A stretch of 64,000 nucleotides of DNA from Haloarcula pelagica (GTDB lineage Archaea > Halobacteriota > Halobacteria > Halobacteriales > Haloarculaceae), in contig NZ_CP126161.1 in NCBI RefSeq assembly GCF_030127105.1, positions 1,550,001 through 1,614,000 of the forward strand, given 5' to 3'. Positions within the stretch are counted from its first letter, which is position 1, and each line of letters starts with the position of its first letter. Shown here piece by piece: positions 1-64,000 of the stretch. Under the pieces are notes generated by a model. It saw nothing but the letters and a program-made list of their open reading frames with translations, was not told the origin of the DNA and did no database searches. The translations under genes and the position numbers were made by a program.

Positions 1-2
1 CG

Positions 3-128
3 CTCATCCCGATTGGGTTCATCGTCGTGGGTGTTGATCCTGCCCTTGGGAGTGGCCCACTTGCGACTGCGCTTCAGGACGGGTTGAGTCTGCTTATTTA
101 TTTTCTGTTTGCCGTAGTACTGTTGTGA
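3..128 (+). CDS. C-terminal end of a membrane protein (partial)
   Basis: An open frame enters from the left edge of the window and stops with TGA at 126-128. The 41 visible residues form two hydrophobic stretches (beginning LIPIGFIVVG and ending LIYFLFAVVLL) joined by a short polar loop, so it reads as the last one or two membrane helices of an integral membrane protein. Too little is visible to name a family. Nothing coding is evident after it until the OB-fold gene at 673. Confidence 0.55.
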   Translation, partial: LIPIGFIVVGVDPALGSGPLATALQDGLSLLIYFLFAVVLL

Positions 129-281
129 GCAGGACGGGTGGGCGTAGAGTGGGTCTTCGTAAGTATGGAGTGTCGAGGTAGTGGTTCTTGCAGGCGGTTA
201 GAGTTCTTGAAAGCCCCCGACCGCTCCAGTCGAGGGCCTCGCTGCGCGCTTCACTCACTACGTTCGTTCCAGTGCTTACGT

Positions 282-605
282 CGGCCGTCTTCCCGGAGCG
301 GCCGGCCCCTTTCATTCCCACCCACGGTGGTTGTGCGAGCTCTCAGGCGTGGTTTGAACGGGACACGCCAGGCCCGCCCCGCTCGCCTCTTCTGGCCGGT
401 GTACCGGGGACCTCCGTTCCAGTCGGTCCCCGCATCGCTCACCTCTTCGGTGCCAGCGGGTTAGTCGGATGGCTCGTTTCACTCGCCACCAGACTAACTC
501 CCCTGGCCGCTCGCACCGGCCACTCGGCGCGCGTCGCTGGTTGTTCTGGACTACGGGTGCGCCGCTCGCGCCCTATGGGCGCTCACGAAGGCGCGAGCGG
601 CGCAC
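282..605. repeat. Cluster of consecutive hairpins (inverted repeats)
   Basis: This gene-free stretch contains at least five inverted repeats in series. They are CGGCCG at 282-287/299-304, CGGGGACC at 405-412/425-432, GTTAGTC at 460-466/492-498, TGGCCG at 504-509/517-522, and a perfect 16-bp arm pair at 557-572/590-605 around a 17-base loop. Several loops carry CTCAC/TCACT-like words. The bases before it (129-281) hold no gene that I can support. It lies directly upstream of the OB-fold gene, so it could be a transcription end, a recombination or replication-related structure, or a dispersed haloarchaeal repeat; the sequence alone does not decide. Confidence 0.7.
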
Positions 606-641
606 AGTTGTGACGTCTCTGTTAGAAGTTGTGTGATGAAA

Positions 642-663
642 AACCGCGAGTGGAGTCGCGGTT
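642..663. promoter_or_regulatory. Perfect 8-bp inverted repeat just upstream of the OB-fold gene
   Basis: AACCGCGA (642-649) and TCGCGGTT (656-663) form a perfect dyad around a 6-base spacer. It ends 9 bases before the GTG start at 673. Position and symmetry fit a repressor operator overlapping the transcription or translation start, or a 5' hairpin in the mRNA. Its function is inferred. Confidence 0.5.
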
Positions 664-672
664 GTCGGCGCG

Positions 673-1581
673 GTGAGCGCCTTCGGAGTAGGAACTCCAA
701 TATCCGGTAAGAACGTACACAGTGGTAAGTTTTCGGAAGAACAGGGCGCTAAAACAGTCGATCTCGATGTGCAAGCGGACGTGGTCGAGACGGAATTCGA
801 GGCAGACGTCGTCACAGACACGTTCGAGGGACGACCCTCGGTCAGACAAGAAATCCAGGCGAAGGTGGATACGAATCACCCGGATGCACAAACCACGGGA
901 CTCACACTCGAAGCAGAGGAACGCCTGGCGGCAAGAGAGGCAGAAATTAGGCGGACTCACCAGCGATACGATAGAGGGCAGGAGTCGGATCGAGAAGCAA
1001 GAACTCGAAGGGTGGCACAACGCGGGAGTGCCGAACGGCGAGACGCATTTGCGAAGCGAGCAGGAAGCGTGAATCCGTGGGCAGACCCGGACAGGGAGGA
1101 CCCAAGAGCACAATTAGAACGGGCGCAGTTGGGCGAGGTGAATCGTGAAGCGGCACGGGTAGCAGGCGAGCTACCGGGGTGGTCACGGGCGGCAATCAGT
1201 CGGTTGGTGGCACAGCGGGTGGTCGAGGGCGTTGATATGATGGAAGCGGTACTGACGATCTTCGAGGTGCTCAGCAAAGCACCCGGACAGGTGATTCCAA
1301 TTGGGGTGGTTGGTGAGGTGGATCGTTCAGCGGTGGACATAGAGGGTGAAGTAGTCACGCTGTGGGAGCCATCACACAGTGCAATAGCTCAAGTGGGCTT
1401 GCTGGAGGACGAGACGGGCACGGTCAAGTTCACAGTGTGGCGAAAATCCAGCCAACCGAAAGTTCGAGAAGGCGAGTGTGTGCGGATACGAAGCGTGGCA
1501 AAAAGCTGGTATCAGGGACAGGTGTCAGTTGCACTCACTGGCCGGTCACAACTGACCGTGCTTGAAGACTCGGACGAATAG
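673..1581 (+). CDS. OB-fold (RPA/SSB-like) nucleic-acid-binding protein
   Basis: The 302-residue product has a long, charged, low-complexity N-terminal half (about residues 1-150, rich in Glu, Arg and Ala) and a C-terminal OB-fold at about residues 215-298. The fold shows the RPA/SSB pattern: a strand with DIEGEVVTLWEP, then GLLEDETGTVKFTVWRKS, then a VREGECVRIR strand and a final basic strand. Such proteins bind single-stranded DNA in replication or repair, and haloarchaeal plasmids often carry them. The GTG start at 673 is chosen because no better in-frame ATG precedes the conserved part. A perfect dyad lies just upstream. The DNA-binding role is inferred from the fold only. Confidence 0.7.
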   Translation: MSAFGVGTPISGKNVHSGKFSEEQGAKTVDLDVQADVVETEFEADVVTDTFEGRPSVRQEIQAKVDTNHPDAQTTGLTLEAEERLAAREAEIRRTHQRYDRGQESDREARTRRVAQRGSAERRDAFAKRAGSVNPWADPDREDPRAQLERAQLGEVNREAARVAGELPGWSRAAISRLVAQRVVEGVDMMEAVLTIFEVLSKAPGQVIPIGVVGEVDRSAVDIEGEVVTLWEPSHSAIAQVGLLEDETGTVKFTVWRKSSQPKVREGECVRIRSVAKSWYQGQVSVALTGRSQLTVLEDSDE

Positions 1582-1628
1582 GCCAAAGGGCGGCTTTCTT
1601 TTTTCGAGTATGTGCAGAGTAGAGCCTT

Positions 1629-2042
1629 TCAGAGCGTATCGAAGGAGTCAATCACGTCACTAGTGGTGAATACAGGAACAAGATCCTGGTCTTCAAAGTC
1701 TCTGTCATCACTCCAGATGCTGGCCTCAGTCCCGAGTGCACAGGCTAGGTAGAGCACATCATCCGGGTCGGTTTCGCCCAGTTTATCCTCTGCTTCGCCG
1801 ATATGCTGATAGAAAGCACTGGCTGGAACCGTCTCAATATACGAAAACAGCAGCTCGATAAACTGCTGTACTCGGTCTCTTTCCATCCCAGGCTTTTCCA
1901 CGATGAGGTCTTCGTAAGACCTGATTTCGTCGTGGACCACCTCCGGAGTCACCAATGTTGGCTCCAGCGTGACGATCAGTTCCCGTGTTTTCGAGTCCGA
2001 AATCAGCGCCGACATGACGACACCCGAACAATCTTTGCACAC
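1629..2042 (-). pseudogene. PIN-domain toxin-like gene with a damaged N-terminus
   Basis: The 137-residue frame matches a PIN-domain ribonuclease from the first helix on: VVMSALISDSKTRELI, a central acidic helix with VVHDEI, then TDPDDVLYLACAL with its acidic pair, and a C-terminal SIWSDDRDFED. PIN proteins normally open with a strand ending in Asp-x-Asn directly before this helix. Here those positions read CSG, after an unrelated KDC lead, and the start would be a GTG. The first catalytic Asp is therefore missing. No antitoxin gene remains upstream; instead the promoter region of the divergent DUF6735 gene begins there. It is best read as a 5'-truncated, probably inactive VapC-like relic. 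Confidence 0.6.
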
Positions 2043-2112
2043 TCACACACATCCGCTGTGGCCGTCTACGCCGAATGTGGCGGTGTCTGGGTACAACACA
2101 GCGTATATTTTC

Positions 2113-2132
2113 GCCCCTGAGGGGTGCGGGGC
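2113..2132 (+). promoter_or_regulatory. Hairpin element, copy A (upstream of DUF6735 gene)
   Basis: GCCCC (2113-2117) pairs with GGGGC (2128-2132); an internal GGGG at 2121-2124 offers an alternative partner. A TATA-like GTATATTTT precedes it (2102-2110) and the ATG of the DUF6735 gene lies 23 bases after it. This is the most diverged of four copies in the window (others at 3928, 8655 and 12164) and lacks the second hairpin. Confidence 0.55.
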
Positions 2133-2154
2133 ATTCCAGTCTCGCAGATTCGAT

Positions 2155-2787
2155 ATGGGACACAGAGCACTCATTGCATACGAACGACCCGACAGTCTGT
2201 ACAACATCCATTACACCCACTGGGGTGGATTGCACCTCCGGTTGAAACGTCAAGTCACTCGGGAGACACCCTTCGGTGGCGAGGAAGCAAGTGAGAACGC
2301 CCAGCGCCTCTTCGAGGCGCTCATTGAATCGTACGACGATGAAACGGTGAGTCGATTAGTTGGAGAGTCTGGAGTAGCTCCAACAGACATTGATCACGAT
2401 CCACTGGCGCTTGCCATCTCGCTTGAATCAGTGCTTACGGAGTACCTGGACTATCTGCATCACGAGGCGCTGTACGTCGTTGATAGTGACTTCGAGGTAA
2501 CAGCCTATCGCACGCACTGGTTTGGGTTACAATATGACTGCCAGCGAATCTCCGGAGAGCCGACCATCGGTAATGGCGCACTCAGGACCGTGCGGTGGTA
2601 CAACGGCGAGCCAGTCGGTGATGGGTACGCCCAAGGTGAGTTTCGAGCGTTGAAACGGGTGGTCGGAGACCTCTGTGATCGAGAGGTGTTCTCTCCGAGG
2701 GAGGCACGGGAGTATCTCACAGCAATGCTTTCTCGGTGGGCTGATGACCGCTCGGAACTCATCATCAAAACGCCGGAGGGTGAGTGA
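2155..2787 (+). CDS. DUF6735-like haloarchaeal protein
   Basis: The 210-residue product starts with MGHRALIAYERPD followed by a Tyr/His/Trp-rich motif (YNIHYTHWGGLHLRL), the opening I associate with the haloarchaeal DUF6735 family. The reading frame is open further upstream, but the ATG at 2155 gives this conserved N-terminus and sits just after the hairpin element, so it is preferred. The rest is acidic and soluble, with no recognisable catalytic motif; it ends with EREAREYL-like helices and a short polar tail. The function is unknown. The family is frequent on haloarchaeal plasmids and in accessory regions. Confidence 0.65.
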   Translation: MGHRALIAYERPDSLYNIHYTHWGGLHLRLKRQVTRETPFGGEEASENAQRLFEALIESYDDETVSRLVGESGVAPTDIDHDPLALAISLESVLTEYLDYLHHEALYVVDSDFEVTAYRTHWFGLQYDCQRISGEPTIGNGALRTVRWYNGEPVGDGYAQGEFRALKRVVGDLCDREVFSPREAREYLTAMLSRWADDRSELIIKTPEGE

Positions 2788-3040
2788 TGGACTTGGATGG
2801 CGAGGTTAATGGGGCAGAGAGAGAGGACTTGAACAATGGCTTGTGAGACAGGCGACACAGGGTGTGCCAGAGCTCGTTCTTATGTCGCTTTGCAGGGAGG
2901 CTGCAGATGACATCGAAGAACGTGGCTATATTTCTCGGCAGGAAGGGCAGGTGAGTCGAGGGCGCTGAGTCGTAGCTGTTGAATCGGCCAGTCAGAAGAC
3001 AGGCGTAACATCTACTACGCCCTGCATACAATGTATTCGC

Positions 3041-3262
3041 ATGAGCACATCCATTCGTATCTCTGAGGAGACAAAGCAGAAGCTTGAGGCGGTGAAACGC
3101 GATGATGAGACGTTTGACGAGCTACTGGACCGGTTAGCGGTGACGCGGACACCGGACGACGTTGAAGCGATGGCCGGGTTCGCGGATGAGGGAATTGGAG
3201 AACATATGACACAGACACACGAGGAGTTGTCCGAGTCGCTCGAAGAGAACAGCCGTCGCTGA
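3041..3262 (+). CDS. VapB-like antitoxin (ribbon-helix-helix type)
   Basis: This is a 73-residue acidic protein. Its N-terminal strand and helix (MSTSIRISEETKQKLEAVKRDDETFDELLDRL) form a typical ribbon-helix-helix DNA-binding unit of small haloarchaeal antitoxins. The C-terminal tail (EELSESLEENS) would wrap the toxin. The stop codon lies two bases before the start of the PIN toxin gene, so the pair is one operon and probably autoregulated by the antitoxin-toxin complex. The assignment rests on fold pattern, size and partner. Confidence 0.75.
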   Translation: MSTSIRISEETKQKLEAVKRDDETFDELLDRLAVTRTPDDVEAMAGFADEGIGEHMTQTHEELSESLEENSRR

Positions 3263-3264
3263 CG

Positions 3265-3684
3265 ATGTTGTGCCTAGACAACAGTGTCGTCGCGAAATTC
3301 GCACGTCCGGACCCGGACACCAACGTAATCGGTTATCTAAAAGACAATGCATCCGAACCATGGGTGATACCGGCCACGGTGATGTTTGAGTACCTCCGGT
3401 ACTACTCCTCACAGTCTGCGGTCCACCAGCACCAACATGCACTTACCCAACGGATACAACGTGTCTTACCGCTGACCGAGAGTGTCGCAATCGAGGCGGT
3501 TCTCTTGGAGAATTCGCTTGCCAAGCAAGATTGCAGCCTTGCTCTGGCTGACCTTCTCCACGCCGCAACTGCACGCGAGTGTGGTGCGACGTTTGTCACC
3601 TGTGATACAGCCAATTTTGACAAGCCACCACTCCACCAACTGATGGATATCGACATCATCGAGGCCACTGAGAGCAGTCAATGA
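3265..3684 (+). CDS. VapC-like PIN-domain ribonuclease toxin
   Basis: This 139-residue PIN protein has the expected acidic residues: Asp in the opening MLCLDNSVVAKF, Glu in VMFEYLRYY, Asp in LALADLLHAATA and Asp in FVTCDTANFD. VapC-type toxins cut tRNA or other RNA when released from the antitoxin. It follows its antitoxin by two bases (translationally coupled). Unlike the PIN relic at 1629-2042, all four active-site positions are present, so this module is probably functional. Confidence 0.8.
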   Translation: MLCLDNSVVAKFARPDPDTNVIGYLKDNASEPWVIPATVMFEYLRYYSSQSAVHQHQHALTQRIQRVLPLTESVAIEAVLLENSLAKQDCSLALADLLHAATARECGATFVTCDTANFDKPPLHQLMDIDIIEATESSQ

Positions 3685-3927
3685 TGGTGTGTCCGACGGC
3701 CCGCACGTTTTGCAATTCGTAGGCCAGTGTCGCAGCTACTTCGTTGTCGTTCGCCTGAAACTCTCCCGTTCGAATAGTTCATGACCCCTTCATGACACCT
3801 TCATGTCGAGTTTAGCGAAGCCAGCCATCCCGATATGTCTACACACTCGGATTCGTTCACACACGGCCGTAGACGGCGGTTGTGAGCCAGTGTGTGGATT
3901 GCTGGCCGCTTCGCCTGCGTGTATATT

Positions 3928-3963
3928 GTGCCCCTGTGGGGTGCGGGGCACATCTTCGATGTG
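3928..3963 (+). promoter_or_regulatory. Hairpin element, copy B (upstream of zinc-ribbon pair)
   Basis: GTGCCCC (3928-3934) pairs with GGGGCAC (3945-3951). It is followed by a second, overlapping dyad CACATC-TTC-GATGTG (3949-3963) whose right arm contains an in-frame ATG (3959) exactly 18 bases before the next ATG (3977). A TATA-like TATATT (3922-3927) stands immediately upstream. The first dyad thus lies where the transcription start would be expected, which suits an operator, while an RNA role is also possible. Confidence 0.65.
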
Positions 3964-3976
3964 TCTCGCTGAACCC

Positions 3977-4207
3977 ATGAATCAACAAGACAGCATCACT
4001 GGCCGAAACGTCGACGAAGACACTGGGAACAAAATTACTGCGCATACCTGTCCACGATGTACAGGGGGAATTCTCGTCGAGGGCGGGGAAATTTCCTGTA
4101 GGGCGTGTGGAGCGATTTTGAACGAGTACGCCCGGACGGGCGGAGTATCACCACACCGTTTGGATGCAGACACACACCGACGCCGGGTTACGGGAGAGTC
4201 GGCGTGA
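3977..4207 (+). CDS. Small zinc-ribbon protein (TFIIB-type ribbon)
   Basis: The 76-residue protein carries one zinc ribbon, CPRCTGGIL followed by CRACGAILNEY, resembling the N-terminal ribbon of archaeal TFB; the rest is short and polar. It has no cyclin-like core, so it is not a TFB but may contact transcription or RNA machinery. An in-frame ATG at 3959, inside the upstream hairpin, would add MCLAEP. That hexapeptide position is mirrored in both SWIM genes (MCPDQS, MCPEQP), so the longer start is a real alternative. The stop overlaps the start of the next ribbon gene. Confidence 0.6.
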   Translation: MNQQDSITGRNVDEDTGNKITAHTCPRCTGGILVEGGEISCRACGAILNEYARTGGVSPHRLDADTHRRRVTGESA

Positions 4208-4340
4208 TGGGGTGGCTTCGAGGGCTACTCAGAAGCCAGGAACTGCTATGTGAGTGTCGACATTGTGGGACGGCCGTAGACGGGGCTACCACGAACTGCC
4301 CTGTCTGTGAACACGAGGGTATTGTCGTCTATATCTTCGA

Positions 4341-4344
<4 letters not shown>
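4207..4344 (+). CDS. Tiny CPxCG-type zinc-ribbon protein
   Basis: This is a 45-residue protein with two Cys pairs (CRHCG and CPVCEHEG) forming a complete small zinc ribbon, typical of haloarchaeal microproteins. The ATG overlaps the TGA of the preceding ribbon gene, so the two are translationally coupled. Its stop lies at the boundary of the TnpB element, so the last residues (VVYIFD) may have been created or trimmed by that insertion. The function is unknown; such proteins are often regulators or adaptors. Confidence 0.6.
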
Positions 4345-5725
<1,381 letters not shown>

Positions 5726-5729
5726 TAAG

Positions 5730-6230
5730 TCACTCTGAATTGTCAGGAGATCCCGACTCTACGTCCTCTGCATCGGCTTCTGGAGTGAACCGTGTATAGG
5801 GGAGCAATCCTCGAAACGAATCATCGATTAAGTCCGAGAGCGGATTCATTATCTCGGTCCCGATGCCGCTCTCAAGATGGAATCGGAAATCACTATCCAG
5901 CTCGTGGTAGCCGTCTTCTTGCCACGTTTCGAGATGTTCTTCGATAGAGTCCCGATCTTCGGGAAGGATAATACGGAAATCAACAGCGATGTCACCAAGC
6001 TGTAGGTCCGAATCACCAACCATCTCCGCTGGTGCTCTATCACTCTCATCGTCGGCGTAGAGATCAATATCGAGTGTAGCTGTGCCCACAAGTGCTCCTA
6101 ATTCTTCGTTAAATGTTGGTTCGCTCCCAGGGGTAAGCTCAGCTCCAATAGCACCGTCCTCAATATCACTGAGATGGGGGTCATTGAGTTCAAGATCAAC
6201 TGCTAGTACCTGATATCGTGTGGCTTGCAT
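5730..6230 (-). CDS. Acidic protein of unknown function
   Basis: The 166-residue soluble protein is very acidic. It begins MQATRYQVLAVDLELND and continues with alternating beta-strand-like segments (LVGTATLDIDLYADD, LGDIAVDFRIILPED) and a C-terminal helix region (MNPLSDLIDDSFRGLLPYTRF). The succession of strands is loosely like SecB-type or other all-beta chaperone-like folds, but no motif is decisive, so I do not assign a function. It stands alone between the TnpB element and the split gene, with a 160-base AT-richer upstream region that probably holds its promoter. Confidence 0.55.
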   Translation of the reverse strand: MQATRYQVLAVDLELNDPHLSDIEDGAIGAELTPGSEPTFNEELGALVGTATLDIDLYADDESDRAPAEMVGDSDLQLGDIAVDFRIILPEDRDSIEEHLETWQEDGYHELDSDFRFHLESGIGTEIMNPLSDLIDDSFRGLLPYTRFTPEADAEDVESGSPDNSE

Positions 6231-6581
6231 GACTAACTCTCCCTTATTTGAGTAGATGCGACAGAGAAGTACAAGAAGGGAGTGTGGTCCCGGATACCGG
6301 TCATACTGCCAGTATCACCACTTCAGAATATAAATTTGGGGACTAGTTTACCGAGGTATCGGGATACCAACGCAGGAACGGGATAAAGAGCCGTTACCGT
6401 TCGAATGGTACCGTATCGGGGGCGTCAGTTGAGTAGTCGGCAGTCTGGTGTTCAGCCTGGTCGGTGATTTCTACAACCGGTTTCTGCGGAGACAGACCCG
6501 CCGGGTGCGTGTGGGCGTACGCTGCAACAGGTGCACGTGCTGGCTCACAGCCGCTAATTGTATCGGCAGCCCCTTGAGTAT

Positions 6582-6591
6582 ATGCAACTAC
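6582..6591. repeat. Target-site duplication, left copy (ATGCAACTAC)
   Basis: The 10-bp sequence ATGCAACTAC at 6582-6591 recurs exactly at 7995-8004, immediately outside the inverted repeats of the IS. Ten base pairs is the duplication size expected of ISH8-group IS4 elements. Confidence 0.9.
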
Positions 6592-7994
6592 CATTGGTCT
6601 TTAGTTAGGCCTCACACCTCGGTTGCGTAGCGGTAGCGAGCGTCTCTTGTAAGATCGGTCGTTGCTGATGGATCTTCTGGGCATCTTCGATCAGTCGCTC
6701 CAGCAGTGGCGGTGGTGAGTAGCCGAGAAACTCACCGAGTTCATGGAGGATAACCTGGGCGTGCGACCGGAAGGTCGCCGCCCAGCGTTCCGGCGGAAAC
6801 ACGATCTCGTCGTCGGCTTGCTCGGTAACCAGATCCAACAGATCACGGCTCACTAACAGCGACAGCAACGCCGCGTACAGCAGAATTTCCACGATATACG
6901 TCTTGCTTGTGTCGAACTCATCCAGTTCATATTGCGTCTTCAGCTCACGAAACAGCAGTTCTACCTCCCACCGACAGCGATAGATCGTCGCTAGATCTGC
7001 CGGCAGAAACTCCTCTCTCGGGAGATTCGTAATGTAGAGATGGTAGTCGTCGGCGTCCTCGTCACGGACGCCGACGACACGGAATGTCTTGCTATCGTAT
7101 GATTGCGTGCCCGCGTACTCGCGTCGCTGAAACGTCGCTTCGACCTCGACATCAATGTACTCGCGGTAGAGATCGTCTACGACATTCTGGATCTTCTCCC
7201 CTTCCAAGGGAATGGCGTCGCCACGCCATTCCCGCAATTCCGCCGTTATCTCCGGGTTTGCGTTCGGTTTCAGCCGACTCACGAAGTAGCCGTCGTTCTC
7301 GTCAATCAGCGCAAAGCGGCGGTACTTGAAGTATGCCTGATCGAACAGCACCAACCGGTCTTCCAGCCACGATCCTGTGGAAAACTCGGTGCTGTCGTGT
7401 GTTTTCTCGTCAGTGACGCTGAACCGATTAATTGTCTGGTCGGTGACGTTGTGGAGCAGGTGGAGCCGCGCTCCACCCTGCTCCCCTCGCCGTGGTTCGA
7501 ACTCATCTGAGAGAAGCCGATGCAACCGCAGCACGGTTCCATCGGCGATCATCACGTCTTTGAATCGGTCGATATCGATGTCAACAGCGTCAGGAACAGC
7601 GACCTCGTCGATGCCGTGCTCGACGAGGTCGCGGAGGTACTCCGCAAAAGCTGGCGTCAACCGCTGATGGAATCCGCCGGGAGAGAGCGTCTCATCGGCA
7701 GTGGCGTTGTAGCTACGCCGGAAGCCAGCAAGTGTTCGGCTCTCGCCTGCGGCGAAGCCGAACACGAATGACCACACGAGGGCGGGCATCTGCGCCTTTC
7801 TGTTTCGTTCGACTACGCCGAGTTCCTCGGCGTGCTCTTCGAGGAACTCGGAGGGAAACAGTGTAGTGAGCCGACGCATGATTCTCGATGAGGAGGCTTT
7901 GGTGTGCACAGCCGTTGCCTCCTCATTCCTCTCGAAAAGAAGCCTCGATAAGCCGTCGCTGTCACGCGGTTTCTCGACTAACTAAAGACGGATG
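6592..7994 (-). mobile_element. ISH8-like insertion sequence (IS4 family), complete, 1403 bp
   Basis: The ends are CATTGGTCTTTAGTTAG at the left and, read inward, CATCCGTCTTTAGTTAG at the right: 17-bp inverted repeats with two mismatches. They are flanked by an exact 10-bp direct repeat. Length (1403 bp), duplication size and transposase type all fit the ISH8 group. The intact transposase and perfect duplication indicate a recent insertion; it disrupts an otherwise readable gene. Confidence 0.93.
6605..7909 (-). CDS. IS4-family (ISH8 group) transposase
   Basis: This 434-residue DDE transposase has catalytic Asp123 in IADGTVLR, Asp190 in LVLFDQAYF and the IS4 signature Y310-R313-E317-K324 (in YRCRWEVELLFRELK). 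Between the second Asp and the Glu lies the large beta-strand insertion usual in IS4 proteins. The gene fills the element and reads as intact. It catalyses cut-and-paste transposition of this element; it starts about 85 bases inside the right inverted repeat. Confidence 0.93.
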   Translation of the reverse strand: MHTKASSSRIMRRLTTLFPSEFLEEHAEELGVVERNRKAQMPALVWSFVFGFAAGESRTLAGFRRSYNATADETLSPGGFHQRLTPAFAEYLRDLVEHGIDEVAVPDAVDIDIDRFKDVMIADGTVLRLHRLLSDEFEPRRGEQGGARLHLLHNVTDQTINRFSVTDEKTHDSTEFSTGSWLEDRLVLFDQAYFKYRRFALIDENDGYFVSRLKPNANPEITAELREWRGDAIPLEGEKIQNVVDDLYREYIDVEVEATFQRREYAGTQSYDSKTFRVVGVRDEDADDYHLYITNLPREEFLPADLATIYRCRWEVELLFRELKTQYELDEFDTSKTYIVEILLYAALLSLLVSRDLLDLVTEQADDEIVFPPERWAATFRSHAQVILHELGEFLGYSPPPLLERLIEDAQKIHQQRPILQETLATATQPRCEA

Positions 7995-8004
7995 ATGCAA
8001 CTAC
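7995..8004. repeat. Target-site duplication, right copy (ATGCAACTAC)
   Basis: This is an exact second copy of the 10-bp duplication next to the right inverted repeat. Removing the IS and one copy restores the reading frame of the interrupted gene. Confidence 0.9.
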
Positions 8005-8654
8005 TTGTCTCGAGTTTCGGGCCTGCTGTGTTGCATGCAGGTACTCACGAAGCCGTTGGACGAATTGTGTGGTGAGCCGGTCAAGATAATCTCCGTCACT
8101 ATCATCTGTGAGTGCAGCCCGACGAATCTCGCGATACTCCGTCTCATCAAGATATTCGATGAACGTCTTGGCTACTCTTTCAGCCACGTCTTTGCCCATG
8201 TCTGTGGTGGCTAGCTGGTCTGCCAGTGCTTCCACGTGTGCACCCTTTGCCCGACGCTTTCGCTCTGCGTCTGCCATTTGCTTCCAAATATCGACAGACT
8301 CGCCATTAACAGCGCTGGCAAGCCAGTCACCGTTATCCTTTGGAGAGAGGGAGATCTCAATGCTCATGGGCAGTACTCTTACTAGCAGCGTTCGGACCGC
8401 GTAAATAAAAGTATTCGTTACTCTCGATACGAACCTTGATGGGGGCTCTTTTGAAAGAGAGTATCTGTTGTATCGGAGCGTGAGTAGCAATTTCGTTGTT
8501 AGTTCTAAGAGTTCATGAATGCGGTGCCAACGAACTATCCCCAAGTCTTCGTACTGGCGAAGTGCTTGCGGTGAGACCACAGGAGGATAGTGAAGTGGAG
8601 AGATAAGCCGAGTGATAGCACGGGAGAGCATTCCGCCATCAGTGGGTTTGTAGG

Positions 8655-8691
8655 GTGCCCCGCGAGGGGCGCGGGGCACATCATCGATGTG
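8655..8691 (+). promoter_or_regulatory. Hairpin element, copy C (upstream of SWIM gene 1)
   Basis: GTGCCCCGCG (8655-8664) and CGCGGGGCAC (8670-8679) form a perfect 10-bp stem with loop AGGGG. The overlapping second dyad CACATC-ATC-GATGTG follows at 8677-8691. The second dyad contains an in-frame ATG (8687) 18 bases before the ATG at 8705. The loop GGGG could pair with the upstream CCCC in an alternative fold. It is nearly identical to copy D at 12164. Confidence 0.7.
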
Positions 8692-8704
8692 TCCCGACCA
8701 ATCA

Positions 8705-9160
8705 ATGTCGAAGAGAAACCTACCACAGGCAGCTGAACCGACCCATCCACTCTCGCGCTTAGCATTCACGAAGCGAGTGGCAAAGCGTGCCCAGTACGAA
8801 GCCTTCGAGTTCACAATCGTCCCCGAGGGCGTTCGTGTTCGCAACGGGAGTCATGCGAACCCCGAGGAGCACGAGTATCTCGTGCGTGTTGCAGGCGGAA
8901 TTCCAGCAACGTGTACCTGTCCTGCGGACGCACGGTTCGATGGGGCGTGTAAACACCGGGTAGCGGTGGTGATCAGAGCGCCAATCCTAGACGCGGCAAA
9001 CAGGCAGGTGGTCGCGGATGGTGGTGTTGAGACATCAGCGGGTCGGGCGAATCACCAGCAAGGGGAGTCGGTCGACGAAGACGACGGGTGTGAGACGTGT
9101 CTTGAGGAGTTTCCGTGCTGGGAGTGTGTTCGGACAGGAGTGCGGGCGTTGCCCGAATGA
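8705..9160 (+). CDS. SWIM zinc-finger protein, copy 1
   Basis: A SWIM motif CxC-x(n)-CxH is visible (CTCPADARFDGACKHRV) in the middle of a 151-residue protein. A C-terminal pair of CxxC motifs (CETC, CWEC) probably binds a second zinc. SWIM domains occur in proteins that bind DNA or other proteins, including recombination and transposition partners. The conserved N-terminal half (SRLAFTKRVAKRAQYEAFEF) is nearly identical to copy 2 at 12.2 kb. A start at 8687 would add MCPDQS and place the start codon inside the upstream hairpin. A T-rich terminator follows. Confidence 0.8.
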   Translation: MSKRNLPQAAEPTHPLSRLAFTKRVAKRAQYEAFEFTIVPEGVRVRNGSHANPEEHEYLVRVAGGIPATCTCPADARFDGACKHRVAVVIRAPILDAANRQVVADGGVETSAGRANHQQGESVDEDDGCETCLEEFPCWECVRTGVRALPE

Positions 9161-9193
9161 AAACCAGTCGCGAATACAGCACTGTTCAGAGTC

Positions 9194-9212
9194 CTCAGAG
9201 TGACTTTTTTAT
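9194..9212 (+). terminator. T-tract terminator after SWIM gene 1
   Basis: CCTCAGAGTGAC followed by six T residues (9205-9210) lies 34 bases past the SWIM stop. The equivalent position after copy 2 has the same CCTCAGAGTGGC plus T run. T tracts of this kind terminate archaeal transcription. Confidence 0.5.
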
Positions 9213-9220
9213 AATATAAC

Positions 9221-9305
9221 GCCAGCCCCTCCCCAGCCGTCGTCCTCACTGCGTTCGGACGCCCCTCACGCGTTCTCGGCGCAGTGCGCCGATTCATCGC
9301 GCGCC
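9221..9305. repeat. Conserved 85-bp tail after SWIM gene 1
   Basis: This noncoding stretch (CGCCAGCCCCTCCCCAGCCG at its start) recurs with few changes at 12728-12813 after SWIM gene 2. The duplication between the two loci therefore extends beyond the coding region and terminator. Confidence 0.65.
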
Positions 9306-9343
9306 ACTTTCCGAAGACCAATCAGTACCAGTCTAGCTACCGT

Positions 9344-10726
9344 TCAGGAGCTGCTATCGGTGGTGAGTAGCTCGGACAACTCAACGAGACGAACGTCATC
9401 GCGACCGTCAGCAACGTCTGTAAGATCCTCAGTGTACCCCGAGCGACTGAATAAGACATACAGCGTCGTCCCGTCTGCTGGCTCCTTTGACCACCGTACG
9501 TTCGATGCTGTTCGTTCGAGGTTGGCAAGGATCCCTTCGCTTACCGGTTTCGAGGTGAATTTACACTCCCCAGCAACGAGTCCCTCGTCTGTGAGACCGA
9601 GGACATCCAATTCATGCTCTTTGAACCACCACTGCCCGACGTCCTGGAACTGTCGGTCAATGAGCGCTGGGAGCGCTTGCTGACAGAGGCGTTCGAACAG
9701 GGGACTCACGTAATCAGCCAGTTCCGGTGCCACGAGTTCTTCGTAGGCGTCATCACCGAGTATACGGAGCTGATCTTGGTTCCCATAGACGAATCGGAAC
9801 CAGAATCGGAACAGTGGTGCTCCAATGCGATACCGACCACGCTTCGAGGTTGTCGGTGATTCCGTTACGGGGATGTGGCGTTCGACGAGACGAAGCCGGC
9901 GAAGCTTCTGGAGGTACGTACTGAGTGAGCCCGACTCTATGCCTGCCATGCCGGCAATCTCGTTTGGGGTGCGACGCCCGTGAGCAAGCGCACGGAGAAT
10001 GCTGAAGTACGTATTTGGCTGTCGGAGTTCGGTACGGAGCAAAAACTCGGGCTCAGAATAGAGGAGGCCGCGCTCTGATAGAATCGACTGTTGGACGTTC
10101 GTTCCTAACGGTTGGTTGGGATCGATAGTCTGGAGGTAGTATGGAGTACCCCCATAGATTGACCACGCCGTGATTGTGGTCTCGGGGTCGTACTCCGGGA
10201 AAAACTGTTGTGCGTCGGCTACGGCGAGAGGTTTGAGGTCAATCGTCGCTGTCCGGCGACCGTACAGCGGGGCACTTCCCGAGAGGACCTTCTCTTCCAT
10301 CACGCTAATCGAGGACCCGACGAGTACGAGTGTCATTCCCGTCTCCTGTAGTTTCATATCCCAAACGCGTTGTATCCGAGACGGTAGCGACTGGTCCTCC
10401 TCGATGAGAAACGGGAATTCGTCGATGACGACGACGGCGTCCTCTTCGCCCAGTGTTTCGAGGAGTACCTCCCAGTCACGGCGAACGTTGCGAAGCGATG
10501 GGAACTGTGCAGTAGCGGTCTCGACGAATTGCTCTCGTTGGTTTGGTGCCGTGGACTCGACTGCTTGGTAATAGACGGCGTCGTCCCGATCAGCGATGGA
10601 CTGGCGGACGAGTTCGCTTTTGCCAAGGCGACGGCGGCCATAGATGACGACGAATTCGGCTGACTCGGACGCATAGCACTCGGCGAGTTGATCGAGTTCA
10701 GCGTCCCGATCAACGAATTGGTCCAT
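9344..10726 (-). CDS. ATPase with C-terminal DUF234 nuclease-like domain
   Basis: The 460-residue protein has a Walker A motif at residues 30-37 (GRRRLGKS) and Walker B VVVIDEF with Asp102/Glu103. An AAA/STAND-like ATPase core is followed by a winged helix (about 250-300, LRALAHGRRTPNEIAGMAGI) and a C-terminal DUF234 PD-(D/E)xK-like domain with DVLGL...AGECKF near residues 385-400. This is the common archaeal ATPase/DUF234 architecture. Such genes multiply in archaeal genomes and their role is not settled; defence or DNA-processing roles are proposed. It stands alone, convergent with SWIM gene 1. Confidence 0.85.
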   Translation of the reverse strand: MDQFVDRDAELDQLAECYASESAEFVVIYGRRRLGKSELVRQSIADRDDAVYYQAVESTAPNQREQFVETATAQFPSLRNVRRDWEVLLETLGEEDAVVVIDEFPFLIEEDQSLPSRIQRVWDMKLQETGMTLVLVGSSISVMEEKVLSGSAPLYGRRTATIDLKPLAVADAQQFFPEYDPETTITAWSIYGGTPYYLQTIDPNQPLGTNVQQSILSERGLLYSEPEFLLRTELRQPNTYFSILRALAHGRRTPNEIAGMAGIESGSLSTYLQKLRRLRLVERHIPVTESPTTSKRGRYRIGAPLFRFWFRFVYGNQDQLRILGDDAYEELVAPELADYVSPLFERLCQQALPALIDRQFQDVGQWWFKEHELDVLGLTDEGLVAGECKFTSKPVSEGILANLERTASNVRWSKEPADGTTLYVLFSRSGYTEDLTDVADGRDDVRLVELSELLTTDSSS

Positions 10727-10865
10727 GCAATCTGTACCACCTCGTCATAAATAGAACTCTCGATTTTGGAAATTGCGATTGCAGAAATCGTGATTTCTTT
10801 CATCAGATCGTACTGGTGACGGTCACGAATCACTATTCATCCTGAGCACAGAATAGAGTGACTCC

Positions 10866-11321
10866 TTATTCCTGAGAGGTCTCGGATGGCTTTCGCTGTC
10901 GAAGATAGGTCGGATGAGGGCGTAATGACTGAGCATCAGGGACGTCCAAGGACACACCCTCATACGCTTCAATCTCGTTGTATCCGGCTAGTTCCGATTG
11001 GTCGTGGACGACGATATCGTAATCCGTCGTGATATGGAACCACCCGCTATCAAATGCCCAGTGATGGCGTTTGCACAGTGCAACGCCGTTTTGTAACACG
11101 TCCGGCCCACCCTGACTCTTCGGGAGGATATGTGCGGCTTCTAGGTTGTGTGATCCATCTGGTCCTTCGATTCGGGAGCCACAGACAGCACAGCATTCGT
11201 AGATTTCGTAGATTCCTTCTCTAAAGGCTGCTTCGCGCTTCTCGCGCTCAATCGACTCAAGTTCTGACTCTCCCTCCCCTGACGGAACCTCTTCAGGAGA
11301 AAGATTCCGAAGCGCAGTCAA
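10866..11321 (-). CDS. HNH endonuclease
   Basis: The protein carries a complete HNH module: Cys44/Cys47 (CAVCG), His64 in LEAAHILPKSQGG, Asn78 in LQNGVALC, then Cys83 and His86/His87 (CKRHHWAFD). HNH proteins nick or cleave DNA. The start is uncertain. The best candidate is a TTG at 11321, 27 bases after the toxin stop; the frame is open upstream into the toxin gene without an ATG. Being last in the wHTH-MazF-HNH run, it may be co-transcribed with that toxin-antitoxin pair. Confidence 0.8.
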   Translation of the reverse strand: MTALRNLSPEEVPSGEGESELESIEREKREAAFREGIYEIYECCAVCGSRIEGPDGSHNLEAAHILPKSQGGPDVLQNGVALCKRHHWAFDSGWFHITTDYDIVVHDQSELAGYNEIEAYEGVSLDVPDAQSLRPHPTYLRQRKPSETSQE

Positions 11322-11347
11322 GATTTCAGTGACGGTCGAGTTATCAT

Positions 11348-11695
11348 CTAAGCTCTCGATATGTGGGGAAAGCGAGATGATTCAAGTCGATCAACAACGA
11401 GATCGACGAATGAATCAGTGACGCGGCCTTGCCAAGCGATGAAATCCTCTGTTCGTGGTGAATGAATCGTCCACGGAGACACAAAAGACTCGACGGGGAC
11501 ACCACCTGTTTCCCAGATATCTGGAGCGAGAGCGATTGAGTCGTCGTACTCTTTGGTCGAAATGGCGATTGCGACGTACTGCTCGCCATCAAAGGGGTGC
11601 TCAGAGTTGCTGATGATCAGCCAAGGTCGTTGCTTATCCGTTCCGAGTTTGAACGGATCTACACTCCGGACGACATCACCACGCTCGGGTTCCAT
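11348..11695 (-). CDS. MazF/PemK-like toxin
   Basis: The 115-residue product has the MazF/PemK signature. It opens ERGDVVRSVDPFKLGTDKQRPWLIISN, followed by strands YVAIAISTKEYDDSI, a Pro/Trp-rich loop (SFVSPWTIHSP) and a C-terminal helix. These toxins are sequence-specific mRNA endoribonucleases. The start lies three bases after the stop of the upstream winged-helix gene, so the two form an operon. The usual AbrB-type MazE antitoxin is replaced here by a winged-helix protein. Confidence 0.8.
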   Translation of the reverse strand: MEPERGDVVRSVDPFKLGTDKQRPWLIISNSEHPFDGEQYVAIAISTKEYDDSIALAPDIWETGGVPVESFVSPWTIHSPRTEDFIAWQGRVTDSFVDLVVDRLESSRFPHISRA

Positions 11696-11698
11696 CAG

Positions 11699-12064
11699 CT
11701 ACTCTGCTCCGTTGCGTTCGCTGGGATGGGCTGTCTCAGGGGCAGTGTTATCCCATGCATCAGCGTCAATGCCGCCGTCGTCGTCTAATCGTTCGCTTGC
11801 AGTGTGGAGATCATAGGCAGCCCTCACGTGTTCTATGTCGTCGGAAATAGCCCAGTATTCGCCCTTGTGACGGACGAGGTCTCGATCCTTGAGTCGTGAG
11901 AGGGCAGTCCCGACTGTATTCGGCGCTTCTTCGATGGCGCTTGCAATCTCAGCTCGGGTAAATGCCTGGTCGTTGTTGGAGAGCAAGTACCGAATCACCT
12001 GTTCAGGGACGCTCGGTCCCGATGGTAGCTCTCCAGATTCAAACTCGTCGATGCTGAGGGGCAT
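11699..12064 (-). CDS. Winged-helix protein, probable antitoxin of the MazF-like toxin
   Basis: The 121-residue protein has a winged helix-turn-helix at about residues 20-75 (VIRYLLSNNDQAFTRAEIASAI, TVGTALSRLKDRDLVRHKGEYWAI) like MarR/ArsR-type regulators. An acidic disordered tail (DDDGGIDADAWDN) follows, suited to neutralising a basic toxin. It directly precedes the MazF-like gene with a three-base gap. Its role as antitoxin and autorepressor is inferred from this position. Confidence 0.65.
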   Translation of the reverse strand: MPLSIDEFESGELPSGPSVPEQVIRYLLSNNDQAFTRAEIASAIEEAPNTVGTALSRLKDRDLVRHKGEYWAISDDIEHVRAAYDLHTASERLDDDGGIDADAWDNTAPETAHPSERNGAE

Positions 12065-12163
12065 ATCCTGAAATTAGTGTGCTGGCGTGATTAGTGTACT
12101 GGCGTACTTATGTATGATGGGGTGGCTCAGAGTCTCGGGAAACACGCTGCACCTGTGTTGTAG

Positions 12164-12200
12164 GTGCCCCGCGAGGGGCGCGGGGCACATCATCGATGTG
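12164..12200 (+). promoter_or_regulatory. Hairpin element, copy D (upstream of SWIM gene 2)
   Basis: This copy has the same perfect 10-bp stem (12164-12173/12179-12188) with AGGGG loop and second dyad (12186-12200) as copy C, again with an in-frame ATG (12196) 18 bases before the ATG at 12214. The sequence upstream of the hairpin is not shared with copy C, so the duplicated unit begins about here. Confidence 0.7.
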
Positions 12201-12213
12201 TCCCGAACAACCA

Positions 12214-12669
12214 ATGTCGAAGACAAACTTACCGCAGGCAGCTGAACCGACCCATCCACTCTCGCGCTTAGCATTCACGAAGCGAGTGGCAAAACGCGCC
12301 CAGTACGAAGCCTTCGAGTTTACAATCGTCCCCGAGGGCGTTCGTGTTCGAAACGGGAGTCATGCGAACCCAGAGGAGCACGAATATCTGGTGACAATTG
12401 ACGAGGGTTTACCACAGACATGTACCTGTCCTGCAGACGCACGGTTCGATGGTGCGTGTAAGCACCGGGTTGGGGTAGCAATTCGAGCACCCATCCTAGA
12501 CGCAGCGAACAGGCAGGTGGTCGCAGATGGTGGTGTTGAGACCGCAGCAGGTCGGGCAAGTCAGGAAGAGAGACAGTCGGTTGACGAAGACGACGAATGT
12601 GAGGAGTGTCTTGAGGAGTTCCCATGCTGGGAGTGTGTTCGGACGGGCGCACGAGCGTTGCCCGAGTGA
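12214..12669 (+). CDS. SWIM zinc-finger protein, copy 2
   Basis: This is a paralogue of the gene at 8705. It has the same length, the same SWIM core (CTCPADARFDGACKHRV) and the same C-terminal CxxC pairs (CEECLEEFPCWEC). Differences concentrate in the segment before the SWIM motif (VTIDEGLPQT against VRVAGGIPAT) and before the second zinc site. The alternative start at 12196 would add MCPEQP. Two intact diverged copies 3.5 kb apart in the same orientation, each with hairpin, terminator and tail, argue for duplication of a complete expression unit. Confidence 0.8.
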   Translation: MSKTNLPQAAEPTHPLSRLAFTKRVAKRAQYEAFEFTIVPEGVRVRNGSHANPEEHEYLVTIDEGLPQTCTCPADARFDGACKHRVGVAIRAPILDAANRQVVADGGVETAAGRASQEERQSVDEDDECEECLEEFPCWECVRTGARALPE

Positions 12670-12703
12670 AAGAGCAGTTTCGCTAGTAGAGCAACTTTCA
12701 GCA

Positions 12704-12724
12704 CCCTCAGAGTGGCTTTTTTCA
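12704..12724 (+). terminator. T-tract terminator after SWIM gene 2
   Basis: CCCTCAGAGTGGC followed by six T residues (12717-12722) lies 35 bases after the stop, matching the arrangement behind SWIM gene 1. Confidence 0.5.
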
Positions 12725-12727
12725 TGA

Positions 12728-12813
12728 CGCCAGCCCCTCCCCAGCCGTCGTCCTCACTCCGTTCGGACGCCCCTCGCGTGTTCTCGACGCAGTGCGCCGA
12801 TTCATCACGCGCC
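12728..12813. repeat. Conserved 85-bp tail after SWIM gene 2
   Basis: This is the second copy of the noncoding tail at 9221-9305. The remaining gene-free bases to 13037 (TTGAGTGTTCTCACTCCCAT and onward) show no supported gene. Confidence 0.6.
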
Positions 12814-13037
12814 ATTTTCCGAGGGCCGGACACGCTCACTACGAAGCAGATGACAGCGCCCGTTCTCTGTCCTCTTCGGGTTGAGTGTTCTCACTCCCAT
12901 GAGAAAGCTTGGCTCAGAAAGTCCGTTCATCGCCGAGAAATCCTTCTGTCTTGACTGCACCCAACTATCGCAACAGAGCAACGTCGTGGCTGTTCTCTCC
13001 AATCCCCATGCGATAACAATTGCAGGCTGACCCGGCT

Positions 13038-13877
13038 CTATTCTGATGAGGACTGATGTTGCTGAACACGCTCAGCAACGGCTGACTGAAACGCCGACAG
13101 TGAGGTGAGAAACTCTTCCTCTGAGAAGAGGTCTGCATACGACTCCCGTGTCACGTCTGCGACGAGGCGGTCACGGATTGTGTCGACCGTCACCGACTGA
13201 TCCCCTTCGCGTAACGCCGCAATCGTCTGTGTGATTTGCTCCTTGGTGGCGTATTCATTGGCCAGTTCCGTTGCGGCTTTGGCTTCGCTCGTCGGTTCGG
13301 AACTGGACTCTTCGGCCCACGCGAGGCCGCGTCCACCGGATTTATCCCGAATCAAGACGCCAGCGGTGTGTCTATCTCGCCACGCAGAGGGTGGAAATTC
13401 CGACTCATCTTCGTAGCGGGAGAGATCAGCGTGGGCAGCGTTCAATTCTTTGTCGATAGCAGATAACGCTGGTATTCCCAACCGCTTGAAGACGCCAGTC
13501 GCCGAATCCGGTGAGAGGAACTGGTCTTTTCGGCCAGAGTAGACGTCGACACCGACGAACGGGGGGAGCGAATCCCAATCGTACTCGATACCCTCGTTTC
13601 GAGTCGCAATCCCACAGAAGGTCACGTCGCTTGGATCGTCCGTTGCTGCTTCGAGGGCTTGGCGGTCCAGTCGTTCGTTAATTGTTTCGGCTGCTCGGCG
13701 AAACTGCGGTGGTAGAGCGGTGATGGTATCGAAGGATTGCTGATTCGTGGCGAAGGTCACGAGGCCAGAGGGAGCTACCTGGAATCGGAACTGGGCGCCT
13801 GTTGGGAGTTCCTGCACCCAGACGTGCCCAGAGAAGTCGACATCATTGAGGGCGGGTGTCTCGGGACAGGGTTTCAC
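13038..13877 (-). CDS. RNA-ligase-like (nucleotidyltransferase) protein lacking the active lysine
   Basis: The 279-residue protein starts with GTG. The opening VWVQELPTGAQFRFQV resembles motif I of RNA ligases (typically E-K-x-D-G-x-x-F-R), but the lysine and aspartate are Leu and Thr. Later segments fit the same fold: VDVYSGRKDQF, a region with GVFKRLGIPAL, and HTAGVLIRDKSGGRG, like motif IV followed by motif V. The C-terminal third is helical and acidic. If the comparison is right, this is a degenerate, probably non-catalytic ligase homologue that may bind RNA. The assignment is inference; the family could also be an unrelated haloarchaeal one. Confidence 0.45.
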   Translation of the reverse strand: MKPCPETPALNDVDFSGHVWVQELPTGAQFRFQVAPSGLVTFATNQQSFDTITALPPQFRRAAETINERLDRQALEAATDDPSDVTFCGIATRNEGIEYDWDSLPPFVGVDVYSGRKDQFLSPDSATGVFKRLGIPALSAIDKELNAAHADLSRYEDESEFPPSAWRDRHTAGVLIRDKSGGRGLAWAEESSSEPTSEAKAATELANEYATKEQITQTIAALREGDQSVTVDTIRDRLVADVTRESYADLFSEEEFLTSLSAFQSAVAERVQQHQSSSE

Positions 13878-13924
13878 AGTGAGACAGATAATCTCTGTGG
13901 TAGTAAGTAACGGGGCCTTCTAGA

Positions 13925-13947
13925 CACACCACCGTTTCCGGTGAAGA
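13925..13947 (+). other. ORB-like 23-mer, copy 1
   Basis: CACACCACCGTTTCCGGTGA followed by AGA matches the copy at 15443-15465 at 22 of 23 positions and in the same orientation. Read backwards it resembles haloarchaeal origin recognition boxes (TNTCCANNGGAAAC plus a G-rich/GGTG end). No orc1/cdc6 gene is in the window. Confidence 0.4.
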
Positions 13948-14152
13948 TGGACGAGAAACGGCTCGAAGACTACACATAGTGGACTCTCTATCGACAACGT
14001 CCGAGGATACATCGCTCTTCTCGCACCCCACTGTGTCCGCAGTTGTGTCATTCTAGCGTACCTCTCTGTTTGACCGTCGGACCGGACTACACAGGAGTGA
14101 CGAACACAAGTGGCGGTAGCATTTTTTGTGAGTGCGATAGATGTACGTCTGT

Positions 14153-14428
14153 ATGTCAGAAGGGGATTCGAACGACCCTGATCCTGAGAGTGACCGGATC
14201 AATCTCCGTATTGCGCGGTCGTTTCTCGACGTGGTCGATGAGACGTGGCGCGAACGGGGGTTCAATAGCCGTAGTGAGTTCATCCGGTTCGCGCTGCGCG
14301 ATGCGGTGAACCATCCGGAAGGTGCGGGTGTCTGGAAGGATATCGAACTCAGCGAAGCGCAGTTTGACGAAGGCGAGGGCATTTCGAGCGACGAGATTCG
14401 AGCACGGTATGGGTCCGACGACGAGTGA
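14153..14428 (+). CDS. Ribbon-helix-helix antitoxin (RelB/ParD-like)
   Basis: The 91-residue protein has a ribbon-helix-helix core (RINLRIARSFLDVVDETWRE followed by GFNSRSEFIRFALRDAV) and an acidic tail that would cover the toxin. The ATG at 14153 is preferred over the in-frame ATG at 14141. The 3' end overlaps the toxin start by 20 bases, indicating tight coupling. Confidence 0.75.
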   Translation: MSEGDSNDPDPESDRINLRIARSFLDVVDETWRERGFNSRSEFIRFALRDAVNHPEGAGVWKDIELSEAQFDEGEGISSDEIRARYGSDDE

Positions 14429-14702
14429 GGAAGGTTGGGACTGGGAGTTCTCGCCACGAGCCGAGAAGCAGTCCGCTCAGGTGCCATCTGACAGCCAACA
14501 GCGCATCATCGACAAGCTAGACGAAGTCGTATCCTCTGAGTGGCGTGATCCAAGCGAATTCCTCGAACCACTGACGAACTCCCCGTTCCAGAAGTTACGT
14601 GTTGGCGGCTACCGTCGCGGGTGTCGGTTGCACCACGAGTCGACAACGCTCCGTGTCGAGAGTGTTCGAAAACGAGAGGGTGCGTACAAGGGTGACGACT
14701 GA
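14409..14702 (+). CDS. RelE-like toxin
   Basis: The 97-residue basic protein shows the RelE/ParE pattern: WEFSPRAEKQSAQVP, a helix with RIIDKLDEVV, then SPFQKLRVGGYRRGCRL and a final strand ending RVESVRKREGAYKGDD. RelE proteins cleave mRNA in the ribosome. The ATG lies inside the end of the antitoxin gene in another frame, a normal arrangement for these modules. The basic residues needed for catalysis (Lys/Arg in the last strands) are present. Confidence 0.75.
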   Translation: MGPTTSEEGWDWEFSPRAEKQSAQVPSDSQQRIIDKLDEVVSSEWRDPSEFLEPLTNSPFQKLRVGGYRRGCRLHHESTTLRVESVRKREGAYKGDD

Positions 14703-14825
14703 GCAAGTAGGCTTCGTGGGTGTGTGGTTTTCTGTTGTCCGAGTGTCCTTGGCCCCGACAGAGGGTCAACACTCATCTATCGGGAGGAGGGCGCCATCCT
14801 CATGTGGAGTCAATAGTGAACGGAG

Positions 14826-15197
14826 TCAGTTCATACCCGGGTCGTTCCGGCCGTACGTGACGAGCGGTTCTCCCGGATACATGCGCGTAAGCCAGGTCAT
14901 CAGGTCCTCAAGTGGTGCGGCGAGGTCTGCCTGAGTCGGTTGGCCATCGTAAGCAAACGTACTCACCGACTCCCACTCGTTCGTTTCGTTGTTGAATCCA
15001 AAGTAGTGCCCACCGTTGGCGATACCCACATACAGCCCAACGACTGCGTTGGAGTTCGTGGCCTGTCCTGCTTCTCGTGATTGGAGTCCAACTGTCGGTG
15101 CCGTGTAGTCAAAGGAGCCAACGCGCTTTCGAAGTGAGAGTGCTTCGTCTATCGAGAATGGGCGTGATGGGAACTCATAGTCGGGTTTGGATGGCAT
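14826..15197 (-). CDS. Conserved-looking protein of unknown function
   Basis: The 123-residue soluble protein begins MPSKPDYEFPSRPFSIDEALSLRKRVG. It has a Gly/Asn-rich middle (VVGLYVGIANGGHYFGFNN) and ends with a helix and a polar tail (LEDLMTWLTRMYPGEP). No membrane segment, signal peptide or catalytic motif is visible. It faces the RelBE pair convergently. I do not recognise the family. Confidence 0.5.
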   Translation of the reverse strand: MPSKPDYEFPSRPFSIDEALSLRKRVGSFDYTAPTVGLQSREAGQATNSNAVVGLYVGIANGGHYFGFNNETNEWESVSTFAYDGQPTQADLAAPLEDLMTWLTRMYPGEPLVTYGRNDPGMN

Positions 15198-15442
15198 AGA
15201 GTTCTCTTCGTGGAGGCTGGCATAAGTATGTCTATCGGTGCTGTGAGAGTGGTTTGTCCGGACAGTTCAGAGAGGGGAATTTAGAGGGACGTTTGTGGCG
15301 AAAAGCGTGTGTTGAGGTGTGGTCGATATGTGTGGCGACGGGCGACTTGTGGGAAAATCTGGATGAACGTGGGAGGAGTCAAGCGGTGTACTCCACACTA
15401 GTCCGCCTTTTTGTACTTGCTGAACGGAACCACGTCATATCA

Positions 15443-15465
15443 CACACCACCGTTTCCAGTGAAGA
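15443..15465 (+). other. ORB-like 23-mer, copy 2
   Basis: The sequence begins CACACCACCGTTTCCAGTGA and differs from the copy at 13925 by one base. It is in the same orientation, 1.5 kb away, in the long intergenic region before the PD-(D/E)xK gene. Confidence 0.4.
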
Positions 15466-15637
15466 CCAGACATAGAAGAGCTGATTGCTGCCTTCAGGTG
15501 CCCTACGCTCTAAATGGTGAGAGGTTGACATCCCTCTCCGCCTGAACACGGAGGAATCCCGACCACCAGTTGGAATATTCTGTCACATGCATCGGGCATC
15601 CAGCGTATTTATACCACGGGTTTGAGTGTGTGTGCCA
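15466..15637. other. Intergenic stretch with an IS200/IS605-like end relic
   Basis: The gap 15198-15637 holds no gene that I can support. Within it, 15500-15565 contains TCTCCG-CCTGAACA-CGGAG (about 15534-15553) preceded by GGTTGACATCC. This recalls the terminal region of haloarchaeal TnpB elements, but no tnpB remains. A TATA-like TATTTATA (about 15605-15612) lies about 25-30 bases before the ATG of the next gene. Confidence 0.3.
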
Positions 15638-16750
15638 ATGCGCCTGTATCGGTTTGACTCACCGCAAACAGAATCCACTGCAACACCTCTACGTTCATCT
15701 CCAATTGCACCAGCAAGCGAAGGGGAGGGGGAAGAAGAACTTGAAGACTGGCTCAATGCATCGCCCGATGCACTCCTAGACGAACCGATTCTCGTGTTTG
15801 CCCGACAGCCAGGCCTTCCAACTGGTGTTCCCGATTTGCTTGGCCTCGATCGCTTCGGAAACAGCGTCGTGTTCGAACTCAAACGCGGAGATTCTGGTTC
15901 AGAGTCTGCCTCGGAGGCGAGTATCGTCAGCCAACCACAGCTGTACGCTCAGGCACTCGACCGGTACGATTACTACGAATTGAATTCACTGTTCGACCAC
16001 TACCACAGCGGTGACTGGAACGTCCCTGCTGCGGTTGCAGAAACCACCTCACTCGTTGAGGCGTACAACGAATTTTTCGACCAGGACAGAAATGCCTGGG
16101 AGCTGAATCAAGCACAACGGTTAGTCATCGTCGCTGAGGAGATCACCTCACAGACGCGCCAGTCGGCTCGGTGGTTACGTGATCGAGGACTCGATATCCA
16201 GGCTGTCGAAGTCCAGCGTTTCGAGGCACCGTCTGGCGATATGTTCTTCGGAGCAACCACAATCGTTGACTACGATGAAACGCGGACAAAGACTCCGGCA
16301 CGGTCCAGCCCTGGTGATCGTGCTTTTACCATACGCGTCTTTACCACAGCGTTCCCGAAAATCAAGGATACTCTCTGTGCACCTAGTATGGACCCACTCC
16401 TTGGGAATCTCACGACAAACTATCCCTATCTCGAGTCACAGGCCACTGATCATCCAGCGCCGGTCCGATACGCCCTCCGAGTGAATCCATACGATGATAA
16501 GGAAATCAAAGTCGCAATCGATGCCTCCGGTGACGGAAACACAAACGCGGCAAACCAGCTTCGAGAGAACCGTGATCTCTTTCGAGAACAGGGGTTTTCG
16601 GTGAGCCAGCGAGACTCTATGCGGATTGTCGTAGACACATGGGAGGGAATCGAGGTGAGCGACCTCCGACAAGAGGAGTTTATCAAACGAGTAGCAGCCA
16701 GATACGTTGACCTCGTTACCCTCGGTCATGAGGTATTCAACGCAGGATAG
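15638..16750 (+). CDS. PD-(D/E)xK nuclease-like protein (NucS/DUF91-like N-terminus)
   Basis: The 370-residue protein has an N-terminal restriction-endonuclease-like fold. LEDWLNASPDALLDEPILVFARQ is followed by VPDLLGLDRFGNSVVFELKRG, giving the Asp and Glu-x-Lys of the PD-(D/E)xK motif at about residues 60-80. The arrangement is like NucS/DUF91 and other archaeal DNA-binding nucleases. The C-terminal two thirds (EIKVAIDASGDGN, REQGFSVSQRDSMRIVVDTW) resemble no domain that I can name. It probably acts on nucleic acid; the target is unknown. The ATG at 15638 is preferred over one four codons upstream. Confidence 0.65.
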   Translation: MRLYRFDSPQTESTATPLRSSPIAPASEGEGEEELEDWLNASPDALLDEPILVFARQPGLPTGVPDLLGLDRFGNSVVFELKRGDSGSESASEASIVSQPQLYAQALDRYDYYELNSLFDHYHSGDWNVPAAVAETTSLVEAYNEFFDQDRNAWELNQAQRLVIVAEEITSQTRQSARWLRDRGLDIQAVEVQRFEAPSGDMFFGATTIVDYDETRTKTPARSSPGDRAFTIRVFTTAFPKIKDTLCAPSMDPLLGNLTTNYPYLESQATDHPAPVRYALRVNPYDDKEIKVAIDASGDGNTNAANQLRENRDLFREQGFSVSQRDSMRIVVDTWEGIEVSDLRQEEFIKRVAARYVDLVTLGHEVFNAG

Positions 16751-16871
16751 CACCGTCGGGATCAATTTTGAGCTGAATGGGCTCGGCAGGCTAATTTCGG
16801 GATGTATAACCAGCGTCCTATTATCTCGTGAGGGCACTCACAATTTGAGATCGGCTGGACTATTCTCGAAC

Positions 16872-17902
16872 GGCTCTGTTGAAATCCTCAGCAAGTGAGA
16901 TATTCTGGCTTGGTCGTGGTCAATACAGAGCGTGTAGTCAGCGCCTCGTTCGTGTTGGTCTCACAGGCCGTGGTGAATCGCCAGACGTAGCTTGATTTCA
17001 CTGTTTTAGCGATTGCTTGATGTTGTGAACCGCACACATCAAGACGAGTTCACGAAATTCACCGTACCAGGTTCGCGCACGCACGGTGTCGCCGAGCGTG
17101 CGCTTGATCGTGGAGAAGACGGTCTCACACATCGCTCTCTGGCGGTATCGAGGCCCATCGATCCGCGCGTTATGCGCGTGATCGATGGGCCGGAACTCAC
17201 GATGTTTGATCAGCGGTCTGATGCCCTCTTCGCGGAGTTTTTCGCGTAAATCCATCCAATCGTAGCCTTTGTCGGCAGCGAGGCTGGCGAGGTCGCCCGC
17301 GTTGCGGAGGGCGACCTGCCAGCCGAGCTGTGTGTCGTGGCGTTTCTCAGTCGTGCAATGAACGTCCAGAATGGCTTGGCTTTCTGTGTCGACGAGAGCA
17401 GTCGCTTTGAGCGTCTGAACCCGGTAATTCGTCCGCCGACAGTAGTGCTTGCTAGCGTTTTCGCGGTCGAAGAACGTCGCATCAATAGCGGCGTGACCGC
17501 TTGGCTCGTGCTCCTGCGCCGAGAGGCGCAGCAGCACTCGCCAGAGTGCTGTCTTGATTCTGTCAAACCACTTGACTAGCGTGGAGTGGTCGGGGAGATC
17601 GGCCGCGTTGAGGCCGATCTCCCCGAGTATTTGTGGCATCTCGCTCAGCATATCGAGTGCCTCTCGGTAGGATTTTTCCAGGTAAACCCGCAGACAGTGC
17701 AGCGACACCACCGCATACTCGGCGAAGCCGCCACCCCTTCGGGGGCGGCGACTTCGCCTCGCTCACCAACAGCATTTTTAGCTAACTGAACGACTTGGCT
17801 CGTGAAGCGGGAGATCTTAGACATGAATCATCGACGGTTTCCCGCTTCAACTTCCTAGTTCTAACGGTCGAAGCCGCCGTCGTCCAGCGATTCACCAGAG
17901 CC
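16872..17902 (-). mobile_element. IS5-family-type insertion sequence, about 1.03 kb
   Basis: GGCTCTGTTGAA at 16872-16883 is matched by TTCACCAGAGCC at 17891-17902, an inverted repeat of 12 bases with one mismatch. The repeats bracket an IS5-like transposase gene. No convincing target duplication is visible, and the transposase frame is broken, so the element is probably old or immobile unless the break is a sequencing error. Confidence 0.65.
16998..17824 (-). pseudogene. IS5-like transposase with one frameshift
   Basis: From ATG 17824 the product reads MSKISRFTSQVVQLAKNAVGERG and then loses frame at a run of four G (plus-strand C 17734-17737). In the next frame it resumes as GGGFAEYAVVSLHCLRVYLE and runs to the stop at 16998. 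The rest is a normal DDE protein with HAAIDATFFDRE, LAADKGYDW and RQRAMCETVFSTIKR. One missing G in the run explains the break. It could be a real inactivation or a homopolymer sequencing error. Confidence 0.8.
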
Positions 17903-17966
17903 TCAGTAAGCGTTGAATTCGGATTCGGCCGAACAGTGGGATCTATGAGTACTCCAGAATCATGAG

Positions 17967-18867
17967 TAGATGTCGAACAGTTTGTCTCGAACTTTCTCGA
18001 GTTCCAGTACCGCGAGGTAATGATGGTCTTCGCGACGCTTGCTGTCGTCACAGGTTCTATCGTCTTCTTCCCCGGATTCGATAATCTCAGCAAGGGCCTA
18101 CAAGCCGACATTTCGCTTACACTGTTGGCAGGGTTCATTCTCGTTGCGGTTATCGCTGGCGTCGTCAAGGGGATGGTGGGCTTCGGCTATGCACTCATCA
18201 CGACGCCCATATTCGCTTCCGTGATCGATCCAACCTTCGCGGTCGTCGTCTTAGCTATTCCGCCGTGGAGATCAATATGTTCCAGATCGGAGAAACCAAC
18301 ACCGGTCTATCCTTCATCCGCGAGGAGTGGGTTCTCGTCCTTCTACCTATCGTGGGCTCAGTAATCGGAGTCGCGTTCCTCGCCGAATTTAGTACGGGTC
18401 CGATCGTTCCGTTCCTCATCGGCCTCGTGATCTTTGGCTACGTCGTCTTCCAGATCGTCCAGGACTTCGTCACCGTCGAAGAGACGCACAATCCGCTCGG
18501 ACTCAGCGTCGCGGGGTTCCTCGAGGGATTCCTTTTAGCCGTCGCCAACCTCGGTCCACTGCTCCCGGCATATTTCCACACGTTCGAGCGGGACACTGAA
18601 CGGTACATCGGTGGCCTCTCGATGGTCCTCGGGGCCATTTTCACAGTTCGAATTATCCAGATGGCGTTGTTTACGGACCTGTTGACATCCTATCGACTGT
18701 GGCTGGGGTCGATGATCGCGATCGTCACTATCGTCGGCCTTCTACTCGGGACGTACCTCCGCCGTCTCGAGGTCGACGAGGAGAAGTTCAACTGGTTCGT
18801 CGTCGCGTTGCTGTTCGTCATCTCACTCAACATCTTCCGGAATACGATTCCGGCGCTCTTCCTGTGA
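17967..18867 (+). pseudogene. TauE/SafE-type permease, frameshifted
   Basis: Two overlapping frames make up one TauE/SafE permease. The first part has the signature GVVKGMVGFGYALITTPIFA (about 18165-18220) and fails near 18262. The second runs from NMFQIGETNTG to the stop at 18867 with four or five hydrophobic helices. The N-terminus also lacks an in-frame start: VDVEQFVSNFLEFQYREV is open, but an upstream ATG is two bases out of frame. These proteins export sulfite, sulfoacetate or other small sulfur anions. It lies beside the right end of the IS5-like element and opens the sulfur region. Confidence 0.7.
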
Positions 18868-18918
18868 GACAGAAGAGATTTACAGGACCGATGTTACTGG
18901 TGGCACCGTAATAACCCA

Positions 18919-19311
18919 CTAACTGGCGTCGTTCTCTATCTCTTCGACATCGCCTTCGACGACTGCCTTTCGGGGGATCACTTCGATAGTCGTCTCCGAT
19001 CCGATCGCCGTTCCGCCGTCGACGGCCTCGACGCAGAGGATCACGTCTTCGGGGTTCGCACAACCGCAGTTGACAAACTCCTCCCATTCGTCGCCGACCG
19101 AGACCGGTCCTGCGTGGGCCCACCAGAGGTATCGGCGGTACGTGCGTTCCGTCATGTTCTCCTGCAGCCACTCGCTGTCGGCGACCCACCATCCCTCGTC
19201 TTCGTCGGGGTCGGTCTCCGGCGACCGGAATGAGACGAGGACCCGATCCGCCTGGTCCTCGACCGTGGCCGGGTCCGTCGTATTGACGTTTCGTCTCTCT
19301 GCGGATCCCAT
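18919..19311 (-). CDS. Acidic protein of unknown function, co-transcribed with trxB
   Basis: The 130-residue product has a Trp-rich centre (GWWVADSEWLQENMTERTYRRYLWWAHAG), a CGCANPEDVILC cysteine cluster and an acidic tail. The ATG overlaps the trxB stop (ATGA), so it is translated with the thioredoxin system. Two or three cysteines within ten residues could bind metal or be a thioredoxin substrate; that is inference. I do not recognise the family. Confidence 0.55.
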   Translation of the reverse strand: MGSAERRNVNTTDPATVEDQADRVLVSFRSPETDPDEDEGWWVADSEWLQENMTERTYRRYLWWAHAGPVSVGDEWEEFVNCGCANPEDVILCVEAVDGGTAIGSETTIEVIPRKAVVEGDVEEIENDAS

Positions 19312-20351
19312 CAGTCGTCAGCCTCCGTCGGGATCGGTCCAGTGCTGTCGGCCGACGCCGCTTCCGCTGATTCGAGCCACTCCTCCGCGTCCAGGGCGGC
19401 CATGCTACCCATGCCGGCGGCGGTGACCGCCTGCTGGTACTCGCGATCCATCACGTCACCGGCCGCGAAGACGCCGTCGGCGGCCGTCGCCGTCGTCGCC
19501 CACGCATCCCCGGCGGAGGACGTTTGCACGTACCCGCTGTCGTCGAGGTCAACGGGCGTGTCCCGGAGGAAGTCAGTATTGGGTTCATGGCCGATGGCGT
19601 AGAACACGCCACCGATATCGATCTCCTCGACTTCGACATCTTCACCGGCTTCGTACTTTTCGGCAGGGTAGCCGTCCGGGTGGGAGACGAGTGTCGCGTC
19701 AGTCACGCCGTTCTCCTGAGACCCGTCGATCGCCAAGAGTTCCGTGTTCCAGGCGAACGTGATGTCCTCGTTGTCGCGAGCGCGGTCGGCCATGATCTCC
19801 GACGCACGGAGCTCGTCGCGGCGGTGGACGACCGTCACGGAGTCGGCGAACTTCGCGAGGAAGAGGGCCTCTTCCATCGCGCTGTCCCCACCTCCGATGA
19901 CGAGCACGTCGTCACCGCGGTGGAACGCGCCGTCACAGGTCGCACACGTCGAGAGACCGTACCCCATCAGTTCGTCCTCACCATCGGCGCCGATCCATCG
20001 GGCGCTGGCACCAGTCGCGACGATCAGGGCACGGGTTCGGATCGTCTCACCGGTCGAGAGCGACAGCTCCAGCGGCTCTCCGTCCAGTGTTGCAGACTCG
20101 ATGCTGCCGTGCTGGAACTCGGCGCCGAACTGCTCGGCCTGCTCCTTCCCGCGCTGGATCAGCTCCATCCCGCCGACGCCGTCTGGGAACCCGAGGTAGT
20201 TCTCAACGTCGGTCGTTAGCGTCAACTGGCCGCCGGGCTCGTCGCCCTCGAGCACAAGGGGTCCGAGCTCGGCTCGAGCCGCGTAAACGGCTGCTGAGAG
20301 ACCAGCAACGCCTGAACCTGCGATGACTAGGTCTCGTATCTCCTCAGTCAT
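19311..20351 (-). CDS. trxB: Thioredoxin reductase
   Basis: This 346-residue flavoprotein has an FAD-binding GSGVAGLSAAVYAAR near the N-terminus and a redox-active CATC (STCATCDGAF) at about residues 135-145. An NAD(P)-binding VIGGGDSAMEEALF and a C-terminal FAD motif GVFAAGDV are also present. It reduces thioredoxin with NAD(P)H or another donor in the cytoplasm. It follows trxA without a gap, and the pair is the thiol-reducing core of the sulfur island. The short C-terminal extension past the family end is acidic. Confidence 0.93.
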   Translation of the reverse strand: MTEEIRDLVIAGSGVAGLSAAVYAARAELGPLVLEGDEPGGQLTLTTDVENYLGFPDGVGGMELIQRGKEQAEQFGAEFQHGSIESATLDGEPLELSLSTGETIRTRALIVATGASARWIGADGEDELMGYGLSTCATCDGAFHRGDDVLVIGGGDSAMEEALFLAKFADSVTVVHRRDELRASEIMADRARDNEDITFAWNTELLAIDGSQENGVTDATLVSHPDGYPAEKYEAGEDVEVEEIDIGGVFYAIGHEPNTDFLRDTPVDLDDSGYVQTSSAGDAWATTATAADGVFAAGDVMDREYQQAVTAAGMGSMAALDAEEWLESAEAASADSTGPIPTEADD

Positions 20352-20714
20352 TTACTCGGTATACCTCCCAACTAAGGAGCGCAGCTGCTCTTCGCCCTGC
20401 ATCCCGACGATTTCCTCCACCTGCTCGCCGTCAGCGAACAGGACGAGCGTCGGCACGCCACGGACGCCGTAGGACTGAGCGAGCTGCTGGTTGGCGTCGA
20501 CGTCGACCTTCGCCACCGTCGCGTCGGTCTCGGCGGCAAGCGTCTCGACGACCGGTTCGAGCATCTTGCAGGGCCCACACCAGTCGGCGTAGAAGTCCGT
20601 GAGGACAACCTCGTTCTCGGTGACAATGTCGTTGAGCTGAGACTGGCCGTCGACGTGCAGCGGTTCATTCGTGGACGCGGTGCCAGCGTCGGATGCAGTA
20701 TCAGTTGCCATCAC
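20352..20714 (-). CDS. trxA: Thioredoxin
   Basis: This 120-residue thioredoxin has the canonical WCGPCK active site, a conserved cis-Pro region (GVRGVPTLVLFADGEQ) and a short N-terminal extension typical of haloarchaeal forms. It directly precedes trxB. Its promoter region carries two direct half-sites, CAATTCTAC and CAATACTAG (20761 and 20771), related to the motif seen across the sulfur genes. It provides reducing power to persulfide or disulfide substrates. Confidence 0.92.
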   Translation of the reverse strand: MMATDTASDAGTASTNEPLHVDGQSQLNDIVTENEVVLTDFYADWCGPCKMLEPVVETLAAETDATVAKVDVDANQQLAQSYGVRGVPTLVLFADGEQVEEIVGMQGEEQLRSLVGRYTE

Positions 20715-20759
20715 CAGTACGTATGTACCAGCGCTAATTAAGAGTTTTGGGTGATATAT

Positions 20760-20778
20760 ACAATTCTACCCAATACTA
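20760..20778. promoter_or_regulatory. Sulfur-regulon-type motif before trxA
   Basis: ACAATTCTA (20760-20768) and CAATACTA (20771-20778) are two similar half-sites ten bases apart, about 46 to 64 bases upstream of the trxA start. They are related to the CACAATAC/GTATTGTG motif found before other sulfur genes. Confidence 0.45.
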
Positions 20779-20868
20779 GACGCCATCCAAAATTCCGATT
20801 GGAACTCGAGACCGCAAATTCAGCTCTCGGGGAGAGTCTTTGAGCCAGAAATAGAGAAAAGTAGAGCT

Positions 20869-21273
20869 TTAGCTTTCGGCTGCAGGAGCCGCGGTCTCAG
20901 GCTGTTCGTACTTGGTTTCGAACTCCTGGATGAGCTGGCCCATCTTCGCGTACCAGTCGTTGAGCAGGCGTTGCATGTCATCGGCTATCTTCGAGGGGTC
21001 CGTCGGTGAGTAGACGTGGTAGTAGCCGCCCTGGTCGTAGTTGATCTGGTCTTTCTCGATGAAACCGGTCTGGAGCAGTCGCTGAACAGCACGGTAGGCG
21101 GTCGAGCGTTCGCGGTCAACAGCCTCGGCAATCTCGTCGACGGTCAGCGGTTCTTCGGACTCAACGAGCGCCTGGAAGCACTCCTTATCGAGTTCTTTGA
21201 GACCGTGGAAACACTCCAGCAGCCCCTCACACTCCATGTCCCGACGGAGCTGTTCAGACATCGAATCTGGCAT
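20869..21273 (-). CDS. HTH transcription regulator with N-terminal cysteines
   Basis: The 134-residue winged-helix protein is of the TrmB/MarR-like type: helix-turn-helix EPLTVDEIAEAVDRERSTAYRAVQRL, then wing FIEKDQINYDQGGYYHVYSP. Its C-terminal helix, DDMQRLLNDWYAKMGQLIQEFE, probably dimerises. Three cysteines lie in the N-terminal segment (MECEGLLECFHG and DKECFQAL), a plausible redox or persulfide switch. The ATG at 21273 is preferred to a TTG upstream. CAATACT (21280-21286) abuts the start, suggesting autoregulation. A decayed second copy lies at 48.8 kb next to another thioredoxin. It is the best candidate for the island's regulator. Confidence 0.75.
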   Translation of the reverse strand: MPDSMSEQLRRDMECEGLLECFHGLKELDKECFQALVESEEPLTVDEIAEAVDRERSTAYRAVQRLLQTGFIEKDQINYDQGGYYHVYSPTDPSKIADDMQRLLNDWYAKMGQLIQEFETKYEQPETAAPAAES

Positions 21274-21279
21274 TGTTAT

Positions 21280-21286
21280 CAATACT
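21280..21286. promoter_or_regulatory. CAATACT motif at the regulator start
   Basis: CAATACT begins seven bases before the ATG of the HTH regulator (minus strand). It is the short core of the motif seen before other genes of the island and would fit negative autoregulation. Confidence 0.35.
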
Positions 21287-21455
21287 GCGTACGTTCTAGC
21301 CCGTTAAAAGACTTTTGCACAGTTCGAACAATTTCGCGGTGAGCCAAGAGAAGTAAACAGGAAAAGGCGTGAACAGCTACTCCTCACTCTGGTGAGATCC
21401 AGGGAGTGAACAATCAATTAACCCGACCGGGTAACGGGTTGGTGCGAAAAACCGA

Positions 21456-22523
21456 TTAGTTGGTAACCGTGGTTCCCTGATGACGCTTCTGCCGCAGCGA
21501 CGAAATCGTCGTGTACAGAATCGCGAAGGCGACGACGACCGCCGCGCCGATAACCAGTACCAGCCCTATCAGCTCGAGCGTTGGGCTTCCAACGTAGGAG
21601 CCGATCTCGCCGATACCCACGGCGATGGCACCGATTAGGAGCATCCCGCCGAAGTAGATCTTGATGCCGTCAGCGTCGACAACGGCGGTCGCAGCAGAGC
21701 CGATACGCGCACCGAGTGCACTCCCGAACAGCAGCGGGACGACGATACCGAGGTTCACGCCGCCGCCCTGGCCGTAGAGGTAACTTCCGAGACCGCCGGA
21801 GAAGACGATCTCGAACAGGTCGGTTCCGACGGCGACGGGTACCGGGACGCCGATCGCGTAGATCATCGCCGGCATCCGGATGAAGCCCCCGCCGACGCCG
21901 AGGAAGCCGGACAGCAGGCCGGTCGCGAAGGCGACAGCGGTGATGACCCACGCGGAGACGCGGACGTCACCGCGGAGCGTCACCATCGGCGGAATCCGCA
22001 CGGTCTGTTGAATCGTTTTGGCGATTTCTGGGATCTCGTACTCGTCGAGGTCCTTGTCAGCTGCCTCGTGATCGATTCCACCGCCGCCGTCGCTGTTGAG
22101 GGCGTCACGGGTCACCATCGCGCCGACACCGCCGAGCAGGACCACGTAGGCGACGCTGATGATGCCGCCCGCGAGCCCCAGCGACTCGAGGTAGTAGACG
22201 CTGGCGCGCCCGGCCTCGATTCCGATCGTCGTCCCGGTGATCATGATCGCGCCGAGTTTGTAGTCGACCTGCCCGAGGTCGTGGTGTTTCAGGGTCGCGA
22301 TGACGGCCGTCCCGAACACGAACGCCATCCCGCTCCCGACGGCGACCGACGGTTCGTAGTCCAGCATCAGCAGGGCCGGGGTGACGAGGAACGACCCTCC
22401 CATGCCGAAGAAGCCGAACAGGACCCCGACGACGAGACCGAAGCCGACGAACAGCGCCAGCATCTCGGGACTGGTTCCCAGGATCCCGAGGCCGTCGAGG
22501 AGACTATCGAGCATCCGCGTCAC
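21456..22523 (-). CDS. TauE/SafE-family sulfur-anion permease
   Basis: The 355-residue membrane protein has eight or so hydrophobic helices. It shows the family's paired glycine-rich repeats, GVLFGFFGMGGSFLVTPAL and GLLSGFLGVGGGFIRMPAM, one in each half. Members export or import sulfite, thiosulfate or related anions. A polar cytoplasmic loop of about 60 residues separates the halves. The start overlaps the end of the DUF7512 gene by 20 bases, so both are translated from one message. Confidence 0.88.
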   Translation of the reverse strand: MTRMLDSLLDGLGILGTSPEMLALFVGFGLVVGVLFGFFGMGGSFLVTPALLMLDYEPSVAVGSGMAFVFGTAVIATLKHHDLGQVDYKLGAIMITGTTIGIEAGRASVYYLESLGLAGGIISVAYVVLLGGVGAMVTRDALNSDGGGGIDHEAADKDLDEYEIPEIAKTIQQTVRIPPMVTLRGDVRVSAWVITAVAFATGLLSGFLGVGGGFIRMPAMIYAIGVPVPVAVGTDLFEIVFSGGLGSYLYGQGGGVNLGIVVPLLFGSALGARIGSAATAVVDADGIKIYFGGMLLIGAIAVGIGEIGSYVGSPTLELIGLVLVIGAAVVVAFAILYTTISSLRQKRHQGTTVTN

Positions 22524-22668
22524 CCCCGACGAGGAACTTCATTAGATAGGGCCCGAAGAGCCGTTCGAGGCCGCCGTAGCCCACGTACAGCACGATCGCT
22601 TCCAGTAGTATCGTGCCGATAAGCAAGGCTGTCTCCGGATCCCAGGTGGGAATCTCTAATCCTGCCAT
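22504..22668 (-). CDS. DUF7512-like single-helix membrane protein
   Basis: The 54-residue protein reads MAGLEIPTWDPETALLIGTI and continues as one hydrophobic helix ending in GLERLFGPYLMKFLVGG. I associate this pattern with haloarchaeal DUF7512 proteins found beside TauE permeases. The ATG at 22668 gives the conserved N-terminus; an in-frame ATG 45 bases upstream would add a polar lead. The strong overlap with the permease gene points to a small subunit or stabiliser of that transporter. Confidence 0.7.
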   Translation of the reverse strand: MAGLEIPTWDPETALLIGTILLEAIVLYVGYGGLERLFGPYLMKFLVGGDADAR

Positions 22669-22771
22669 CGGTTCTCCCTCTGAGTTTCGAACACGGAAAT
22701 TCGCTGTTTGCACATTTCTGCTCAGTAGCCCTTACTCGCCTCGTACCTATAACGATTTTGGGATTACTATA

Positions 22772-22779
22772 CAATACTA
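22772..22779. promoter_or_regulatory. CAATACTA motif between DUF7512/TauE and the stress-protein gene
   Basis: CAATACTA in the divergent promoter region (flanked by ACTATA and TATATTCC) lies about 104 bases from the DUF7512 start and about 150 bases from the USP start. Confidence 0.35.
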
Positions 22780-22930
22780 TATTCCGGTAACCTCGGCCAG
22801 AGTATCGATAACTTATAGGAAACATATGGGCGCTGGCCACTCACGAAACTTCTCAGCGGAGATACCGTTGTCGACTATTCCTACAAATTCGAACAAAACT
22901 ATGTTGTGGACACTCGACAAAAGTGTCGCT

Positions 22931-23776
22931 ATGAGAGCCCTGTGCGCGACCGACCTGTCGGCTGCAAGTGAAGCCGCAATAGAGAACGAAACCTGCCTCG
23001 AGTGCTTGGGCCGCATCGGCGTCGATACGATCCACCTCGTGACGGTCGTTCCGGCGAACGTCCACTCTGGGATGCCCGGCGTGAATTTCGAAGAGCAACG
23101 TCGACGAGCGCTCGATCAGTATCGGACGGTCATCGAGGCCACCGGGTTCGACGTCGAGACTCACGTCGTCCGTGGGACCCCCTATCGACGTATCAACGGC
23201 ATCGCTGAGACCGTCCACGCCGATCTATCGGTCGTCAGCTCACGGGGACAAAGCCCGTTACAGAACCGGATCATCGGGTCGACGGCCCGCAACCTCGCGC
23301 GGACGACTGTCGTTCCGTTGTTGGTCAACCGGGTCGAGCGGGAGACCGACGACCCCGAGGTTCTCCGGGAACACCTCTTTCAGCGTATTCTCTTCGCGAC
23401 GGACTTCTCTGAGAACGCCAACCGAGCGTTCGACGCCTTCTCGTACCTCCGTCACGCGACCGAGGAGGTAACGCTCGTTCACGTTCGATCGCCGAAAGAC
23501 GAGGTCATCGACGCCGATGCCAGCCCACAGGAGCAGTTGGCCGAGCATACGAGCACGCTGGAAAACTGGGGCATCGAGACACAGGTCGAAGTCCGACACG
23601 GCGATCCCGCCAACGAAATCCTCGCCGTCGAATCTGAGGTAACACCGTCGACAGTCCTTGTCGGGTCGAAAGGGAGAAGCCGTATCCGACGGCTCCTGTT
23701 GGGGAGTGTCTCCGAGGAGATCGTCGCACAGGCAACTGGAAACGTCTTTCTCGTCCCGCCACCCCGGGCAGTCTGA
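22931..23776 (+). CDS. Tandem universal stress protein (UspA x2)
   Basis: Two UspA domains are joined in one chain of about 281 residues. The first starts MRALCATDLSAASEAAI; the second is marked RILFATDFSENANRAFDAF and ends with the nucleotide-binding GSKGRSRIRRLLLGSVSEEI. The first copy has a weaker ATP motif (SSRGQSPLQNRIIGSTARNL). USP tandems bind ATP or AMP and act in stress signalling. An ATG at 22901 would add MLWTLDKSVA. It is divergent from the DUF7512-TauE pair. Confidence 0.88.
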   Translation: MRALCATDLSAASEAAIENETCLECLGRIGVDTIHLVTVVPANVHSGMPGVNFEEQRRRALDQYRTVIEATGFDVETHVVRGTPYRRINGIAETVHADLSVVSSRGQSPLQNRIIGSTARNLARTTVVPLLVNRVERETDDPEVLREHLFQRILFATDFSENANRAFDAFSYLRHATEEVTLVHVRSPKDEVIDADASPQEQLAEHTSTLENWGIETQVEVRHGDPANEILAVESEVTPSTVLVGSKGRSRIRRLLLGSVSEEIVAQATGNVFLVPPPRAV

Positions 23777-23871
23777 GAGAGACAACACCAGGGCTGCGAT
23801 ATTGTCGGGCGCCGGCAGCCCTTGCTAGCTCTCAGGGCGCGGGGCTTCACGAGATGGGGCCCACGGAGCAT

Positions 23872-25158
23872 TCAGTCTTCAGTGACGCTTCCCCTTCCGG
23901 CCCTCGCAGGCGCGGGTGGCTCATGAGTACCGAACTCGGGATGAGTCTCCTCCATCCAGAGATACACCACCGCCCCGGAAACAAACATCAGACCAGCGGT
24001 CAGGTAAAACGCGGCTTCAACGTTCACGAACTCCATCGAGAGTCCGATCAGGACCGCGCCGACAGCGTACCCGGAGTCACGCCACATCCGGTAGACGCCC
24101 ATCCCCGCCGAGCGCCACGTCGGATGGGCCGCGTCGCTCGGAACCGTCATCAGGTTCGGGTACAGCAGCGCCATCCCCAGACCGGAGACGCCAGCCAGCA
24201 CGGCCCACGGGAGGTAGCCATCGACGAACACCATTCCGAGGACGCCTGCGCCCGCGAGGAACATCCCGGCGATGACGGGCGGACGGCGGCCGATGCGGTC
24301 CGCGAGCCCCCCCGGTCGCGATCTGGAGGAAGTACATCGCGCTGTGGACGCCGACGACGACCCCGACCGCCGCGATACCGAGGCCCTGACTTACCAAATA
24401 AAGCGGGACCGCAATCCAGAACAGCGTATCGACGAAGTTCTCGATGTGGCCCGCCTGCGCGGCGGCGAACAGCGTCCGGTCGCCGTACGTCGCGCGCTTC
24501 AGCACCTTATTGAACGGGAGGTTCGCGTCGTGATGGTCGTCGTCACCCTCGGCCTGTGCGTACTGGACGGTTTCCTTGATCAGGAAGATGGAGATGAGGA
24601 ACGCCAGCACGACGACCACGGCGAGGAAGTAGAACGGCTCCGGCCGCAGACTCCACTGACCGGCGATGACACCCGTGATCCAAGCGCCGACGGCGACGCC
24701 AGTGTAGCCGAAGGCCTCGTCGATGCCGACCGCGAGGCCGCGCTTTTCGGGCCCTGCGAGTCTATTTTCGCGTTGATTGCCATGCTCCAGGTCAACGCCT
24801 GGTTGATCCCCAGCAGGACGTTCCCGACCGTGATCCAGCCCCAGCTCCGGGCGAAGATGAGGATGACCGGCAGCGGGAGCGCCGTCGCCCACCCGGCGAC
24901 GAGGACGGGCTTGCGGCCGTACTCCTCGCCCCACTTGCCGGCGTAGAGATTGAGGACCGACTTCACGATCCCGAACGAGACGACGAACGAGCCGATCACG
25001 AGGAACGATTCGACGCCGAGGACGTCCTCCCCCAGCACGGGAACGACGGTTCGTTCGGAGCCGATGGTCAGGCCGGTCGCGAAGACGAGCAGGACGTGCA
25101 GCGAGAACTGCCCGAGGTGTTCGCGGATCCCTTGTTCGAATTCAGTTGTCGTAGTCAT
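23872..25158 (-). pseudogene. MFS transporter with two homopolymer frameshifts
   Basis: Three frames join into one MFS protein. The first starts MTTTTEFEQGIREHLGQFSL and reads through LYAGKWGEEYGRKPVLVAGW to KIDSQGP. The second continues KRGLAVGIDEAFGYTGVAVG to FLQIATGG. The third holds MFLAGAGVLGMVF to the end. The first break needs one extra C in GGCCC (24749-24754); the second needs one fewer C in a run of seven (24307-24313). Both are typical sequencing-error sites, so the gene may be intact in the organism. The substrate is unknown; context suggests a sulfur compound. Confidence 0.8.
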
Positions 25159-25190
25159 TGGTGCTTGAGTTCAGCAGGTTCATTTGTGGG

Positions 25191-26366
25191 TTACAGTAGG
25201 AGGAACGCGGTGCCGTACGCGAGCGCGAACGAGAGGAGGAACGACCCTGCCCACGCCCCGACTGTCAGGAGAATTTTTCTAGCATCCACCGCTTGCCGAC
25301 CACCGACAGCGGCGCCACTCCCGATGATGGCGCTGACGACGATCTCGTTGAACGAGACGGGGACACCGAGCAGGACTGCCAGCTGTGCGATCAGGAACGA
25401 GGGGACGAGCGCCGAGATGGAGCGGCGCGGCCCGAGCGACGAGTAGTCCTGGGCGAGCGACTTAATCATCCGCGGCGCGCCCGTCCACGAGCCGACGAGC
25501 ATTCCGAGGCCACCGCCGACGAGCACGGCGAACGTCGAGACCATCCCGGCCTCGTCGAGTAGCGGGAGCAGCGGTCCGACGGCGAGCCCGACCTGACTCC
25601 CCCCAGCGGAGAACGCCACGAGCGACCCGAGCGCCAGCAGCACACGACGCAGACCGCCACGTTCGTCGCGACTGACATCCCACCAGACGACAACCGCGAC
25701 GGCTAGCGCTGCGAAGCCGGTAATACTGGCTGCCCAGGCGAGCCCGTCGACTGCGAGCACCCGCTGTCCGAGACTGCGGAGGGTCCCTGGTGCGCTCCCC
25801 TCGCCCAGGAAGCTGAACCGGACGTTCACGAGGACTGCACCGACGAGGCCGGCGAGGGCGGGAATGCTGTACCGTTCGGGGACGTCGGGACGCGGGAGGA
25901 GACTCGCGATGGTGAACGCGATGCCGCCGCCGACGAACGGCGTCAACACCCAGACGGCGGCGATCTGCCCGTACTTCGGCCAGACCGGCGTGCCACCGAG
26001 AGCGAGGCCGACACCGATGACGGCGCCGGTCACGGTGAACGCCGTCGCGATCGGATAGCCGGTCGTGATCCCGACCGCCATCAGGCCGGCGCCCAGCACG
26101 AGCACGAGGATGACGCCGGCGACGGGCAGGCTGATGCCGCCGACGAGGCCGCTCCCGATGGCTTCCGAGACGTTGCCGCCCTGGGTGACGGCGCCGACGA
26201 AACCGAAGATGCCGACGAGGAACGCGGCGCGCATCGTCGCGATGGCGTTCGCGCCGACGGCAGGAGCGTACGGCGTTGCGCCGCTTGAGCCGGCGCCGAT
26301 GACCCACGCCATGAACAGGCTGGCCAGCGCTGCACCGACGAAGAGAGCGACGAGAGCGGGGTCCAT
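25191..26366 (-). CDS. PiT-family inorganic anion transporter (phosphate or sulfate)
   Basis: The 391-residue membrane protein has about ten helices and the duplicated PiT core: GANAIATMRAA in the first half and AFSAGGSQVGLAVGP plus GVPVSFNEIVVSAIIGSG in the second. PiT proteins carry phosphate with H+ or Na+; some members (CysP of Bacillus) carry sulfate. Surrounded by sulfur genes, a sulfate or thiosulfate role is plausible but inferred. Parts of the PiT signature (G-A-N-D) appear as GAN with Ala for Asp. Confidence 0.75.
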   Translation of the reverse strand: MDPALVALFVGAALASLFMAWVIGAGSSGATPYAPAVGANAIATMRAAFLVGIFGFVGAVTQGGNVSEAIGSGLVGGISLPVAGVILVLVLGAGLMAVGITTGYPIATAFTVTGAVIGVGLALGGTPVWPKYGQIAAVWVLTPFVGGGIAFTIASLLPRPDVPERYSIPALAGLVGAVLVNVRFSFLGEGSAPGTLRSLGQRVLAVDGLAWAASITGFAALAVAVVVWWDVSRDERGGLRRVLLALGSLVAFSAGGSQVGLAVGPLLPLLDEAGMVSTFAVLVGGGLGMLVGSWTGAPRMIKSLAQDYSSLGPRRSISALVPSFLIAQLAVLLGVPVSFNEIVVSAIIGSGAAVGGRQAVDARKILLTVGAWAGSFLLSFALAYGTAFLLL

Positions 26367-26375
26367 AGAGGTGAG

Positions 26376-26834
26376 TTAGTCTGCACCCGTGGGGGCGGTG
26401 TCACGCGTCTGGCTGCGGCTCCGCCAGTAGCCCTGGGCGTACGCGCCGAGGAACATCCCGGCGAGTGCCCAGAGGATCGCGACGTTTCCGGTGCCGAGGC
26501 TCGCGTACGCCGCGCCCGGGCAGATGCCCGAGAGGCCCCAGCCGACGCCGAAGACCGCGCCGCCGACCAGAACGTTCCTGTCGAAGGGCTTCAGGCGGCG
26601 CTCGTAGGGGTCGCCCGTGAGGGGTGCCGCGTCCCGAATACGGGGCAACAGGGCGAACGCGATCCCGGAGACGATGGCGGCACCGAACATCACGAACGGG
26701 AGGCCCAGATCCTCGAACTGGAGGAAGTTCAGCACCACCTCCGGGCGCGCCATGTGGCTGAACCCGAGCCCGAACCCGAACACGATACCGCCGACGAAGA
26801 TTAGCGGCTTGAACAGCGGGTGGCGGTCGGCCAT
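26376..26834 (-). CDS. YeeE/YedE-family half transporter, subunit 2
   Basis: The 152-residue protein has four hydrophobic helices and the motif WGLSGICPGAAYASLG, matching the second half of YeeE/YedE (TsuA-like) thiosulfate transporters, in which a conserved Cys binds the substrate. The ATG at 26834 overlaps the TGA of the partner gene (ATGA); the longer upstream frame only mirrors that gene. Together the two halves form a full transporter for thiosulfate or a related sulfur species. Confidence 0.82.
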   Translation of the reverse strand: MADRHPLFKPLIFVGGIVFGFGLGFSHMARPEVVLNFLQFEDLGLPFVMFGAAIVSGIAFALLPRIRDAAPLTGDPYERRLKPFDRNVLVGGAVFGVGWGLSGICPGAAYASLGTGNVAILWALAGMFLGAYAQGYWRSRSQTRDTAPTGAD

Positions 26835-27391
26835 TACGGGCTCACCCCCAGCGCAGCGACGATCTGGGCGGTCCCGATGGCCACAGTCAGGAACGTCACG
26901 ACGCCGACCAGCGACGTCTTCGACGCCGAGCCGACACCGCAGACGCCGTGTCCGGACGTACAGCCCTTGCCGATCCGGGTTCCGATGCCGACCAGGATAC
27001 CGCCGATAAACAGTCGCCACGGCTGGATGTCGGTCTGCCAGAGCGTCACGCCGGCGACCTCGTAGAGCTGGCCGGTCGTTCCGGGCTCGTACAGCGAGCT
27101 CGTGACTAGACCGGACTGGAACGTGGCAGCGAATGCCAGCCCGCCGAGGATGATCCCGGCCGTGAACACGAGCCGCCAGTCCCGCGAGGCGACGTACTGC
27201 TGGAACCGCGACTGGTCGGAGACGTACGACAGCGTCGACTCCAGGAACGTGCTCGCCCCGGCCGGGATACCCGTCCCGACGTAGATCAGGACGGTCCCGA
27301 GCCCAACGAGCAGGCCGCCGACGGCGTAGCGACTGATCCCGTTGGGGAACAGCTCGACGGCCGCCTGGAGTAGTACTGGGTCAGTGACCAT
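26834..27391 (-). CDS. YeeE/YedE-family half transporter, subunit 1
   Basis: The 185-residue membrane protein ends with the YeeE signature GIGTRIGKGCTSGHGVCGVG, including the substrate-binding Cys motif, and has about five helices. A hydrophobic N-terminal pair (GGLLVGLGTVLIYVGTGIPAG) precedes a loop with aromatic residues. It is followed by the second half with a 1-base overlap. It lies directly downstream of the rhodanese-metallohydrolase gene, so import of sulfur is coupled with its oxidation. Confidence 0.82.
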   Translation of the reverse strand: MVTDPVLLQAAVELFPNGISRYAVGGLLVGLGTVLIYVGTGIPAGASTFLESTLSYVSDQSRFQQYVASRDWRLVFTAGIILGGLAFAATFQSGLVTSSLYEPGTTGQLYEVAGVTLWQTDIQPWRLFIGGILVGIGTRIGKGCTSGHGVCGVGSASKTSLVGVVTFLTVAIGTAQIVAALGVSP

Positions 27392-27399
27392 CGGCGTCG

Positions 27400-28602
27400 T
27401 TAGTCACCCGCGAGCGAGTCCTGGCTGGCTGCGCAGTTGTTCGGCCCGAGTTCGAGGGTGAACGCTTCGTCGTCGTCGACGGCGTGCTGGCCGAGGTTCG
27501 TCGCGATGATGTCCTCGTAGTTGGCCGGCCGCGGTGGCATGTCCGAGAGGATCAGCTCGACGAACTCCTCCTGGTCCATCGTGAGCGCGTCCATCTCGTC
27601 GACGAGCTCGCCGATGGGGGCGGTGTAGGTACCGTCGGCGGCGGGCTCGGCGGCGTCGCTGAAGTGGGCTCCGCCGACGAGCGTGTCGTCGGGCAGGGAG
27701 AGGACGCGCTCCTGCAGTGACTCGTAGAGCATGCTCGCGGCCTCGGGGGCGCCGTCGTTACCCTCCTCGAGGTCCGGGCGGGCGACGCTCTCGACGAACA
27801 GCCCGTCGCCGGTCGCGAGCAGGCTGTCGTCGACGAGGTAGGAGGTCATCCCGGTCGTGTGGCCGGGCGTGTGGACCGCCTCGATGGTCGCGTCGCCGAC
27901 GTCGAACGTATCGCCGTCCGCAGCCGTCGTCAGTTCGTCCGCGTACGTGACGCCACGGTCGACGGCGGCCTCGGGGATGACGCCCTCGACCCCTTCCGCG
28001 TCCAGATTCCGCACGCCCGAGATATGGTCGGCGTGGACGTGCGTGTCCAATGCGTACTGCAGGTCGACGCCCAGTTCGGCCGCGTCCTCGAGGTAGCGGT
28101 CGGTGAACGCCCGCAGCGGGTCGATAATCGCGGCTTCGCCGTCGTCGTAGAGGAGATAGCCGAGACAGCCCGAGGAGGGGCGCTGGTACTGGAGGAGCGT
28201 GCCGGCGCCGTCGTAGCGCTCGACTTCGACGGCCTCGTAGATGCTCGCCCAGCCGTTCATTCCATCCTCTAGGTGGTTCACGTCGTAGCCCTGTTCTGCG
28301 AGCGTGCCCGCGACGAACTCGCTGGCGCCGCCCTTCGCACACAGGACGGTCACCTCGCGGTCGTCGGGGATCTGCTCGAGGACATCCGCGTCGATGTCGT
28401 CCTCGAGGAACTCAAAGTACGGCACGTTGATCGACGTGACGTTCTCACCGTCGATGCGCCACTCCTCGTAATCTGATTGCATACGCGCGTCGAGGAGGGT
28501 GACGTCCTCGCCGGCGTTGATGCGGTCCTTGCGGTCCTTGAGCGATTCCGGGTCGACGGTTTCGACGTCGACGTCCGGAGTCGGAAAGTCATCGGCGTTC
28601 AT
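27400..28602 (-). CDS. Rhodanese-metallo-beta-lactamase fusion (persulfide-dioxygenase-like)
   Basis: This is a 400-residue fusion. The N-terminal rhodanese domain (about 15-125) has its active Cys88 in VTVLCAKGGAS. The metallo-beta-lactamase domain (about 130-390) has metal-binding THVHADH at 187-193 and HTPGHTTGMTSYL further on. ETHE1-type enzymes oxidise glutathione or other low-molecular-weight persulfides to sulfite, and the rhodanese moves the sulfane sulfur. Order here is rhodanese first, the reverse of several known fusions. The promoter carries CACAATAC (28665-28672). It heads the operon with the YeeE pair. Confidence 0.88.
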   Translation of the reverse strand: MNADDFPTPDVDVETVDPESLKDRKDRINAGEDVTLLDARMQSDYEEWRIDGENVTSINVPYFEFLEDDIDADVLEQIPDDREVTVLCAKGGASEFVAGTLAEQGYDVNHLEDGMNGWASIYEAVEVERYDGAGTLLQYQRPSSGCLGYLLYDDGEAAIIDPLRAFTDRYLEDAAELGVDLQYALDTHVHADHISGVRNLDAEGVEGVIPEAAVDRGVTYADELTTAADGDTFDVGDATIEAVHTPGHTTGMTSYLVDDSLLATGDGLFVESVARPDLEEGNDGAPEAASMLYESLQERVLSLPDDTLVGGAHFSDAAEPAADGTYTAPIGELVDEMDALTMDQEEFVELILSDMPPRPANYEDIIATNLGQHAVDDDEAFTLELGPNNCAASQDSLAGD

Positions 28603-28664
28603 GTTGTGCAGTCGTTTCTACTGGGTGGACGTACAAAAGTATTTGCATGGAATTTCCCTAATTA

Positions 28665-28674
28665 CACAATACTA
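28665..28674. promoter_or_regulatory. CACAATACTA motif before the rhodanese-MBL gene
   Basis: CACAATACTA is 63 to 72 bases upstream of the start at 28602 (minus strand). In the direction of that gene it reads TAGTATTGTG, followed by an AT-rich TATA-like CAAATACTTTT about 30 bases further on. Confidence 0.5.
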
Positions 28675-28806
28675 GTCCGAGTATAGACGGTTCCGTTTCC
28701 CTCAACCATCCGAAATTAGGTATATAGGTCGGTGTATGGAAGATACACCGTTGTTTGTATTGGTAGAGTATTCCCAAGAACCAACAATCTTTTACTTGGG
28801 TAGAGG

Positions 28807-28814
28807 GTATTGTG
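28807..28814. promoter_or_regulatory. GTATTGTG motif before tusA (28852)
   Basis: GTATTGTG reads in the direction of the plus-strand tusA gene, 38 to 45 bases before its ATG. Related words (GTATTGG, GAGTATTCC) precede it at 28757-28773. Confidence 0.5.
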
Positions 28815-28851
28815 CGATAGCTCCAATACAGACAAACGGAGCAGATAACCA

Positions 28852-29097
28852 ATGAGTGCTGAATTCGACATTACGGAGACGCTAGACGTGAAAGGTGCAT
28901 CGTGTCCCATGCCAGTGGTGAAAGCGAAGTCGGCCATCGACGAGCTCTCGGAAGGTGAAGTCCTCGAAGTGCTGGCGACCGATCCCGGAAGCATGAGCGA
29001 CATCGACGGCTGGGCGTCCGGAACCGAGGGCGTCGAACTCGTCGACCAGGAGGAAGGCGACGACGTGTTCAAACACTACGTCCGCAAGACGGAGTAA
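28852..29097 (+). CDS. tusA: TusA-family sulfur carrier protein
   Basis: The 81-residue protein has the TusA signature GASCPMPVVKAK, whose Cys accepts persulfide sulfur, and the usual beta-alpha-beta core ending HYVRKTE. TusA proteins pass sulfur to DsrE-type partners. It is first in an operon of three (TusA, DsrE, HalOD1) with a two-base gap to the next gene. A second TusA with a different motif (CPGP) is at 33361. Confidence 0.9.
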   Translation: MSAEFDITETLDVKGASCPMPVVKAKSAIDELSEGEVLEVLATDPGSMSDIDGWASGTEGVELVDQEEGDDVFKHYVRKTE

Positions 29098-29099
29098 CG

Positions 29100-29672
29100 A
29101 TGAGTACGGACACTCCCGACGCGCCGGCCGACGACGCCCCCTCGCGTGCGGAACTGGCCGCACGCGTGGACGAACTGGAGGATGCCCTTGCCGAAGCCAC
29201 CAGTGACGACGACGGCAAGAAGATGAGCATCATCGCGACGAAGGGGACCCTCGACATGGCGTACCCGCCGCTCATCCTCGCCAGCACCGCGGCCGCCTTC
29301 GGCTACGAGGTGACCGTCTTCCACACGTTCTGGGGGCTGGACATCCTCCACGAGGAGCGATCGAAGAACCTGAAACTCAGCTCCGTCGGCAACCCCAACA
29401 TGCCCGTACCGAACGCCGTCGCCGCGCTCCCGGGCATGGACCGCGTCACGACGAAGATGATGGAGAAGAAGATCGCGGACAACGACACCGCGACCATCGA
29501 GGAGCTCATCGAGACGAGCCTCGACATGGGCGTCGAGTTCCAGGCCTGCCAGATGACCATCGACCTGATGGACTACGACGAGGCGGACTTCTACGACGGC
29601 GTCACCACCGGCGTCGGCGCGGCGACCGCCCTCCAGGACATGGCCGACGCCGACATCCAGCTTCTGGTCTAA
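29100..29672 (+). CDS. DsrE/DsrF/DrsH-family sulfur-transfer protein
   Basis: The 190-residue protein is preceded by an acidic, coiled N-terminal segment of about 35 residues (ELAARVDELEDALAEA). The DsrE fold follows: STAAAFGYEVTVFHTFWGLD, an internal VGNPNMPVPN loop, then EFQACQMTIDLMDYDEADF containing the conserved Cys that takes sulfur from TusA. Such proteins serve sulfur oxidation or thiouridine pathways. The N-terminal helical lead is common in archaeal members and may oligomerise. Confidence 0.88.
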   Translation: MSTDTPDAPADDAPSRAELAARVDELEDALAEATSDDDGKKMSIIATKGTLDMAYPPLILASTAAAFGYEVTVFHTFWGLDILHEERSKNLKLSSVGNPNMPVPNAVAALPGMDRVTTKMMEKKIADNDTATIEELIETSLDMGVEFQACQMTIDLMDYDEADFYDGVTTGVGAATALQDMADADIQLLV

Positions 29673-29678
29673 ACTCCG

Positions 29679-29900
29679 ATGAACAAACTCGAGGATCCGA
29701 TTCCCCAGATTGTCGAGGCCGTCGCGGAGGCAGAGAGCGTCGAGCCAGTCACACTCGATCCGCCGCTAGCCGAGGTCGTCGATCCGGATGCGCTCGGAAC
29801 GTTGGTCGAGGATTCGAGGGCGTCTGACCTCGAGGTGCGATTCGCGTATCGTGGTCACGACGTCGTCGTCGACGACAGCGGTCGTGTACAGGTCGACTGA
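29679..29900 (+). CDS. HalOD1-domain protein
   Basis: The 73-residue protein matches HalOD1, an output domain almost confined to haloarchaea. The pattern is a helix with IVEAVAEAESVEPVTL, then PPLAEVVDPDALGTLV and a strand pair VRFAYRGHDVVVDDSG. HalOD1 usually sits at the end of signalling proteins or alone in small operons, with unknown activity. It follows the DsrE gene by six bases, an unusual pairing with sulfur-relay proteins. Confidence 0.75.
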   Translation: MNKLEDPIPQIVEAVAEAESVEPVTLDPPLAEVVDPDALGTLVEDSRASDLEVRFAYRGHDVVVDDSGRVQVD

Positions 29901-30016
29901 AGCAGACAGAACTTTTTCTTCGATAGTGGAATCCCCCCGACGGTCACTCCAGGAGCGCCATCCGTGTTCAACGAGTAGACGCTTAGGGAGTGTCGTAGCG
30001 GGAGGCAGCGGTCTTG

Positions 30017-31135
30017 TCAGGCCCACTCCGATTCGAGTGCGTCCAGCAGCCGCTCGACCTCAGCGTGAGTGTTGACCGCGTGGACCGACGCGCGGACAGC
30101 GTCCGGTGTCGGCACGGCACGAACGACGATTCCTTCCGAGGCGAGTCGGTCGACCGTCGCTTCGGAGTCGTCCACGTCGATTGTCACGAGTCCCGACTCC
30201 GGGTCTGCGGGGCTGAGACGCCGGTCGTCTGGAACCCCATCAGCCAGCTGGCCAGCCAATTCCTGGATTCGGGCAGCGATACGGTCGACTCCGACCTCAT
30301 CGATCGCCTCGATGGCTTCCGCCAGGGCGACGTGCGGAGCCGGGTTCGCCGAGCCGACCTCAAATCGGCGGGCGCCGGCTGCGAACTTGTAGGGATCTTC
30401 AGTCGGCGTTTCGACGCTTCGGTAGCCAACTGTAGTGGGCGCGAGGGAGTCAGCAGCTGTCCGGTTGACGTAGAGGAAGCCGCCGCCCCACAGCCCCAGT
30501 AACCACTTGTGTCCGGCCGCCGCGACCGCATCCGCCCCCCATTCGCCGACATCGAGGGGAAGCTGTCCCGGAACCTGGACAGCGTCGACGAGCGTGAACG
30601 CGCCAGCCTCGTGAGCGATGTCGACGAGGTCGGCGACGGGCAGCTGGGTGCCGTGCGTCCACGTCACCGCGCTGAAACAGGCCAGGCGCGCGTCGGCGAC
30701 AGCCTCGGCGAAGGCGTCGAGGTCGACGCGACCGTTCTCCGTCTCGACGACGCGAACCTCGACGCCCTCCTGTTCTAGGCGCTGCCACGGGAGCGTCCCA
30801 GCCGGATGTTCGAGGGCGGTTCGAACGACGGTGTCGCCGGGCTCCCAGTCGATGGCGGTCGCGACAGCGTTGATGCCCGCAGTCGTGCTCTCCGTAAGCG
30901 CAATCTCGTCGTCGTCCGCACCGACGAAGGTGGCGACGCGCTCCCGCACGCGGTCGTAGGCGTCGAACGCCACCTCGTAGGGGTCGTTTCGCGTGTTCGT
31001 CTCGTACTCGTGTGACCGCACGAACTCGTCAGCAGCCTCGACAACGTACCGTGGGCTCGGCCCGTGAGCGCCGAAATTCAGGTAGACGTCCTCGTGTAAG
31101 GCGGGCGTGTCGGCGCGAAGTTCTCTAGGAGTCAT
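30017..31135 (-). CDS. Class V aminotransferase, cysteine-desulfurase-like
   Basis: This is a 372-residue PLP enzyme. The fold-type I core is clear: VYLNFGAHGPSP start, ESTTAGINAV, VRTALEHPAGTLPW, TLVDAVQVPGQLPLDVG, and the PLP lysine in AAGHKWLLGLWGGGF. Members include cysteine desulfurases and isopenicillin-N-epimerase-like proteins. A conserved catalytic Cys loop of IscS/SufS is not obvious in the C-terminal part, so desulfurase activity is only suggested. It follows a thioredoxin gene with a 15-base gap, so the pair may deliver or reduce sulfur. Confidence 0.8.
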   Translation of the reverse strand: MTPRELRADTPALHEDVYLNFGAHGPSPRYVVEAADEFVRSHEYETNTRNDPYEVAFDAYDRVRERVATFVGADDDEIALTESTTAGINAVATAIDWEPGDTVVRTALEHPAGTLPWQRLEQEGVEVRVVETENGRVDLDAFAEAVADARLACFSAVTWTHGTQLPVADLVDIAHEAGAFTLVDAVQVPGQLPLDVGEWGADAVAAAGHKWLLGLWGGGFLYVNRTAADSLAPTTVGYRSVETPTEDPYKFAAGARRFEVGSANPAPHVALAEAIEAIDEVGVDRIAARIQELAGQLADGVPDDRRLSPADPESGLVTIDVDDSEATVDRLASEGIVVRAVPTPDAVRASVHAVNTHAEVERLLDALESEWA

Positions 31136-31150
31136 CTCGTTGTCGGTGAG

Positions 31151-31489
31151 TTAGTCCTGATACTGGGCGATCAGGTCGCGGAGTGTCTGCTCGGTCTGGC
31201 CGCCGCGAAGCTGTTTCACCGGTTGTCCGTCAACGAACAGGACGAACGTCGGCGTGCTCTGGGCACCGAACTCGATCGCCGTTTCGAGGTTCGACTCGAT
31301 GTCGATCGTCAGCACCGTCGCGTCAGTGTCTTCGGCGAGTGCTTCGAGGACTGGCTTCATTCGTTTGCAGGTGCCACACCACTCAGTGTAGAACTCCACG
31401 AGCGCGACGCTGCTGTCTTCGACGACCGTTTCGAGGTCGTCGTCACCGAGCGAAACCACGCGGTCCGTCTCCGCTGTCTGTGTTGCCAT
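31151..31489 (-). CDS. Thioredoxin with WCGTC active site
   Basis: The 112-residue thioredoxin fold has the active site FYTEWCGTCKRM (GT instead of GP, which changes the redox potential) and cis-Pro AQSTPTFVLF. It is first in an operon with the class V aminotransferase. The promoter carries CACAATAC inside a perfect 7-bp dyad (31531-31555). It may reduce the aminotransferase or its persulfide product. Confidence 0.9.
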   Translation of the reverse strand: MATQTAETDRVVSLGDDDLETVVEDSSVALVEFYTEWCGTCKRMKPVLEALAEDTDATVLTIDIESNLETAIEFGAQSTPTFVLFVDGQPVKQLRGGQTEQTLRDLIAQYQD

Positions 31490-31530
31490 TACGAGACTCT
31501 ACGCACCGGATGTTTAATAGTCTTGGGCCT

Positions 31531-31555
31531 ACCGCACAATACAATATGGTGCGGT
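31531..31555. promoter_or_regulatory. CACAATAC motif within a dyad before the WCGTC thioredoxin gene
   Basis: ACCGCAC (31531-31537) and GTGCGGT (31549-31555) flank AATACAATATG. The motif CACAATAC (31535-31542) overlaps the left arm. The site is 42 to 66 bases upstream of the start; a TATTAAAC box lies between. This is the only copy with a clear palindrome, useful for defining the operator. Confidence 0.55.
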
Positions 31556-31589
31556 CACTCCCCAGTCTACATCGACTGGGAGAGAGCGG

Positions 31590-32216
31590 TTAGTGTGACT
31601 TCTCGGTGGATTGCGCACGGCCGAGCGCGCCTGCGAGCGCCAGCAGGTAGCCCAACCCGTACTGGACATCCGGATCACGCAATCCGCGAAGCAGACCAAC
31701 AGCTCCGACCTGTTGGGGGGAGCTTTGCTCCGCCTCACCGACGCTCTCCAGCAGCGTTTGGATGCCATCACGAGTATCGTCGTCAGCGGTCGTCTGCGCG
31801 ACCTCACCGACCGCAGCACCGGTACCGGCCAGTGACGTGACCATATCGTCGTCGAGCGCCGCGGTCGCCAACGACCCTACCTCCGCGAGTTCGGCTAGGT
31901 CGTCGAGCGTCCCGCTTTGCTGGAGCGCGAGCAACGTGTCAAGGGCCTCCCGCAGGTCGTCGCCGTTCTCGCCGACCGTCTCGGCCAGCGCCACGGTCTC
32001 GTCGGTAGCCAGCCCGTCGGCGGACTCTGCCAGTGTCGATCCCGTGGCCGAGAGCTCGCGGACCATCTCGTCGTCGAGCGCGCTCTCGCCGAGCGAGAGC
32101 ACGTCCAGCAGCTCGTTGACGGCGTCGAGGCGCTGGACGAACTCGGCGACCGCCTCGGGGTTCCGTTCAATCGCCGCCTCCAACTCGGACGGCCCGGGGT
32201 TCTGCGGTTCAGACAT
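31590..32216 (-). CDS. DUF1641-family protein
   Basis: The 208-residue acidic, helical protein begins MSEPQNPGPSELEAAIERNP. The DUF1641 core shows repeated LxxLxxxxA helices and the segment VGLLRGLRDPDVQYGLGYLLALA near the C-terminus. DUF1641 proteins lie next to sulfide:quinone-reductase-like or formate-dehydrogenase genes and probably help them bind membrane or partner. Here it follows the FAD oxidoreductase with a two-base gap. The ATG at 32216 is chosen because the longer frame mirrors the oxidoreductase end. Confidence 0.75.
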   Translation of the reverse strand: MSEPQNPGPSELEAAIERNPEAVAEFVQRLDAVNELLDVLSLGESALDDEMVRELSATGSTLAESADGLATDETVALAETVGENGDDLREALDTLLALQQSGTLDDLAELAEVGSLATAALDDDMVTSLAGTGAAVGEVAQTTADDDTRDGIQTLLESVGEAEQSSPQQVGAVGLLRGLRDPDVQYGLGYLLALAGALGRAQSTEKSH

Positions 32217-32218
32217 GG

Positions 32219-33364
32219 TCAGAGCAGTCCTCGTGCAGTCAGCCAGTAGGACTCGTTGTACGCCAGTTTCGACCAGTGGAGTTTCTCCGACGGCGGCGCC
32301 GGCGACGGCGGATTCTCGTAGTCGAACTCGACGAACGACGCCGCGTCCATCCCGGTCTCGATGAAGCACAGCGTCTTCCCGTCGTAGGTTGCCGTTGCCG
32401 GGCGGCCACGGATCTCGCTAGCGAGGCGCTGCGCGACGACGCCGGCCTGGTAGTGGGCGACGCTGCCCGCGTTCGGGACGCCGGTGTCGGCGGTGTCGCC
32501 GAGCGCGTAGACGTTGTCGGCAGCTTCGGCTTCGAGCGTGTGCTTGTCGACGTCGACCCAGCCGTCGTCGCCGAGCCCAGCCTCCTCGATCAGGTCGATG
32601 CCGCCGTGGGGTGGAATCGTCACGAGGAGGTCGTAGTCGAGTTCGGACCCTTCCATCGACGTAATGGTCTCCGCGTCGGGGTCGACCGACTCGGCGTTGA
32701 AGAACGTCTCGACGTTGATGTCCCGTTCCGCCATGATGTGGCGGGCCCACTCGGCGATGTGGGGGTTGCCGTGGACGCGTTGGATCGGATACGTGTACGT
32801 GATATCGACGTCCTCCCGGAGGCCGCGCTCGCGGAGCCAGTCGTCGGCCATGAAGACGAACTCCAGGGGTGCCGCCGGACACATGTGGGGCGTCCCGATG
32901 ACGCTCAACACGAGGTCACCCTCGGTGAACTCCAACAGTTCATCGCGCAAGTCGGTCGCGCCCGACTCGCTGTAGTAGTTGTGACCGCCCTCCGTGAGGC
33001 CCGGAATCTGGTCGGGTTCCAGCGTCGACCCGGTCGCCAGGACCAGGTAGTCGTAGCTGACTGGTGGGGCACTCCCGTGGAACTGGAGCCGCTGGGCCTC
33101 GGGGCCGATGTCCGACACGCGATCGATCCGGAGATCGATTGCGTCGTCGACGAGGTCGTCGAGCGGGCGACGGCCGTCGTCGGGTTCGCGCTGGCCGAAC
33201 GGCACGTACAGCCAGACCGGCTTATAGACGTGGTCGGGGTCGTCGTTGACGAGCGTGACTCGGACGTCGCCGGCGTCGAGTTCGGGTTCGAGTCGGTCGG
33301 CGAGGTCGTTCGCGAGGACGGTGCCGCCGGTCCCGCCACCAACGATAACGACGTGCTCGGTCAT
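32219..33364 (-). CDS. Sulfide:quinone-reductase-like FAD oxidoreductase
   Basis: This 381-residue pyridine-nucleotide-disulfide-fold protein has an FAD motif VIVGGGTGGTVLAND, a second dinucleotide region and NVYALGDTAD. Two cysteines at positions usual in SQR are visible (PHMCPAAPLEF at about residue 162 and KTLCFIETG near 343); a third SQR Cys is absent. SQRs pass electrons from sulfide to quinone and release sulfane sulfur. With DUF1641 downstream and TusA upstream (4-base overlap) the operon suggests sulfide or polysulfide oxidation with sulfur handed to TusA. Confidence 0.82.
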   Translation of the reverse strand: MTEHVVIVGGGTGGTVLANDLADRLEPELDAGDVRVTLVNDDPDHVYKPVWLYVPFGQREPDDGRRPLDDLVDDAIDLRIDRVSDIGPEAQRLQFHGSAPPVSYDYLVLATGSTLEPDQIPGLTEGGHNYYSESGATDLRDELLEFTEGDLVLSVIGTPHMCPAAPLEFVFMADDWLRERGLREDVDITYTYPIQRVHGNPHIAEWARHIMAERDINVETFFNAESVDPDAETITSMEGSELDYDLLVTIPPHGGIDLIEEAGLGDDGWVDVDKHTLEAEAADNVYALGDTADTGVPNAGSVAHYQAGVVAQRLASEIRGRPATATYDGKTLCFIETGMDAASFVEFDYENPPSPAPPSEKLHWSKLAYNESYWLTARGLL

Positions 33365-33597
33365 GCTTTCTCCACGTAGAACTCGTTGTGGTCGTCGCGT
33401 TCCTCGACCGCGAGTAGCTCGTTACCGGCTTCCTCGGCCCACTCAGGAACGTCGGTGAGCGACTGGTCGTTGTCGCTCAGCAGTCGGATCACGTCCCCCG
33501 ACTCGGCGCTCCGAATCTTTCCGATGAGGTCCATCAACGGGCCGGGGCATGCTGCGCCTCTGGCATCGACGGTATCGTCAGGCTCGATATCAGTCAT
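33361..33597 (-). CDS. TusA-family sulfur carrier protein (CPGP type)
   Basis: The 78-residue protein has Cys in AACPGPLMDLIGKIR, the TusA active motif, followed by a beta strand and SLTDVPEWAEEAGNELL. It starts the DUF1641/SQR operon (ATGA overlap with the SQR-like gene). A motif TAGTATTGTG lies 38 to 47 bases upstream, in the opposite orientation to the other copies. The product probably accepts sulfur from the SQR-like enzyme. Confidence 0.88.
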   Translation of the reverse strand: MTDIEPDDTVDARGAACPGPLMDLIGKIRSAESGDVIRLLSDNDQSLTDVPEWAEEAGNELLAVEERDDHNEFYVEKA

Positions 33598-33634
33598 AGA
33601 GAGCTCACAGGCAGTAGTTGGAGCTGCCCTATAT

Positions 33635-33644
33635 TAGTATTGTG
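33635..33644. promoter_or_regulatory. TAGTATTGTG motif before the second TusA
   Basis: TAGTATTGTG is located 38 to 47 bases upstream of the TusA start at 33597. Relative to that minus-strand gene the motif is inverted compared with the other sites; a plus-strand transcript starting here would meet no evident gene. Confidence 0.5.
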
Positions 33645-33725
33645 TGTCCGTTCCAAGATTCTGAAAACCTATGGGCCTGGGACGACCGGCCGGAAGATAA
33701 TATTGAAATCATAGAGGAGGAGGGC

Positions 33726-34319
33726 TTACCGCTCGAATACGAGCGCGTAGTGGTACGGCGGCAGCTCGACCTGCCGGTCGAGCGTGAACGCTGCAGCTGG
33801 AAGCACGGCATCTTCAGTTTCTCTCGGCGTCATCCGAAGTTTCGTTGGAGGTCCACGAGGTTCAGTTCCGACAGTCGTCGTTTCACGTGGGCGGTCGTGC
33901 CAGTTGACGATGATCAGGCTCCCGCCAGGTTCGAGCACCTGAAACGCCTGCTCGACCAACCCCAACTGGTCGTCGACGCCGTGGAACGTGTTTGCCACGA
34001 CGAGGGTGCTTACTGAGTCGGGGAGGACGCCAGTCAGGTTCCGGGCGTCACCGTGGGTCGGAACGACGTTCTCGATGTCCTTCTGCTCGGCGAGATCATC
34101 GAGTTCATCAAGCAGTGACCCATCCAGGTCGATAGCGTAAACGGGCTCGGGGTCGGCAATTCGGGCGGCTGGAAGGGCAAAGTAGCCGCTTCCACAGCCA
34201 ACTTCGGCGACCGACTCGCCGGATTTGACGCCGAGTTCCCGGAGCGTCGCGCCGGGTGTCGGCCAAAGTTTGCTCCACCAGTCCCAGTCGGGTTGGCCGG
34301 TGTTCTGGAAGCGCTCCAT
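33726..34319 (-). CDS. SAM-dependent methyltransferase
   Basis: The 197-residue Rossmann methyltransferase has the SAM motif SVAEVGCGSGYFALPAA, an acidic motif II (VYAIDLDGSLL) and motif IV/V (LVVANTFHGV, LEPGGSLIIVNW). The end with LPPYHYALVF is typical of small archaeal class I enzymes acting on thiols, selenols or metalloids. The substrate is unknown. It directly follows the DUF2892 gene with a two-base gap, and that pairing is frequent in sulfur or metalloid clusters. Confidence 0.85.
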   Translation of the reverse strand: MERFQNTGQPDWDWWSKLWPTPGATLRELGVKSGESVAEVGCGSGYFALPAARIADPEPVYAIDLDGSLLDELDDLAEQKDIENVVPTHGDARNLTGVLPDSVSTLVVANTFHGVDDQLGLVEQAFQVLEPGGSLIIVNWHDRPRETTTVGTEPRGPPTKLRMTPRETEDAVLPAAAFTLDRQVELPPYHYALVFER

Positions 34320-34321
34320 CC

Positions 34322-34546
34322 CTAGCCGGACCCCGACGTATCCACTCCCAGCAGGCGATACAGGAGGCAGACTCGAACGAGGCCAGTCCCGGCGAGAACG
34401 AGACCCAGCAGGGCCAGGACTGTGCCGACCACCGTCCCAACTCCAAACAGTCCTCCGAGTGAGGCCACTCCGACAGCCGCCAAACCCAGCCCGATACCGA
34501 TCCGGATTCGACTGTCTGTCGCACTAATATTGCTCTTCATGCCCAC
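34322..34546 (-). CDS. DUF2892 (YgaP-type) small membrane protein
   Basis: The 74-residue product has two hydrophobic helices (IGIGLGLAAVGVASLGGLFG and VGTVLALLGLVLAGTGLVRV) ending in CLLYRLLGVDTS, the normal pattern of the YgaP membrane domain, which is often fused to rhodanese. It has a plausible alternative start two codons in (MKSN). It is co-transcribed with the methyltransferase; its job is likely to anchor or assist sulfur-transfer proteins at the membrane. Confidence 0.78.
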   Translation of the reverse strand: MGMKSNISATDSRIRIGIGLGLAAVGVASLGGLFGVGTVVGTVLALLGLVLAGTGLVRVCLLYRLLGVDTSGSG

Positions 34547-34636
34547 AAATATACTATACTATTACCTAAGTGTTTCCCGACAACTTCCCCCAACCGCCCG
34601 AGCAGCCCGATACAACCGTGAGTCTAGAGGGGTTAC

Positions 34637-35884
34637 CTACCGGAGCTGGGACTGCCACCGTGTTGGTAGCTGAGCGTAGACGACGGCGTTGTCGACGAGT
34701 ACGTCGACCGGAACGTACTCATCCGGCGCGTGGACAGTGTCGGTTCCGAGCGCGAACTCGACGGTCGGGATGCCCGCATTCCGGAGTTTCTTGGCATCAC
34801 CACCACCCGTAGCGCTCCGCCGGAAAACGCGATCACCCGTGGCCCCCTCCGCGGTCGACGCGACGGCTTCGACGAGTGGGCTGGCGGGTGCTTCGGCCGT
34901 ACCGACGCTCCAGGAGACGTCGGCGATTGTGATACCTTCGCAGTCGGCGACGCACTCCCGGATCTCCGCGAGCACATCGGGCGTGTGGACACCTGCGGTC
35001 AGTCGCACGTCAACTTCGGCGTGCGCAGACTGCGGGACGGTGTTTATCGCGTCCCCGCCCTCGAGGACGCCGAGATTGATCGAGGGGTACCAGAACAGCT
35101 CTCGAGCGGCGGCCCCACCCATCGATGGGGTGTAGTACTCCACTGACTCCTCGACGATCGGCGCCACGTCAGCGTCGATCTCGAGTCGCTGGGTGCCGAA
35201 CCGTTCGCGCATCGTCCCGACGGCGTCGTAGAGCCGGTCGATGGCATTGACGCCGAGTATCGGCCGGGAGCCGTGGGCCCCCTCACCGCTGGCTTCGAGC
35301 GTCAGCCAGATGCTGCCCCGGTCCGCGATTGTGACGGAGTGGCGGCCTTCCTCGCAGGTTGGCTCGCCAATCACACATGCCTCAGCGTCGAGCTCACCAG
35401 CGTCGAGTAGCGCTGGCAAGCCGGCGTCACCACCCACTTCCTCGTCGCTCACGAACGCGAATTGAAGGTCGACAGGTGGCTCAGTGTCGGTGGCTGCGAA
35501 GGCCTGTATTGCGAACAGCATCGACGCTACGGCACCCTTCATGTCGGTTGCACCGCGGCCGTAGACATGTTCATCGACGCGCTCGCCGAGTGGATCGTGA
35601 GACCAGGCATCTGCGTCGAAGGGCACCGTATCGAGGTGGCCATTATACAGCAGTGTGTGGTCGGAGCCACCCGGTAGTCGAACGAGCAGATTCGGCTTCG
35701 CTGGATCGACTGCAAAACTCTCTACTTCGACCGGAAGCGGGTCGAGGAATTGTTCGATTTTGGCGACGATTTCGCGCGTGTCGCCGGGCGGGTTCGACGT
35801 CTCAATCGCGAGGAGGTCGAGGGCGAGCGCGACCAGTTCCTCTCGGTGTGCTCGCACGTACTCGGATGGCGTAGCGGCGCTCAT
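34637..35884 (-). CDS. M20-family metallopeptidase/deacylase (ArgE/DapE type)
   Basis: The 415-residue protein has the M20 signature: LLYNGHLDTVPFDADAW (His-x-Asp metal site), DMKGAVAS, FVSDEEVGGDAG (catalytic Glu pair) and CVIGEPT further on. Dimerisation and catalytic domains are both complete. Substrates in this family include acetylated amino acids and dipeptides; a cysteine- or glutamylcysteine-derived substrate would suit the context but is inference. The ATG overlaps the stop of the CoA-disulfide-reductase-like gene. Confidence 0.87.
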   Translation of the reverse strand: MSAATPSEYVRAHREELVALALDLLAIETSNPPGDTREIVAKIEQFLDPLPVEVESFAVDPAKPNLLVRLPGGSDHTLLYNGHLDTVPFDADAWSHDPLGERVDEHVYGRGATDMKGAVASMLFAIQAFAATDTEPPVDLQFAFVSDEEVGGDAGLPALLDAGELDAEACVIGEPTCEEGRHSVTIADRGSIWLTLEASGEGAHGSRPILGVNAIDRLYDAVGTMRERFGTQRLEIDADVAPIVEESVEYYTPSMGGAAARELFWYPSINLGVLEGGDAINTVPQSAHAEVDVRLTAGVHTPDVLAEIRECVADCEGITIADVSWSVGTAEAPASPLVEAVASTAEGATGDRVFRRSATGGGDAKKLRNAGIPTVEFALGTDTVHAPDEYVPVDVLVDNAVVYAQLPTRWQSQLR

Positions 35885-37233
35885 TCGCCCGTTAACTTCC
35901 CCTCGAGGACTTTCGCCGCCGTAAGTATCGGGTCCCAGACGGGGCTGAACGGCGGGGCGTACGCCAGATCGGCATTTCGGAGTTCAGTCACGGTCATACC
36001 AGCCGTGAGCGCCGTCGCGACCGTGTCGATGCGCTTCGTACCCTCCCGGCCGACGACGCTCCCGCCGAGTAGCCGACCGGAGCTCCGGTCGGCCACCAGC
36101 GTGACGGTGAGCTCTGCCCCATCGGGGTAGTAGTGAGCCCGCGTCGGTGCCGATATCGTTACTGAGACGGGGTCAAAGCCGGCGTCCCGTGCCCGTTCCT
36201 CGTCGAGGATGCCGGTCCGGGCGGCGCCGAGCTCGAACGCCTTGACGATGGCCGTTCCGGCGATTCCGCCGACCGGCTCCGGGTCGCCGACGACGGTCTG
36301 GCCGATTGCGCGGCCGGCGCGGTTGGCGGTCAGCGCCAGGGGTACGTGGTCCGGCTCGCCGGTCACGACGTGGCGTGCCTCCGCGCAGTCGCCCGCAGCG
36401 TAGATGTTCTCGTAGTTCGTCCGACCGTACTCGTCAGTCGCGACGGCTCCGGTCTCGCCCAGCCCGATGCCGGCGTCCGCCGCCAAATCCGTATTCGGTT
36501 CGACACCGACGCCGACGATGGCGACGTCAGCGGGATGGGACTCGTCGTCGAGCATGACGCGCTCGACCCGGTCGGCACCCTCGAACCCTGAGACGGCGGT
36601 GTCGAGGTGGAGCTCGACTCCCTGCTCGCGGAGGTGGTCCTCGACGACCTCCGCGACCGCGTCACCGAACGGTTGGAGGACGTGTGGCAGCATCTCGTAG
36701 AGGTAGACGTCGACGCCGCGCGCCGACAGCGCCTCGGCCATCTCGACGCCCACGTAGCCGCCGCCGACGATGGCCGCGGAGTCCGGCGAGTGTTCGGTGA
36801 CGTAGTTCTCGATGGCGTCGGCCTCGTCCATGTCGTGGATCGTGAAGACGCCGTCGAGGCCGAGCCCGTCGAGCGGCGGTTCGATGGCACTCGCCCCCGT
36901 CGCGACGAGCAGGTGGTCGTAGGGCTGGTCGAACGTCTCGCCGTCGCCCTCGACGGTCACAGTCTGGGCCTCGGGGTCGATGCCGACGACCTCGTGGCCG
37001 GTCCGGAGGTCGATATCGCGCTCCTCGCGGAACTCCTCGGGCGTCACGGCGACGAGATCCTCCAGGTCCTCGACCTCGCCCTTGACGTAGTAGGGCATCC
37101 CGCAGGCTGCGTAGGACACCCACTCGCCCTTCTCGAAGACGACCACGTCCAGCTCTGGGTCCTCGCGCTTGGCCTTGCTCGCGGCGCTCATCCCCGCGGC
37201 GTCACCGCCGACGACCACGAACGTCTCGCTCAT
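35881..37233 (-). CDS. CoA-disulfide-reductase-like FAD enzyme (persulfide reductase type)
   Basis: This 450-residue flavoprotein has an FAD motif VVVGGDAAGMSAASKAK, a single redox Cys44 in WVSYAACGMPYY, a second Rossmann motif AAIVGGGYVGVEMAEAL and IYAAGDCAEA, ending with the dimerisation domain. Single-Cys CoADR/NPSR enzymes reduce CoA disulfide, CoA persulfide or polysulfide with NAD(P)H. The rhodanese domain found in some relatives is missing. A CACAATAC motif lies 45 to 52 bases upstream. The M20 gene overlaps its end. Confidence 0.87.
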   Translation of the reverse strand: MSETFVVVGGDAAGMSAASKAKREDPELDVVVFEKGEWVSYAACGMPYYVKGEVEDLEDLVAVTPEEFREERDIDLRTGHEVVGIDPEAQTVTVEGDGETFDQPYDHLLVATGASAIEPPLDGLGLDGVFTIHDMDEADAIENYVTEHSPDSAAIVGGGYVGVEMAEALSARGVDVYLYEMLPHVLQPFGDAVAEVVEDHLREQGVELHLDTAVSGFEGADRVERVMLDDESHPADVAIVGVGVEPNTDLAADAGIGLGETGAVATDEYGRTNYENIYAAGDCAEARHVVTGEPDHVPLALTANRAGRAIGQTVVGDPEPVGGIAGTAIVKAFELGAARTGILDEERARDAGFDPVSVTISAPTRAHYYPDGAELTVTLVADRSSGRLLGGSVVGREGTKRIDTVATALTAGMTVTELRNADLAYAPPFSPVWDPILTAAKVLEGKLTGE

Positions 37234-37277
37234 AACCGTAGGTTCGACTGTCTCAAACTAAAGTATTTCGCGAATTT

Positions 37278-37287
37278 CACAATACCA
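37278..37287. promoter_or_regulatory. CACAATACCA motif before the CoADR-like gene
   Basis: Located 45 to 54 bases upstream of the start at 37233; in gene direction TGGTATTGTG, followed at suitable distance by TTCGCGAAATACTTTAG with a TATA-like core. Confidence 0.5.
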
Positions 37288-37351
37288 GGAACGAGGGATC
37301 GGCTGACAGCCTCAGGTGTCGAGGCGAGCCCGCCCGAGCTATCGTCGAAGG

Positions 37352-39187
37352 TCACAGCCCGGCTGGTTCGGCGACTGCGTCGTCCGCACGGTCGAACAGC
37401 GCCGCGAACAGCTTGCGCTCCGCGGCGCGGAGGTGCTGAGTGAACGTCGACTGGTTGATCCCCATCGTCGCTGCGACTTCCTCCCCGCTGGCGTCACGCG
37501 GCCACTCGAAGAAGCCCGCGAAGTAGGCCGTCTGGGCGGCCTCAAGCTGGCGGTCGGTCAGCGACTCCTCGAAGGCCGTCCGGAGTTTCGTCTCGGCGGC
37601 CGCGTCGGGTTCGCGCTCGCGCTGGGCGACCAGATCCAGGTCCGGATACGACGACTGGACGGCCTCGACGACCGACCGGACGTCGTTGGACCGGGCGATA
37701 TCGGCGACGAGACGACCGCTACCATCGGTAACCCTTTGTGATCGGACGGCCGCGCCGTACCGGGCCAGCGTCGTCACGACGGCGTCGTCGAGAGTCAGCC
37801 TGACGCCGCACCGCTCGTCGCCGTCGCACAGTACTTCGGCCCGTTCGATCCCCGGAGCGTCGCCGGCGTGGGCCGAGACGGCGTCCGGTTCGCAGCCCCT
37901 CACGGAGACGTAGGCGGCACAGTCGCCCTCCTTGCCGTCCCCGACCCGGTCGAGTTCGACCGTGCACTCCAGCGCCGACGACAGCGAGACCAGCGGGTCG
38001 TCCGTCCCGTCGAGCCGGAACTCGAGGCGAGTTACCTCGTCGGACGCGAGCGTCCGGCGGTTCTCGGCCGCGTTGATGGCGTCCCCGACAGCCAACCCGA
38101 GCTCGGCGAACACCGACCGATCGATGGCCTCGAACGCGCCGTCCGTCCCGGTCTCGACGAACAGCGCGCCGTAGTCGGCGTCCTGATACGATAACGGGAC
38201 GACGACGCCCGAGGCCGCTGCGGGGTCGTCGACGGGCGCCCCACCGTCTTCGACGAATGCCGGTCGCCGCTGTTCGAGGACCGTACCGGCGACGTCACGG
38301 TAGGTCGACGAGCATTCGAGGCGTGCCTCGACCTCCTCCGGGTCGACGCCGGCAGCGGTCCGGACCGCGACGTCCCCGTCGACGAGTCTCCGGGTGCCGA
38401 CCCAGGCGGCGTCGAACAGGTGCGATGACGCGAACCGGTCACAGAGCACACGCTCGATTTCGCGCCGGTTCGACGCCCCCACCAGCTCCCGGTTGATGTC
38501 CCGGATGACCTCGTTCGTGTTGTTCAGCCGCTCGAGGCGGTCGTTTTGCTCCTCGATCCGGAGCTGTCGCTCCTTGCGCTCGGTCACGTCCCGCTCGACC
38601 GCGACGTACCGCTCGACCGTCCCTCCCTCGTCGGTGATCGGCGCGACGGTCGTGTCGACCCAGCACAGCTCCCCCGACTTCCGACGGTTGATGATCTCGC
38701 CCTCCCAGACGTCGCCCGAGGAGATCTGCTCCCACAGTTCCGTGTAGAAGGCCTCGTCGTGCTCCCCGGACTGCCACAGGCGCGGGTTCTCGCCGACGAC
38801 CTCCTCGGGGCCGTAACCGACGACGCTCTCGACCGCCGGGTTCGCGTATTCGATGGTCCCGCCGGGGCCGGTCAGGAAGATGGCGTGACCGGCGTGCTCG
38901 ATCGCCTTCCGGAACCCTCGAAGGCGCTCGGTAACGCGTCGCTCCTCGACGACGTAGCTCGACAGGTAATACACGGTCAACAGCGCGAGGACGCTGACCG
39001 CAAGTCCCGGAAGCTCCTCGACCGGCGTCGTCGAGTTCCGGGCGGACAGCAACTGACGAGTGGCCATCAGCGACAGCATCACCGTCAGGAACCCGAACCG
39101 ACGGTCGCTGCTCCGGGCGAGCAACACCAGCGAGTACCCGACTCCGGTCAGCCTGAGGAGGATGGAGGCGACGAGGACCCCGTTCAA
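37352..39187 (-). CDS. Bat-type sensor-regulator (membrane, PAS, GAF, HTH_10)
   Basis: The 611-residue protein has one or two N-terminal membrane helices (about 1-80) and a PAS domain at about 95-205 (AIFLTGPGGTIEYANPAVESVVGY, then the PAC repeat). A GAF domain lies at about 230-370, followed by a Bat-type linker and a C-terminal HTH_10 at about 550-600 (LTDRQLEAAQTAYFAGFFEW, then STFTQHLRAAERKLFAALF). Such proteins switch transcription by light, oxygen or metabolite. It is divergent from the molybdoenzyme operon across 311 bases and is the natural candidate for its local regulator. Confidence 0.88.
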   Translation of the reverse strand: MNGVLVASILLRLTGVGYSLVLLARSSDRRFGFLTVMLSLMATRQLLSARNSTTPVEELPGLAVSVLALLTVYYLSSYVVEERRVTERLRGFRKAIEHAGHAIFLTGPGGTIEYANPAVESVVGYGPEEVVGENPRLWQSGEHDEAFYTELWEQISSGDVWEGEIINRRKSGELCWVDTTVAPITDEGGTVERYVAVERDVTERKERQLRIEEQNDRLERLNNTNEVIRDINRELVGASNRREIERVLCDRFASSHLFDAAWVGTRRLVDGDVAVRTAAGVDPEEVEARLECSSTYRDVAGTVLEQRRPAFVEDGGAPVDDPAAASGVVVPLSYQDADYGALFVETGTDGAFEAIDRSVFAELGLAVGDAINAAENRRTLASDEVTRLEFRLDGTDDPLVSLSSALECTVELDRVGDGKEGDCAAYVSVRGCEPDAVSAHAGDAPGIERAEVLCDGDERCGVRLTLDDAVVTTLARYGAAVRSQRVTDGSGRLVADIARSNDVRSVVEAVQSSYPDLDLVAQREREPDAAAETKLRTAFEESLTDRQLEAAQTAYFAGFFEWPRDASGEEVAATMGINQSTFTQHLRAAERKLFAALFDRADDAVAEPAGL

Positions 39188-39346
39188 GAGCGTCCACCTC
39201 CGACGACGGATCGGGGGTGTCGGTCAACGAGCGCAGTCATAGCTCGAACTTGTTCGCACCTCCTCGTATAAGCCCTCGGGCTTTCCCAGTCGCTGGGACG
39301 CGGTCCAGCGGGCGACCGGCACGGGCCCGTTTCCGGCGTTCCAAAC

Positions 39347-39355
39347 AGTATTGGG
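39347..39355. promoter_or_regulatory. AGTATTGGG site in the gap before the CISM operon
   Basis: A relaxed form of the sulfur-region motif lies in the 311-base gap (39188-39498) between the Bat-type gene and the ferredoxin gene, 144 to 152 bases before the latter. The same nine bases also occur inside trxB, so this site is weak. Confidence 0.3.
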
Positions 39356-39498
39356 CCGGGAGTTATCCCCCGTTTCGGTCCCGTCCGGCGGGGCAAAGAG
39401 TATCGGTACCACGCTCACCTCCCCGGCTCGTGTAGGTCTACGTGTATGCCTCAGTTCGACCGGCCATACGGACGCGGCCCGATGTGCGGGTGGTACCG

Positions 39499-40533
39499 AT
39501 GAGTGGCGCGAGCGACGACCGGTTGCCGGGCGTCCCGGACGCGGGCGCCGCCGACCTCGACGCGATGGTCGACGACGAGGCGGCCGATCCCAGGGCGGAA
39601 CTGTCGAAGACCGACCACGACACGGACCTCGGGATAGCGATGGCCGAGGACGCCAAGCGCGTCTCCCGGGGTGAACTGTCGGCCGAGGAGTACTGGGAGC
39701 GATACGACGAGGCCGCCGAACGCGAGTTCGGCGACACCTATCGCGAGACCCCCAACCCATCGATCGAGAGCGGCGACCAGACGATCGCCGACGAGACCGC
39801 GGACTCGCTGGGCTGTTCGGTCGGCTCGATGGACTCGGTCGCCTGCGAGCTCTCCGCCGACGGGGACGGGGCCGACGCGACCGGCGACGGGGCGGACGGC
39901 GACGAGCGCTGGGGGATGGTCATCGACCTCCAGAAGTGCGTCGGCTGTGACTCCTGTACGGTCGCCTGCAAGGCCGAGAACCGGACGCCGCCGGGCGTCT
40001 CTTACAACGTCGTGATGGAGGAGGAACACGGGGAGTTCCCGGAGGTCACGCGGACGAACGTCCCTCGGCCCTGTATGCAGTGCGAGAACCCGCCGTGCGT
40101 GCAGGTCTGCCCCGTCAGCGCGACCTACAAGATGGACAACGGCGTGGTCAACGTCGACTACGACCGCTGTATCGGCTGTCGGTACTGCATGATCGCGTGC
40201 CCGTACGGGGCGCGCTATTTCGACTTCGGCGAGAACTACGACGACGAGGTCGACGAGGCCGGCGAGGTGACCAGCCCCGAGTACGGCGTCGACCGCGGGA
40301 AGCGCGAGGGCGACGAGTCGCCGGTCGGCAACGTCCGCAAGTGTAGCTTCTGCACGCACCGCCTGGAGCGCGGCGAGGAGCCGGCTTGCGTCGAGACCTG
40401 CGTCGGCGACGCCCGGAACATGGGTGACCTCGACGACCCCGACAGCGAGGTCTCCGAGATGGCCGACTCCTCACGGGCGTTCCAGCTGAAAGAGAGCGAG
40501 GGGACCGACCCCAACGTCTACTACCTCAAGTGA
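39499..40533 (+). CDS. 4Fe-4S ferredoxin subunit of a CISM molybdoenzyme, with long N-terminal extension
   Basis: The protein has 344 residues. The last 210 are a DmsB/PsrB/TtrB-like four-cluster ferredoxin: CVGCDSCTVACKAE, CMQCENPPCVQVCP, CIGCRYCMIACPYGARY and CSFCTHRLERGEEPACVETCVGD. The first 135 residues are an acidic, low-complexity extension (from MSGASDDRLPG to DGDERW) absent in bacterial homologues. It carries electrons between the membrane subunit and the molybdopterin subunit. It is the first gene of the operon; the ATG at 39499 is preferred over one upstream. Confidence 0.85.
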   Translation: MSGASDDRLPGVPDAGAADLDAMVDDEAADPRAELSKTDHDTDLGIAMAEDAKRVSRGELSAEEYWERYDEAAEREFGDTYRETPNPSIESGDQTIADETADSLGCSVGSMDSVACELSADGDGADATGDGADGDERWGMVIDLQKCVGCDSCTVACKAENRTPPGVSYNVVMEEEHGEFPEVTRTNVPRPCMQCENPPCVQVCPVSATYKMDNGVVNVDYDRCIGCRYCMIACPYGARYFDFGENYDDEVDEAGEVTSPEYGVDRGKREGDESPVGNVRKCSFCTHRLERGEEPACVETCVGDARNMGDLDDPDSEVSEMADSSRAFQLKESEGTDPNVYYLK

Positions 40534-40535
40534 CC

Positions 40536-41804
40536 ATGGCGACCGAACACTCGCGGTTCGAGTTCGACCCCGGGTTCGTCAGCGACCGCCTGCGCGTCGC
40601 CTGGTACGCCGTCCTCGGCGCGCTCCTGCTCGTCGGCGGGTACGCGACGTGGCTGCGGATCACGGAGGGGATGGCGAGCACCAACCTGACGAGCACGACC
40701 CCCTGGGGCGCCTGGGTCGCCTTCTACATCTACTTCGTCGGCCTCTCGGCGGGGGCGTTCCTCGTCAGCACGCTCGCGAACGTCTTCGGCGTCGAGGCGA
40801 TGCACCGGATCGACCGCGACGCGCTGTTCGCAGCGATCGTCAGTATGGCCGTCGCGCTGCTGTTCGTCTGGACCGATCTCGGCCGAATGGACCGGATGTA
40901 TCACCCGTTCGTCTGGCGGCAGTTCACCTCCGCGCTCTCCTGGGAGGTCCACGCGTACGTCGCCTACATCGGCGTGCTCGTGACCGAGCTGTACTTCTCG
41001 ATGCGCTACGACCTCGCCCGCGTCGCCGAGCGCGGGTCGGGACTGCGCGCCCGACTCGCTGCCCTCCTGACGCTGGGTCGCCGGGCGACGACCGAGGCCT
41101 CCCGGACCACCGACCGAACCTGGCTCACGCGAGCCGGGATCGTCGGCATCCCGCTGGCCATCTTCATGGTCCACGGCGGGACGGGCGTCCTCTTCGCCGT
41201 CTCGAAGGCCCGCCCGTACTGGAACAGCGGGCTATTCCCGGTGATCTTCATCGTCTCGGCGGTGCTCTCCGGGACGGCGCTGGTGATGCTGTTGTACGTT
41301 CTCCGGACGAAGCTGTTCGACGACGAGCCCGTCGACCGGGACCTGCTCGACCAGCTGGCGAAGCTACTGGCCGCGTTCGTCGTCGTCGACGTGGCGCTGA
41401 CCGCCATCGAGGCGCTGATCGCGATCGTCAGTTTCCACCCCCACGTCGTCGAGACCTGGCAGATCATCGCGTTCGGCGAGATGTCGTGGTCGTTCTGGTG
41501 GTTCATGGTCGGGTTCGGGTGGGTGTTCCCGCTCGTCATGCTCTCGAAGCGGGAGTGGCGACGCACGCCGTGGCTGATGGCGCTGGCGGGGCTCAGCGTC
41601 GTGATCGGCATCGTCGCCGTGCGGTTCAACATCGTCGTTCCGCCGCAGATCCGCCCCGTCATGGAGGGGCTCCCGCACGGCTCGTACTTCCCATCGGCCG
41701 TGGAGTGGGCGACCAGCGCCGGGATGATCGCGGTCGGACTGCTCCTGTACACGATCGGCGCGGAACTGCTGCCGCTGACGCCGCTCGACGGAGGTGACCA
41801 CTGA
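40536..41804 (+). CDS. NrfD/PsrC-type membrane subunit
   Basis: The 422-residue integral membrane protein has about nine helices of the NrfD family: LLVGGYATWLRI, WGAWVAFYIYFVGLSAGAFL, VAYIGVLVTELYFSMRY and more to the end. This subunit exchanges electrons with quinones in polysulfide, thiosulfate, tetrathionate and related reductases. The ATG at 40536 follows the ferredoxin stop by two bases. The ATG of the large subunit overlaps its stop, so all are one transcript. Confidence 0.9.
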   Translation: MATEHSRFEFDPGFVSDRLRVAWYAVLGALLLVGGYATWLRITEGMASTNLTSTTPWGAWVAFYIYFVGLSAGAFLVSTLANVFGVEAMHRIDRDALFAAIVSMAVALLFVWTDLGRMDRMYHPFVWRQFTSALSWEVHAYVAYIGVLVTELYFSMRYDLARVAERGSGLRARLAALLTLGRRATTEASRTTDRTWLTRAGIVGIPLAIFMVHGGTGVLFAVSKARPYWNSGLFPVIFIVSAVLSGTALVMLLYVLRTKLFDDEPVDRDLLDQLAKLLAAFVVVDVALTAIEALIAIVSFHPHVVETWQIIAFGEMSWSFWWFMVGFGWVFPLVMLSKREWRRTPWLMALAGLSVVIGIVAVRFNIVVPPQIRPVMEGLPHGSYFPSAVEWATSAGMIAVGLLLYTIGAELLPLTPLDGGDH

Positions 41805-44800
41805 TGTCAACCGACGACACCACCGACGCAGACGCCGGAGGGACCGAAGACGAGGGGCCGTCGCTCACGCGACGCGACCTCGTGAAGGCGGTCGGAGCCG
41901 TCGGCGCCATCGGCGCCGCCAGCGCCGCGACCGTCAACGTCGACACCGACGACCTCTGGACCGACGACACCGAACACTACGTCGGCGACGACTACGGCGA
42001 GTACGGCGCGAGCGACGTGATCCACACGACCTGCGGGCAGTGCAACACGTTCTGCCCGATCAAAGTCCGGCTGGCCGACGACAGCGGGACTGGCGAGTAC
42101 AGCTCGCTCGTCCGCAAGCTGGCCGGCAACCCGTACTCGTTCCTGAACACCCAGCCGTTCTCGCAGGTGCCCTACGACAGCGACCCCGAAGACGTGGCCA
42201 CGGGCGACGTGGCGGGGAGCGGTGCCGTGGACGCCGACCGGTGGTCGCTGTCGGGCGGCCGGATCTGCCTGAAGGGCCAGGCCGGCATCCAGACGGCGTT
42301 CGACAGCTACCGAGTGCGCAAGCCGATGAAACGCGTCGGTCCCCGCGGCTCCGGGGAGTGGAAGACTATCTCCTGGGAACAGGCGATCGAAGAGATCGTC
42401 GAGGGTGACGACGACCTGGGCCACCCCGGGTTGCGCGCTCTGTGGGGCTACGCGCCCGAGGACGAGGTGATGGACGACTGGGAAGCCGTCCAGTCCGGTG
42501 AGCTGGAGAAGTCGGCCTTCGACGAGAAGTACGAGGACGTCTTAATCGACACCGACCACCCCGACATGGGGCCGAAAGCCAACCAGATCGTCGACGTGGG
42601 CGGGTTCCGGCGCAACTTCATCCGGACTCGCCTGTGGCACCAGGGGCTGGGGTCGATCAACAGCGTCCACCACGCGGGGACCTGCGGCTTCTCCAGCGTC
42701 ATGGGGAACGTCCGTTCGCACGCGGCCCAGAAGAAGCGCCAGTACCCCGACGTGGAGAACTGCGAGTACCTGCTGGTGTGGGGGACCAACCCCATGGTCG
42801 CCAACAAGGGACCGACCTGGCTCGCGCCGAAGCTGACCAGCGCCATCGAGGACGGGATGCGGATGGATGTGGTCGACCCGCGGCTGTCGAAGACCGCCGA
42901 GAAGGCGGACACCTGGGTCCCGGTCGAACCTGGCGCGGACGGCGCGCTCGCGCTCGGGATGGCCCGCTGGATCCTCGAACACGACCGCCACGACGTCGAG
43001 TACCTCCGCAACCCCGCCGAGAGTGCCGCCGAGAGCGACGGCGAGCCAACCTGGAGCGACGCGACCCACCTCGTCCTCGTCGACGAGGAGGCGGGTCCCA
43101 AGGCCCGCGCCGCCGACCTCGGGCTCGTCCCGGCGGACCACGAACTGGCTGACGACTTCGTCGCGGTCGACGCATCGACCGGCGAACCGCGGCCGGCCAG
43201 CGAGGTCGAGACCGGTGTCCTCGACGTGTCGCTGACCGTCGACGGAACCGCCGTCGAGAGTGTCTGGAGCCTGTACCGCGACCGGGTGTTCGAGCACACC
43301 GTCGAGGAGTACGCCGAGATGTCCGGCGTCTCGGCCGACCGGATCGCCGAGGTCGCCGACGAGTTCACCAGCCACGGAAAGCGAGCGGCGATCATGGCCT
43401 ACCGCGGCCCGGCGAAACACACCAACGGGTTCTACAACACCCGGGCCATCGCGACGCTGCAGCACCTCATCGGTAACTACGACTGGAAAGGGGGCCAGAT
43501 CACGCCCTACGCCGGGTACAGTACGATGTCCGGCCGCTACGAGCTCGAACAGGTCCCCGACGGCCACTCGCCGTGGGGGATCCCGTTGCTGCGCGGCGGG
43601 GTCAACTACGAGGACACCACGCTGTTCGAACGCGACGGCGGCTACCCGGCGAAGCGGCCGTGGTTCCCCGTCGCGCCACCTCAGGCCACCCAGGAACTGT
43701 ACGGCAGCGCCGCCGACGAGTACCCCTACGGCATCGAGGCGCTGTTCATCCGGCCGTACTCGAACAACCACGTGATGGCCGTCGCCGGCGGCGACCAGAT
43801 CCCCGACATCCTCGGCGACCCCGACACTATCCCGCTGGTCGTCGCCTCCGACACGGTGATCGGCGAGACGAGCAAGCACGCCGACTACATCCTGCCGGAG
43901 CCGACCTACCTCGAACGGTGGGAGAACTTCGGCACGTACCCGAACAAGCGGCTGGCCGACGAGAAGATCAGCCAGCCCGCGGTCGAGGTGGTTCCCGACG
44001 CGCGGCCGTTCGAGGAGGTCCTGATCGACCTCTGGACGGAACTGGACCTCCCCGGCGTCGGCGAGGACGCGATCCCCGACGCGGACGGGGATCTGTGGCC
44101 GCTCGAGCGGGCCGAGGACTTCTACCTGAAGCTCGCGGCGAACATGGCCTACGCCCGCGAGCCCGTCCCCGATGCGAGCGAGGACGAGCAGCGGGTCTTC
44201 CGCGAGAGCCACGAGCAGGGGCTCGGCGACTCGTTCGACCTCGACCGCTGGAAGCGGGTCGTCAGCGACGAGGAGTGGGCGAAGGTCGTCACCGTGCTCA
44301 ACCGCGGCGGCCGCTTCGAGGAGCCCGTCGACGACTACGCCGACCGGTTCGCCGAGCACGGCCACGAGTACGACTACGCCGAGCGCTTCGACGATAGCAA
44401 CGCCTACGACGGCGACCAGATGCGCTACAGACTCAGCTCGCGCGTGGACTTCTACAGCGAGGTCGTGCCGAACGGGAAACACTCCTACACCGGCGAGCGG
44501 TTCGACCCGCTCCCGCGGGTCGACGACGTCGAACACTACGACGGCGGCGTCCAGGCGCCGGTCACCGACGACGGCGACCCCGAGCGCCCCCTGCGGCTGA
44601 TCAACTGGAAGCCCCGGACCCAGGGGATGCACCGCACCACGAACAGCCCGTGGCTCCGGGAGACTAGGCCGCAGAACCCGCTGTGGATCAACCCGCGCGA
44701 CGCCGAGAAGCGCGGCATCGAGAACGGCGACGAGATCGCCATCGACGCCGGCCGACGCACCGCGGAAGGGGTCGCGATGGTCACGAACGGCATCCGCCCC

Positions 44801-45085
44801 GGCGTCGTCGGTGCCATGTGGGGCTGGGGTCGGTCCGGAGACGGTGCGGTCGAAGAGACTATCGACGGCGAGACCCGCGGCCTGGTTGAGGAAGACGGCC
44901 ACACGCCCTACCAGTTCGACGAGCCGATGACCGAAGAGGCCGGGCTGGCGAAGGGCCGCGACGCCGGGTTCGCGATCAACCACCTCCAGCCGCTCGACGA
45001 AGACCTCGGCGACACCGGCCTCTCGGACCTCGTCGGCGGGAGCAACGCCCAGTACGACGCCTTCGTCGAGGTCGAGCGGAAGTGA
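41804..45085 (+). CDS. Molybdopterin oxidoreductase catalytic subunit (CISM; Psr/Phs/Ttr-like)
   Basis: This 1093-residue protein has a twin-arginine signal (LTRRDLVKAVG, Arg23-Arg24), predicting export across the membrane. The [4Fe-4S] motif is Cys77-x2-Cys80-x3-Cys84 with Cys155. A likely molybdenum-ligand Cys294 lies in HAGTCGFSSVMGN. Other molybdopterin-fold landmarks are YLLVWGTNPMVANKGPT and the C-terminal NPLWINPRDAEKRGIENGDE. Size and motif spacing fit polysulfide/thiosulfate/tetrathionate-type reductases; arsenate-type relatives cannot be excluded by eye. The sulfur context favours a sulfur oxyanion or polysulfide. Confidence 0.87.
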   Translation: MSTDDTTDADAGGTEDEGPSLTRRDLVKAVGAVGAIGAASAATVNVDTDDLWTDDTEHYVGDDYGEYGASDVIHTTCGQCNTFCPIKVRLADDSGTGEYSSLVRKLAGNPYSFLNTQPFSQVPYDSDPEDVATGDVAGSGAVDADRWSLSGGRICLKGQAGIQTAFDSYRVRKPMKRVGPRGSGEWKTISWEQAIEEIVEGDDDLGHPGLRALWGYAPEDEVMDDWEAVQSGELEKSAFDEKYEDVLIDTDHPDMGPKANQIVDVGGFRRNFIRTRLWHQGLGSINSVHHAGTCGFSSVMGNVRSHAAQKKRQYPDVENCEYLLVWGTNPMVANKGPTWLAPKLTSAIEDGMRMDVVDPRLSKTAEKADTWVPVEPGADGALALGMARWILEHDRHDVEYLRNPAESAAESDGEPTWSDATHLVLVDEEAGPKARAADLGLVPADHELADDFVAVDASTGEPRPASEVETGVLDVSLTVDGTAVESVWSLYRDRVFEHTVEEYAEMSGVSADRIAEVADEFTSHGKRAAIMAYRGPAKHTNGFYNTRAIATLQHLIGNYDWKGGQITPYAGYSTMSGRYELEQVPDGHSPWGIPLLRGGVNYEDTTLFERDGGYPAKRPWFPVAPPQATQELYGSAADEYPYGIEALFIRPYSNNHVMAVAGGDQIPDILGDPDTIPLVVASDTVIGETSKHADYILPEPTYLERWENFGTYPNKRLADEKISQPAVEVVPDARPFEEVLIDLWTELDLPGVGEDAIPDADGDLWPLERAEDFYLKLAANMAYAREPVPDASEDEQRVFRESHEQGLGDSFDLDRWKRVVSDEEWAKVVTVLNRGGRFEEPVDDYADRFAEHGHEYDYAERFDDSNAYDGDQMRYRLSSRVDFYSEVVPNGKHSYTGERFDPLPRVDDVEHYDGGVQAPVTDDGDPERPLRLINWKPRTQGMHRTTNSPWLRETRPQNPLWINPRDAEKRGIENGDEIAIDAGRRTAEGVAMVTNGIRPGVVGAMWGWGRSGDGAVEETIDGETRGLVEEDGHTPYQFDEPMTEEAGLAKGRDAGFAINHLQPLDEDLGDTGLSDLVGGSNAQYDAFVEVERK

Positions 45086-45090
45086 TCCCG

Positions 45091-45822
45091 ATGGACGACG
45101 CCACCACCACGGCCGTGGGCGGTGAATCCGGCGGCGACGCCGACGCCGCCCGTGCGAGAGCGGCGGTGTACGGGCTGCTCGCCGCGGCGTTCGACGGCGA
45201 CCACGAGACGCTCGCGGCCGCGCTCGGCGACGGGACCCTGGCCGACCTCGTCACCCGGTTCCTGGGTGACGCGGACGGCGATGCGTTCGACCGCCCCGAC
45301 CTCGACACCGAGGGGCTCCGGGTCGGCTACGACAACCTGTTCGTCGTCCCCGGTCCGCACTACGTCCCCCCGTTCGCGTCGGCCTGGGCTGACGACCCCA
45401 GCGAGGACTTCGAGTCCGACTCGCCGTACCACGACGCCGGGGCGGCGGGCGAACTGCTGGGCGACCCCGCTGCCGCGGCCGCGCGGTCCCATGCGGCCGT
45501 CGGCTTCGAACCCGAGCGCGGCGACGCCATTCCCGACCACCTCGCCGCCGAACTGGAGTTCATGCGCGCGCTCTGCGAGCGGGAGGCCACCCTGCTCGCT
45601 GACCGTAGCGACGCCACCGACGAGCTCGCAGCGGTCCGCGAGCACCAGCGGGAGACGGTCGGCCGCCTCGGCTGGCTCGACGACTTTCACGAGACCGTCG
45701 AGGCCGAAGACGCCGCCGAGGGTGTCTTCGCGGCACTCGCCCGACTCGCACGGACCTTCGTCGCCTGGGACGCACGGAGCGGAGTCGCTGCTCCCGACAG
45801 TGGCACGGTCTCGCCCCAGTGA
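45091..45822 (+). CDS. TorD/DmsD-like chaperone
   Basis: The 243-residue helical, acidic protein matches the TorD family: ARARAAVYGLLAAAFDGDHE, then LRVGYDNLFVVPGPHYVPPFAS, HLAAELEFMRALCEREATLL and LARTFVAWDA. TorD-type proteins bind the twin-arginine signal of molybdoenzymes and proofread cofactor loading. It follows the catalytic subunit with a five-base gap, supporting a complete export-ready operon. Confidence 0.85.
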   Translation: MDDATTTAVGGESGGDADAARARAAVYGLLAAAFDGDHETLAAALGDGTLADLVTRFLGDADGDAFDRPDLDTEGLRVGYDNLFVVPGPHYVPPFASAWADDPSEDFESDSPYHDAGAAGELLGDPAAAAARSHAAVGFEPERGDAIPDHLAAELEFMRALCEREATLLADRSDATDELAAVREHQRETVGRLGWLDDFHETVEAEDAAEGVFAALARLARTFVAWDARSGVAAPDSGTVSPQ

Positions 45823-46121
45823 GCGACCCCAAAACACAAACGAGACCGGACGGTAGCAGCAGCCGAGAGATGACCGAGGCGGACGGCACTGCCGAGTCGA
45901 CGCGATCGCACTGGTCGTTGCTGGGGATCGGCGGCGCGCTGAGCCTCTGCTGTCTCGTCGCGGCCCCGGCGTCGACCGGCGCGGCCGGCGCCGTCGCTGG
46001 CGGCAGTACTACCGCCGTCCTCGGTGGGAACCTGGTCCAGATTCTCGTGACGGCCGTGACCGTCGGGCTCCTGGCCGGCTTCGTCCGGCTTCGGACCGGC
46101 GGCGGAAGCTGCGAGGCCTGA
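45819..46121 (+). CDS. Small membrane protein with CC pair, end of the CISM operon
   Basis: This 100-residue product starts with GTG overlapping the TorD stop (an ATG at 45870 is an alternative). It has a polar start and two hydrophobic helices (IGGALSLCCLVAAPASTGAAG and LVQILVTAVTVGLLAGFVRL) with a Cys pair at the first helix and a C-terminal Cys. No family is recognised; the Cys arrangement recalls small metal or thiol-handling membrane proteins. Confidence 0.5.
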   Translation: MSDPKTQTRPDGSSSREMTEADGTAESTRSHWSLLGIGGALSLCCLVAAPASTGAAGAVAGGSTTAVLGGNLVQILVTAVTVGLLAGFVRLRTGGGSCEA

Positions 46122-46125
46122 TCCG

Positions 46126-46629
46126 TCAGCGGCCGCACGCCTCACAGCGCCGTCGCTGATAGTAGAGCAGTCCGCCGAAGGCGGCGACGCTCACGGCCCC
46201 GAACGCCGGTCGCAGCGGGTCGAAGTACGTCATCAGCGCCGAGGAGCTGAACAGCGCCAGCAGCACGGCGTTGCATATCGGGCAACCGAAAGCCAGGAAC
46301 CCGCCGACGATACCGCCGGCGGCGTAGCGGTCTCCGATCGGGTCGTCGGTCAGCGACCGCTGGTAGACGAAGCCGGCGGCGAACGCCGCCGTAGCGACTA
46401 GGAAGAGGTAGTCCGCCGGGGTACGCTCCACCATTCGAACGTACAGGGGGTTCGGGATCAGTCCGGTCACGACGCCGAACAGCAGGAGAGTCCCGACGCC
46501 GACGCCGGCGCTCCTGACGAATCGGGAATACGGGAGAGCCGTCACAGCCCAACCTCCCGTCGTCGAGTGCCGTTCGTTCGGTTGTCCGATGCATGCCACA
46601 TCTCGACCATCTGTCGTCGGTTGTTCCAT
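46126..46629 (-). CDS. Four-helix membrane protein with CPIC and CEAC motifs
   Basis: The 167-residue membrane protein has four or more helices. Thiol-disulfide-type motifs appear in FLAFGCPICNAVLL and at the C-terminus RRRCEACGR. The ATG at 46629 precedes the first hydrophobic part; the frame upstream mirrors the neighbouring gene. It lies directly downstream of another CxxC membrane protein and a DsbA-like gene. Together they suggest a membrane-bound thiol relay, analogous to but unlike DsbB or VKOR in sequence. Confidence 0.6.
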   Translation of the reverse strand: MEQPTTDGRDVACIGQPNERHSTTGGWAVTALPYSRFVRSAGVGVGTLLLFGVVTGLIPNPLYVRMVERTPADYLFLVATAAFAAGFVYQRSLTDDPIGDRYAAGGIVGGFLAFGCPICNAVLLALFSSSALMTYFDPLRPAFGAVSVAAFGGLLYYQRRRCEACGR

Positions 46630-46636
46630 CGCATGG

Positions 46637-47182
46637 TTACGTCGGGTCGATCGAGCACGTCCGCGGATCACCCGCGCGCCCGAGGAAAATGAGGAGCAGG
46701 ACGATACCGCCGACGCGGAGAAGGTTGCCGTCGTACGGTAGGGCCGCCATCGCACCGACGAAGCCCAACGCTCCGAGCACGCCCGCACCGCAGCTCGCAC
46801 AGCCGGCGGCGACCATTCCGGGCAGGACGCCCACGATGGTTGATGCACCTCGGCGACGCGCACGGCCGACCAGCGCCAGCGCGTTGGTCGTCGCGATACC
46901 GGTCAGGACCGCGTATCCAGTGACCAGAGCGAGACCGACCGCCCCAGTGCTCAGGTACATTTCCCGAGTGAGTGCGCTGACCGCGTAGACGACGTCGCCC
47001 GGGTCGTTCGCGAGGATCTGGAGCGAGAACTGAGGGAACGAACTCAAGACCAGGACGACGTACGTGACGGCCGTCCCGGCGGCGGTCAGCAGCAGCCGTC
47101 GATCAGACGTGAGCGGGTAAACGAGCGCTCCGCGGAGGCTACGAGTCCAGTCGCGACTCGCAATGGTCCGTCTCACGCTCAC
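46637..47182 (-). CDS. Membrane protein with GCASCGAG motif
   Basis: The 181-residue protein has four or five helices (AGTAVTYVVLVLSSF, SLQILANDPGDV loop, VALVTGYAVLTGI) and VAAGCASCGAGVLGALGF inside a membrane segment. The 4-base overlap with the DsbA-like gene shows co-translation. The Cys pair inside a helix suits electron or disulfide transfer through the membrane, a role held elsewhere by DsbD/ScsB/VKOR proteins. Family unknown to me. Confidence 0.6.
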   Translation of the reverse strand: MSVRRTIASRDWTRSLRGALVYPLTSDRRLLLTAAGTAVTYVVLVLSSFPQFSLQILANDPGDVVYAVSALTREMYLSTGAVGLALVTGYAVLTGIATTNALALVGRARRRGASTIVGVLPGMVAAGCASCGAGVLGALGFVGAMAALPYDGNLLRVGGIVLLLIFLGRAGDPRTCSIDPT

Positions 47183-47916
47183 GATTCCATCACCTGGTCG
47201 ATGGCGTCGGCGAAGTTCTCGTAGGGGTGGGCCCCGACGAGCCTCCCGGCAGCCCCGGACTCACGATTGTAGATAACGAAACCCGGTGTGCCCTGAATCC
47301 TCGCCTCGCGGGCTACGTCGAGGTTTGGATCCATGCTCTCACGAATCGAGTCCCCTCGTTCCTCGCGGCAGGTATCGACCGAGGATACGTCCACACCATC
47401 TACCCGCTCGGTGACACTGGTAAACGCCTCCTCGTCGGCCCAATCCGTCCCTGAATCGGGCTGTTCGTCGAACGCCGCCGCGTGCCAGTTCCAGAACGCG
47501 GCGGGGTTGCTGTCGGCGACCTGCGACCATACACAGCGCCCCCAAACTGCCGCTGGCATCGAGTACTGTCCGATGTTCGGATATGAGAGCGCCACCAGGC
47601 GGGCGTCGCCGGTGTCGAGGTAGTTGCGGCCGATATCGGGGAACGTCTCCGTCTCGAACTTCTTGCAGAACGGACACAGATAGTCCGTCCAGTAGTAGAT
47701 GTCCACCGCAGCGTCGCGCTCGCCGGCGATCGGTCGCCCGGCGAGTTCGACGCCGAAGTCCGTCGTCGCAGTGCTGCCGTGGGAGGTATCCGGAACGTAG
47801 CGCTGCTCACTCGGCTCAGGCTGTGACGCGACGTACGCGACACCACCCCCGAGCGCAAGCACCCCGCCGCCAGCGAGAAGGGCGCGTCGACGAGTGATAT
47901 TGCTTGTGAGATCCAT
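47179..47916 (-). CDS. DsbA-like exported thiol oxidoreductase
   Basis: The 245-residue protein has a twin-arginine-type signal (ITRRRALLAGGGVLALGGGVA). A DsbA fold follows with active site YLCPFCKKFETETF and a cis-Pro segment IQGTPGFVIYNRESG. Two further cysteines (RCVWSQ and DTCREERG) may form a structural disulfide. It would act outside the membrane. The start at 47916 is preferred because the signal begins there. CCCAATACC (47922-47930) lies just ahead. It heads an operon with two CxxC membrane proteins. Confidence 0.85.
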   Translation of the reverse strand: MDLTSNITRRRALLAGGGVLALGGGVAYVASQPEPSEQRYVPDTSHGSTATTDFGVELAGRPIAGERDAAVDIYYWTDYLCPFCKKFETETFPDIGRNYLDTGDARLVALSYPNIGQYSMPAAVWGRCVWSQVADSNPAAFWNWHAAAFDEQPDSGTDWADEEAFTSVTERVDGVDVSSVDTCREERGDSIRESMDPNLDVAREARIQGTPGFVIYNRESGAAGRLVGAHPYENFADAIDQVMES

Positions 47917-47921
47917 TGTTG

Positions 47922-47930
47922 CCCAATACC
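47922..47930. promoter_or_regulatory. CCCAATACC site ahead of the DsbA-like gene
   Basis: A relaxed match to the sulfur-region motif begins six bases from the start of the DsbA-like gene. It is close enough to overlap the transcription start, but the match is weak. Confidence 0.25.
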
Positions 47931-47971
47931 ACTCCTCGTCGTCTGAAAGACGTTGCGGTCCCCTATGGCGG

Positions 47972-48271
47972 TTAGAAATTACCGGCGTATGCCGCGTTTT
48001 CGACTGTCTCAATTATCGAATGCAGATCGTATGAGCCATCATTCCGTACCACGACAACGAGCCCGATCGTCTCCTCGACCGGTACAGCGATGGTGACCAG
48101 TGTATCGTATACGCGAACGGTCGCGTGCAGCGGCTCTCCGTGGTATTCCTCGTAGACTGCAGTGCCGATTGCCTCCAACTGAATGTGTTCTAGAATCGAC
48201 CGAATATCGGACGCAGTGTACTGTGAGGATGCCGCCTCGTCCCGGTACAGGACATCGTACTCGCCACCCAC
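47972..48271 (-). CDS. DUF7522-like small haloarchaeal protein
   Basis: The 99-residue acidic protein has the order YDVLYRDE, a helix with DIRSILEHIQLEAIG, then strands LHATVRVYDTLVTIAVPVEET and GLVVVVRNDGS. This is the pattern of small haloarchaeal proteins annotated DUF7522. Function unknown. It lies between the DsbA-like and thioredoxin genes in the same orientation. Confidence 0.55.
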   Translation of the reverse strand: MGGEYDVLYRDEAASSQYTASDIRSILEHIQLEAIGTAVYEEYHGEPLHATVRVYDTLVTIAVPVEETIGLVVVVRNDGSYDLHSIIETVENAAYAGNF

Positions 48272-48329
48272 AAGGGAGCCCTTCGAACGGCGGTCGTCCG
48301 CCTCAGCAGGCCCATCGGTCGTCGCTGAT

Positions 48330-48743
48330 TTACACGTGCTTTTCTATCACAGAGCGAAGCTGCGCTTCGTCCTGCATTCCGACAAGGCGTTCGGCAGGCT
48401 GACCGTTGGCGAATAAGACGAGCGTCGGCAACCCCTGGACACTGTACTCGGCGGCAAGTTGCTGGTTCGCGTCAATATCGATCTTCGCCACAGCCGCACC
48501 CGTCTCGGCGGCGATCGTTTCGACGACCGGTTCAAGCATCTGGCATGGTCCGCACCAGTCAGCGTAAAAGTCGGCTAGCACGACATCGTGTTCGGCGACA
48601 GTTTCGGTCAGCTCGGCGCCGCCGTCGATATGGATCGGCTCAGAAGGACTCTGCGAGTCGGACTCCCCAGCACCGCCCGTTCCAGCCTGATTTCGAAGCT
48701 CCGCCAATTTCTGTCGTCGGATCTCCTCGATCTCTTCAGCCAT
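48330..48743 (-). CDS. Thioredoxin with N-terminal extension
   Basis: The 137-residue protein has WCGPCQ in FYADWCGPCQMLEPV and cis-Pro VQGLPTLVLFANGQP. A charged N-terminal extension of about 45 residues (EEIEEIRRQKLAELRNQ) is followed by a flexible segment. The ATG at 48743 is chosen over one 11 codons upstream. It closely resembles trxA at 20352 and sits next to a remnant of the same HTH regulator. A whole trx-regulator block was therefore probably duplicated. CACAATAC lies 29 to 36 bases upstream. Confidence 0.88.
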   Translation of the reverse strand: MAEEIEEIRRQKLAELRNQAGTGGAGESDSQSPSEPIHIDGGAELTETVAEHDVVLADFYADWCGPCQMLEPVVETIAAETGAAVAKIDIDANQQLAAEYSVQGLPTLVLFANGQPAERLVGMQDEAQLRSVIEKHV

Positions 48744-48771
48744 AGGTATTCGTATGCTTTTGTGTAAAATA

Positions 48772-48780
48772 CACAATACT
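48772..48780. promoter_or_regulatory. CACAATACT motif before the third thioredoxin
   Basis: An exact copy of the motif lies 29 to 37 bases upstream of the ATG at 48743, in the usual orientation (AGTATTGTG toward the gene). Confidence 0.5.
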
Positions 48781-48809
48781 GCTGCGCTAGAGAGTTGAGA
48801 TTGCAGGAA

Positions 48810-48950
48810 TCAGGAACAGGACTGCAGCGGCTGGTTCTCTCGGTCGTCCGAGTCCCGACTATATCGATCTTCGAACTCCTGAATGAGCTGTCCGATATCC
48901 GCATACCAGTCGTTGAGCAATCGCTGCATATCGTGAGCAATTCCTCATTC
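48810..48950 (-). pseudogene. C-terminal remnant of a second copy of the HTH regulator
   Basis: Read on the minus strand, about 45 codons match the last part of the regulator at 20869-21273: IAHDMQRLLNDWYADIGQLI then QEFEDRYSRDSDD, ending QPLQSCS. A stop codon immediately precedes this stretch and the helix-turn-helix part is gone. The remnant lies upstream of a thioredoxin gene that resembles trxA, repeating the arrangement around 20-21 kb. Confidence 0.8.
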
Positions 48951-49078
48951 GCTCTTGCGTAGCACATTGTTGATGTAGAGCCCTCTTGCGGTTCTATGCT
49001 GAACTAGGCTCAACGAGAACGGGCTGGTCAAGGACTCAAACTACCGGTTCAGGTATCAACCTACTACGGAAAGCAGCA

Positions 49079-49837
49079 TCAACAATCTCCTTCGGAAGAG
49101 CGTTCCTCATTTGTCAGAGCCTGTTCTGCACCCGGGTAGCCGACGACGCTGCCGGTCGCTTGTTTGTGTTCCCTGACAGAGTAGGGGTCGAGCGAATCTG
49201 TGGCAGAAATACCACCGCTGGAATCTGATACGGCGACCACATCGGCGCCTATCTCGTAGACTAGTTTGGCCCCTATCCAGCCGGCATTTCCATACCCCTG
49301 TACAGCGACAGAGGCCCCGCTGAGGTCCTTGTCGAGATACTCGAACGCCTCGCGTGCGGCGATGACCGTCAACCGGCCGGTCGCTTCGACGCGACCTTCG
49401 CTCCCGCCACTAGATATATCTTTCCCGGTGATGACACCTGGTTCAGTCGTATTCTCGAGGGTCTCGTAGGTATCTCTGATCCAGTTCATCTCACGCTGGC
49501 CCGTGTTGACGTCGGGAGCGGGGATATCACGGTCAGACCCGATGAAGGGGCGCAGTTCGACGGCGAATGCACGGGTGACCCGCTCGAGTTCCGACTCGGA
49601 GTACTCACTCGGGTCGGTGATGATACCGCCTTTGCCGCCGCCGAGCGGGATATCACTGGTGGCAGTTTTATAAACCATCCACCCTGACAGCGCTTTGACC
49701 TCATCACGGGTAACTCCGGGGTGGTAGCGGATACCGCCCTTGTAAGGGCCACGGTCACCGTTGAACTGTGACCGGTAGGCACGGAACACCTCGGTCGACC
49801 CATCGTCTATTTCGACAGCCAGATTCATCTCCACCAC
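49079..49837 (-). pseudogene. Glu/Leu/Phe/Val-type dehydrogenase, truncated at both ends
   Basis: The 252-residue frame carries the catalytic core of a glutamate dehydrogenase ([43 protein letters not shown], then the NAD domain [18 protein letters not shown]). Normal enzymes have about 410-430 residues. Here the first 30 or so residues and the last 150 (beginning about QALTNEE) are missing. A start can only be a GTG, in the sequence [13 protein letters not shown] typical of residue 35-50. Probably inactive relic. Confidence 0.75.
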
Positions 49838-49969
49838 GCGCTCGGGTGTCTTGAGTCGTCTAGTTTCCCATCCGACACATAAACATAGCTAGCTGCTTCG
49901 TCGATCTGCGTACGCAGATTCTCGTACGGGTTTAGCACCGACATACATGTCGCAGGTGAACCGAGATAC

Positions 49970-50103
49970 CAAAACCTAACTGTCTTATCTGAGTTTTTAT
50001 ACTAAATTTAAGTTTGGTTTTTACTAATTGAGGCTTGTTTAACTAATATTTGTCTTTAATTATTGCTCTAATTTTATTTTTGTATTAATATATTTAAATA
50101 TCT
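49970..50103. other. Very AT-rich island
   Basis: About 134 bases are roughly four-fifths A+T, with runs such as TTTTTATACTAAATTTAAG and TTAATATATTTAAATA. The surrounding DNA is GC-rich. No open frame or obvious repeat unit is present. It may be a foreign or replication-related segment, or an extended promoter region. Confidence 0.75.
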
Positions 50104-50515
50104 GTCTGTCCGCTCTGTCGACCACTTCGACCGTCGTATCGGCGTCAAGAGCGACCGCGTCCCCCACGCGTTCGCAACCGCTGGCGGGGACGTCTATCCG
50201 GTCGACCTCTGGAAGCAGACAGTCGCGGTACTGGTCCCGTTCCAGGAGTACGCGGCCGGAGGGGAAGTACCAGATCTGGGTGACAGCCCTGAAACACGCC
50301 GCTGTCGCCGGGTCTTCGATGCGTCTGAGTTCGGGGTCGTCTCTGGAGCGATATTTTTCAGGAAGAATGAGAGTACGCGTACTGCGCGTCGGGCAGTCGG
50401 GTGGCCCCGAAACCGCGGGCGGCGGTCAAATGTTTTCCCGCCCCACGACTGGCACCGAAACCGGTACCATTCCTGGTGTCTACGAGGCTGTCCCGACGGA
50501 CAACCGCGTGTGTGA
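50102..50515 (+). other. Start-less open frame after the AT-rich island
   Basis: The plus-strand frame is open from 50102 to the TGA at 50513-50515 and opens with coding-like GC-rich sequence (DHFDRRIGVKSDRVPHAFAT, VYPVDLWKQTVAVLVPFQEY). It has no start codon near its beginning and turns Arg/Pro-rich toward the end. It may be the C-terminal fragment of a gene cut by the AT-rich insertion; I do not recognise the family. Confidence 0.3.
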
Positions 50516-50590
50516 CAGGCTTAGATCGGCCACAACACGACCGGGCCCCAGTTCGATTGGCCTCGGCTCCGGTCCAGTCCGATAGCATCG

Positions 50591-50734
50591 TCACTCGACC
50601 GGTGTCTGCCGGTTGCGCATCTCGCCCCCACAGTCGGGACAGGGGCCGGGGTTGTCCTCCGCAGTGACGACAGTACCACACTCGAAGCACTCGTACGGCG
50701 TTTCCTCGTCGGGCGTTTGCGTGACATCTCGCAT
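50591..50734 (-). CDS. Rubrerythrin-like small zinc-ribbon protein (DUF7129-like)
   Basis: A 47-residue protein (ATG 50734) contains two CxxC pairs: PYECFECGTVV and GPCPDCGGEMRNRQTP. I associate this with the small rubrerythrin-like domain proteins of haloarchaea (DUF7129). It is intact and compact, with metal-binding by four Cys; likely a regulatory or electron-transfer microprotein. It is easy to miss because of its length. It is oriented like the Bat-type gene to its right. Confidence 0.75.
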   Translation of the reverse strand: MRDVTQTPDEETPYECFECGTVVTAEDNPGPCPDCGGEMRNRQTPVE

Positions 50735-50855
50735 TGGATATTCACGAGTGCCCGCTGTCGACGCGCGACACTCGTGACTACATACCCAGTACAGAATCGA
50801 ATAGTCAGCAGTTTACTACCAAGGTATCCAGACAGTAGGGTGTTCGTTATTGAAC

Positions 50856-53726
50856 CTACCTGGACTGACCGGCTACCGAAAACTTCGCGTCCTCGAACAC
50901 CGCTGTGAAGAGTTTCCGCTGTACCGTCCGGATATGCTGGTAGAACGCCGGAGGAGAAATATCGAGGAAATCCGCGACCTCTTCACCCGTACTCTCGCGT
51001 GGTGATTCGAAGAAGCCGCTGTAGTAGGCCGTCTGGGTGACTTCCAGTTGGCGGTCGGTCAGTGCTGCGAGGAACTGTGCGTGGATATCGCGGTCGAAGG
51101 CCTGGTCGAGGGTCTGCTTGCTGTCGAGGGCGACCTCGACGAACGTGTCGTTCACCAGCTGTCTGATGGTCCGGCCGTCGATGCTCTCCGGAGCGTCGAT
51201 TGTGAGTGTGGTCTTCGTTGGCTCCCCAGTCGCTTCGCGCAGGACGGCGCCGTGGTCGGCCAGTTCCAGAGCGAGGAACGGCTGTGTCAGTCCGAGGCGG
51301 AGAACACCGCCGTCGGTGTCGGCACTGATGGCCTGGACAGCATCGATGCCGGCCAGTTCCGATGCACAGTCCTGTAAGGTTCCGATGTCAGCGTCGTCGA
51401 CAGTAACGAAGACGTAGCTCCCGTCGGTTGTCTGTTGCACACCACCCTGATAGGTGAGGGTGCAGTCGGCCTCCCGCGCCAGACGCGAGAGGACGAACGT
51501 CGGATCGTCGATTTCGAACACCAGGCGGGTTATCGACATCGTGAGGAGAGCGTTCTTCCGTTCGATGGCGCTCAGTGCGGCGGCGATAGTTTCGCCGAGT
51601 TCGGTCAACACTGTCTGTGCCATCCCGTCGAAAGCGTCTCTGGTATCCGCGTAGACGGTCAACACGCCGTGCGTGACTTCGTTGTACACCAGCGGAATAC
51701 TCAGCACTGACATGAAATCGCGTGTGAGCGCGTCCGTCCGCCAGGAGTCCTCCCGCAGGTCGGCCGCGACGTTTGGCACCATCGTGAGCTCCCCCGACGC
51801 CGCCGTTTGCCCGGCCGGTTCCGTCCCGGAGGTTCCGACCACAAACTGGTTGCCGTCCAGATATCCCTGCTCGTTGCCGGCCCAGGCACGGGCTTCCAGC
51901 GTGTCCGTCGTCGGGTCGACGGTTCCGACCCACGCGAAACGGAACCGGCCATCGTCGGTCAGCAGTTCACAGACGGCGTGGTCAATCTCCTCACGGGTTT
52001 CAGCCTTGACGACGGCCCGGTCGATAGCCCGAATCGTCTTGTTGATCTGATTCAGGGTGGTGAGTTGCTCGTTTTGCTGCTGAAGTTGCCGCTCCTGTGT
52101 GCGGAGCTTCGACTCGCGGGTCACACGGTCCAGGGCGGCCTCGGCGGCCGCGGCGAGCAAGTCGGCGAGTTCCCGTGTCACCTCGTCGAAGGCACCCACC
52201 GTGTCCGATCCCGCGACGAAGACGCCGTGGTCACCCAACGGGATGTAGCTGGCACTCCGCAGGTCCGTCGCCCGATTGTCGAGACGGCCAGACTCGTGGA
52301 TATCCGCGAACACCTGCCTGTCGCCCGTGATGAACCCGTGTCCGGGGAGTGTGTCGCCATCGGCGTGGACACTCGGCAGCGGTCCGTGCAGGTCTCGCAT
52401 CGTCTGTGAGTGCGCCGCAGGACGTAGCTCGTTTCCGTCCGCGTCGAACAGATATACCGCACTCGCCTCGACACCGATCACGTTCGGCGCGTCCTCGACG
52501 ATATGCTGTGCAATCTCGTCGTGGGTCCCGGCATAGAGAAACGACCGGGCGAGTTCTTGGAGGGTAGCCAGGGCCTCTTCGCGCTGTTTTCGTTTCGTAA
52601 TGTCACGACAGCTATAGAGGAACGAGCCCCCTTGGATGTCGACTTCCCTGACGTTAACCAGTAGCGTGTGTTCGCGGCCAGCTTTGTCAGTCGCCGTACA
52701 CTCGATGTTCTTGAGTGCCCTGTTGTCAGCGAGGTCGTCACGATCGAAGAGATCCTCACCGAGTAACCCGTCTATGGTTCCCTGCTCGTAGATCTCCTCG
52801 GCGGTGTAGCCAAAGATGAAGTGGACGTTCGGACAGACGTAGGTGTACTCACCGTCGTCGTTTGTGATGAGGACGGTGTCGGTCATGTTGTTGAGCGTGA
52901 CCCGGTGGAGTTCTTCGGACTCTTGGAGATCGCGCTGGAGTTTGACTTGGTCGGTAACGTCGATTCCTTCGACCACGATCGAGACGACGTCGCCACGGTC
53001 GTTCTCGACAGGGCGGACTGAAAGGTCCAGGACGCGATGGGGGGTCGCCGGTGCCTGATAGACGACGGCGTTACTGAACCGGCCTTCACGCGCCGACGTG
53101 ACGAGCTGTCGAACATCCCGCTGGGCCGCCTCTGTCTCGTCCCACCACGGCAGTGTCCAGAACGGCTTACCGATCATAGCGTCACAGTCATGATCTATCA
53201 TCTTCCGTCCCCGTTGATTGACGCGCTTGAGTGTGCCCTGTGGGTCGAGTACCCATGTCGCCGTCTGGTTGTCCTGGAAGACGGCTTCAAACTGCTGTGC
53301 CCGCTCGTTGCGAGTGATCGTCTGCTCCGCTGTACGAACCGCGTCCACAGCCCGTTCGATAAGATCCTCATTTGTCTGGTCATCGGACTCGGTTACTGCG
53401 AGATAATCGGTGACTCCAGCCCGGATAGCCTCGCTCGCTATGGCCTCGCTACCGTCTTTAGTGCCGAGAATGATCGGGGTGGACGGGTACGTTTCTTTGA
53501 GACGATTCACTAGTTCAATCCCGGTTTGCTCTCCGAGCTTATATGCAGTAACGATACAGTCGATGGGCCTCTTACCGACGGTATCTAGTGCCTCAGGCAC
53601 TGTCTTAACCGTCGTAATAGACCCCCCAGTTTGGCTGCGTATCGTACGTGTAAACGCTTCGAGCCATTTTGTTGAACCAACAACGAGAATCTGAGCCGTG
53701 TCAAGAGTGGAGTCAGTCACTGTCAT
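50856..53726 (-). CDS. Large Bat-type sensor-regulator with pseudo-receiver, PAS, GAF and HTH_10
   Basis: The order over 956 residues is a receiver-like domain (about 10-130), PAS (about 140-255), PAS (about 265-385), GAF (about 390-530), GAF (about 590-730), Bat linker and HTH_10 (about 890-940: LTDRQLEVTQTAYYSGFFES and then a recognition helix). In the receiver-like domain the phosphorylated Asp is replaced: IDCIVTAYKLGEQTGIEL has Ala where DCIVSDY is expected. The domain is therefore probably not a phosphoacceptor. The protein likely integrates several signals to regulate transcription directly. Confidence 0.87.
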   Translation of the reverse strand: MTVTDSTLDTAQILVVGSTKWLEAFTRTIRSQTGGSITTVKTVPEALDTVGKRPIDCIVTAYKLGEQTGIELVNRLKETYPSTPIILGTKDGSEAIASEAIRAGVTDYLAVTESDDQTNEDLIERAVDAVRTAEQTITRNERAQQFEAVFQDNQTATWVLDPQGTLKRVNQRGRKMIDHDCDAMIGKPFWTLPWWDETEAAQRDVRQLVTSAREGRFSNAVVYQAPATPHRVLDLSVRPVENDRGDVVSIVVEGIDVTDQVKLQRDLQESEELHRVTLNNMTDTVLITNDDGEYTYVCPNVHFIFGYTAEEIYEQGTIDGLLGEDLFDRDDLADNRALKNIECTATDKAGREHTLLVNVREVDIQGGSFLYSCRDITKRKQREEALATLQELARSFLYAGTHDEIAQHIVEDAPNVIGVEASAVYLFDADGNELRPAAHSQTMRDLHGPLPSVHADGDTLPGHGFITGDRQVFADIHESGRLDNRATDLRSASYIPLGDHGVFVAGSDTVGAFDEVTRELADLLAAAAEAALDRVTRESKLRTQERQLQQQNEQLTTLNQINKTIRAIDRAVVKAETREEIDHAVCELLTDDGRFRFAWVGTVDPTTDTLEARAWAGNEQGYLDGNQFVVGTSGTEPAGQTAASGELTMVPNVAADLREDSWRTDALTRDFMSVLSIPLVYNEVTHGVLTVYADTRDAFDGMAQTVLTELGETIAAALSAIERKNALLTMSITRLVFEIDDPTFVLSRLAREADCTLTYQGGVQQTTDGSYVFVTVDDADIGTLQDCASELAGIDAVQAISADTDGGVLRLGLTQPFLALELADHGAVLREATGEPTKTTLTIDAPESIDGRTIRQLVNDTFVEVALDSKQTLDQAFDRDIHAQFLAALTDRQLEVTQTAYYSGFFESPRESTGEEVADFLDISPPAFYQHIRTVQRKLFTAVFEDAKFSVAGQSR

Positions 53727-54245
53727 CTGATTACACCACGTATCGGTTTGAACTACTTAGCGCTGGACTCAATGAAGGGCACAGAGATACTTCAATATAT
53801 AACCCCACAGCCATCTAAACAGTTTTGAATCAAACCCGATTTGAAAGTCCGAGTGCCTGTACATATTAGACCGGAGCCAAGGAGCATGGTGGCACGTACA
53901 GGAACTAGGGACTGCGTGGTCACGGACGCAATACAGAATGATGATAAAGACTGTCTTGCGACAAACTCTCCATCGGCGAGAAATAAGTCAACTCTTGCGA
54001 TCGACAGGATGGTCCACTCTCACGACGGGTCCGGCCGACCGGTGTCTCGAAGCGGCGGACGCAGAGGGCTTGACTGGTGCACACCACATGAAAAACAGCG
54101 TGTACAGGGCGGGACAGGATCGTCTAATGTGAGCCAAGCGTTGTAAACTCCTCATTAGATAGTTTGGACGTGAATGTCGCAGCATGCAGGGAGGTTCAAC
54201 CGTCTCACCGCCATTGGTCGGCAACCAACAGCGGTCTCAGTATCT
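53727..54245. other. Gap without supported gene
   Basis: These 519 bases hold only short overlapping frames and no tRNA-like sequence that I could fold. The right part borders the decayed recombinase, so an old attachment site may lie here, but no direct repeat was seen. A TATA-like TTCAATATATAA (about 53790) may belong to the Bat-type gene. Confidence 0.4.
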
Positions 54246-55470
54246 TCAGATGGAATCGATCTCGTTGATTGCTTCGGTCGCGAGCGCACCCAATTCATCG
54301 GCTTCGATGTGCGAGTAGCGCTTACGAATCATCTTCTCTGAGTTATCGAGATATCGGTCAGCAACCGTGTATCCGAATCCGCGGACAAGGATTTCGCCCA
54401 TTCCCCGTCGGCCACCATGAGGAGCGAAATAATCGTGTTTCGGATGCTCAAGGTCGACCTCCGCTGCGTCGAGAGCCGTTGAAGAATCGACCGCGCCCCA
54501 TCGGTCGTGATCGACAGTGGGTGGATATCCTCGTCGAGAGCCAACAAGAAGTCCCGAGCGTACTCGTCACGTTGTTTCTCGATTGTATCTGGCCCGTCTT
54601 GGACGAGCGTTGCGAGCGTCCGCTGGTCGAACGTGGGAAACACTGGCCATTGCACCGTCGGTGGATCCATCAGCGTTCGATGTCTCCGGAGTGGCGCGAT
54701 CACAGGATCTGGGAGACTCGCAACATCCCACTGCTGTTTCTTTCGGTAGACATCCATGCTCCCGTCATCTAGCGAAATCTCTCCCCACTGGACACCACGC
54801 CGCCGTGGATCGTTCGGGTCACGAAGAATCTCACCAACGCGAACAGCTGTGTATGCGAGAACGAAGACGAGAGCGCGGTCACGAGCCGCCTTTAGGATCG
54901 TATATCGCGCTCGCTGCCTGTCGAGGGGATCGACATCATCCGGAAGCGCTCTGTACGTCTCAATTGCGTCCTGGACTCGCTCGTCAACGTGTCGGATGAG
55001 TTCGTGACGCTGCTCAGATGTCCATATCTGCTGGTCGCCGGGTTTGCGACCGTCGTCATCGGGAGTGGGGCCATCGCACTCGCTCGCCGGGCGTAGTGAC
55101 CCCTGAGATATCCCTCGTTCGCACACCAACCACACCACGCAGAGATATAGTGATAATACGTGTGGATGGTGTTTTGCTTGAGCGCGCGGTCACTGCCGAG
55201 ATGCCGGGCGTACGCCCGGAACATTCGTTCATCGAGATCCTAGAAGGACGGGTCCCGGTCGACATCTTCGGGGACGATTCCTGTCCACTCGTTCCGACCG
55301 CAGTCGCCCGCAACCCACCGGCCGAACCGTTTGAGTTCGCGGGCCGCATTACGACGGTAGTTCCCGCCGTCACCACCACGCCCTTTCCCCTTGTCTTGGA
55401 GGTAGCGTTCGAAGGACTCCGTGAGCGATATCGAACCAGCACGTCTCGCTGCGGGAGCTAGTTCGATCAC
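54246..55470 (-). pseudogene. Tyrosine recombinase/integrase, decayed
   Basis: Three frames on the minus strand assemble a XerC/D-type integrase. The N-terminal core-binding part (MIELAPAARRAGSISLTESF) reaches a TAG after DRDPSF (about 55238). The same frame resumes with DLDERMFRAYARHLGSDRAL. A frameshift near 55080 leads to DDDGRKPGDQQIWTSEQRHE and the catalytic Arg in YTAVRVGEIL. A second frameshift near 54475 leads to HDYFAPHGGRRGMGEILVRG (His-x-x-Arg) and NSEKMIRKRYSHIEADELG with the Tyr. The stop plus two shifts outside homopolymers show genuine decay. Confidence 0.85.
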
Positions 55471-56072
55471 GGGAGCAGATTGTCGTCAAGAATGTCGCTA
55501 CAATCAATCGGAATCCCCTCCCATGCGGCTTTCACAGCCTTGTATCCGGTCCACCCCTCTCGTTCCAACAGCTCACCACACGCTTCACAGAACTCGCGAC
55601 GAGAAATGAGGTCGGTATCGTAGAGAATGTAGAACAGAAACGGCGGTGCCACGACACGGATATCTTCGTTTTGATCGTCGACTGCGCGGCGGACCGAGCG
55701 TCGGCCTGCCGCGTCCATCAGAATAACGTAGTCGATAGCCTCCGGGTTCTGTACCACTTCCTGTCGGAGTGATTCCTCGCCAGCGTCCGCTCCATGGGGC
55801 CGGGGAACACTAGTCACCTGGGTGAGCGGTGTGTCTTCATCCGCAAGCGCCGCAAGTGCAGCACGGCTTCCGTGATGGAGTCGGTACGGACGACTTCCTT
55901 CAGGTGCGGTTTCGCGCGTCTCCTCGGCGTGTCGCTCTAGCTCCTGTTTGCAGACGTTTGTCGTCGTGAGGCCGACGTTGTCCGTTATCTGAGTCCACAA
56001 CGAGCTATTCGCAACGGCAATCAGCGTATCCGTATCGACGAGAATCGGATACCGTGTGTCGCCACTGGCCAT
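55467..56072 (-). CDS. PIN-like protein, partner of the upstream small gene
   Basis: The 201-residue protein begins with a PIN-like strand ILVDTDTLIAVANSSLW and continues with ELERHAEETRE and AIDYVILMDAAGRRSVRRAV, giving several acidic positions. The C-terminal part has FCEACGELLEREGW with a Cys pair. Its ATG directly follows the stop of the acidic small gene (TAA then ATG). A toxin-antitoxin-like or nuclease module carried with the integrase is likely. It is not a classical VapC in length. Confidence 0.6.
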   Translation of the reverse strand: MASGDTRYPILVDTDTLIAVANSSLWTQITDNVGLTTTNVCKQELERHAEETRETAPEGSRPYRLHHGSRAALAALADEDTPLTQVTSVPRPHGADAGEESLRQEVVQNPEAIDYVILMDAAGRRSVRRAVDDQNEDIRVVAPPFLFYILYDTDLISRREFCEACGELLEREGWTGYKAVKAAWEGIPIDCSDILDDNLLP

Positions 56073-56384
56073 TTAGGCTAGATAGTCGCTGGTGTCAGCC
56101 TCAGTAGCCTCGCGGAAGGCCTCAGTGTCCTCCTGGAGCAAATCGAACTCCTCCCCGAGGAGGACTCGAGCAGCTTCCTCCGAGATATCGCCCGCAGAGT
56201 AGTGCTCGTAAATCGCGATTTTGTCGTCGTCAGTCATCGCTCGCCGAAGCATCTCGGTAAGCCCCTCTCGTCCGAGTTCGCTAATATTGATGCCTCCAAG
56301 ATGGACGGCATCCAGTTCGGTTGCCGCCTCCTTGAGCGGGCCGGCGCGGAATTTAATCGTATCGTCAAGCGATTCTTGGCTCAT
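56073..56384 (-). CDS. Small acidic protein, putative antitoxin or partner of the PIN-like gene
   Basis: The 103-residue product starts MSQESLDDTIKFRAGPLKEA and has the helical segment EMLRRAMTDDDKIAIYEHYSAGDISEEAARVLLG, which resembles small archaeal antitoxin-like proteins (UPF0175-type). The tail is acidic. It sits immediately before the PIN-like gene and reads in the same direction. An ATG 24 codons upstream would add a hydrophilic lead and is less likely. Confidence 0.6.
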   Translation of the reverse strand: MSQESLDDTIKFRAGPLKEAATELDAVHLGGINISELGREGLTEMLRRAMTDDDKIAIYEHYSAGDISEEAARVLLGEEFDLLQEDTEAFREATEADTSDYLA

Positions 56385-56651
56385 AGTGGAGAGTATGGAG
56401 GCCGGCCGGATAAGTTGTTTCCCCTTGTGGGAACACATGGGTACATTGCCCCTCATCCTCTCGGACGAATTAGCAATGGTGGCGCTTCTCAGGGAGTGGC
56501 TGAAAAATAACTGGTCGTGCTTCTCTCATGAAGGAATACCGACGGGCACAATTTCGTATATAACAGTAGCTGGCTGACCGCAGTGCCGTGATTATCAACT
56601 GTCGTAATACGGGCATAGGACTCAAATCAGTCAGTCAAATAAATCTGATAG

Positions 56652-58307
56652 ATGACCGTCCTCGGCGTTTCTCCAGCGTTTTTGGCATATGTTTTCGCCT
56701 ACGGACTGGCCGCACTCGGCTGTATAGCCGCTCTCGGTCGTGCCCGGCAGGTCACAGACACCGATACCCGTCGAGGGTTGGTCGCGTTGCTGGTTGGGAG
56801 TGGTGGCTGGGCCGCGCTACAATTGGCCTTTCTGGTCGCTCCAACTCCAACGGTAGGCTACGGAGCCTACACACTCAGCCTGATTATCGGACTCACTACC
56901 GTCGGGGCCTGGCTCTATTTTACCTCAGCCTATACCGGACGCTCATTTCACCGAGATAAGATGTATAGACGTCTCGCGGTGGCGCTGTATCTCGCTATCG
57001 TCGCAGTGAAACTCACGAATCCACTCCACGGCTGGTACTTTCAGACGACCTTCGTCACCGAGCCGTTTCCGCATCAGACAATCATACACGGGACTTTTCA
57101 CTGGGTCGTCACCGGGCTCTCCTACGCGCTTGTCGCGGTGGGATTCTTCATGTTGTACGAACTATTTCTGGACGCCGACTACGATACACGGCCACTGGCC
57201 GCGCTTGTCGGGATTACTGGCCTCCCTGTGGTGTTCGATATCGTCGGCTTCGCCAGCGATGCCCTCATTGACATCAACTACGAGCCGCTTGGCGTTGCCG
57301 TCTTCGCAATCGGCGTCCTGTACGTGTTCGAAGAGGAGTTTCTCGCCGTCCAACTCACCGACGGCGTTGACGCGCCGGTCGTCTATCTGGACCGCGATGA
57401 CCGAATCAGCCACTACAATGGACGCGCTGAGCAGCTGTTCCCGGACCTCGATGGGGCGACAGGGGAACCACTGGACGACATTATCCCACCCGCGAGCACG
57501 GAACTTGGCGACCGAAACTGGATCCTCGACCGGACCAGGGCCGGCGAGACCAAACACTATCTGGTGAGTGACACGCGCTTTTCGCTGGGCCAGACTGGCA
57601 TCGGCCGGATGGTGTTGTTTACCGATGTGACTCGGACCGAACGGCAGCGTCGGGAGCTAGAACGGCAGAATGAACAACTGGAAGGGTTCGCCGCCGCTAT
57701 CCGGCATGAACTGCTCAACACACTGCAGATTGTCAGCGCCAGAATCGACATCGCTGGCGACGCGGTTGAAGACGGTGAGGTGGATTTAGCTCGGAATAGC
57801 TTGCAGACCGCCTCGGACACCTCAGAGCGGATGGCAGATATCGTCGATGACTTGGCGAAACTCGCTCGATACGGCCAAAGCGTCGAAGACAGCCAGACCG
57901 AGACGGTTGACCTCGGAACTATCGCGAAGGCGGCATGGGCGACTGCTGACGTTGACAATGGTTCCCTCTCTATTGAATCCAGTGTAGAAGTCACAGCTGA
58001 CCCCGAGCGTCTCGAAAGACTATTTATCAATGCGTTCACGTTCGGTGCGCACAACGGTGCGACCGAGACTACCGTTACCGTCACCGACACTGGCTTTGCG
58101 ATCACCGATGACGGTGCGCCAACCGGCAACACCGACCCAGCATCGTATTTCGAGTATGGGAGCGCGATTCCCGACGCCGAGGCCGGTTTGACGCTCCCAA
58201 ACCTCCGGATGCTCGCCGAGACCCACGGTTGGGAGACGACGCTCGATACGTCGTATCAGGACGGAATCCGCATCGTCATCTCAGGTGTCGGTACGCGCAA
58301 ACAGTAG
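56652..58307 (+). CDS. Histidine kinase with N-terminal 7TM-type sensor
   Basis: The 551-residue protein has seven hydrophobic helices over about the first 225 residues (histidine-kinase-associated 7TM sensor type). A PAS-like domain follows at about 235-330 (VVYLDRDDRISHYNGRAEQLF). The dimerisation helix has the phosphorylated His in AAIRHELLNTLQIVSARID, and an ATPase domain lies at about 430-545. The usual N-box Asn is not clear (INAFTFGAHNGA) and the G boxes are weak (DDGAPTG, AGLTLPNLRML), so kinase activity may be reduced. Target unknown. Confidence 0.8.
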   Translation: MTVLGVSPAFLAYVFAYGLAALGCIAALGRARQVTDTDTRRGLVALLVGSGGWAALQLAFLVAPTPTVGYGAYTLSLIIGLTTVGAWLYFTSAYTGRSFHRDKMYRRLAVALYLAIVAVKLTNPLHGWYFQTTFVTEPFPHQTIIHGTFHWVVTGLSYALVAVGFFMLYELFLDADYDTRPLAALVGITGLPVVFDIVGFASDALIDINYEPLGVAVFAIGVLYVFEEEFLAVQLTDGVDAPVVYLDRDDRISHYNGRAEQLFPDLDGATGEPLDDIIPPASTELGDRNWILDRTRAGETKHYLVSDTRFSLGQTGIGRMVLFTDVTRTERQRRELERQNEQLEGFAAAIRHELLNTLQIVSARIDIAGDAVEDGEVDLARNSLQTASDTSERMADIVDDLAKLARYGQSVEDSQTETVDLGTIAKAAWATADVDNGSLSIESSVEVTADPERLERLFINAFTFGAHNGATETTVTVTDTGFAITDDGAPTGNTDPASYFEYGSAIPDAEAGLTLPNLRMLAETHGWETTLDTSYQDGIRIVISGVGTRKQ

Positions 58308-58497
58308 AACCAGACACCCTCTCCGGCGAGACTAGCACGAATTCCGGCGCCGACAATCATCTTCATTCCGTCGGCAGCCACGGACAGCTCGTCGACGGAC
58401 TGTCAGACGAGCCGTTAGATGAGCCGATATCGAAAGTGGACTTACACCGACAGTATAACCATGGAATACAGGCGGAGTCTCGGCTACGACAGTCGAT

Positions 58498-60255
58498 TTA
58501 CGCAGTAACGAACTCACTGCTGATGATTTCGAAGCGCGCACCGCCTTTGGAGCCGTCTGTGACGCGTATTTCCCAATCGTGGGCCTCGACAATCTGTTCG
58601 ACGATACTCAGTCCGAAGCCCGTTCCCTCGTCGCTCGTCGAGTATCCCGCAGTGAATATATCATCGTATTCGTCCTCGGGGATCCCCACGCCATCGTCTT
58701 CGATATAGACTCCCTCCTCAAACTCACCGACAGTTACGGTCACGTCGTCGCCACCGTGTTCGATAGCGTTACGAACGAGATTTTCACATACCTGCTTCAG
58801 CCGACTCTCGTCCGCGTCGATCGTACAATCAACGTCGGTGACGAGCGTGGCGTCGCCTGTCTCGACGTTCGACCAGCACTCCTCGACGATCCTTGTGATA
58901 TCGACCGATTCGCGGTCAGTGATCGTCTCGTTTGCACGAGCTAGCGTCAGCAGATCGTCGATCAAGGCATCCATTCGATCCAGACCGCGTTCGGCGCGCT
59001 CTAAATGTTCGCTGTCACACTCCGCCTGTGCGAGATCTACCCCACCGAAAGCCACGTTGAGCGGATTCCGGAGGTCGTGAGAGACGACGCTGGCGAACTC
59101 GTCGAGACGCTGGTTCCGCCGTTTCAATTCCCGTTCGCGGTCTTTGCGCTCGGTGATATCACGCAACATTCCGACTGAGCCCTCGAAGTACTCCCCTTCG
59201 TAGGGTAAGATGCCCATGTGGTCCTCACAGGGAATCGGCTCCCCGTCATTGGGCTGAATCTCGATCTCGAACTGCACGCTGTCGGGACCGTCCGATGGGA
59301 GAATGCGACCGAGATTGGCTTCTGCTCGTTCGACCGCATCCGGTGATTTGATCAGTGCTGGTGTCGCGCCGAGAACGGTGTCACGGCCGTACCCGACCAT
59401 CTCAACGAACGCATCATTTACATATTCGAACCGTCCCGTCTCGTCAAGCACGTAGACGGGGTCACTGAGCGTCTCTACAAGCGTGGCAAATCGCGTCAGT
59501 TCGATTTGCAATTCTTGTTCTGCAGAGAGGTCCCGAACCGAGCAGATCAGTTCTCCAGAATCCGTCTGGACGACCCGGTGGTCTTCGGGAAAAGTAGTAC
59601 CATCGGCTCGGAGACCGGTCGTTTCGCCGCTCCAAGAGCCCTCGTCAGCGACCGTCGGCAAAATCTCGTTCCGTGCGACTGCTACTTCGTCGTCGGGATA
59701 CACCAATTCCCAGTGTTGGCCGAGTATGTCTTCGGGGTCGTAGCCGTAGAGATCCGCGTACGCCTGGTTGACGTAGATGAATTCGCCGTCTTCGTTGAGG
59801 ATGCTGATGCCCTCGTGTGCGGTTTCGCTGGCTTTGCGCTGACGCTCACGGGCGTGCTCGGCACGGTATCGTTCGACGGCATTTCGGACGCGGTTTGCTA
59901 ACACGGCATACTGGTCAGTGCCACGCTCTTTTTGCAAGTAATCAGTAACACCAGCCGAGATGGCATCGCCGGCAACTTCTTCCGACCCTTTGCCGGTGAA
60001 CAGGATAAAAGGCAGTTCAGGAGCCATCTCACGAACTGTTTCGAGGAATTCGATTCCGTTCTGCTCAGGCATATCGTAGTCAGAGATAATACAGTCGAAG
60101 TCCTCGTCAGCAAGTCTGTCTAATCCCTCGCTGGCGCTCGTTGCGGTTTCGACTGCGAGTCTATTGTCCTCGTGTTCGAGAAAGTCAGCTACGACGTCAG
60201 CAAAATCCGGCTCGTCATCAACGTGTAGAACATGAACGTCTGGCAGATGACCCAT
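58498..60255 (-). CDS. Hybrid histidine kinase (receiver, two PAS, kinase core)
   Basis: The 585-residue protein starts with a receiver (VHVLHVDDEPDFADVVADFL; acceptor Asp in DCIISDYDMPE; conserved Lys in DYLQKERG). PAS follows at about 125-240 and PAS/PAC at about 255-375. HisKA has His in FASVVSHDLRNPLNVAFGG, and the ATPase domain has NLVRNAIEHG, DDGVGIPED and GTGFGLSI. This is a complete haloarchaeal receiver-PAS-HK. The ATG at 60255 is preferred over upstream starts since the receiver begins there. Confidence 0.88.
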   Translation of the reverse strand: MGHLPDVHVLHVDDEPDFADVVADFLEHEDNRLAVETATSASEGLDRLADEDFDCIISDYDMPEQNGIEFLETVREMAPELPFILFTGKGSEEVAGDAISAGVTDYLQKERGTDQYAVLANRVRNAVERYRAEHARERQRKASETAHEGISILNEDGEFIYVNQAYADLYGYDPEDILGQHWELVYPDDEVAVARNEILPTVADEGSWSGETTGLRADGTTFPEDHRVVQTDSGELICSVRDLSAEQELQIELTRFATLVETLSDPVYVLDETGRFEYVNDAFVEMVGYGRDTVLGATPALIKSPDAVERAEANLGRILPSDGPDSVQFEIEIQPNDGEPIPCEDHMGILPYEGEYFEGSVGMLRDITERKDRERELKRRNQRLDEFASVVSHDLRNPLNVAFGGVDLAQAECDSEHLERAERGLDRMDALIDDLLTLARANETITDRESVDITRIVEECWSNVETGDATLVTDVDCTIDADESRLKQVCENLVRNAIEHGGDDVTVTVGEFEEGVYIEDDGVGIPEDEYDDIFTAGYSTSDEGTGFGLSIVEQIVEAHDWEIRVTDGSKGGARFEIISSEFVTA

Positions 60256-60526
60256 ATATAAACCTCTCTTAGCAGATATCATAAGAGTGTGCTGCCAATT
60301 CTCAGACGGGATATTTGCCACCAGCATTGCTACGATTAGGGCTAAGCAGAGGTGCTAGCTCTCTGCAAAGTGGTCGTGATTATCTCAGCATTCTCGAACT
60401 TACTAACGATCAGTACAGTCGCTATACGAACCGATTCTACCTGATGTGGGATCGCTTCAAAAGGATCTTCCCGTAGAGAGTAGTCAACGTCGTTCCGCCG
60501 AGCGCAGCCTACGTGTCGGATCGCAC

Positions 60527-60826
60527 CTATCGGTTATTGCGACCCTGAAAAAACGGACGGAGTATTTGGCGTGGTACCCAAGCGCCGAACTGTACGACAG
60601 GTGTCACTCGATCCCAAGTCTGTGGTACCGCTCGGTATTCCTCCTCTGTCTTGGTAACCAGACCTCGCTGTTCTAAGTACTCAAGGGCTGATCTGACCTG
60701 TGACTCGGTCAGGTCGCAAACGTCGGCAAGTTTCGCGGGGGTGTGGGGCCGGTTGCTTTCACGAAGCGTCCGGTACACCGTGTTTAGAATTTGCATCCGG
60801 AGCATTGCCTCGGATTCCGGTCCCAA
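60527..60826 (-). CDS. Winged-helix (ArsR-like) regulator
   Basis: The 99-residue protein has a winged helix of ArsR/DUF7342 type: MLRMQILNTVYRTLRESNRPH, then TPAKLADVCDLTESQVRSALEYLEQRGLVTKTEEEYRAV. The listed start is a TTG; an ATG at 60805 gives a shorter protein. The C-terminal WVPRQILRPFFQGR is basic. Target unknown. The frame is open a few codons upstream (HEFVLGPES) without a clear start. Confidence 0.6.
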   Translation of the reverse strand: MGPESEAMLRMQILNTVYRTLRESNRPHTPAKLADVCDLTESQVRSALEYLEQRGLVTKTEEEYRAVPQTWDRVTPVVQFGAWVPRQILRPFFQGRNNR

Positions 60827-60859
60827 GACGAACTCGTGTGGTGTCCGAGCGGAGCCATA

Positions 60860-61105
60860 TCAAATCGTGGTCGCGCCGTCAAGAACAAACCAGAGACCGA
60901 CGAGTACCACCACGCCTCCAATCCAAGTCGTGTAATTGAGCGTCAAAAACACCCCCGTGGCCACCAGCCCTAGACCGTATACCAGCCAGTTCGTCCCGTT
61001 CGGGAGGTCGTACGTCTCGTCCGCAACGCTGTACGCTAGCTTACCCCGTGGACATCGGGTGACCGAGCGAGCACCCGCTGTGCGTCGCGAGAGCGACATC
61101 GTCAT
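60860..61105 (-). CDS. Small two-helix membrane protein after nuoCD
   Basis: The 81-residue product has two hydrophobic helices (NWLVYGLGLVATGVFLTLNY and IGGVVVLVGLWFVLDGATT) behind a polar lead with a single Cys. The ATG overlaps the nuoCD stop (ATGA), so it is co-translated; a second ATG two codons on is an alternative. Possibly an assembly or anchoring factor for the NuoCD protein. No family recognised. Confidence 0.5.
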   Translation of the reverse strand: MTMSLSRRTAGARSVTRCPRGKLAYSVADETYDLPNGTNWLVYGLGLVATGVFLTLNYTTWIGGVVVLVGLWFVLDGATTI

Positions 61106-62745
61106 CGGTCAACTTCCCCCATGATGGTGTCGAGGCTCCCCAGCGTCGCGACGAGGTCAGCGACGTACTCCCCTTGGGCCATCGCGGAGAGCGCCGACAG
61201 GTTCGAGAATGAGGGCCCCCGGATCTTGAACCGTGCGGGTGTCTCGGTCCCGTCTGCGCGGATATAGATCCCCAGTTCACCCTTCGCACCCTCGACGGCC
61301 CTGTAGCATTCACCCGAGGGTTTCAGCGTCCGCGGAACGTTGGCCTGGAGAGTACGCTCGTCCTGGGGCCAGTCTTCGAGGAGGTCGACGCACTGCTCGA
61401 CGATCGCTGCAGATTCCTCGATCTCTCGTAACCGGACGAGCACACGCGAGAAGTTGTCACAGTCGTGCTCGGTGACGACGTTCCAGTCCAGATTGTCGTA
61501 GTAGCCATACGGATCGTCCCGTCGGAGGTCATAGTCGATGCCGGACCCACGAGCGACTGGGCCGGTGACACCGTACTGCTTTGCGACCTCGGGAGGGAGT
61601 TCGCCGGTTCCGACACAGCGGAGCTGGAACGTCTCGTTGCTCGTCAGCAGGTCGTGGTACTCACCGAGTTTCGCTGGGAGGTCGTCGACGAACGCACGGA
61701 CGGCCTCGAAGAACTCCTCACGGGGTTCAGGAATATCCCACGCGACGCCACCGACCCGGAAGTAGTTGAACATCATGCGCTGGCCGGTGAGGTCCTCCAA
61801 GATGTCTTCGACGACCTCCCGGTCCCGAAAGCCATACATGAACGTCGCTGTAAACTCGCCGCTAACGTCCAGCGCGTACATCGCAGTGAACAGGAAGTGC
61901 GAGAGGATACGCGACAGTTCGGCGCTCATCGTCCGGATCACCTGTGCGTACTCGGGGACGTCGATGTCGGCCAGATCCTCGATCGTGCGGGCGTAGGCCC
62001 ACTCGTTGAGGAGCCCTGCACCGCCCCAGTCCCAGCGGTCGGGATAGGGCATGATCTGGTGACGGTAGGTCCCCTTCTCGCACATCTGCTCCTCACAGCG
62101 GTGGATGTAGCCGATATCCGGCTCGACAGCAGCGACCGTCTCACCGTCCAGCGTCACGTTCAGGTGGAGGACCCCGTGGGTCGAGGGATGATGGGGCCCG
62201 ACGTTGAGATGCATCGTGTCGGGCCCGTCACGGCGGTCCTCAGCAAGTGGGTTCGCGTTCTCGCGAAGGGGAACGATCTGCGGTTGTGTCTGGTCGTAGT
62301 CGTCAGACAGTGGATGCCCCTGCCACGTCTCCGGTAAGAGGATGCGACGCAGGTCCGGGTGGTCCTCGTACTCGATCCCCAGGAGGTCGTAGGCTTCTCG
62401 TTCGTGCCATTCGGCCGTTCGGTAGACCGACGTGGCGGACTCACTGACCGGCTCGTCTTTCGGCGTCGGGACGACGACCGACAGCTCCCGTGTCCGATCA
62501 TCGTAGCTGGTGAGGTGATAGATCGTCTCGAAGCGGTCGTCGTACTCCTGGGCAGTCACACACGAGCAGTGTTCGAGCCCTCCCTCGGAGCGAAGCGTCG
62601 AGAGGACGCTCTCGACACTGTCGGCCCGGACCACGGCTGCTGGAGCGTTCTCGTGTGACTCCCGGCCGACGAGCCCGTCGTCGTCGAGTGCTGTGACGAC
62701 ACTGTCTACGAACTGATCTTCGGGTGAACGGTGTTGCTGTTGCAT
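61102..62745 (-). CDS. nuoCD: NuoC-NuoD fusion, orphan complex I-type subunit
   Basis: This 547-residue fusion has an N-terminal NuoC part (about 1-165: EREAYDLLGIEYEDHPDLRRILLPE) and a NuoD part (about 175-547: LNVGPHHPSTHGVLHLN, EPDIGYIHRCEEQMCEKGTY, FTATFMYGFRDREVVED, GVTGPVARGSGIDYDLRRDDPYG). No other nuo gene is near; the neighbours are regulators and a small membrane protein. It probably is a paralogue of the main operon's gene, perhaps for a modified complex I or hydrogenase-like use. It is intact by eye. Confidence 0.88.
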   Translation of the reverse strand: MQQQHRSPEDQFVDSVVTALDDDGLVGRESHENAPAAVVRADSVESVLSTLRSEGGLEHCSCVTAQEYDDRFETIYHLTSYDDRTRELSVVVPTPKDEPVSESATSVYRTAEWHEREAYDLLGIEYEDHPDLRRILLPETWQGHPLSDDYDQTQPQIVPLRENANPLAEDRRDGPDTMHLNVGPHHPSTHGVLHLNVTLDGETVAAVEPDIGYIHRCEEQMCEKGTYRHQIMPYPDRWDWGGAGLLNEWAYARTIEDLADIDVPEYAQVIRTMSAELSRILSHFLFTAMYALDVSGEFTATFMYGFRDREVVEDILEDLTGQRMMFNYFRVGGVAWDIPEPREEFFEAVRAFVDDLPAKLGEYHDLLTSNETFQLRCVGTGELPPEVAKQYGVTGPVARGSGIDYDLRRDDPYGYYDNLDWNVVTEHDCDNFSRVLVRLREIEESAAIVEQCVDLLEDWPQDERTLQANVPRTLKPSGECYRAVEGAKGELGIYIRADGTETPARFKIRGPSFSNLSALSAMAQGEYVADLVATLGSLDTIMGEVDR

Positions 62746-62860
62746 CGCCCGTCTGGTTGCAGTTCACGGCTCGGTCGAGTAGCTGAACTGCCTCACCAGT
62801 GGTGGGATATAAGTAATCGCTCTCCACAGTGGTTTACTTACAGCCCGTCGAAGGCGGTGT

Positions 62861-63517
62861 ATGCGATATCTCACCCTGTTAGTTAGGCCGAAGGGAGAGA
62901 GCGCATTCCACCCGCTCGGCGAGGAGTTGACGGCCGCACAGTCCATCGAACGCCGGGCGATCCATCACGTGGAGTTGCTCACCGACGATACTGTCCTGTT
63001 GTTAGCTGAGGCGAGCGGCGATCAGGAACAGTACAGCGAGATCATGGAGAGCTCCCCACACGTCAGCAGCTATCTCACTGCCGGAGAGGACCCCTGGATG
63101 GCTGTCAGTCAGTTCGAACCGACAGCGGTGGTTCGCAAGTCGTTGCAGCTCCAACGTGAGTCGCCGCTGGTACTCGATACCCCGATCCGGTTCACCGCCG
63201 ACGATGCGCTCAAGATCACGTACCTCGGGACCGACGAGGTGTTCAGCGATCTGTACGCCTACGTCGAGCGTGTCGAATACATGGACGTCGACGTGCTCCA
63301 GACAGGTGAGTACGAATCCGACCGGTCGACGTTCAGCAGGACGATCACCGATCGACAGGAAGAGGTTCTGGAGACCGCAGTTGAGCTGGGCTACTACGAC
63401 GAGCCCCGCCAGGCATCACTGGAGGATATCAGCGACGTCGTCGGAATCAGGCCCGGAACCGTCGGCGAACACCTTCGCAAAGCCGAACATCGGGTATTCA
63501 GCGAAATCGTCCAGTGA
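62861..63517 (+). CDS. HTH_10 (bacterio-opsin activator-type) regulator
   Basis: The 218-residue protein has a Bat-like N-terminal sensory region (MRYLTLLVRPKGESAFHPLG) and a C-terminal HTH_10 at about 160-215 (TDRQEEVLETAVELGYYDEP, IRPGTVGEHLRKAEHRVFSEI). Such regulators occur in large numbers in haloarchaea and bind target promoters directly. It is divergent from the nuoCD gene across about 115 bases and is a candidate regulator of that operon. Confidence 0.82.
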   Translation: MRYLTLLVRPKGESAFHPLGEELTAAQSIERRAIHHVELLTDDTVLLLAEASGDQEQYSEIMESSPHVSSYLTAGEDPWMAVSQFEPTAVVRKSLQLQRESPLVLDTPIRFTADDALKITYLGTDEVFSDLYAYVERVEYMDVDVLQTGEYESDRSTFSRTITDRQEEVLETAVELGYYDEPRQASLEDISDVVGIRPGTVGEHLRKAEHRVFSEIVQ

Positions 63518-63775
63518 CGCGGTCTCGCTAGTATACAAAACAGATCACCGTGCAGTTCCAAACAGCAGTGAATCGGGCTGAACCAACCTGAGTCTATCGA
63601 CCTTTCCGACGAATTCCTGCAGGCTGCGGTCGGAACCGAGCTGTCGGAACATAAGTAGCCCCATGGATGGGGCAATCGGCGTACGGAACCCGGCACCGTA
63701 TGTTCGTCTACGACAGGAGACAACGATGTTCGATAGACAGCATCCAACCACGGTCGCGGCTTCGAGTCGATACTG

Positions 63776-64000
63776 ATGTCGGTCACGAGATCACGTCCCG
63801 ATACTGACGCGTCGTTAGTGGCCGACATAGAGATCGAATCCTCCTCTCGGGTGGTAAACGACGTCGAGTTACACGTCGTCACTGCTGGCGATCCGGACGC
63901 GCCACTGGTCGTCTTACTGCACGGGCACCCCGACTTCTGGTACGGCTGGCGTGACCAGATCCGTCCCCTCGTCGACGCGGGGTTCCGCGTGGTCGTCCCG
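63776..64000 (+). CDS. Alpha/beta hydrolase, N-terminal part
   Basis: The frame starts at ATG 63776 and leaves the window after 75 codons. It reads [20 protein letters not shown], then [21 protein letters not shown] followed by [12 protein letters not shown]. The Leu-Leu-His-Gly (oxyanion) and PDFWYGWR motifs are those of epoxide-hydrolase/haloalkane-dehalogenase-like alpha/beta hydrolases. The catalytic triad lies outside the window. Confidence 0.75.

Follow-up and report, generated by a model that had tools for sequence, protein, structure and literature searches.

The window analysed here, a stretch of 64,000 nucleotides from Haloarcula pelagica, carries on its minus strand a cluster of five genes encoding, in the order of transcription, a thioredoxin, a conserved protein without assigned family, an exported DsbA-like protein with a CPFC motif, and two membrane proteins, mem1 (GCASC) and mem2 (CPIC...CEAC) (Table 1). 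The initial annotation had described the last three as overlapping or adjoining genes with the motifs CPFC, GCASCGAG and CPIC/CEAC, and all were found on the minus strand within the interval that it gave. The DsbA-like gene and mem1 overlap by 4 bp, and mem1 and mem2 are separated by approximately 90 bp if the GTG start of mem2 at 46545 is correct; this start codon is uncertain, because the mem2 frame is open to 46863. A gene for a small protein with an intramembrane CC pair (hereafter the CC protein) follows the operon of a TtrA-like molybdoenzyme. A sulfur-trafficking cluster lies in the same window at approximately 25-37 kb and comprises Sulf_transp, rhodanese plus metallo-beta-lactamase, and TusA-, DsrE- and SQR-like genes.

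Table 1. Positions in the window of the genes and motifs discussed in the text
Feature	Position	Strand	Remarks
DsbA-like exported protein	47179-47916	minus	245 aa, twin-arginine N-terminus
DsbA-like CPFC active site	47665-47676	minus	
DsbA-like Thr-cisPro	47284-47289	minus	
mem1	46637-47182	minus	4-helix membrane protein, 181 aa
mem1 intramembrane GCASCGAG	46781-46804	minus	
mem1 C-terminal Cys176 codon	46655-46657	minus	
mem2	46126-46545	minus	139 aa, mem1 paralogue by profile comparison
mem2 CPIC	46273-46284	minus	In predicted broken helix
mem2 C-terminal CEAC	46135-46146	minus	
Thioredoxin	48330-48743	minus	Lacks an export signal; could donate electrons on the cytosolic side; TIGR01068 5e-31, above cut-off
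Conserved gene without assigned family, after thioredoxin and before DsbA	47972-48271	minus	99 aa; relatives approximately 132 aa
CC protein	45819-46121	plus	Small protein of two helices, with a CC pair inside the membrane and a Cys at the C-terminus; convergent with mem2
Operon of TtrA-like molybdoenzyme with FeS, NrfD and TorD-type subunits	39442-45822		Convergent

Two genes of this region appear to be incomplete. The conserved gene between thioredoxin and DsbA is approximately 33 N-terminal residues short of its relatives (132 aa at locus L014), which could reflect truncation or a wrongly assigned start; neither this copy nor the full-length L014 copy has a Pfam match. The glutamate dehydrogenase gene at 49079-49837 encodes 252 aa that match only the first 105 of the 241 positions of the C-terminal domain, and it is probably truncated.

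Judged by its sequence, the exported protein has a DsbA-like thioredoxin fold. It exceeded the curated Pfam cut-offs for Thioredoxin_4 (PF13462; 7.5e-16, 59.2 bits versus a cut-off of 23.2) and DSBA (PF01323; 3.3e-7, 30.7 bits versus 25.6), and both the CxxC motif and the cis-proline are present. Its nearest named relatives are BdbD, which is the closest sequence in the PDB (2.6e-18), and the Rcas_1661 family of thioredoxin-like lipoproteins (NF041057), against which it scored 82 bits, under the cut-off of 190. BdbD is an oxidase known to work with BdbC, a homologue of DsbB, whereas the DsbA-like protein described here pairs with mem1. The CPFC motif is kept in 55 of 67 relatives. Threonine or serine precedes the cis-proline in nearly all of them, threonine in most, and threonine at this place is also carried by some oxidative DsbAs. 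It is reported to be common in isomerases, the residue in disulfide generators being nearly always valine (PMC5909903).

In haloarchaea the DsbA-like protein and mem1 are paired almost one-to-one. The co-occurrence search proposed in the initial annotation was carried out on 68 mem1 loci, with gene calls based on codon usage and genes named by eye unless a family search is cited. Of these, 65 have a DsbA-like gene at most two genes away from mem1. In 55 it immediately precedes mem1 on the same strand, in seven it is the immediate neighbour but divergent, and in three it is two genes off; the three remaining loci lack such a gene. The overlap with mem1 is exactly 4 bp for 42 of the 55 preceding genes. 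Members of the mem1 family are present in 135 of 292 complete Halobacteria genomes and in 53 of 76 genera, and all 16 sampled members of the window's genus carry the gene; the window's genome contains a second, diverged DsbA-mem1 pair (C1, 629.6 kb). Scanning of genome contigs with a single sequence returned Halolamina as the only match, and the profile matched 13 of 197 genomes drawn from the phylum, all within the window's own order or closer. The distance matrices of mem1 and DsbA correlated at 0.95, a value obtained without species-tree control and not counted as evidence. No description of this partnership was found in the literature library that was searched.

The cysteines, on whose conservation the initial annotation had made its proposal depend, are nearly invariant. 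Most mem1 proteins have exactly three, of which Cys128 and Cys131 occur in all 68 proteins and Cys176 in 67, and the four of mem2 (C88, C91, C134 and C137) are invariant among 36 proteins. Together with the gene pairing, this greatly exceeds what chance would give. Of the 68 loci, 37 have a mem2 gene in the vicinity of mem1, and both genes are shared by 72 genomes (odds ratio 10.8; p 1e-16 without correction for phylogeny). Profiles were compared using hhalign against a null of 55 reversed-alignment comparisons (maximum 24.6) and 35 comparisons with unrelated membrane families (maximum 23.6). With a score of 37.2 (E 3e-5) in this comparison, mem1 and mem2 are distant homologues, i.e. paralogues. 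Neither protein reached the cut-off of a Pfam or NCBIfam family, neither has a related sequence in the PDB, and Foldseek searches of their models, which are of moderate (mem1) and low (mem2) confidence, gave no PDB match below E 1. The AlphaFold model of mem1 (mean pLDDT 73.7) shows helix 3 broken at CASCG with low local confidence, and that of mem2 is poor (mean pLDDT only 61). Four hydrophobic stretches were found in mem1, with arginine clusters at both the N- and the C-terminus and in the loop that leads into helix 3. By the positive-inside rule this distribution suggests that both termini face the cytosol, with the CxxC motif in helix 3 and Cys176 on the cytosolic side.

To our knowledge, exported thioredoxin-fold proteins have as their known membrane partners DsbB, VKOR or a member of the DsbD/CcdA group. 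The initial annotation saw no resemblance of mem1 and mem2 to any of these, and the profile comparisons bear this out: scores were 13-17 with DsbB (PF02600), 10-19 with VKOR (PF07884) and 11-19 with haloarchaeal members of CcdA/DsbD_TM (PF02683), all inside the null. On the last comparison, the idea that mem1 and mem2 are half-CcdA repeats was rejected. Like mem1, DsbB and VKOR are four-helix membrane partners of a DsbA with a similar logic of gene pairing, and mem1 could in principle be a third DsbA re-oxidase, with quinone or some other acceptor taking up the electrons of DsbA. The closeness of BdbD to the DsbA-like protein fits such a role, as does the finding that neither DsbB nor VKOR was detectable in 65 of the 135 mem1-bearing genomes. 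We nevertheless regard it as improbable. In place of the second extracellular cysteine pair of DsbB and VKOR, mem1 has one C-terminal cysteine, predicted to be cytosolic, next to its CxxC; DsbB and mem1 coexist in the window's genome and in 14 of 15 sampled congeners; and mem1 clusters with thioredoxin and CcdA-like genes. The idea that mem1 replaces DsbB or VKOR was dropped, the anticorrelation between them not being significant (p 0.08).

Of the known families compared, the mercury transporter MerT was the one for which a probable relation emerged. Scores with MerT, whose profile was shallow (5-7 sequences), as were some others, were 37.0 for mem2, 35.7 for the CC protein, 30.6 for DX and 26.2 for mem1. 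DX is a haloarchaeal 4-helix family found in 44 of 116 genomes, with an intramembrane CC where mem1 and mem2 have CxxC, and it scored 31.7 with mem1 and 25.2 with mem2. The CC protein, whose CC pair is invariant and which occurs near mem1 in 16 loci, showed no relation to mem1 when the two were compared directly (score 13.6). In a single alignment of mem2 with MerT, the regions of the intramembrane cysteines coincide, as do those of the C-terminal cysteines. In searches with PF02411 (MerT), three of 36 mem2 proteins matched below the cut-off of 32.9 bits (best E 0.003), there was no match in the window, and none of 197 genomes contained a match over the cut-off. Kinship of mem1 and mem2 to MerT is therefore likely but remote, and its support is weaker than that of the homology between mem1 and mem2. 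A link to a known transporter family, which the initial annotation had named as an argument against a new relay, is thus likely at the level of remote homology, with no family cut-off reached.

DX at locus L157 (G048 C6, 1090-1692; relatives L162-L191) bridges mem1 and MerT; it is flanked there by a DUF3179 gene on one side and, further downstream, by a second small protein with CC on the other. Two archaeal genes (L155, 677-1758; L156, 635-1755) seem to be fusions of a MerT-like hairpin and a MerP-like domain for metal binding. Their neighbours encode an ArsR-like regulator and a CopZ-like protein rich in cysteine, both named by eye.

MerT transports Hg(II) and not electrons, together with its exported partner MerP, and the main rival to an electron relay is import in the manner of this pair. 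The exported thioredoxin-fold protein would catch a thiol-bound cargo, either sulfane sulfur derived from persulfide or thiosulfate or a soft metal, for example Cu(I), Hg(II) or As(III), and hand it via the CxxC of mem1 or mem2 to the cytosolic cysteines for use or detoxification. Besides the network of profile similarities connecting mem1, mem2, the CC protein and DX with MerT (scores 26-37), the order of motifs is that of MerT, i.e. an intramembrane cysteine pair, a hairpin and a C-terminal or cytosolic cysteine, and MerT binds Hg and passes it on through four cysteines (PMC10433974). Sulfur genes in 22 of the 68 loci, an ars-type cluster in Halolamina and the presence of Sco are also consistent with import. 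There are also differences: mem1 and mem2 have CxxC instead of CC, four helices, and no score over the family cut-off, their partner outside the cell belongs to the DsbA-type redox proteins, with CPFC, and is not a MerP-type binding domain, and no MerP or mercuric reductase (MerA) was seen beside the DsbA-mem1 pair. The contexts of the pair are moreover varied (sulfur, copper oxidase assembly, arsenic, housekeeping), which fits a general redox service better than a single cargo. We consider import unlikely on balance, though it deserves more weight than re-oxidation of DsbA.

Neighbouring genes were also informative about a possible client. The initial annotation had suggested that the system serves the adjacent molybdoenzyme, whose convergent operon also accompanies the pair in a second genus (L072). 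This link turned out to be local. A TtrA-type operon is found near DsbA-mem1 in only two of the 68 loci, compared with 22 for sulfur-trafficking genes (TusA, DsrE, SQR, persulfide dioxygenase-type, Sulf_transp) and nine for Sco, TlpA or CcdA-like genes, whereas the mem1 family itself is widespread in the class. Dedication of the module to this enzyme is very improbable.

An exported thioredoxin-fold protein, a membrane CxxC, a cytosolic cysteine and a cytosolic thioredoxin together have the layout of a transmembrane thiol relay, and the DsbA-mem1 pair probably passes electrons, or thiol-bound cargo, across the membrane. We tentatively propose, with a confidence just short of even, that the DsbA-like protein and mem1 form a dedicated two-component transmembrane thiol relay working in the reductive direction, to which mem2 is often added as a paralogous second carrier. 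Of the relay suggested in the initial annotation, the linked thiol module with its conserved cysteines stands; its novelty is qualified by the paralogy of the two membrane proteins and by their weak similarity to MerT, above the controls.

Reduction, from cytosolic thioredoxin through mem1 or mem2 to the exported DsbA, seems the more likely direction because of the genes that accompany the pair. In 12 loci DsbA-mem1 is preceded on its own strand by a thioredoxin gene, and seven of these have the same five-gene order with the conserved unknown gene in the same position; in six loci the gene directly after mem1 is CcdA-like; and Sco, TlpA-like and CcdA-like genes occur together with the pair in three. 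The genes downstream of mem1 scored 30-35 against PF02683 members in profile comparisons; their original label 'CcdA', given by eye, failed in Pfam and NCBIfam, and only 'CcdA-like' was kept. The threonine before the cis-proline points the same way, as does the genome of the window, in which DsbB is present and no DsbD_TM protein was detected by a PF02683 search, a negative that does not prove the absence of CcdA because the same search missed divergent haloarchaeal CcdA-like proteins.

We infer the electron transfer, its direction and its clients as follows. Reduced cytosolic thioredoxin would deliver electrons to the cytosol-facing C-terminal cysteines (Cys176 of mem1, the CEAC pair of mem2), from which they would move to the CxxC pair within the broken transmembrane helix and on to the CPFC disulfide of the DsbA-like protein. 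The latter would then reduce or isomerise exported thiols, candidate clients being copper-site and sulfur-handling proteins. Such a relay resembles that of CcdA/DsbD with TlpA, ResA or DsbC in its membrane cysteine pair, cytosolic thioredoxin and exported thioredoxin-fold partner, but it would be built on a MerT-like hairpin, with both cysteines of the CxxC in one helix of proteins unrelated to CcdA in sequence. CcdA has one cysteine in each of two helices. Several points argue against reduction. The nearest solved relative of the DsbA-like protein is an oxidase, BdbD; with its CPFC motif the protein looks DsbA-like and not DsbC-like; the CcdA-like proteins beside mem1 could mean that mem1 has a different role; and the nearest membrane relative, MerT, carries Hg(II) instead of electrons.

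In a broader reading, which we find possible but more doubtful than the relay itself, these proteins would form an additional class of thiol carriers spanning the membrane, built on a MerT-type hairpin whose CC is replaced by CxxC, that is co-inherited with a DsbA-like protein across Halobacteria and in which a fold for metal-ion thiol exchange would have become a relay for electrons or sulfane sulfur. MerT-type metal thiol exchange would then be linked to thiol redox relays. About half of haloarchaeal genomes carry mem1, which as a conserved alternative partner could explain how archaea without DsbB, VKOR or DsbD/CcdA keep their exported thiols in order and offers a testable handle on the maturation of archaeal copper oxidases and sulfur proteins.

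Three further loci are of note. In Halolamina pelagica (L024, 1443-7056) DsbA-mem1 directly follows an arsenic-type cluster of an ArsR-like regulator, an LMW phosphatase-type ArsC, a methyltransferase and an ACR3-like transporter, and a P-type ATPase adjoins. At L017, a membrane protein of the DUF7546 family (8716-9390) that contains CVSC adjoins both the DsbA-mem1 pair and a COX15-like/UbiA fusion of the cytochrome oxidase assembly type. A single 200-kb contig carries two copies of the thioredoxin-DsbA-mem1-mem2 cluster (L014 and L015; G015 C3, approximately 17 kb and 168 kb), and the thioredoxin and mem2 frames of the second copy are broken up.
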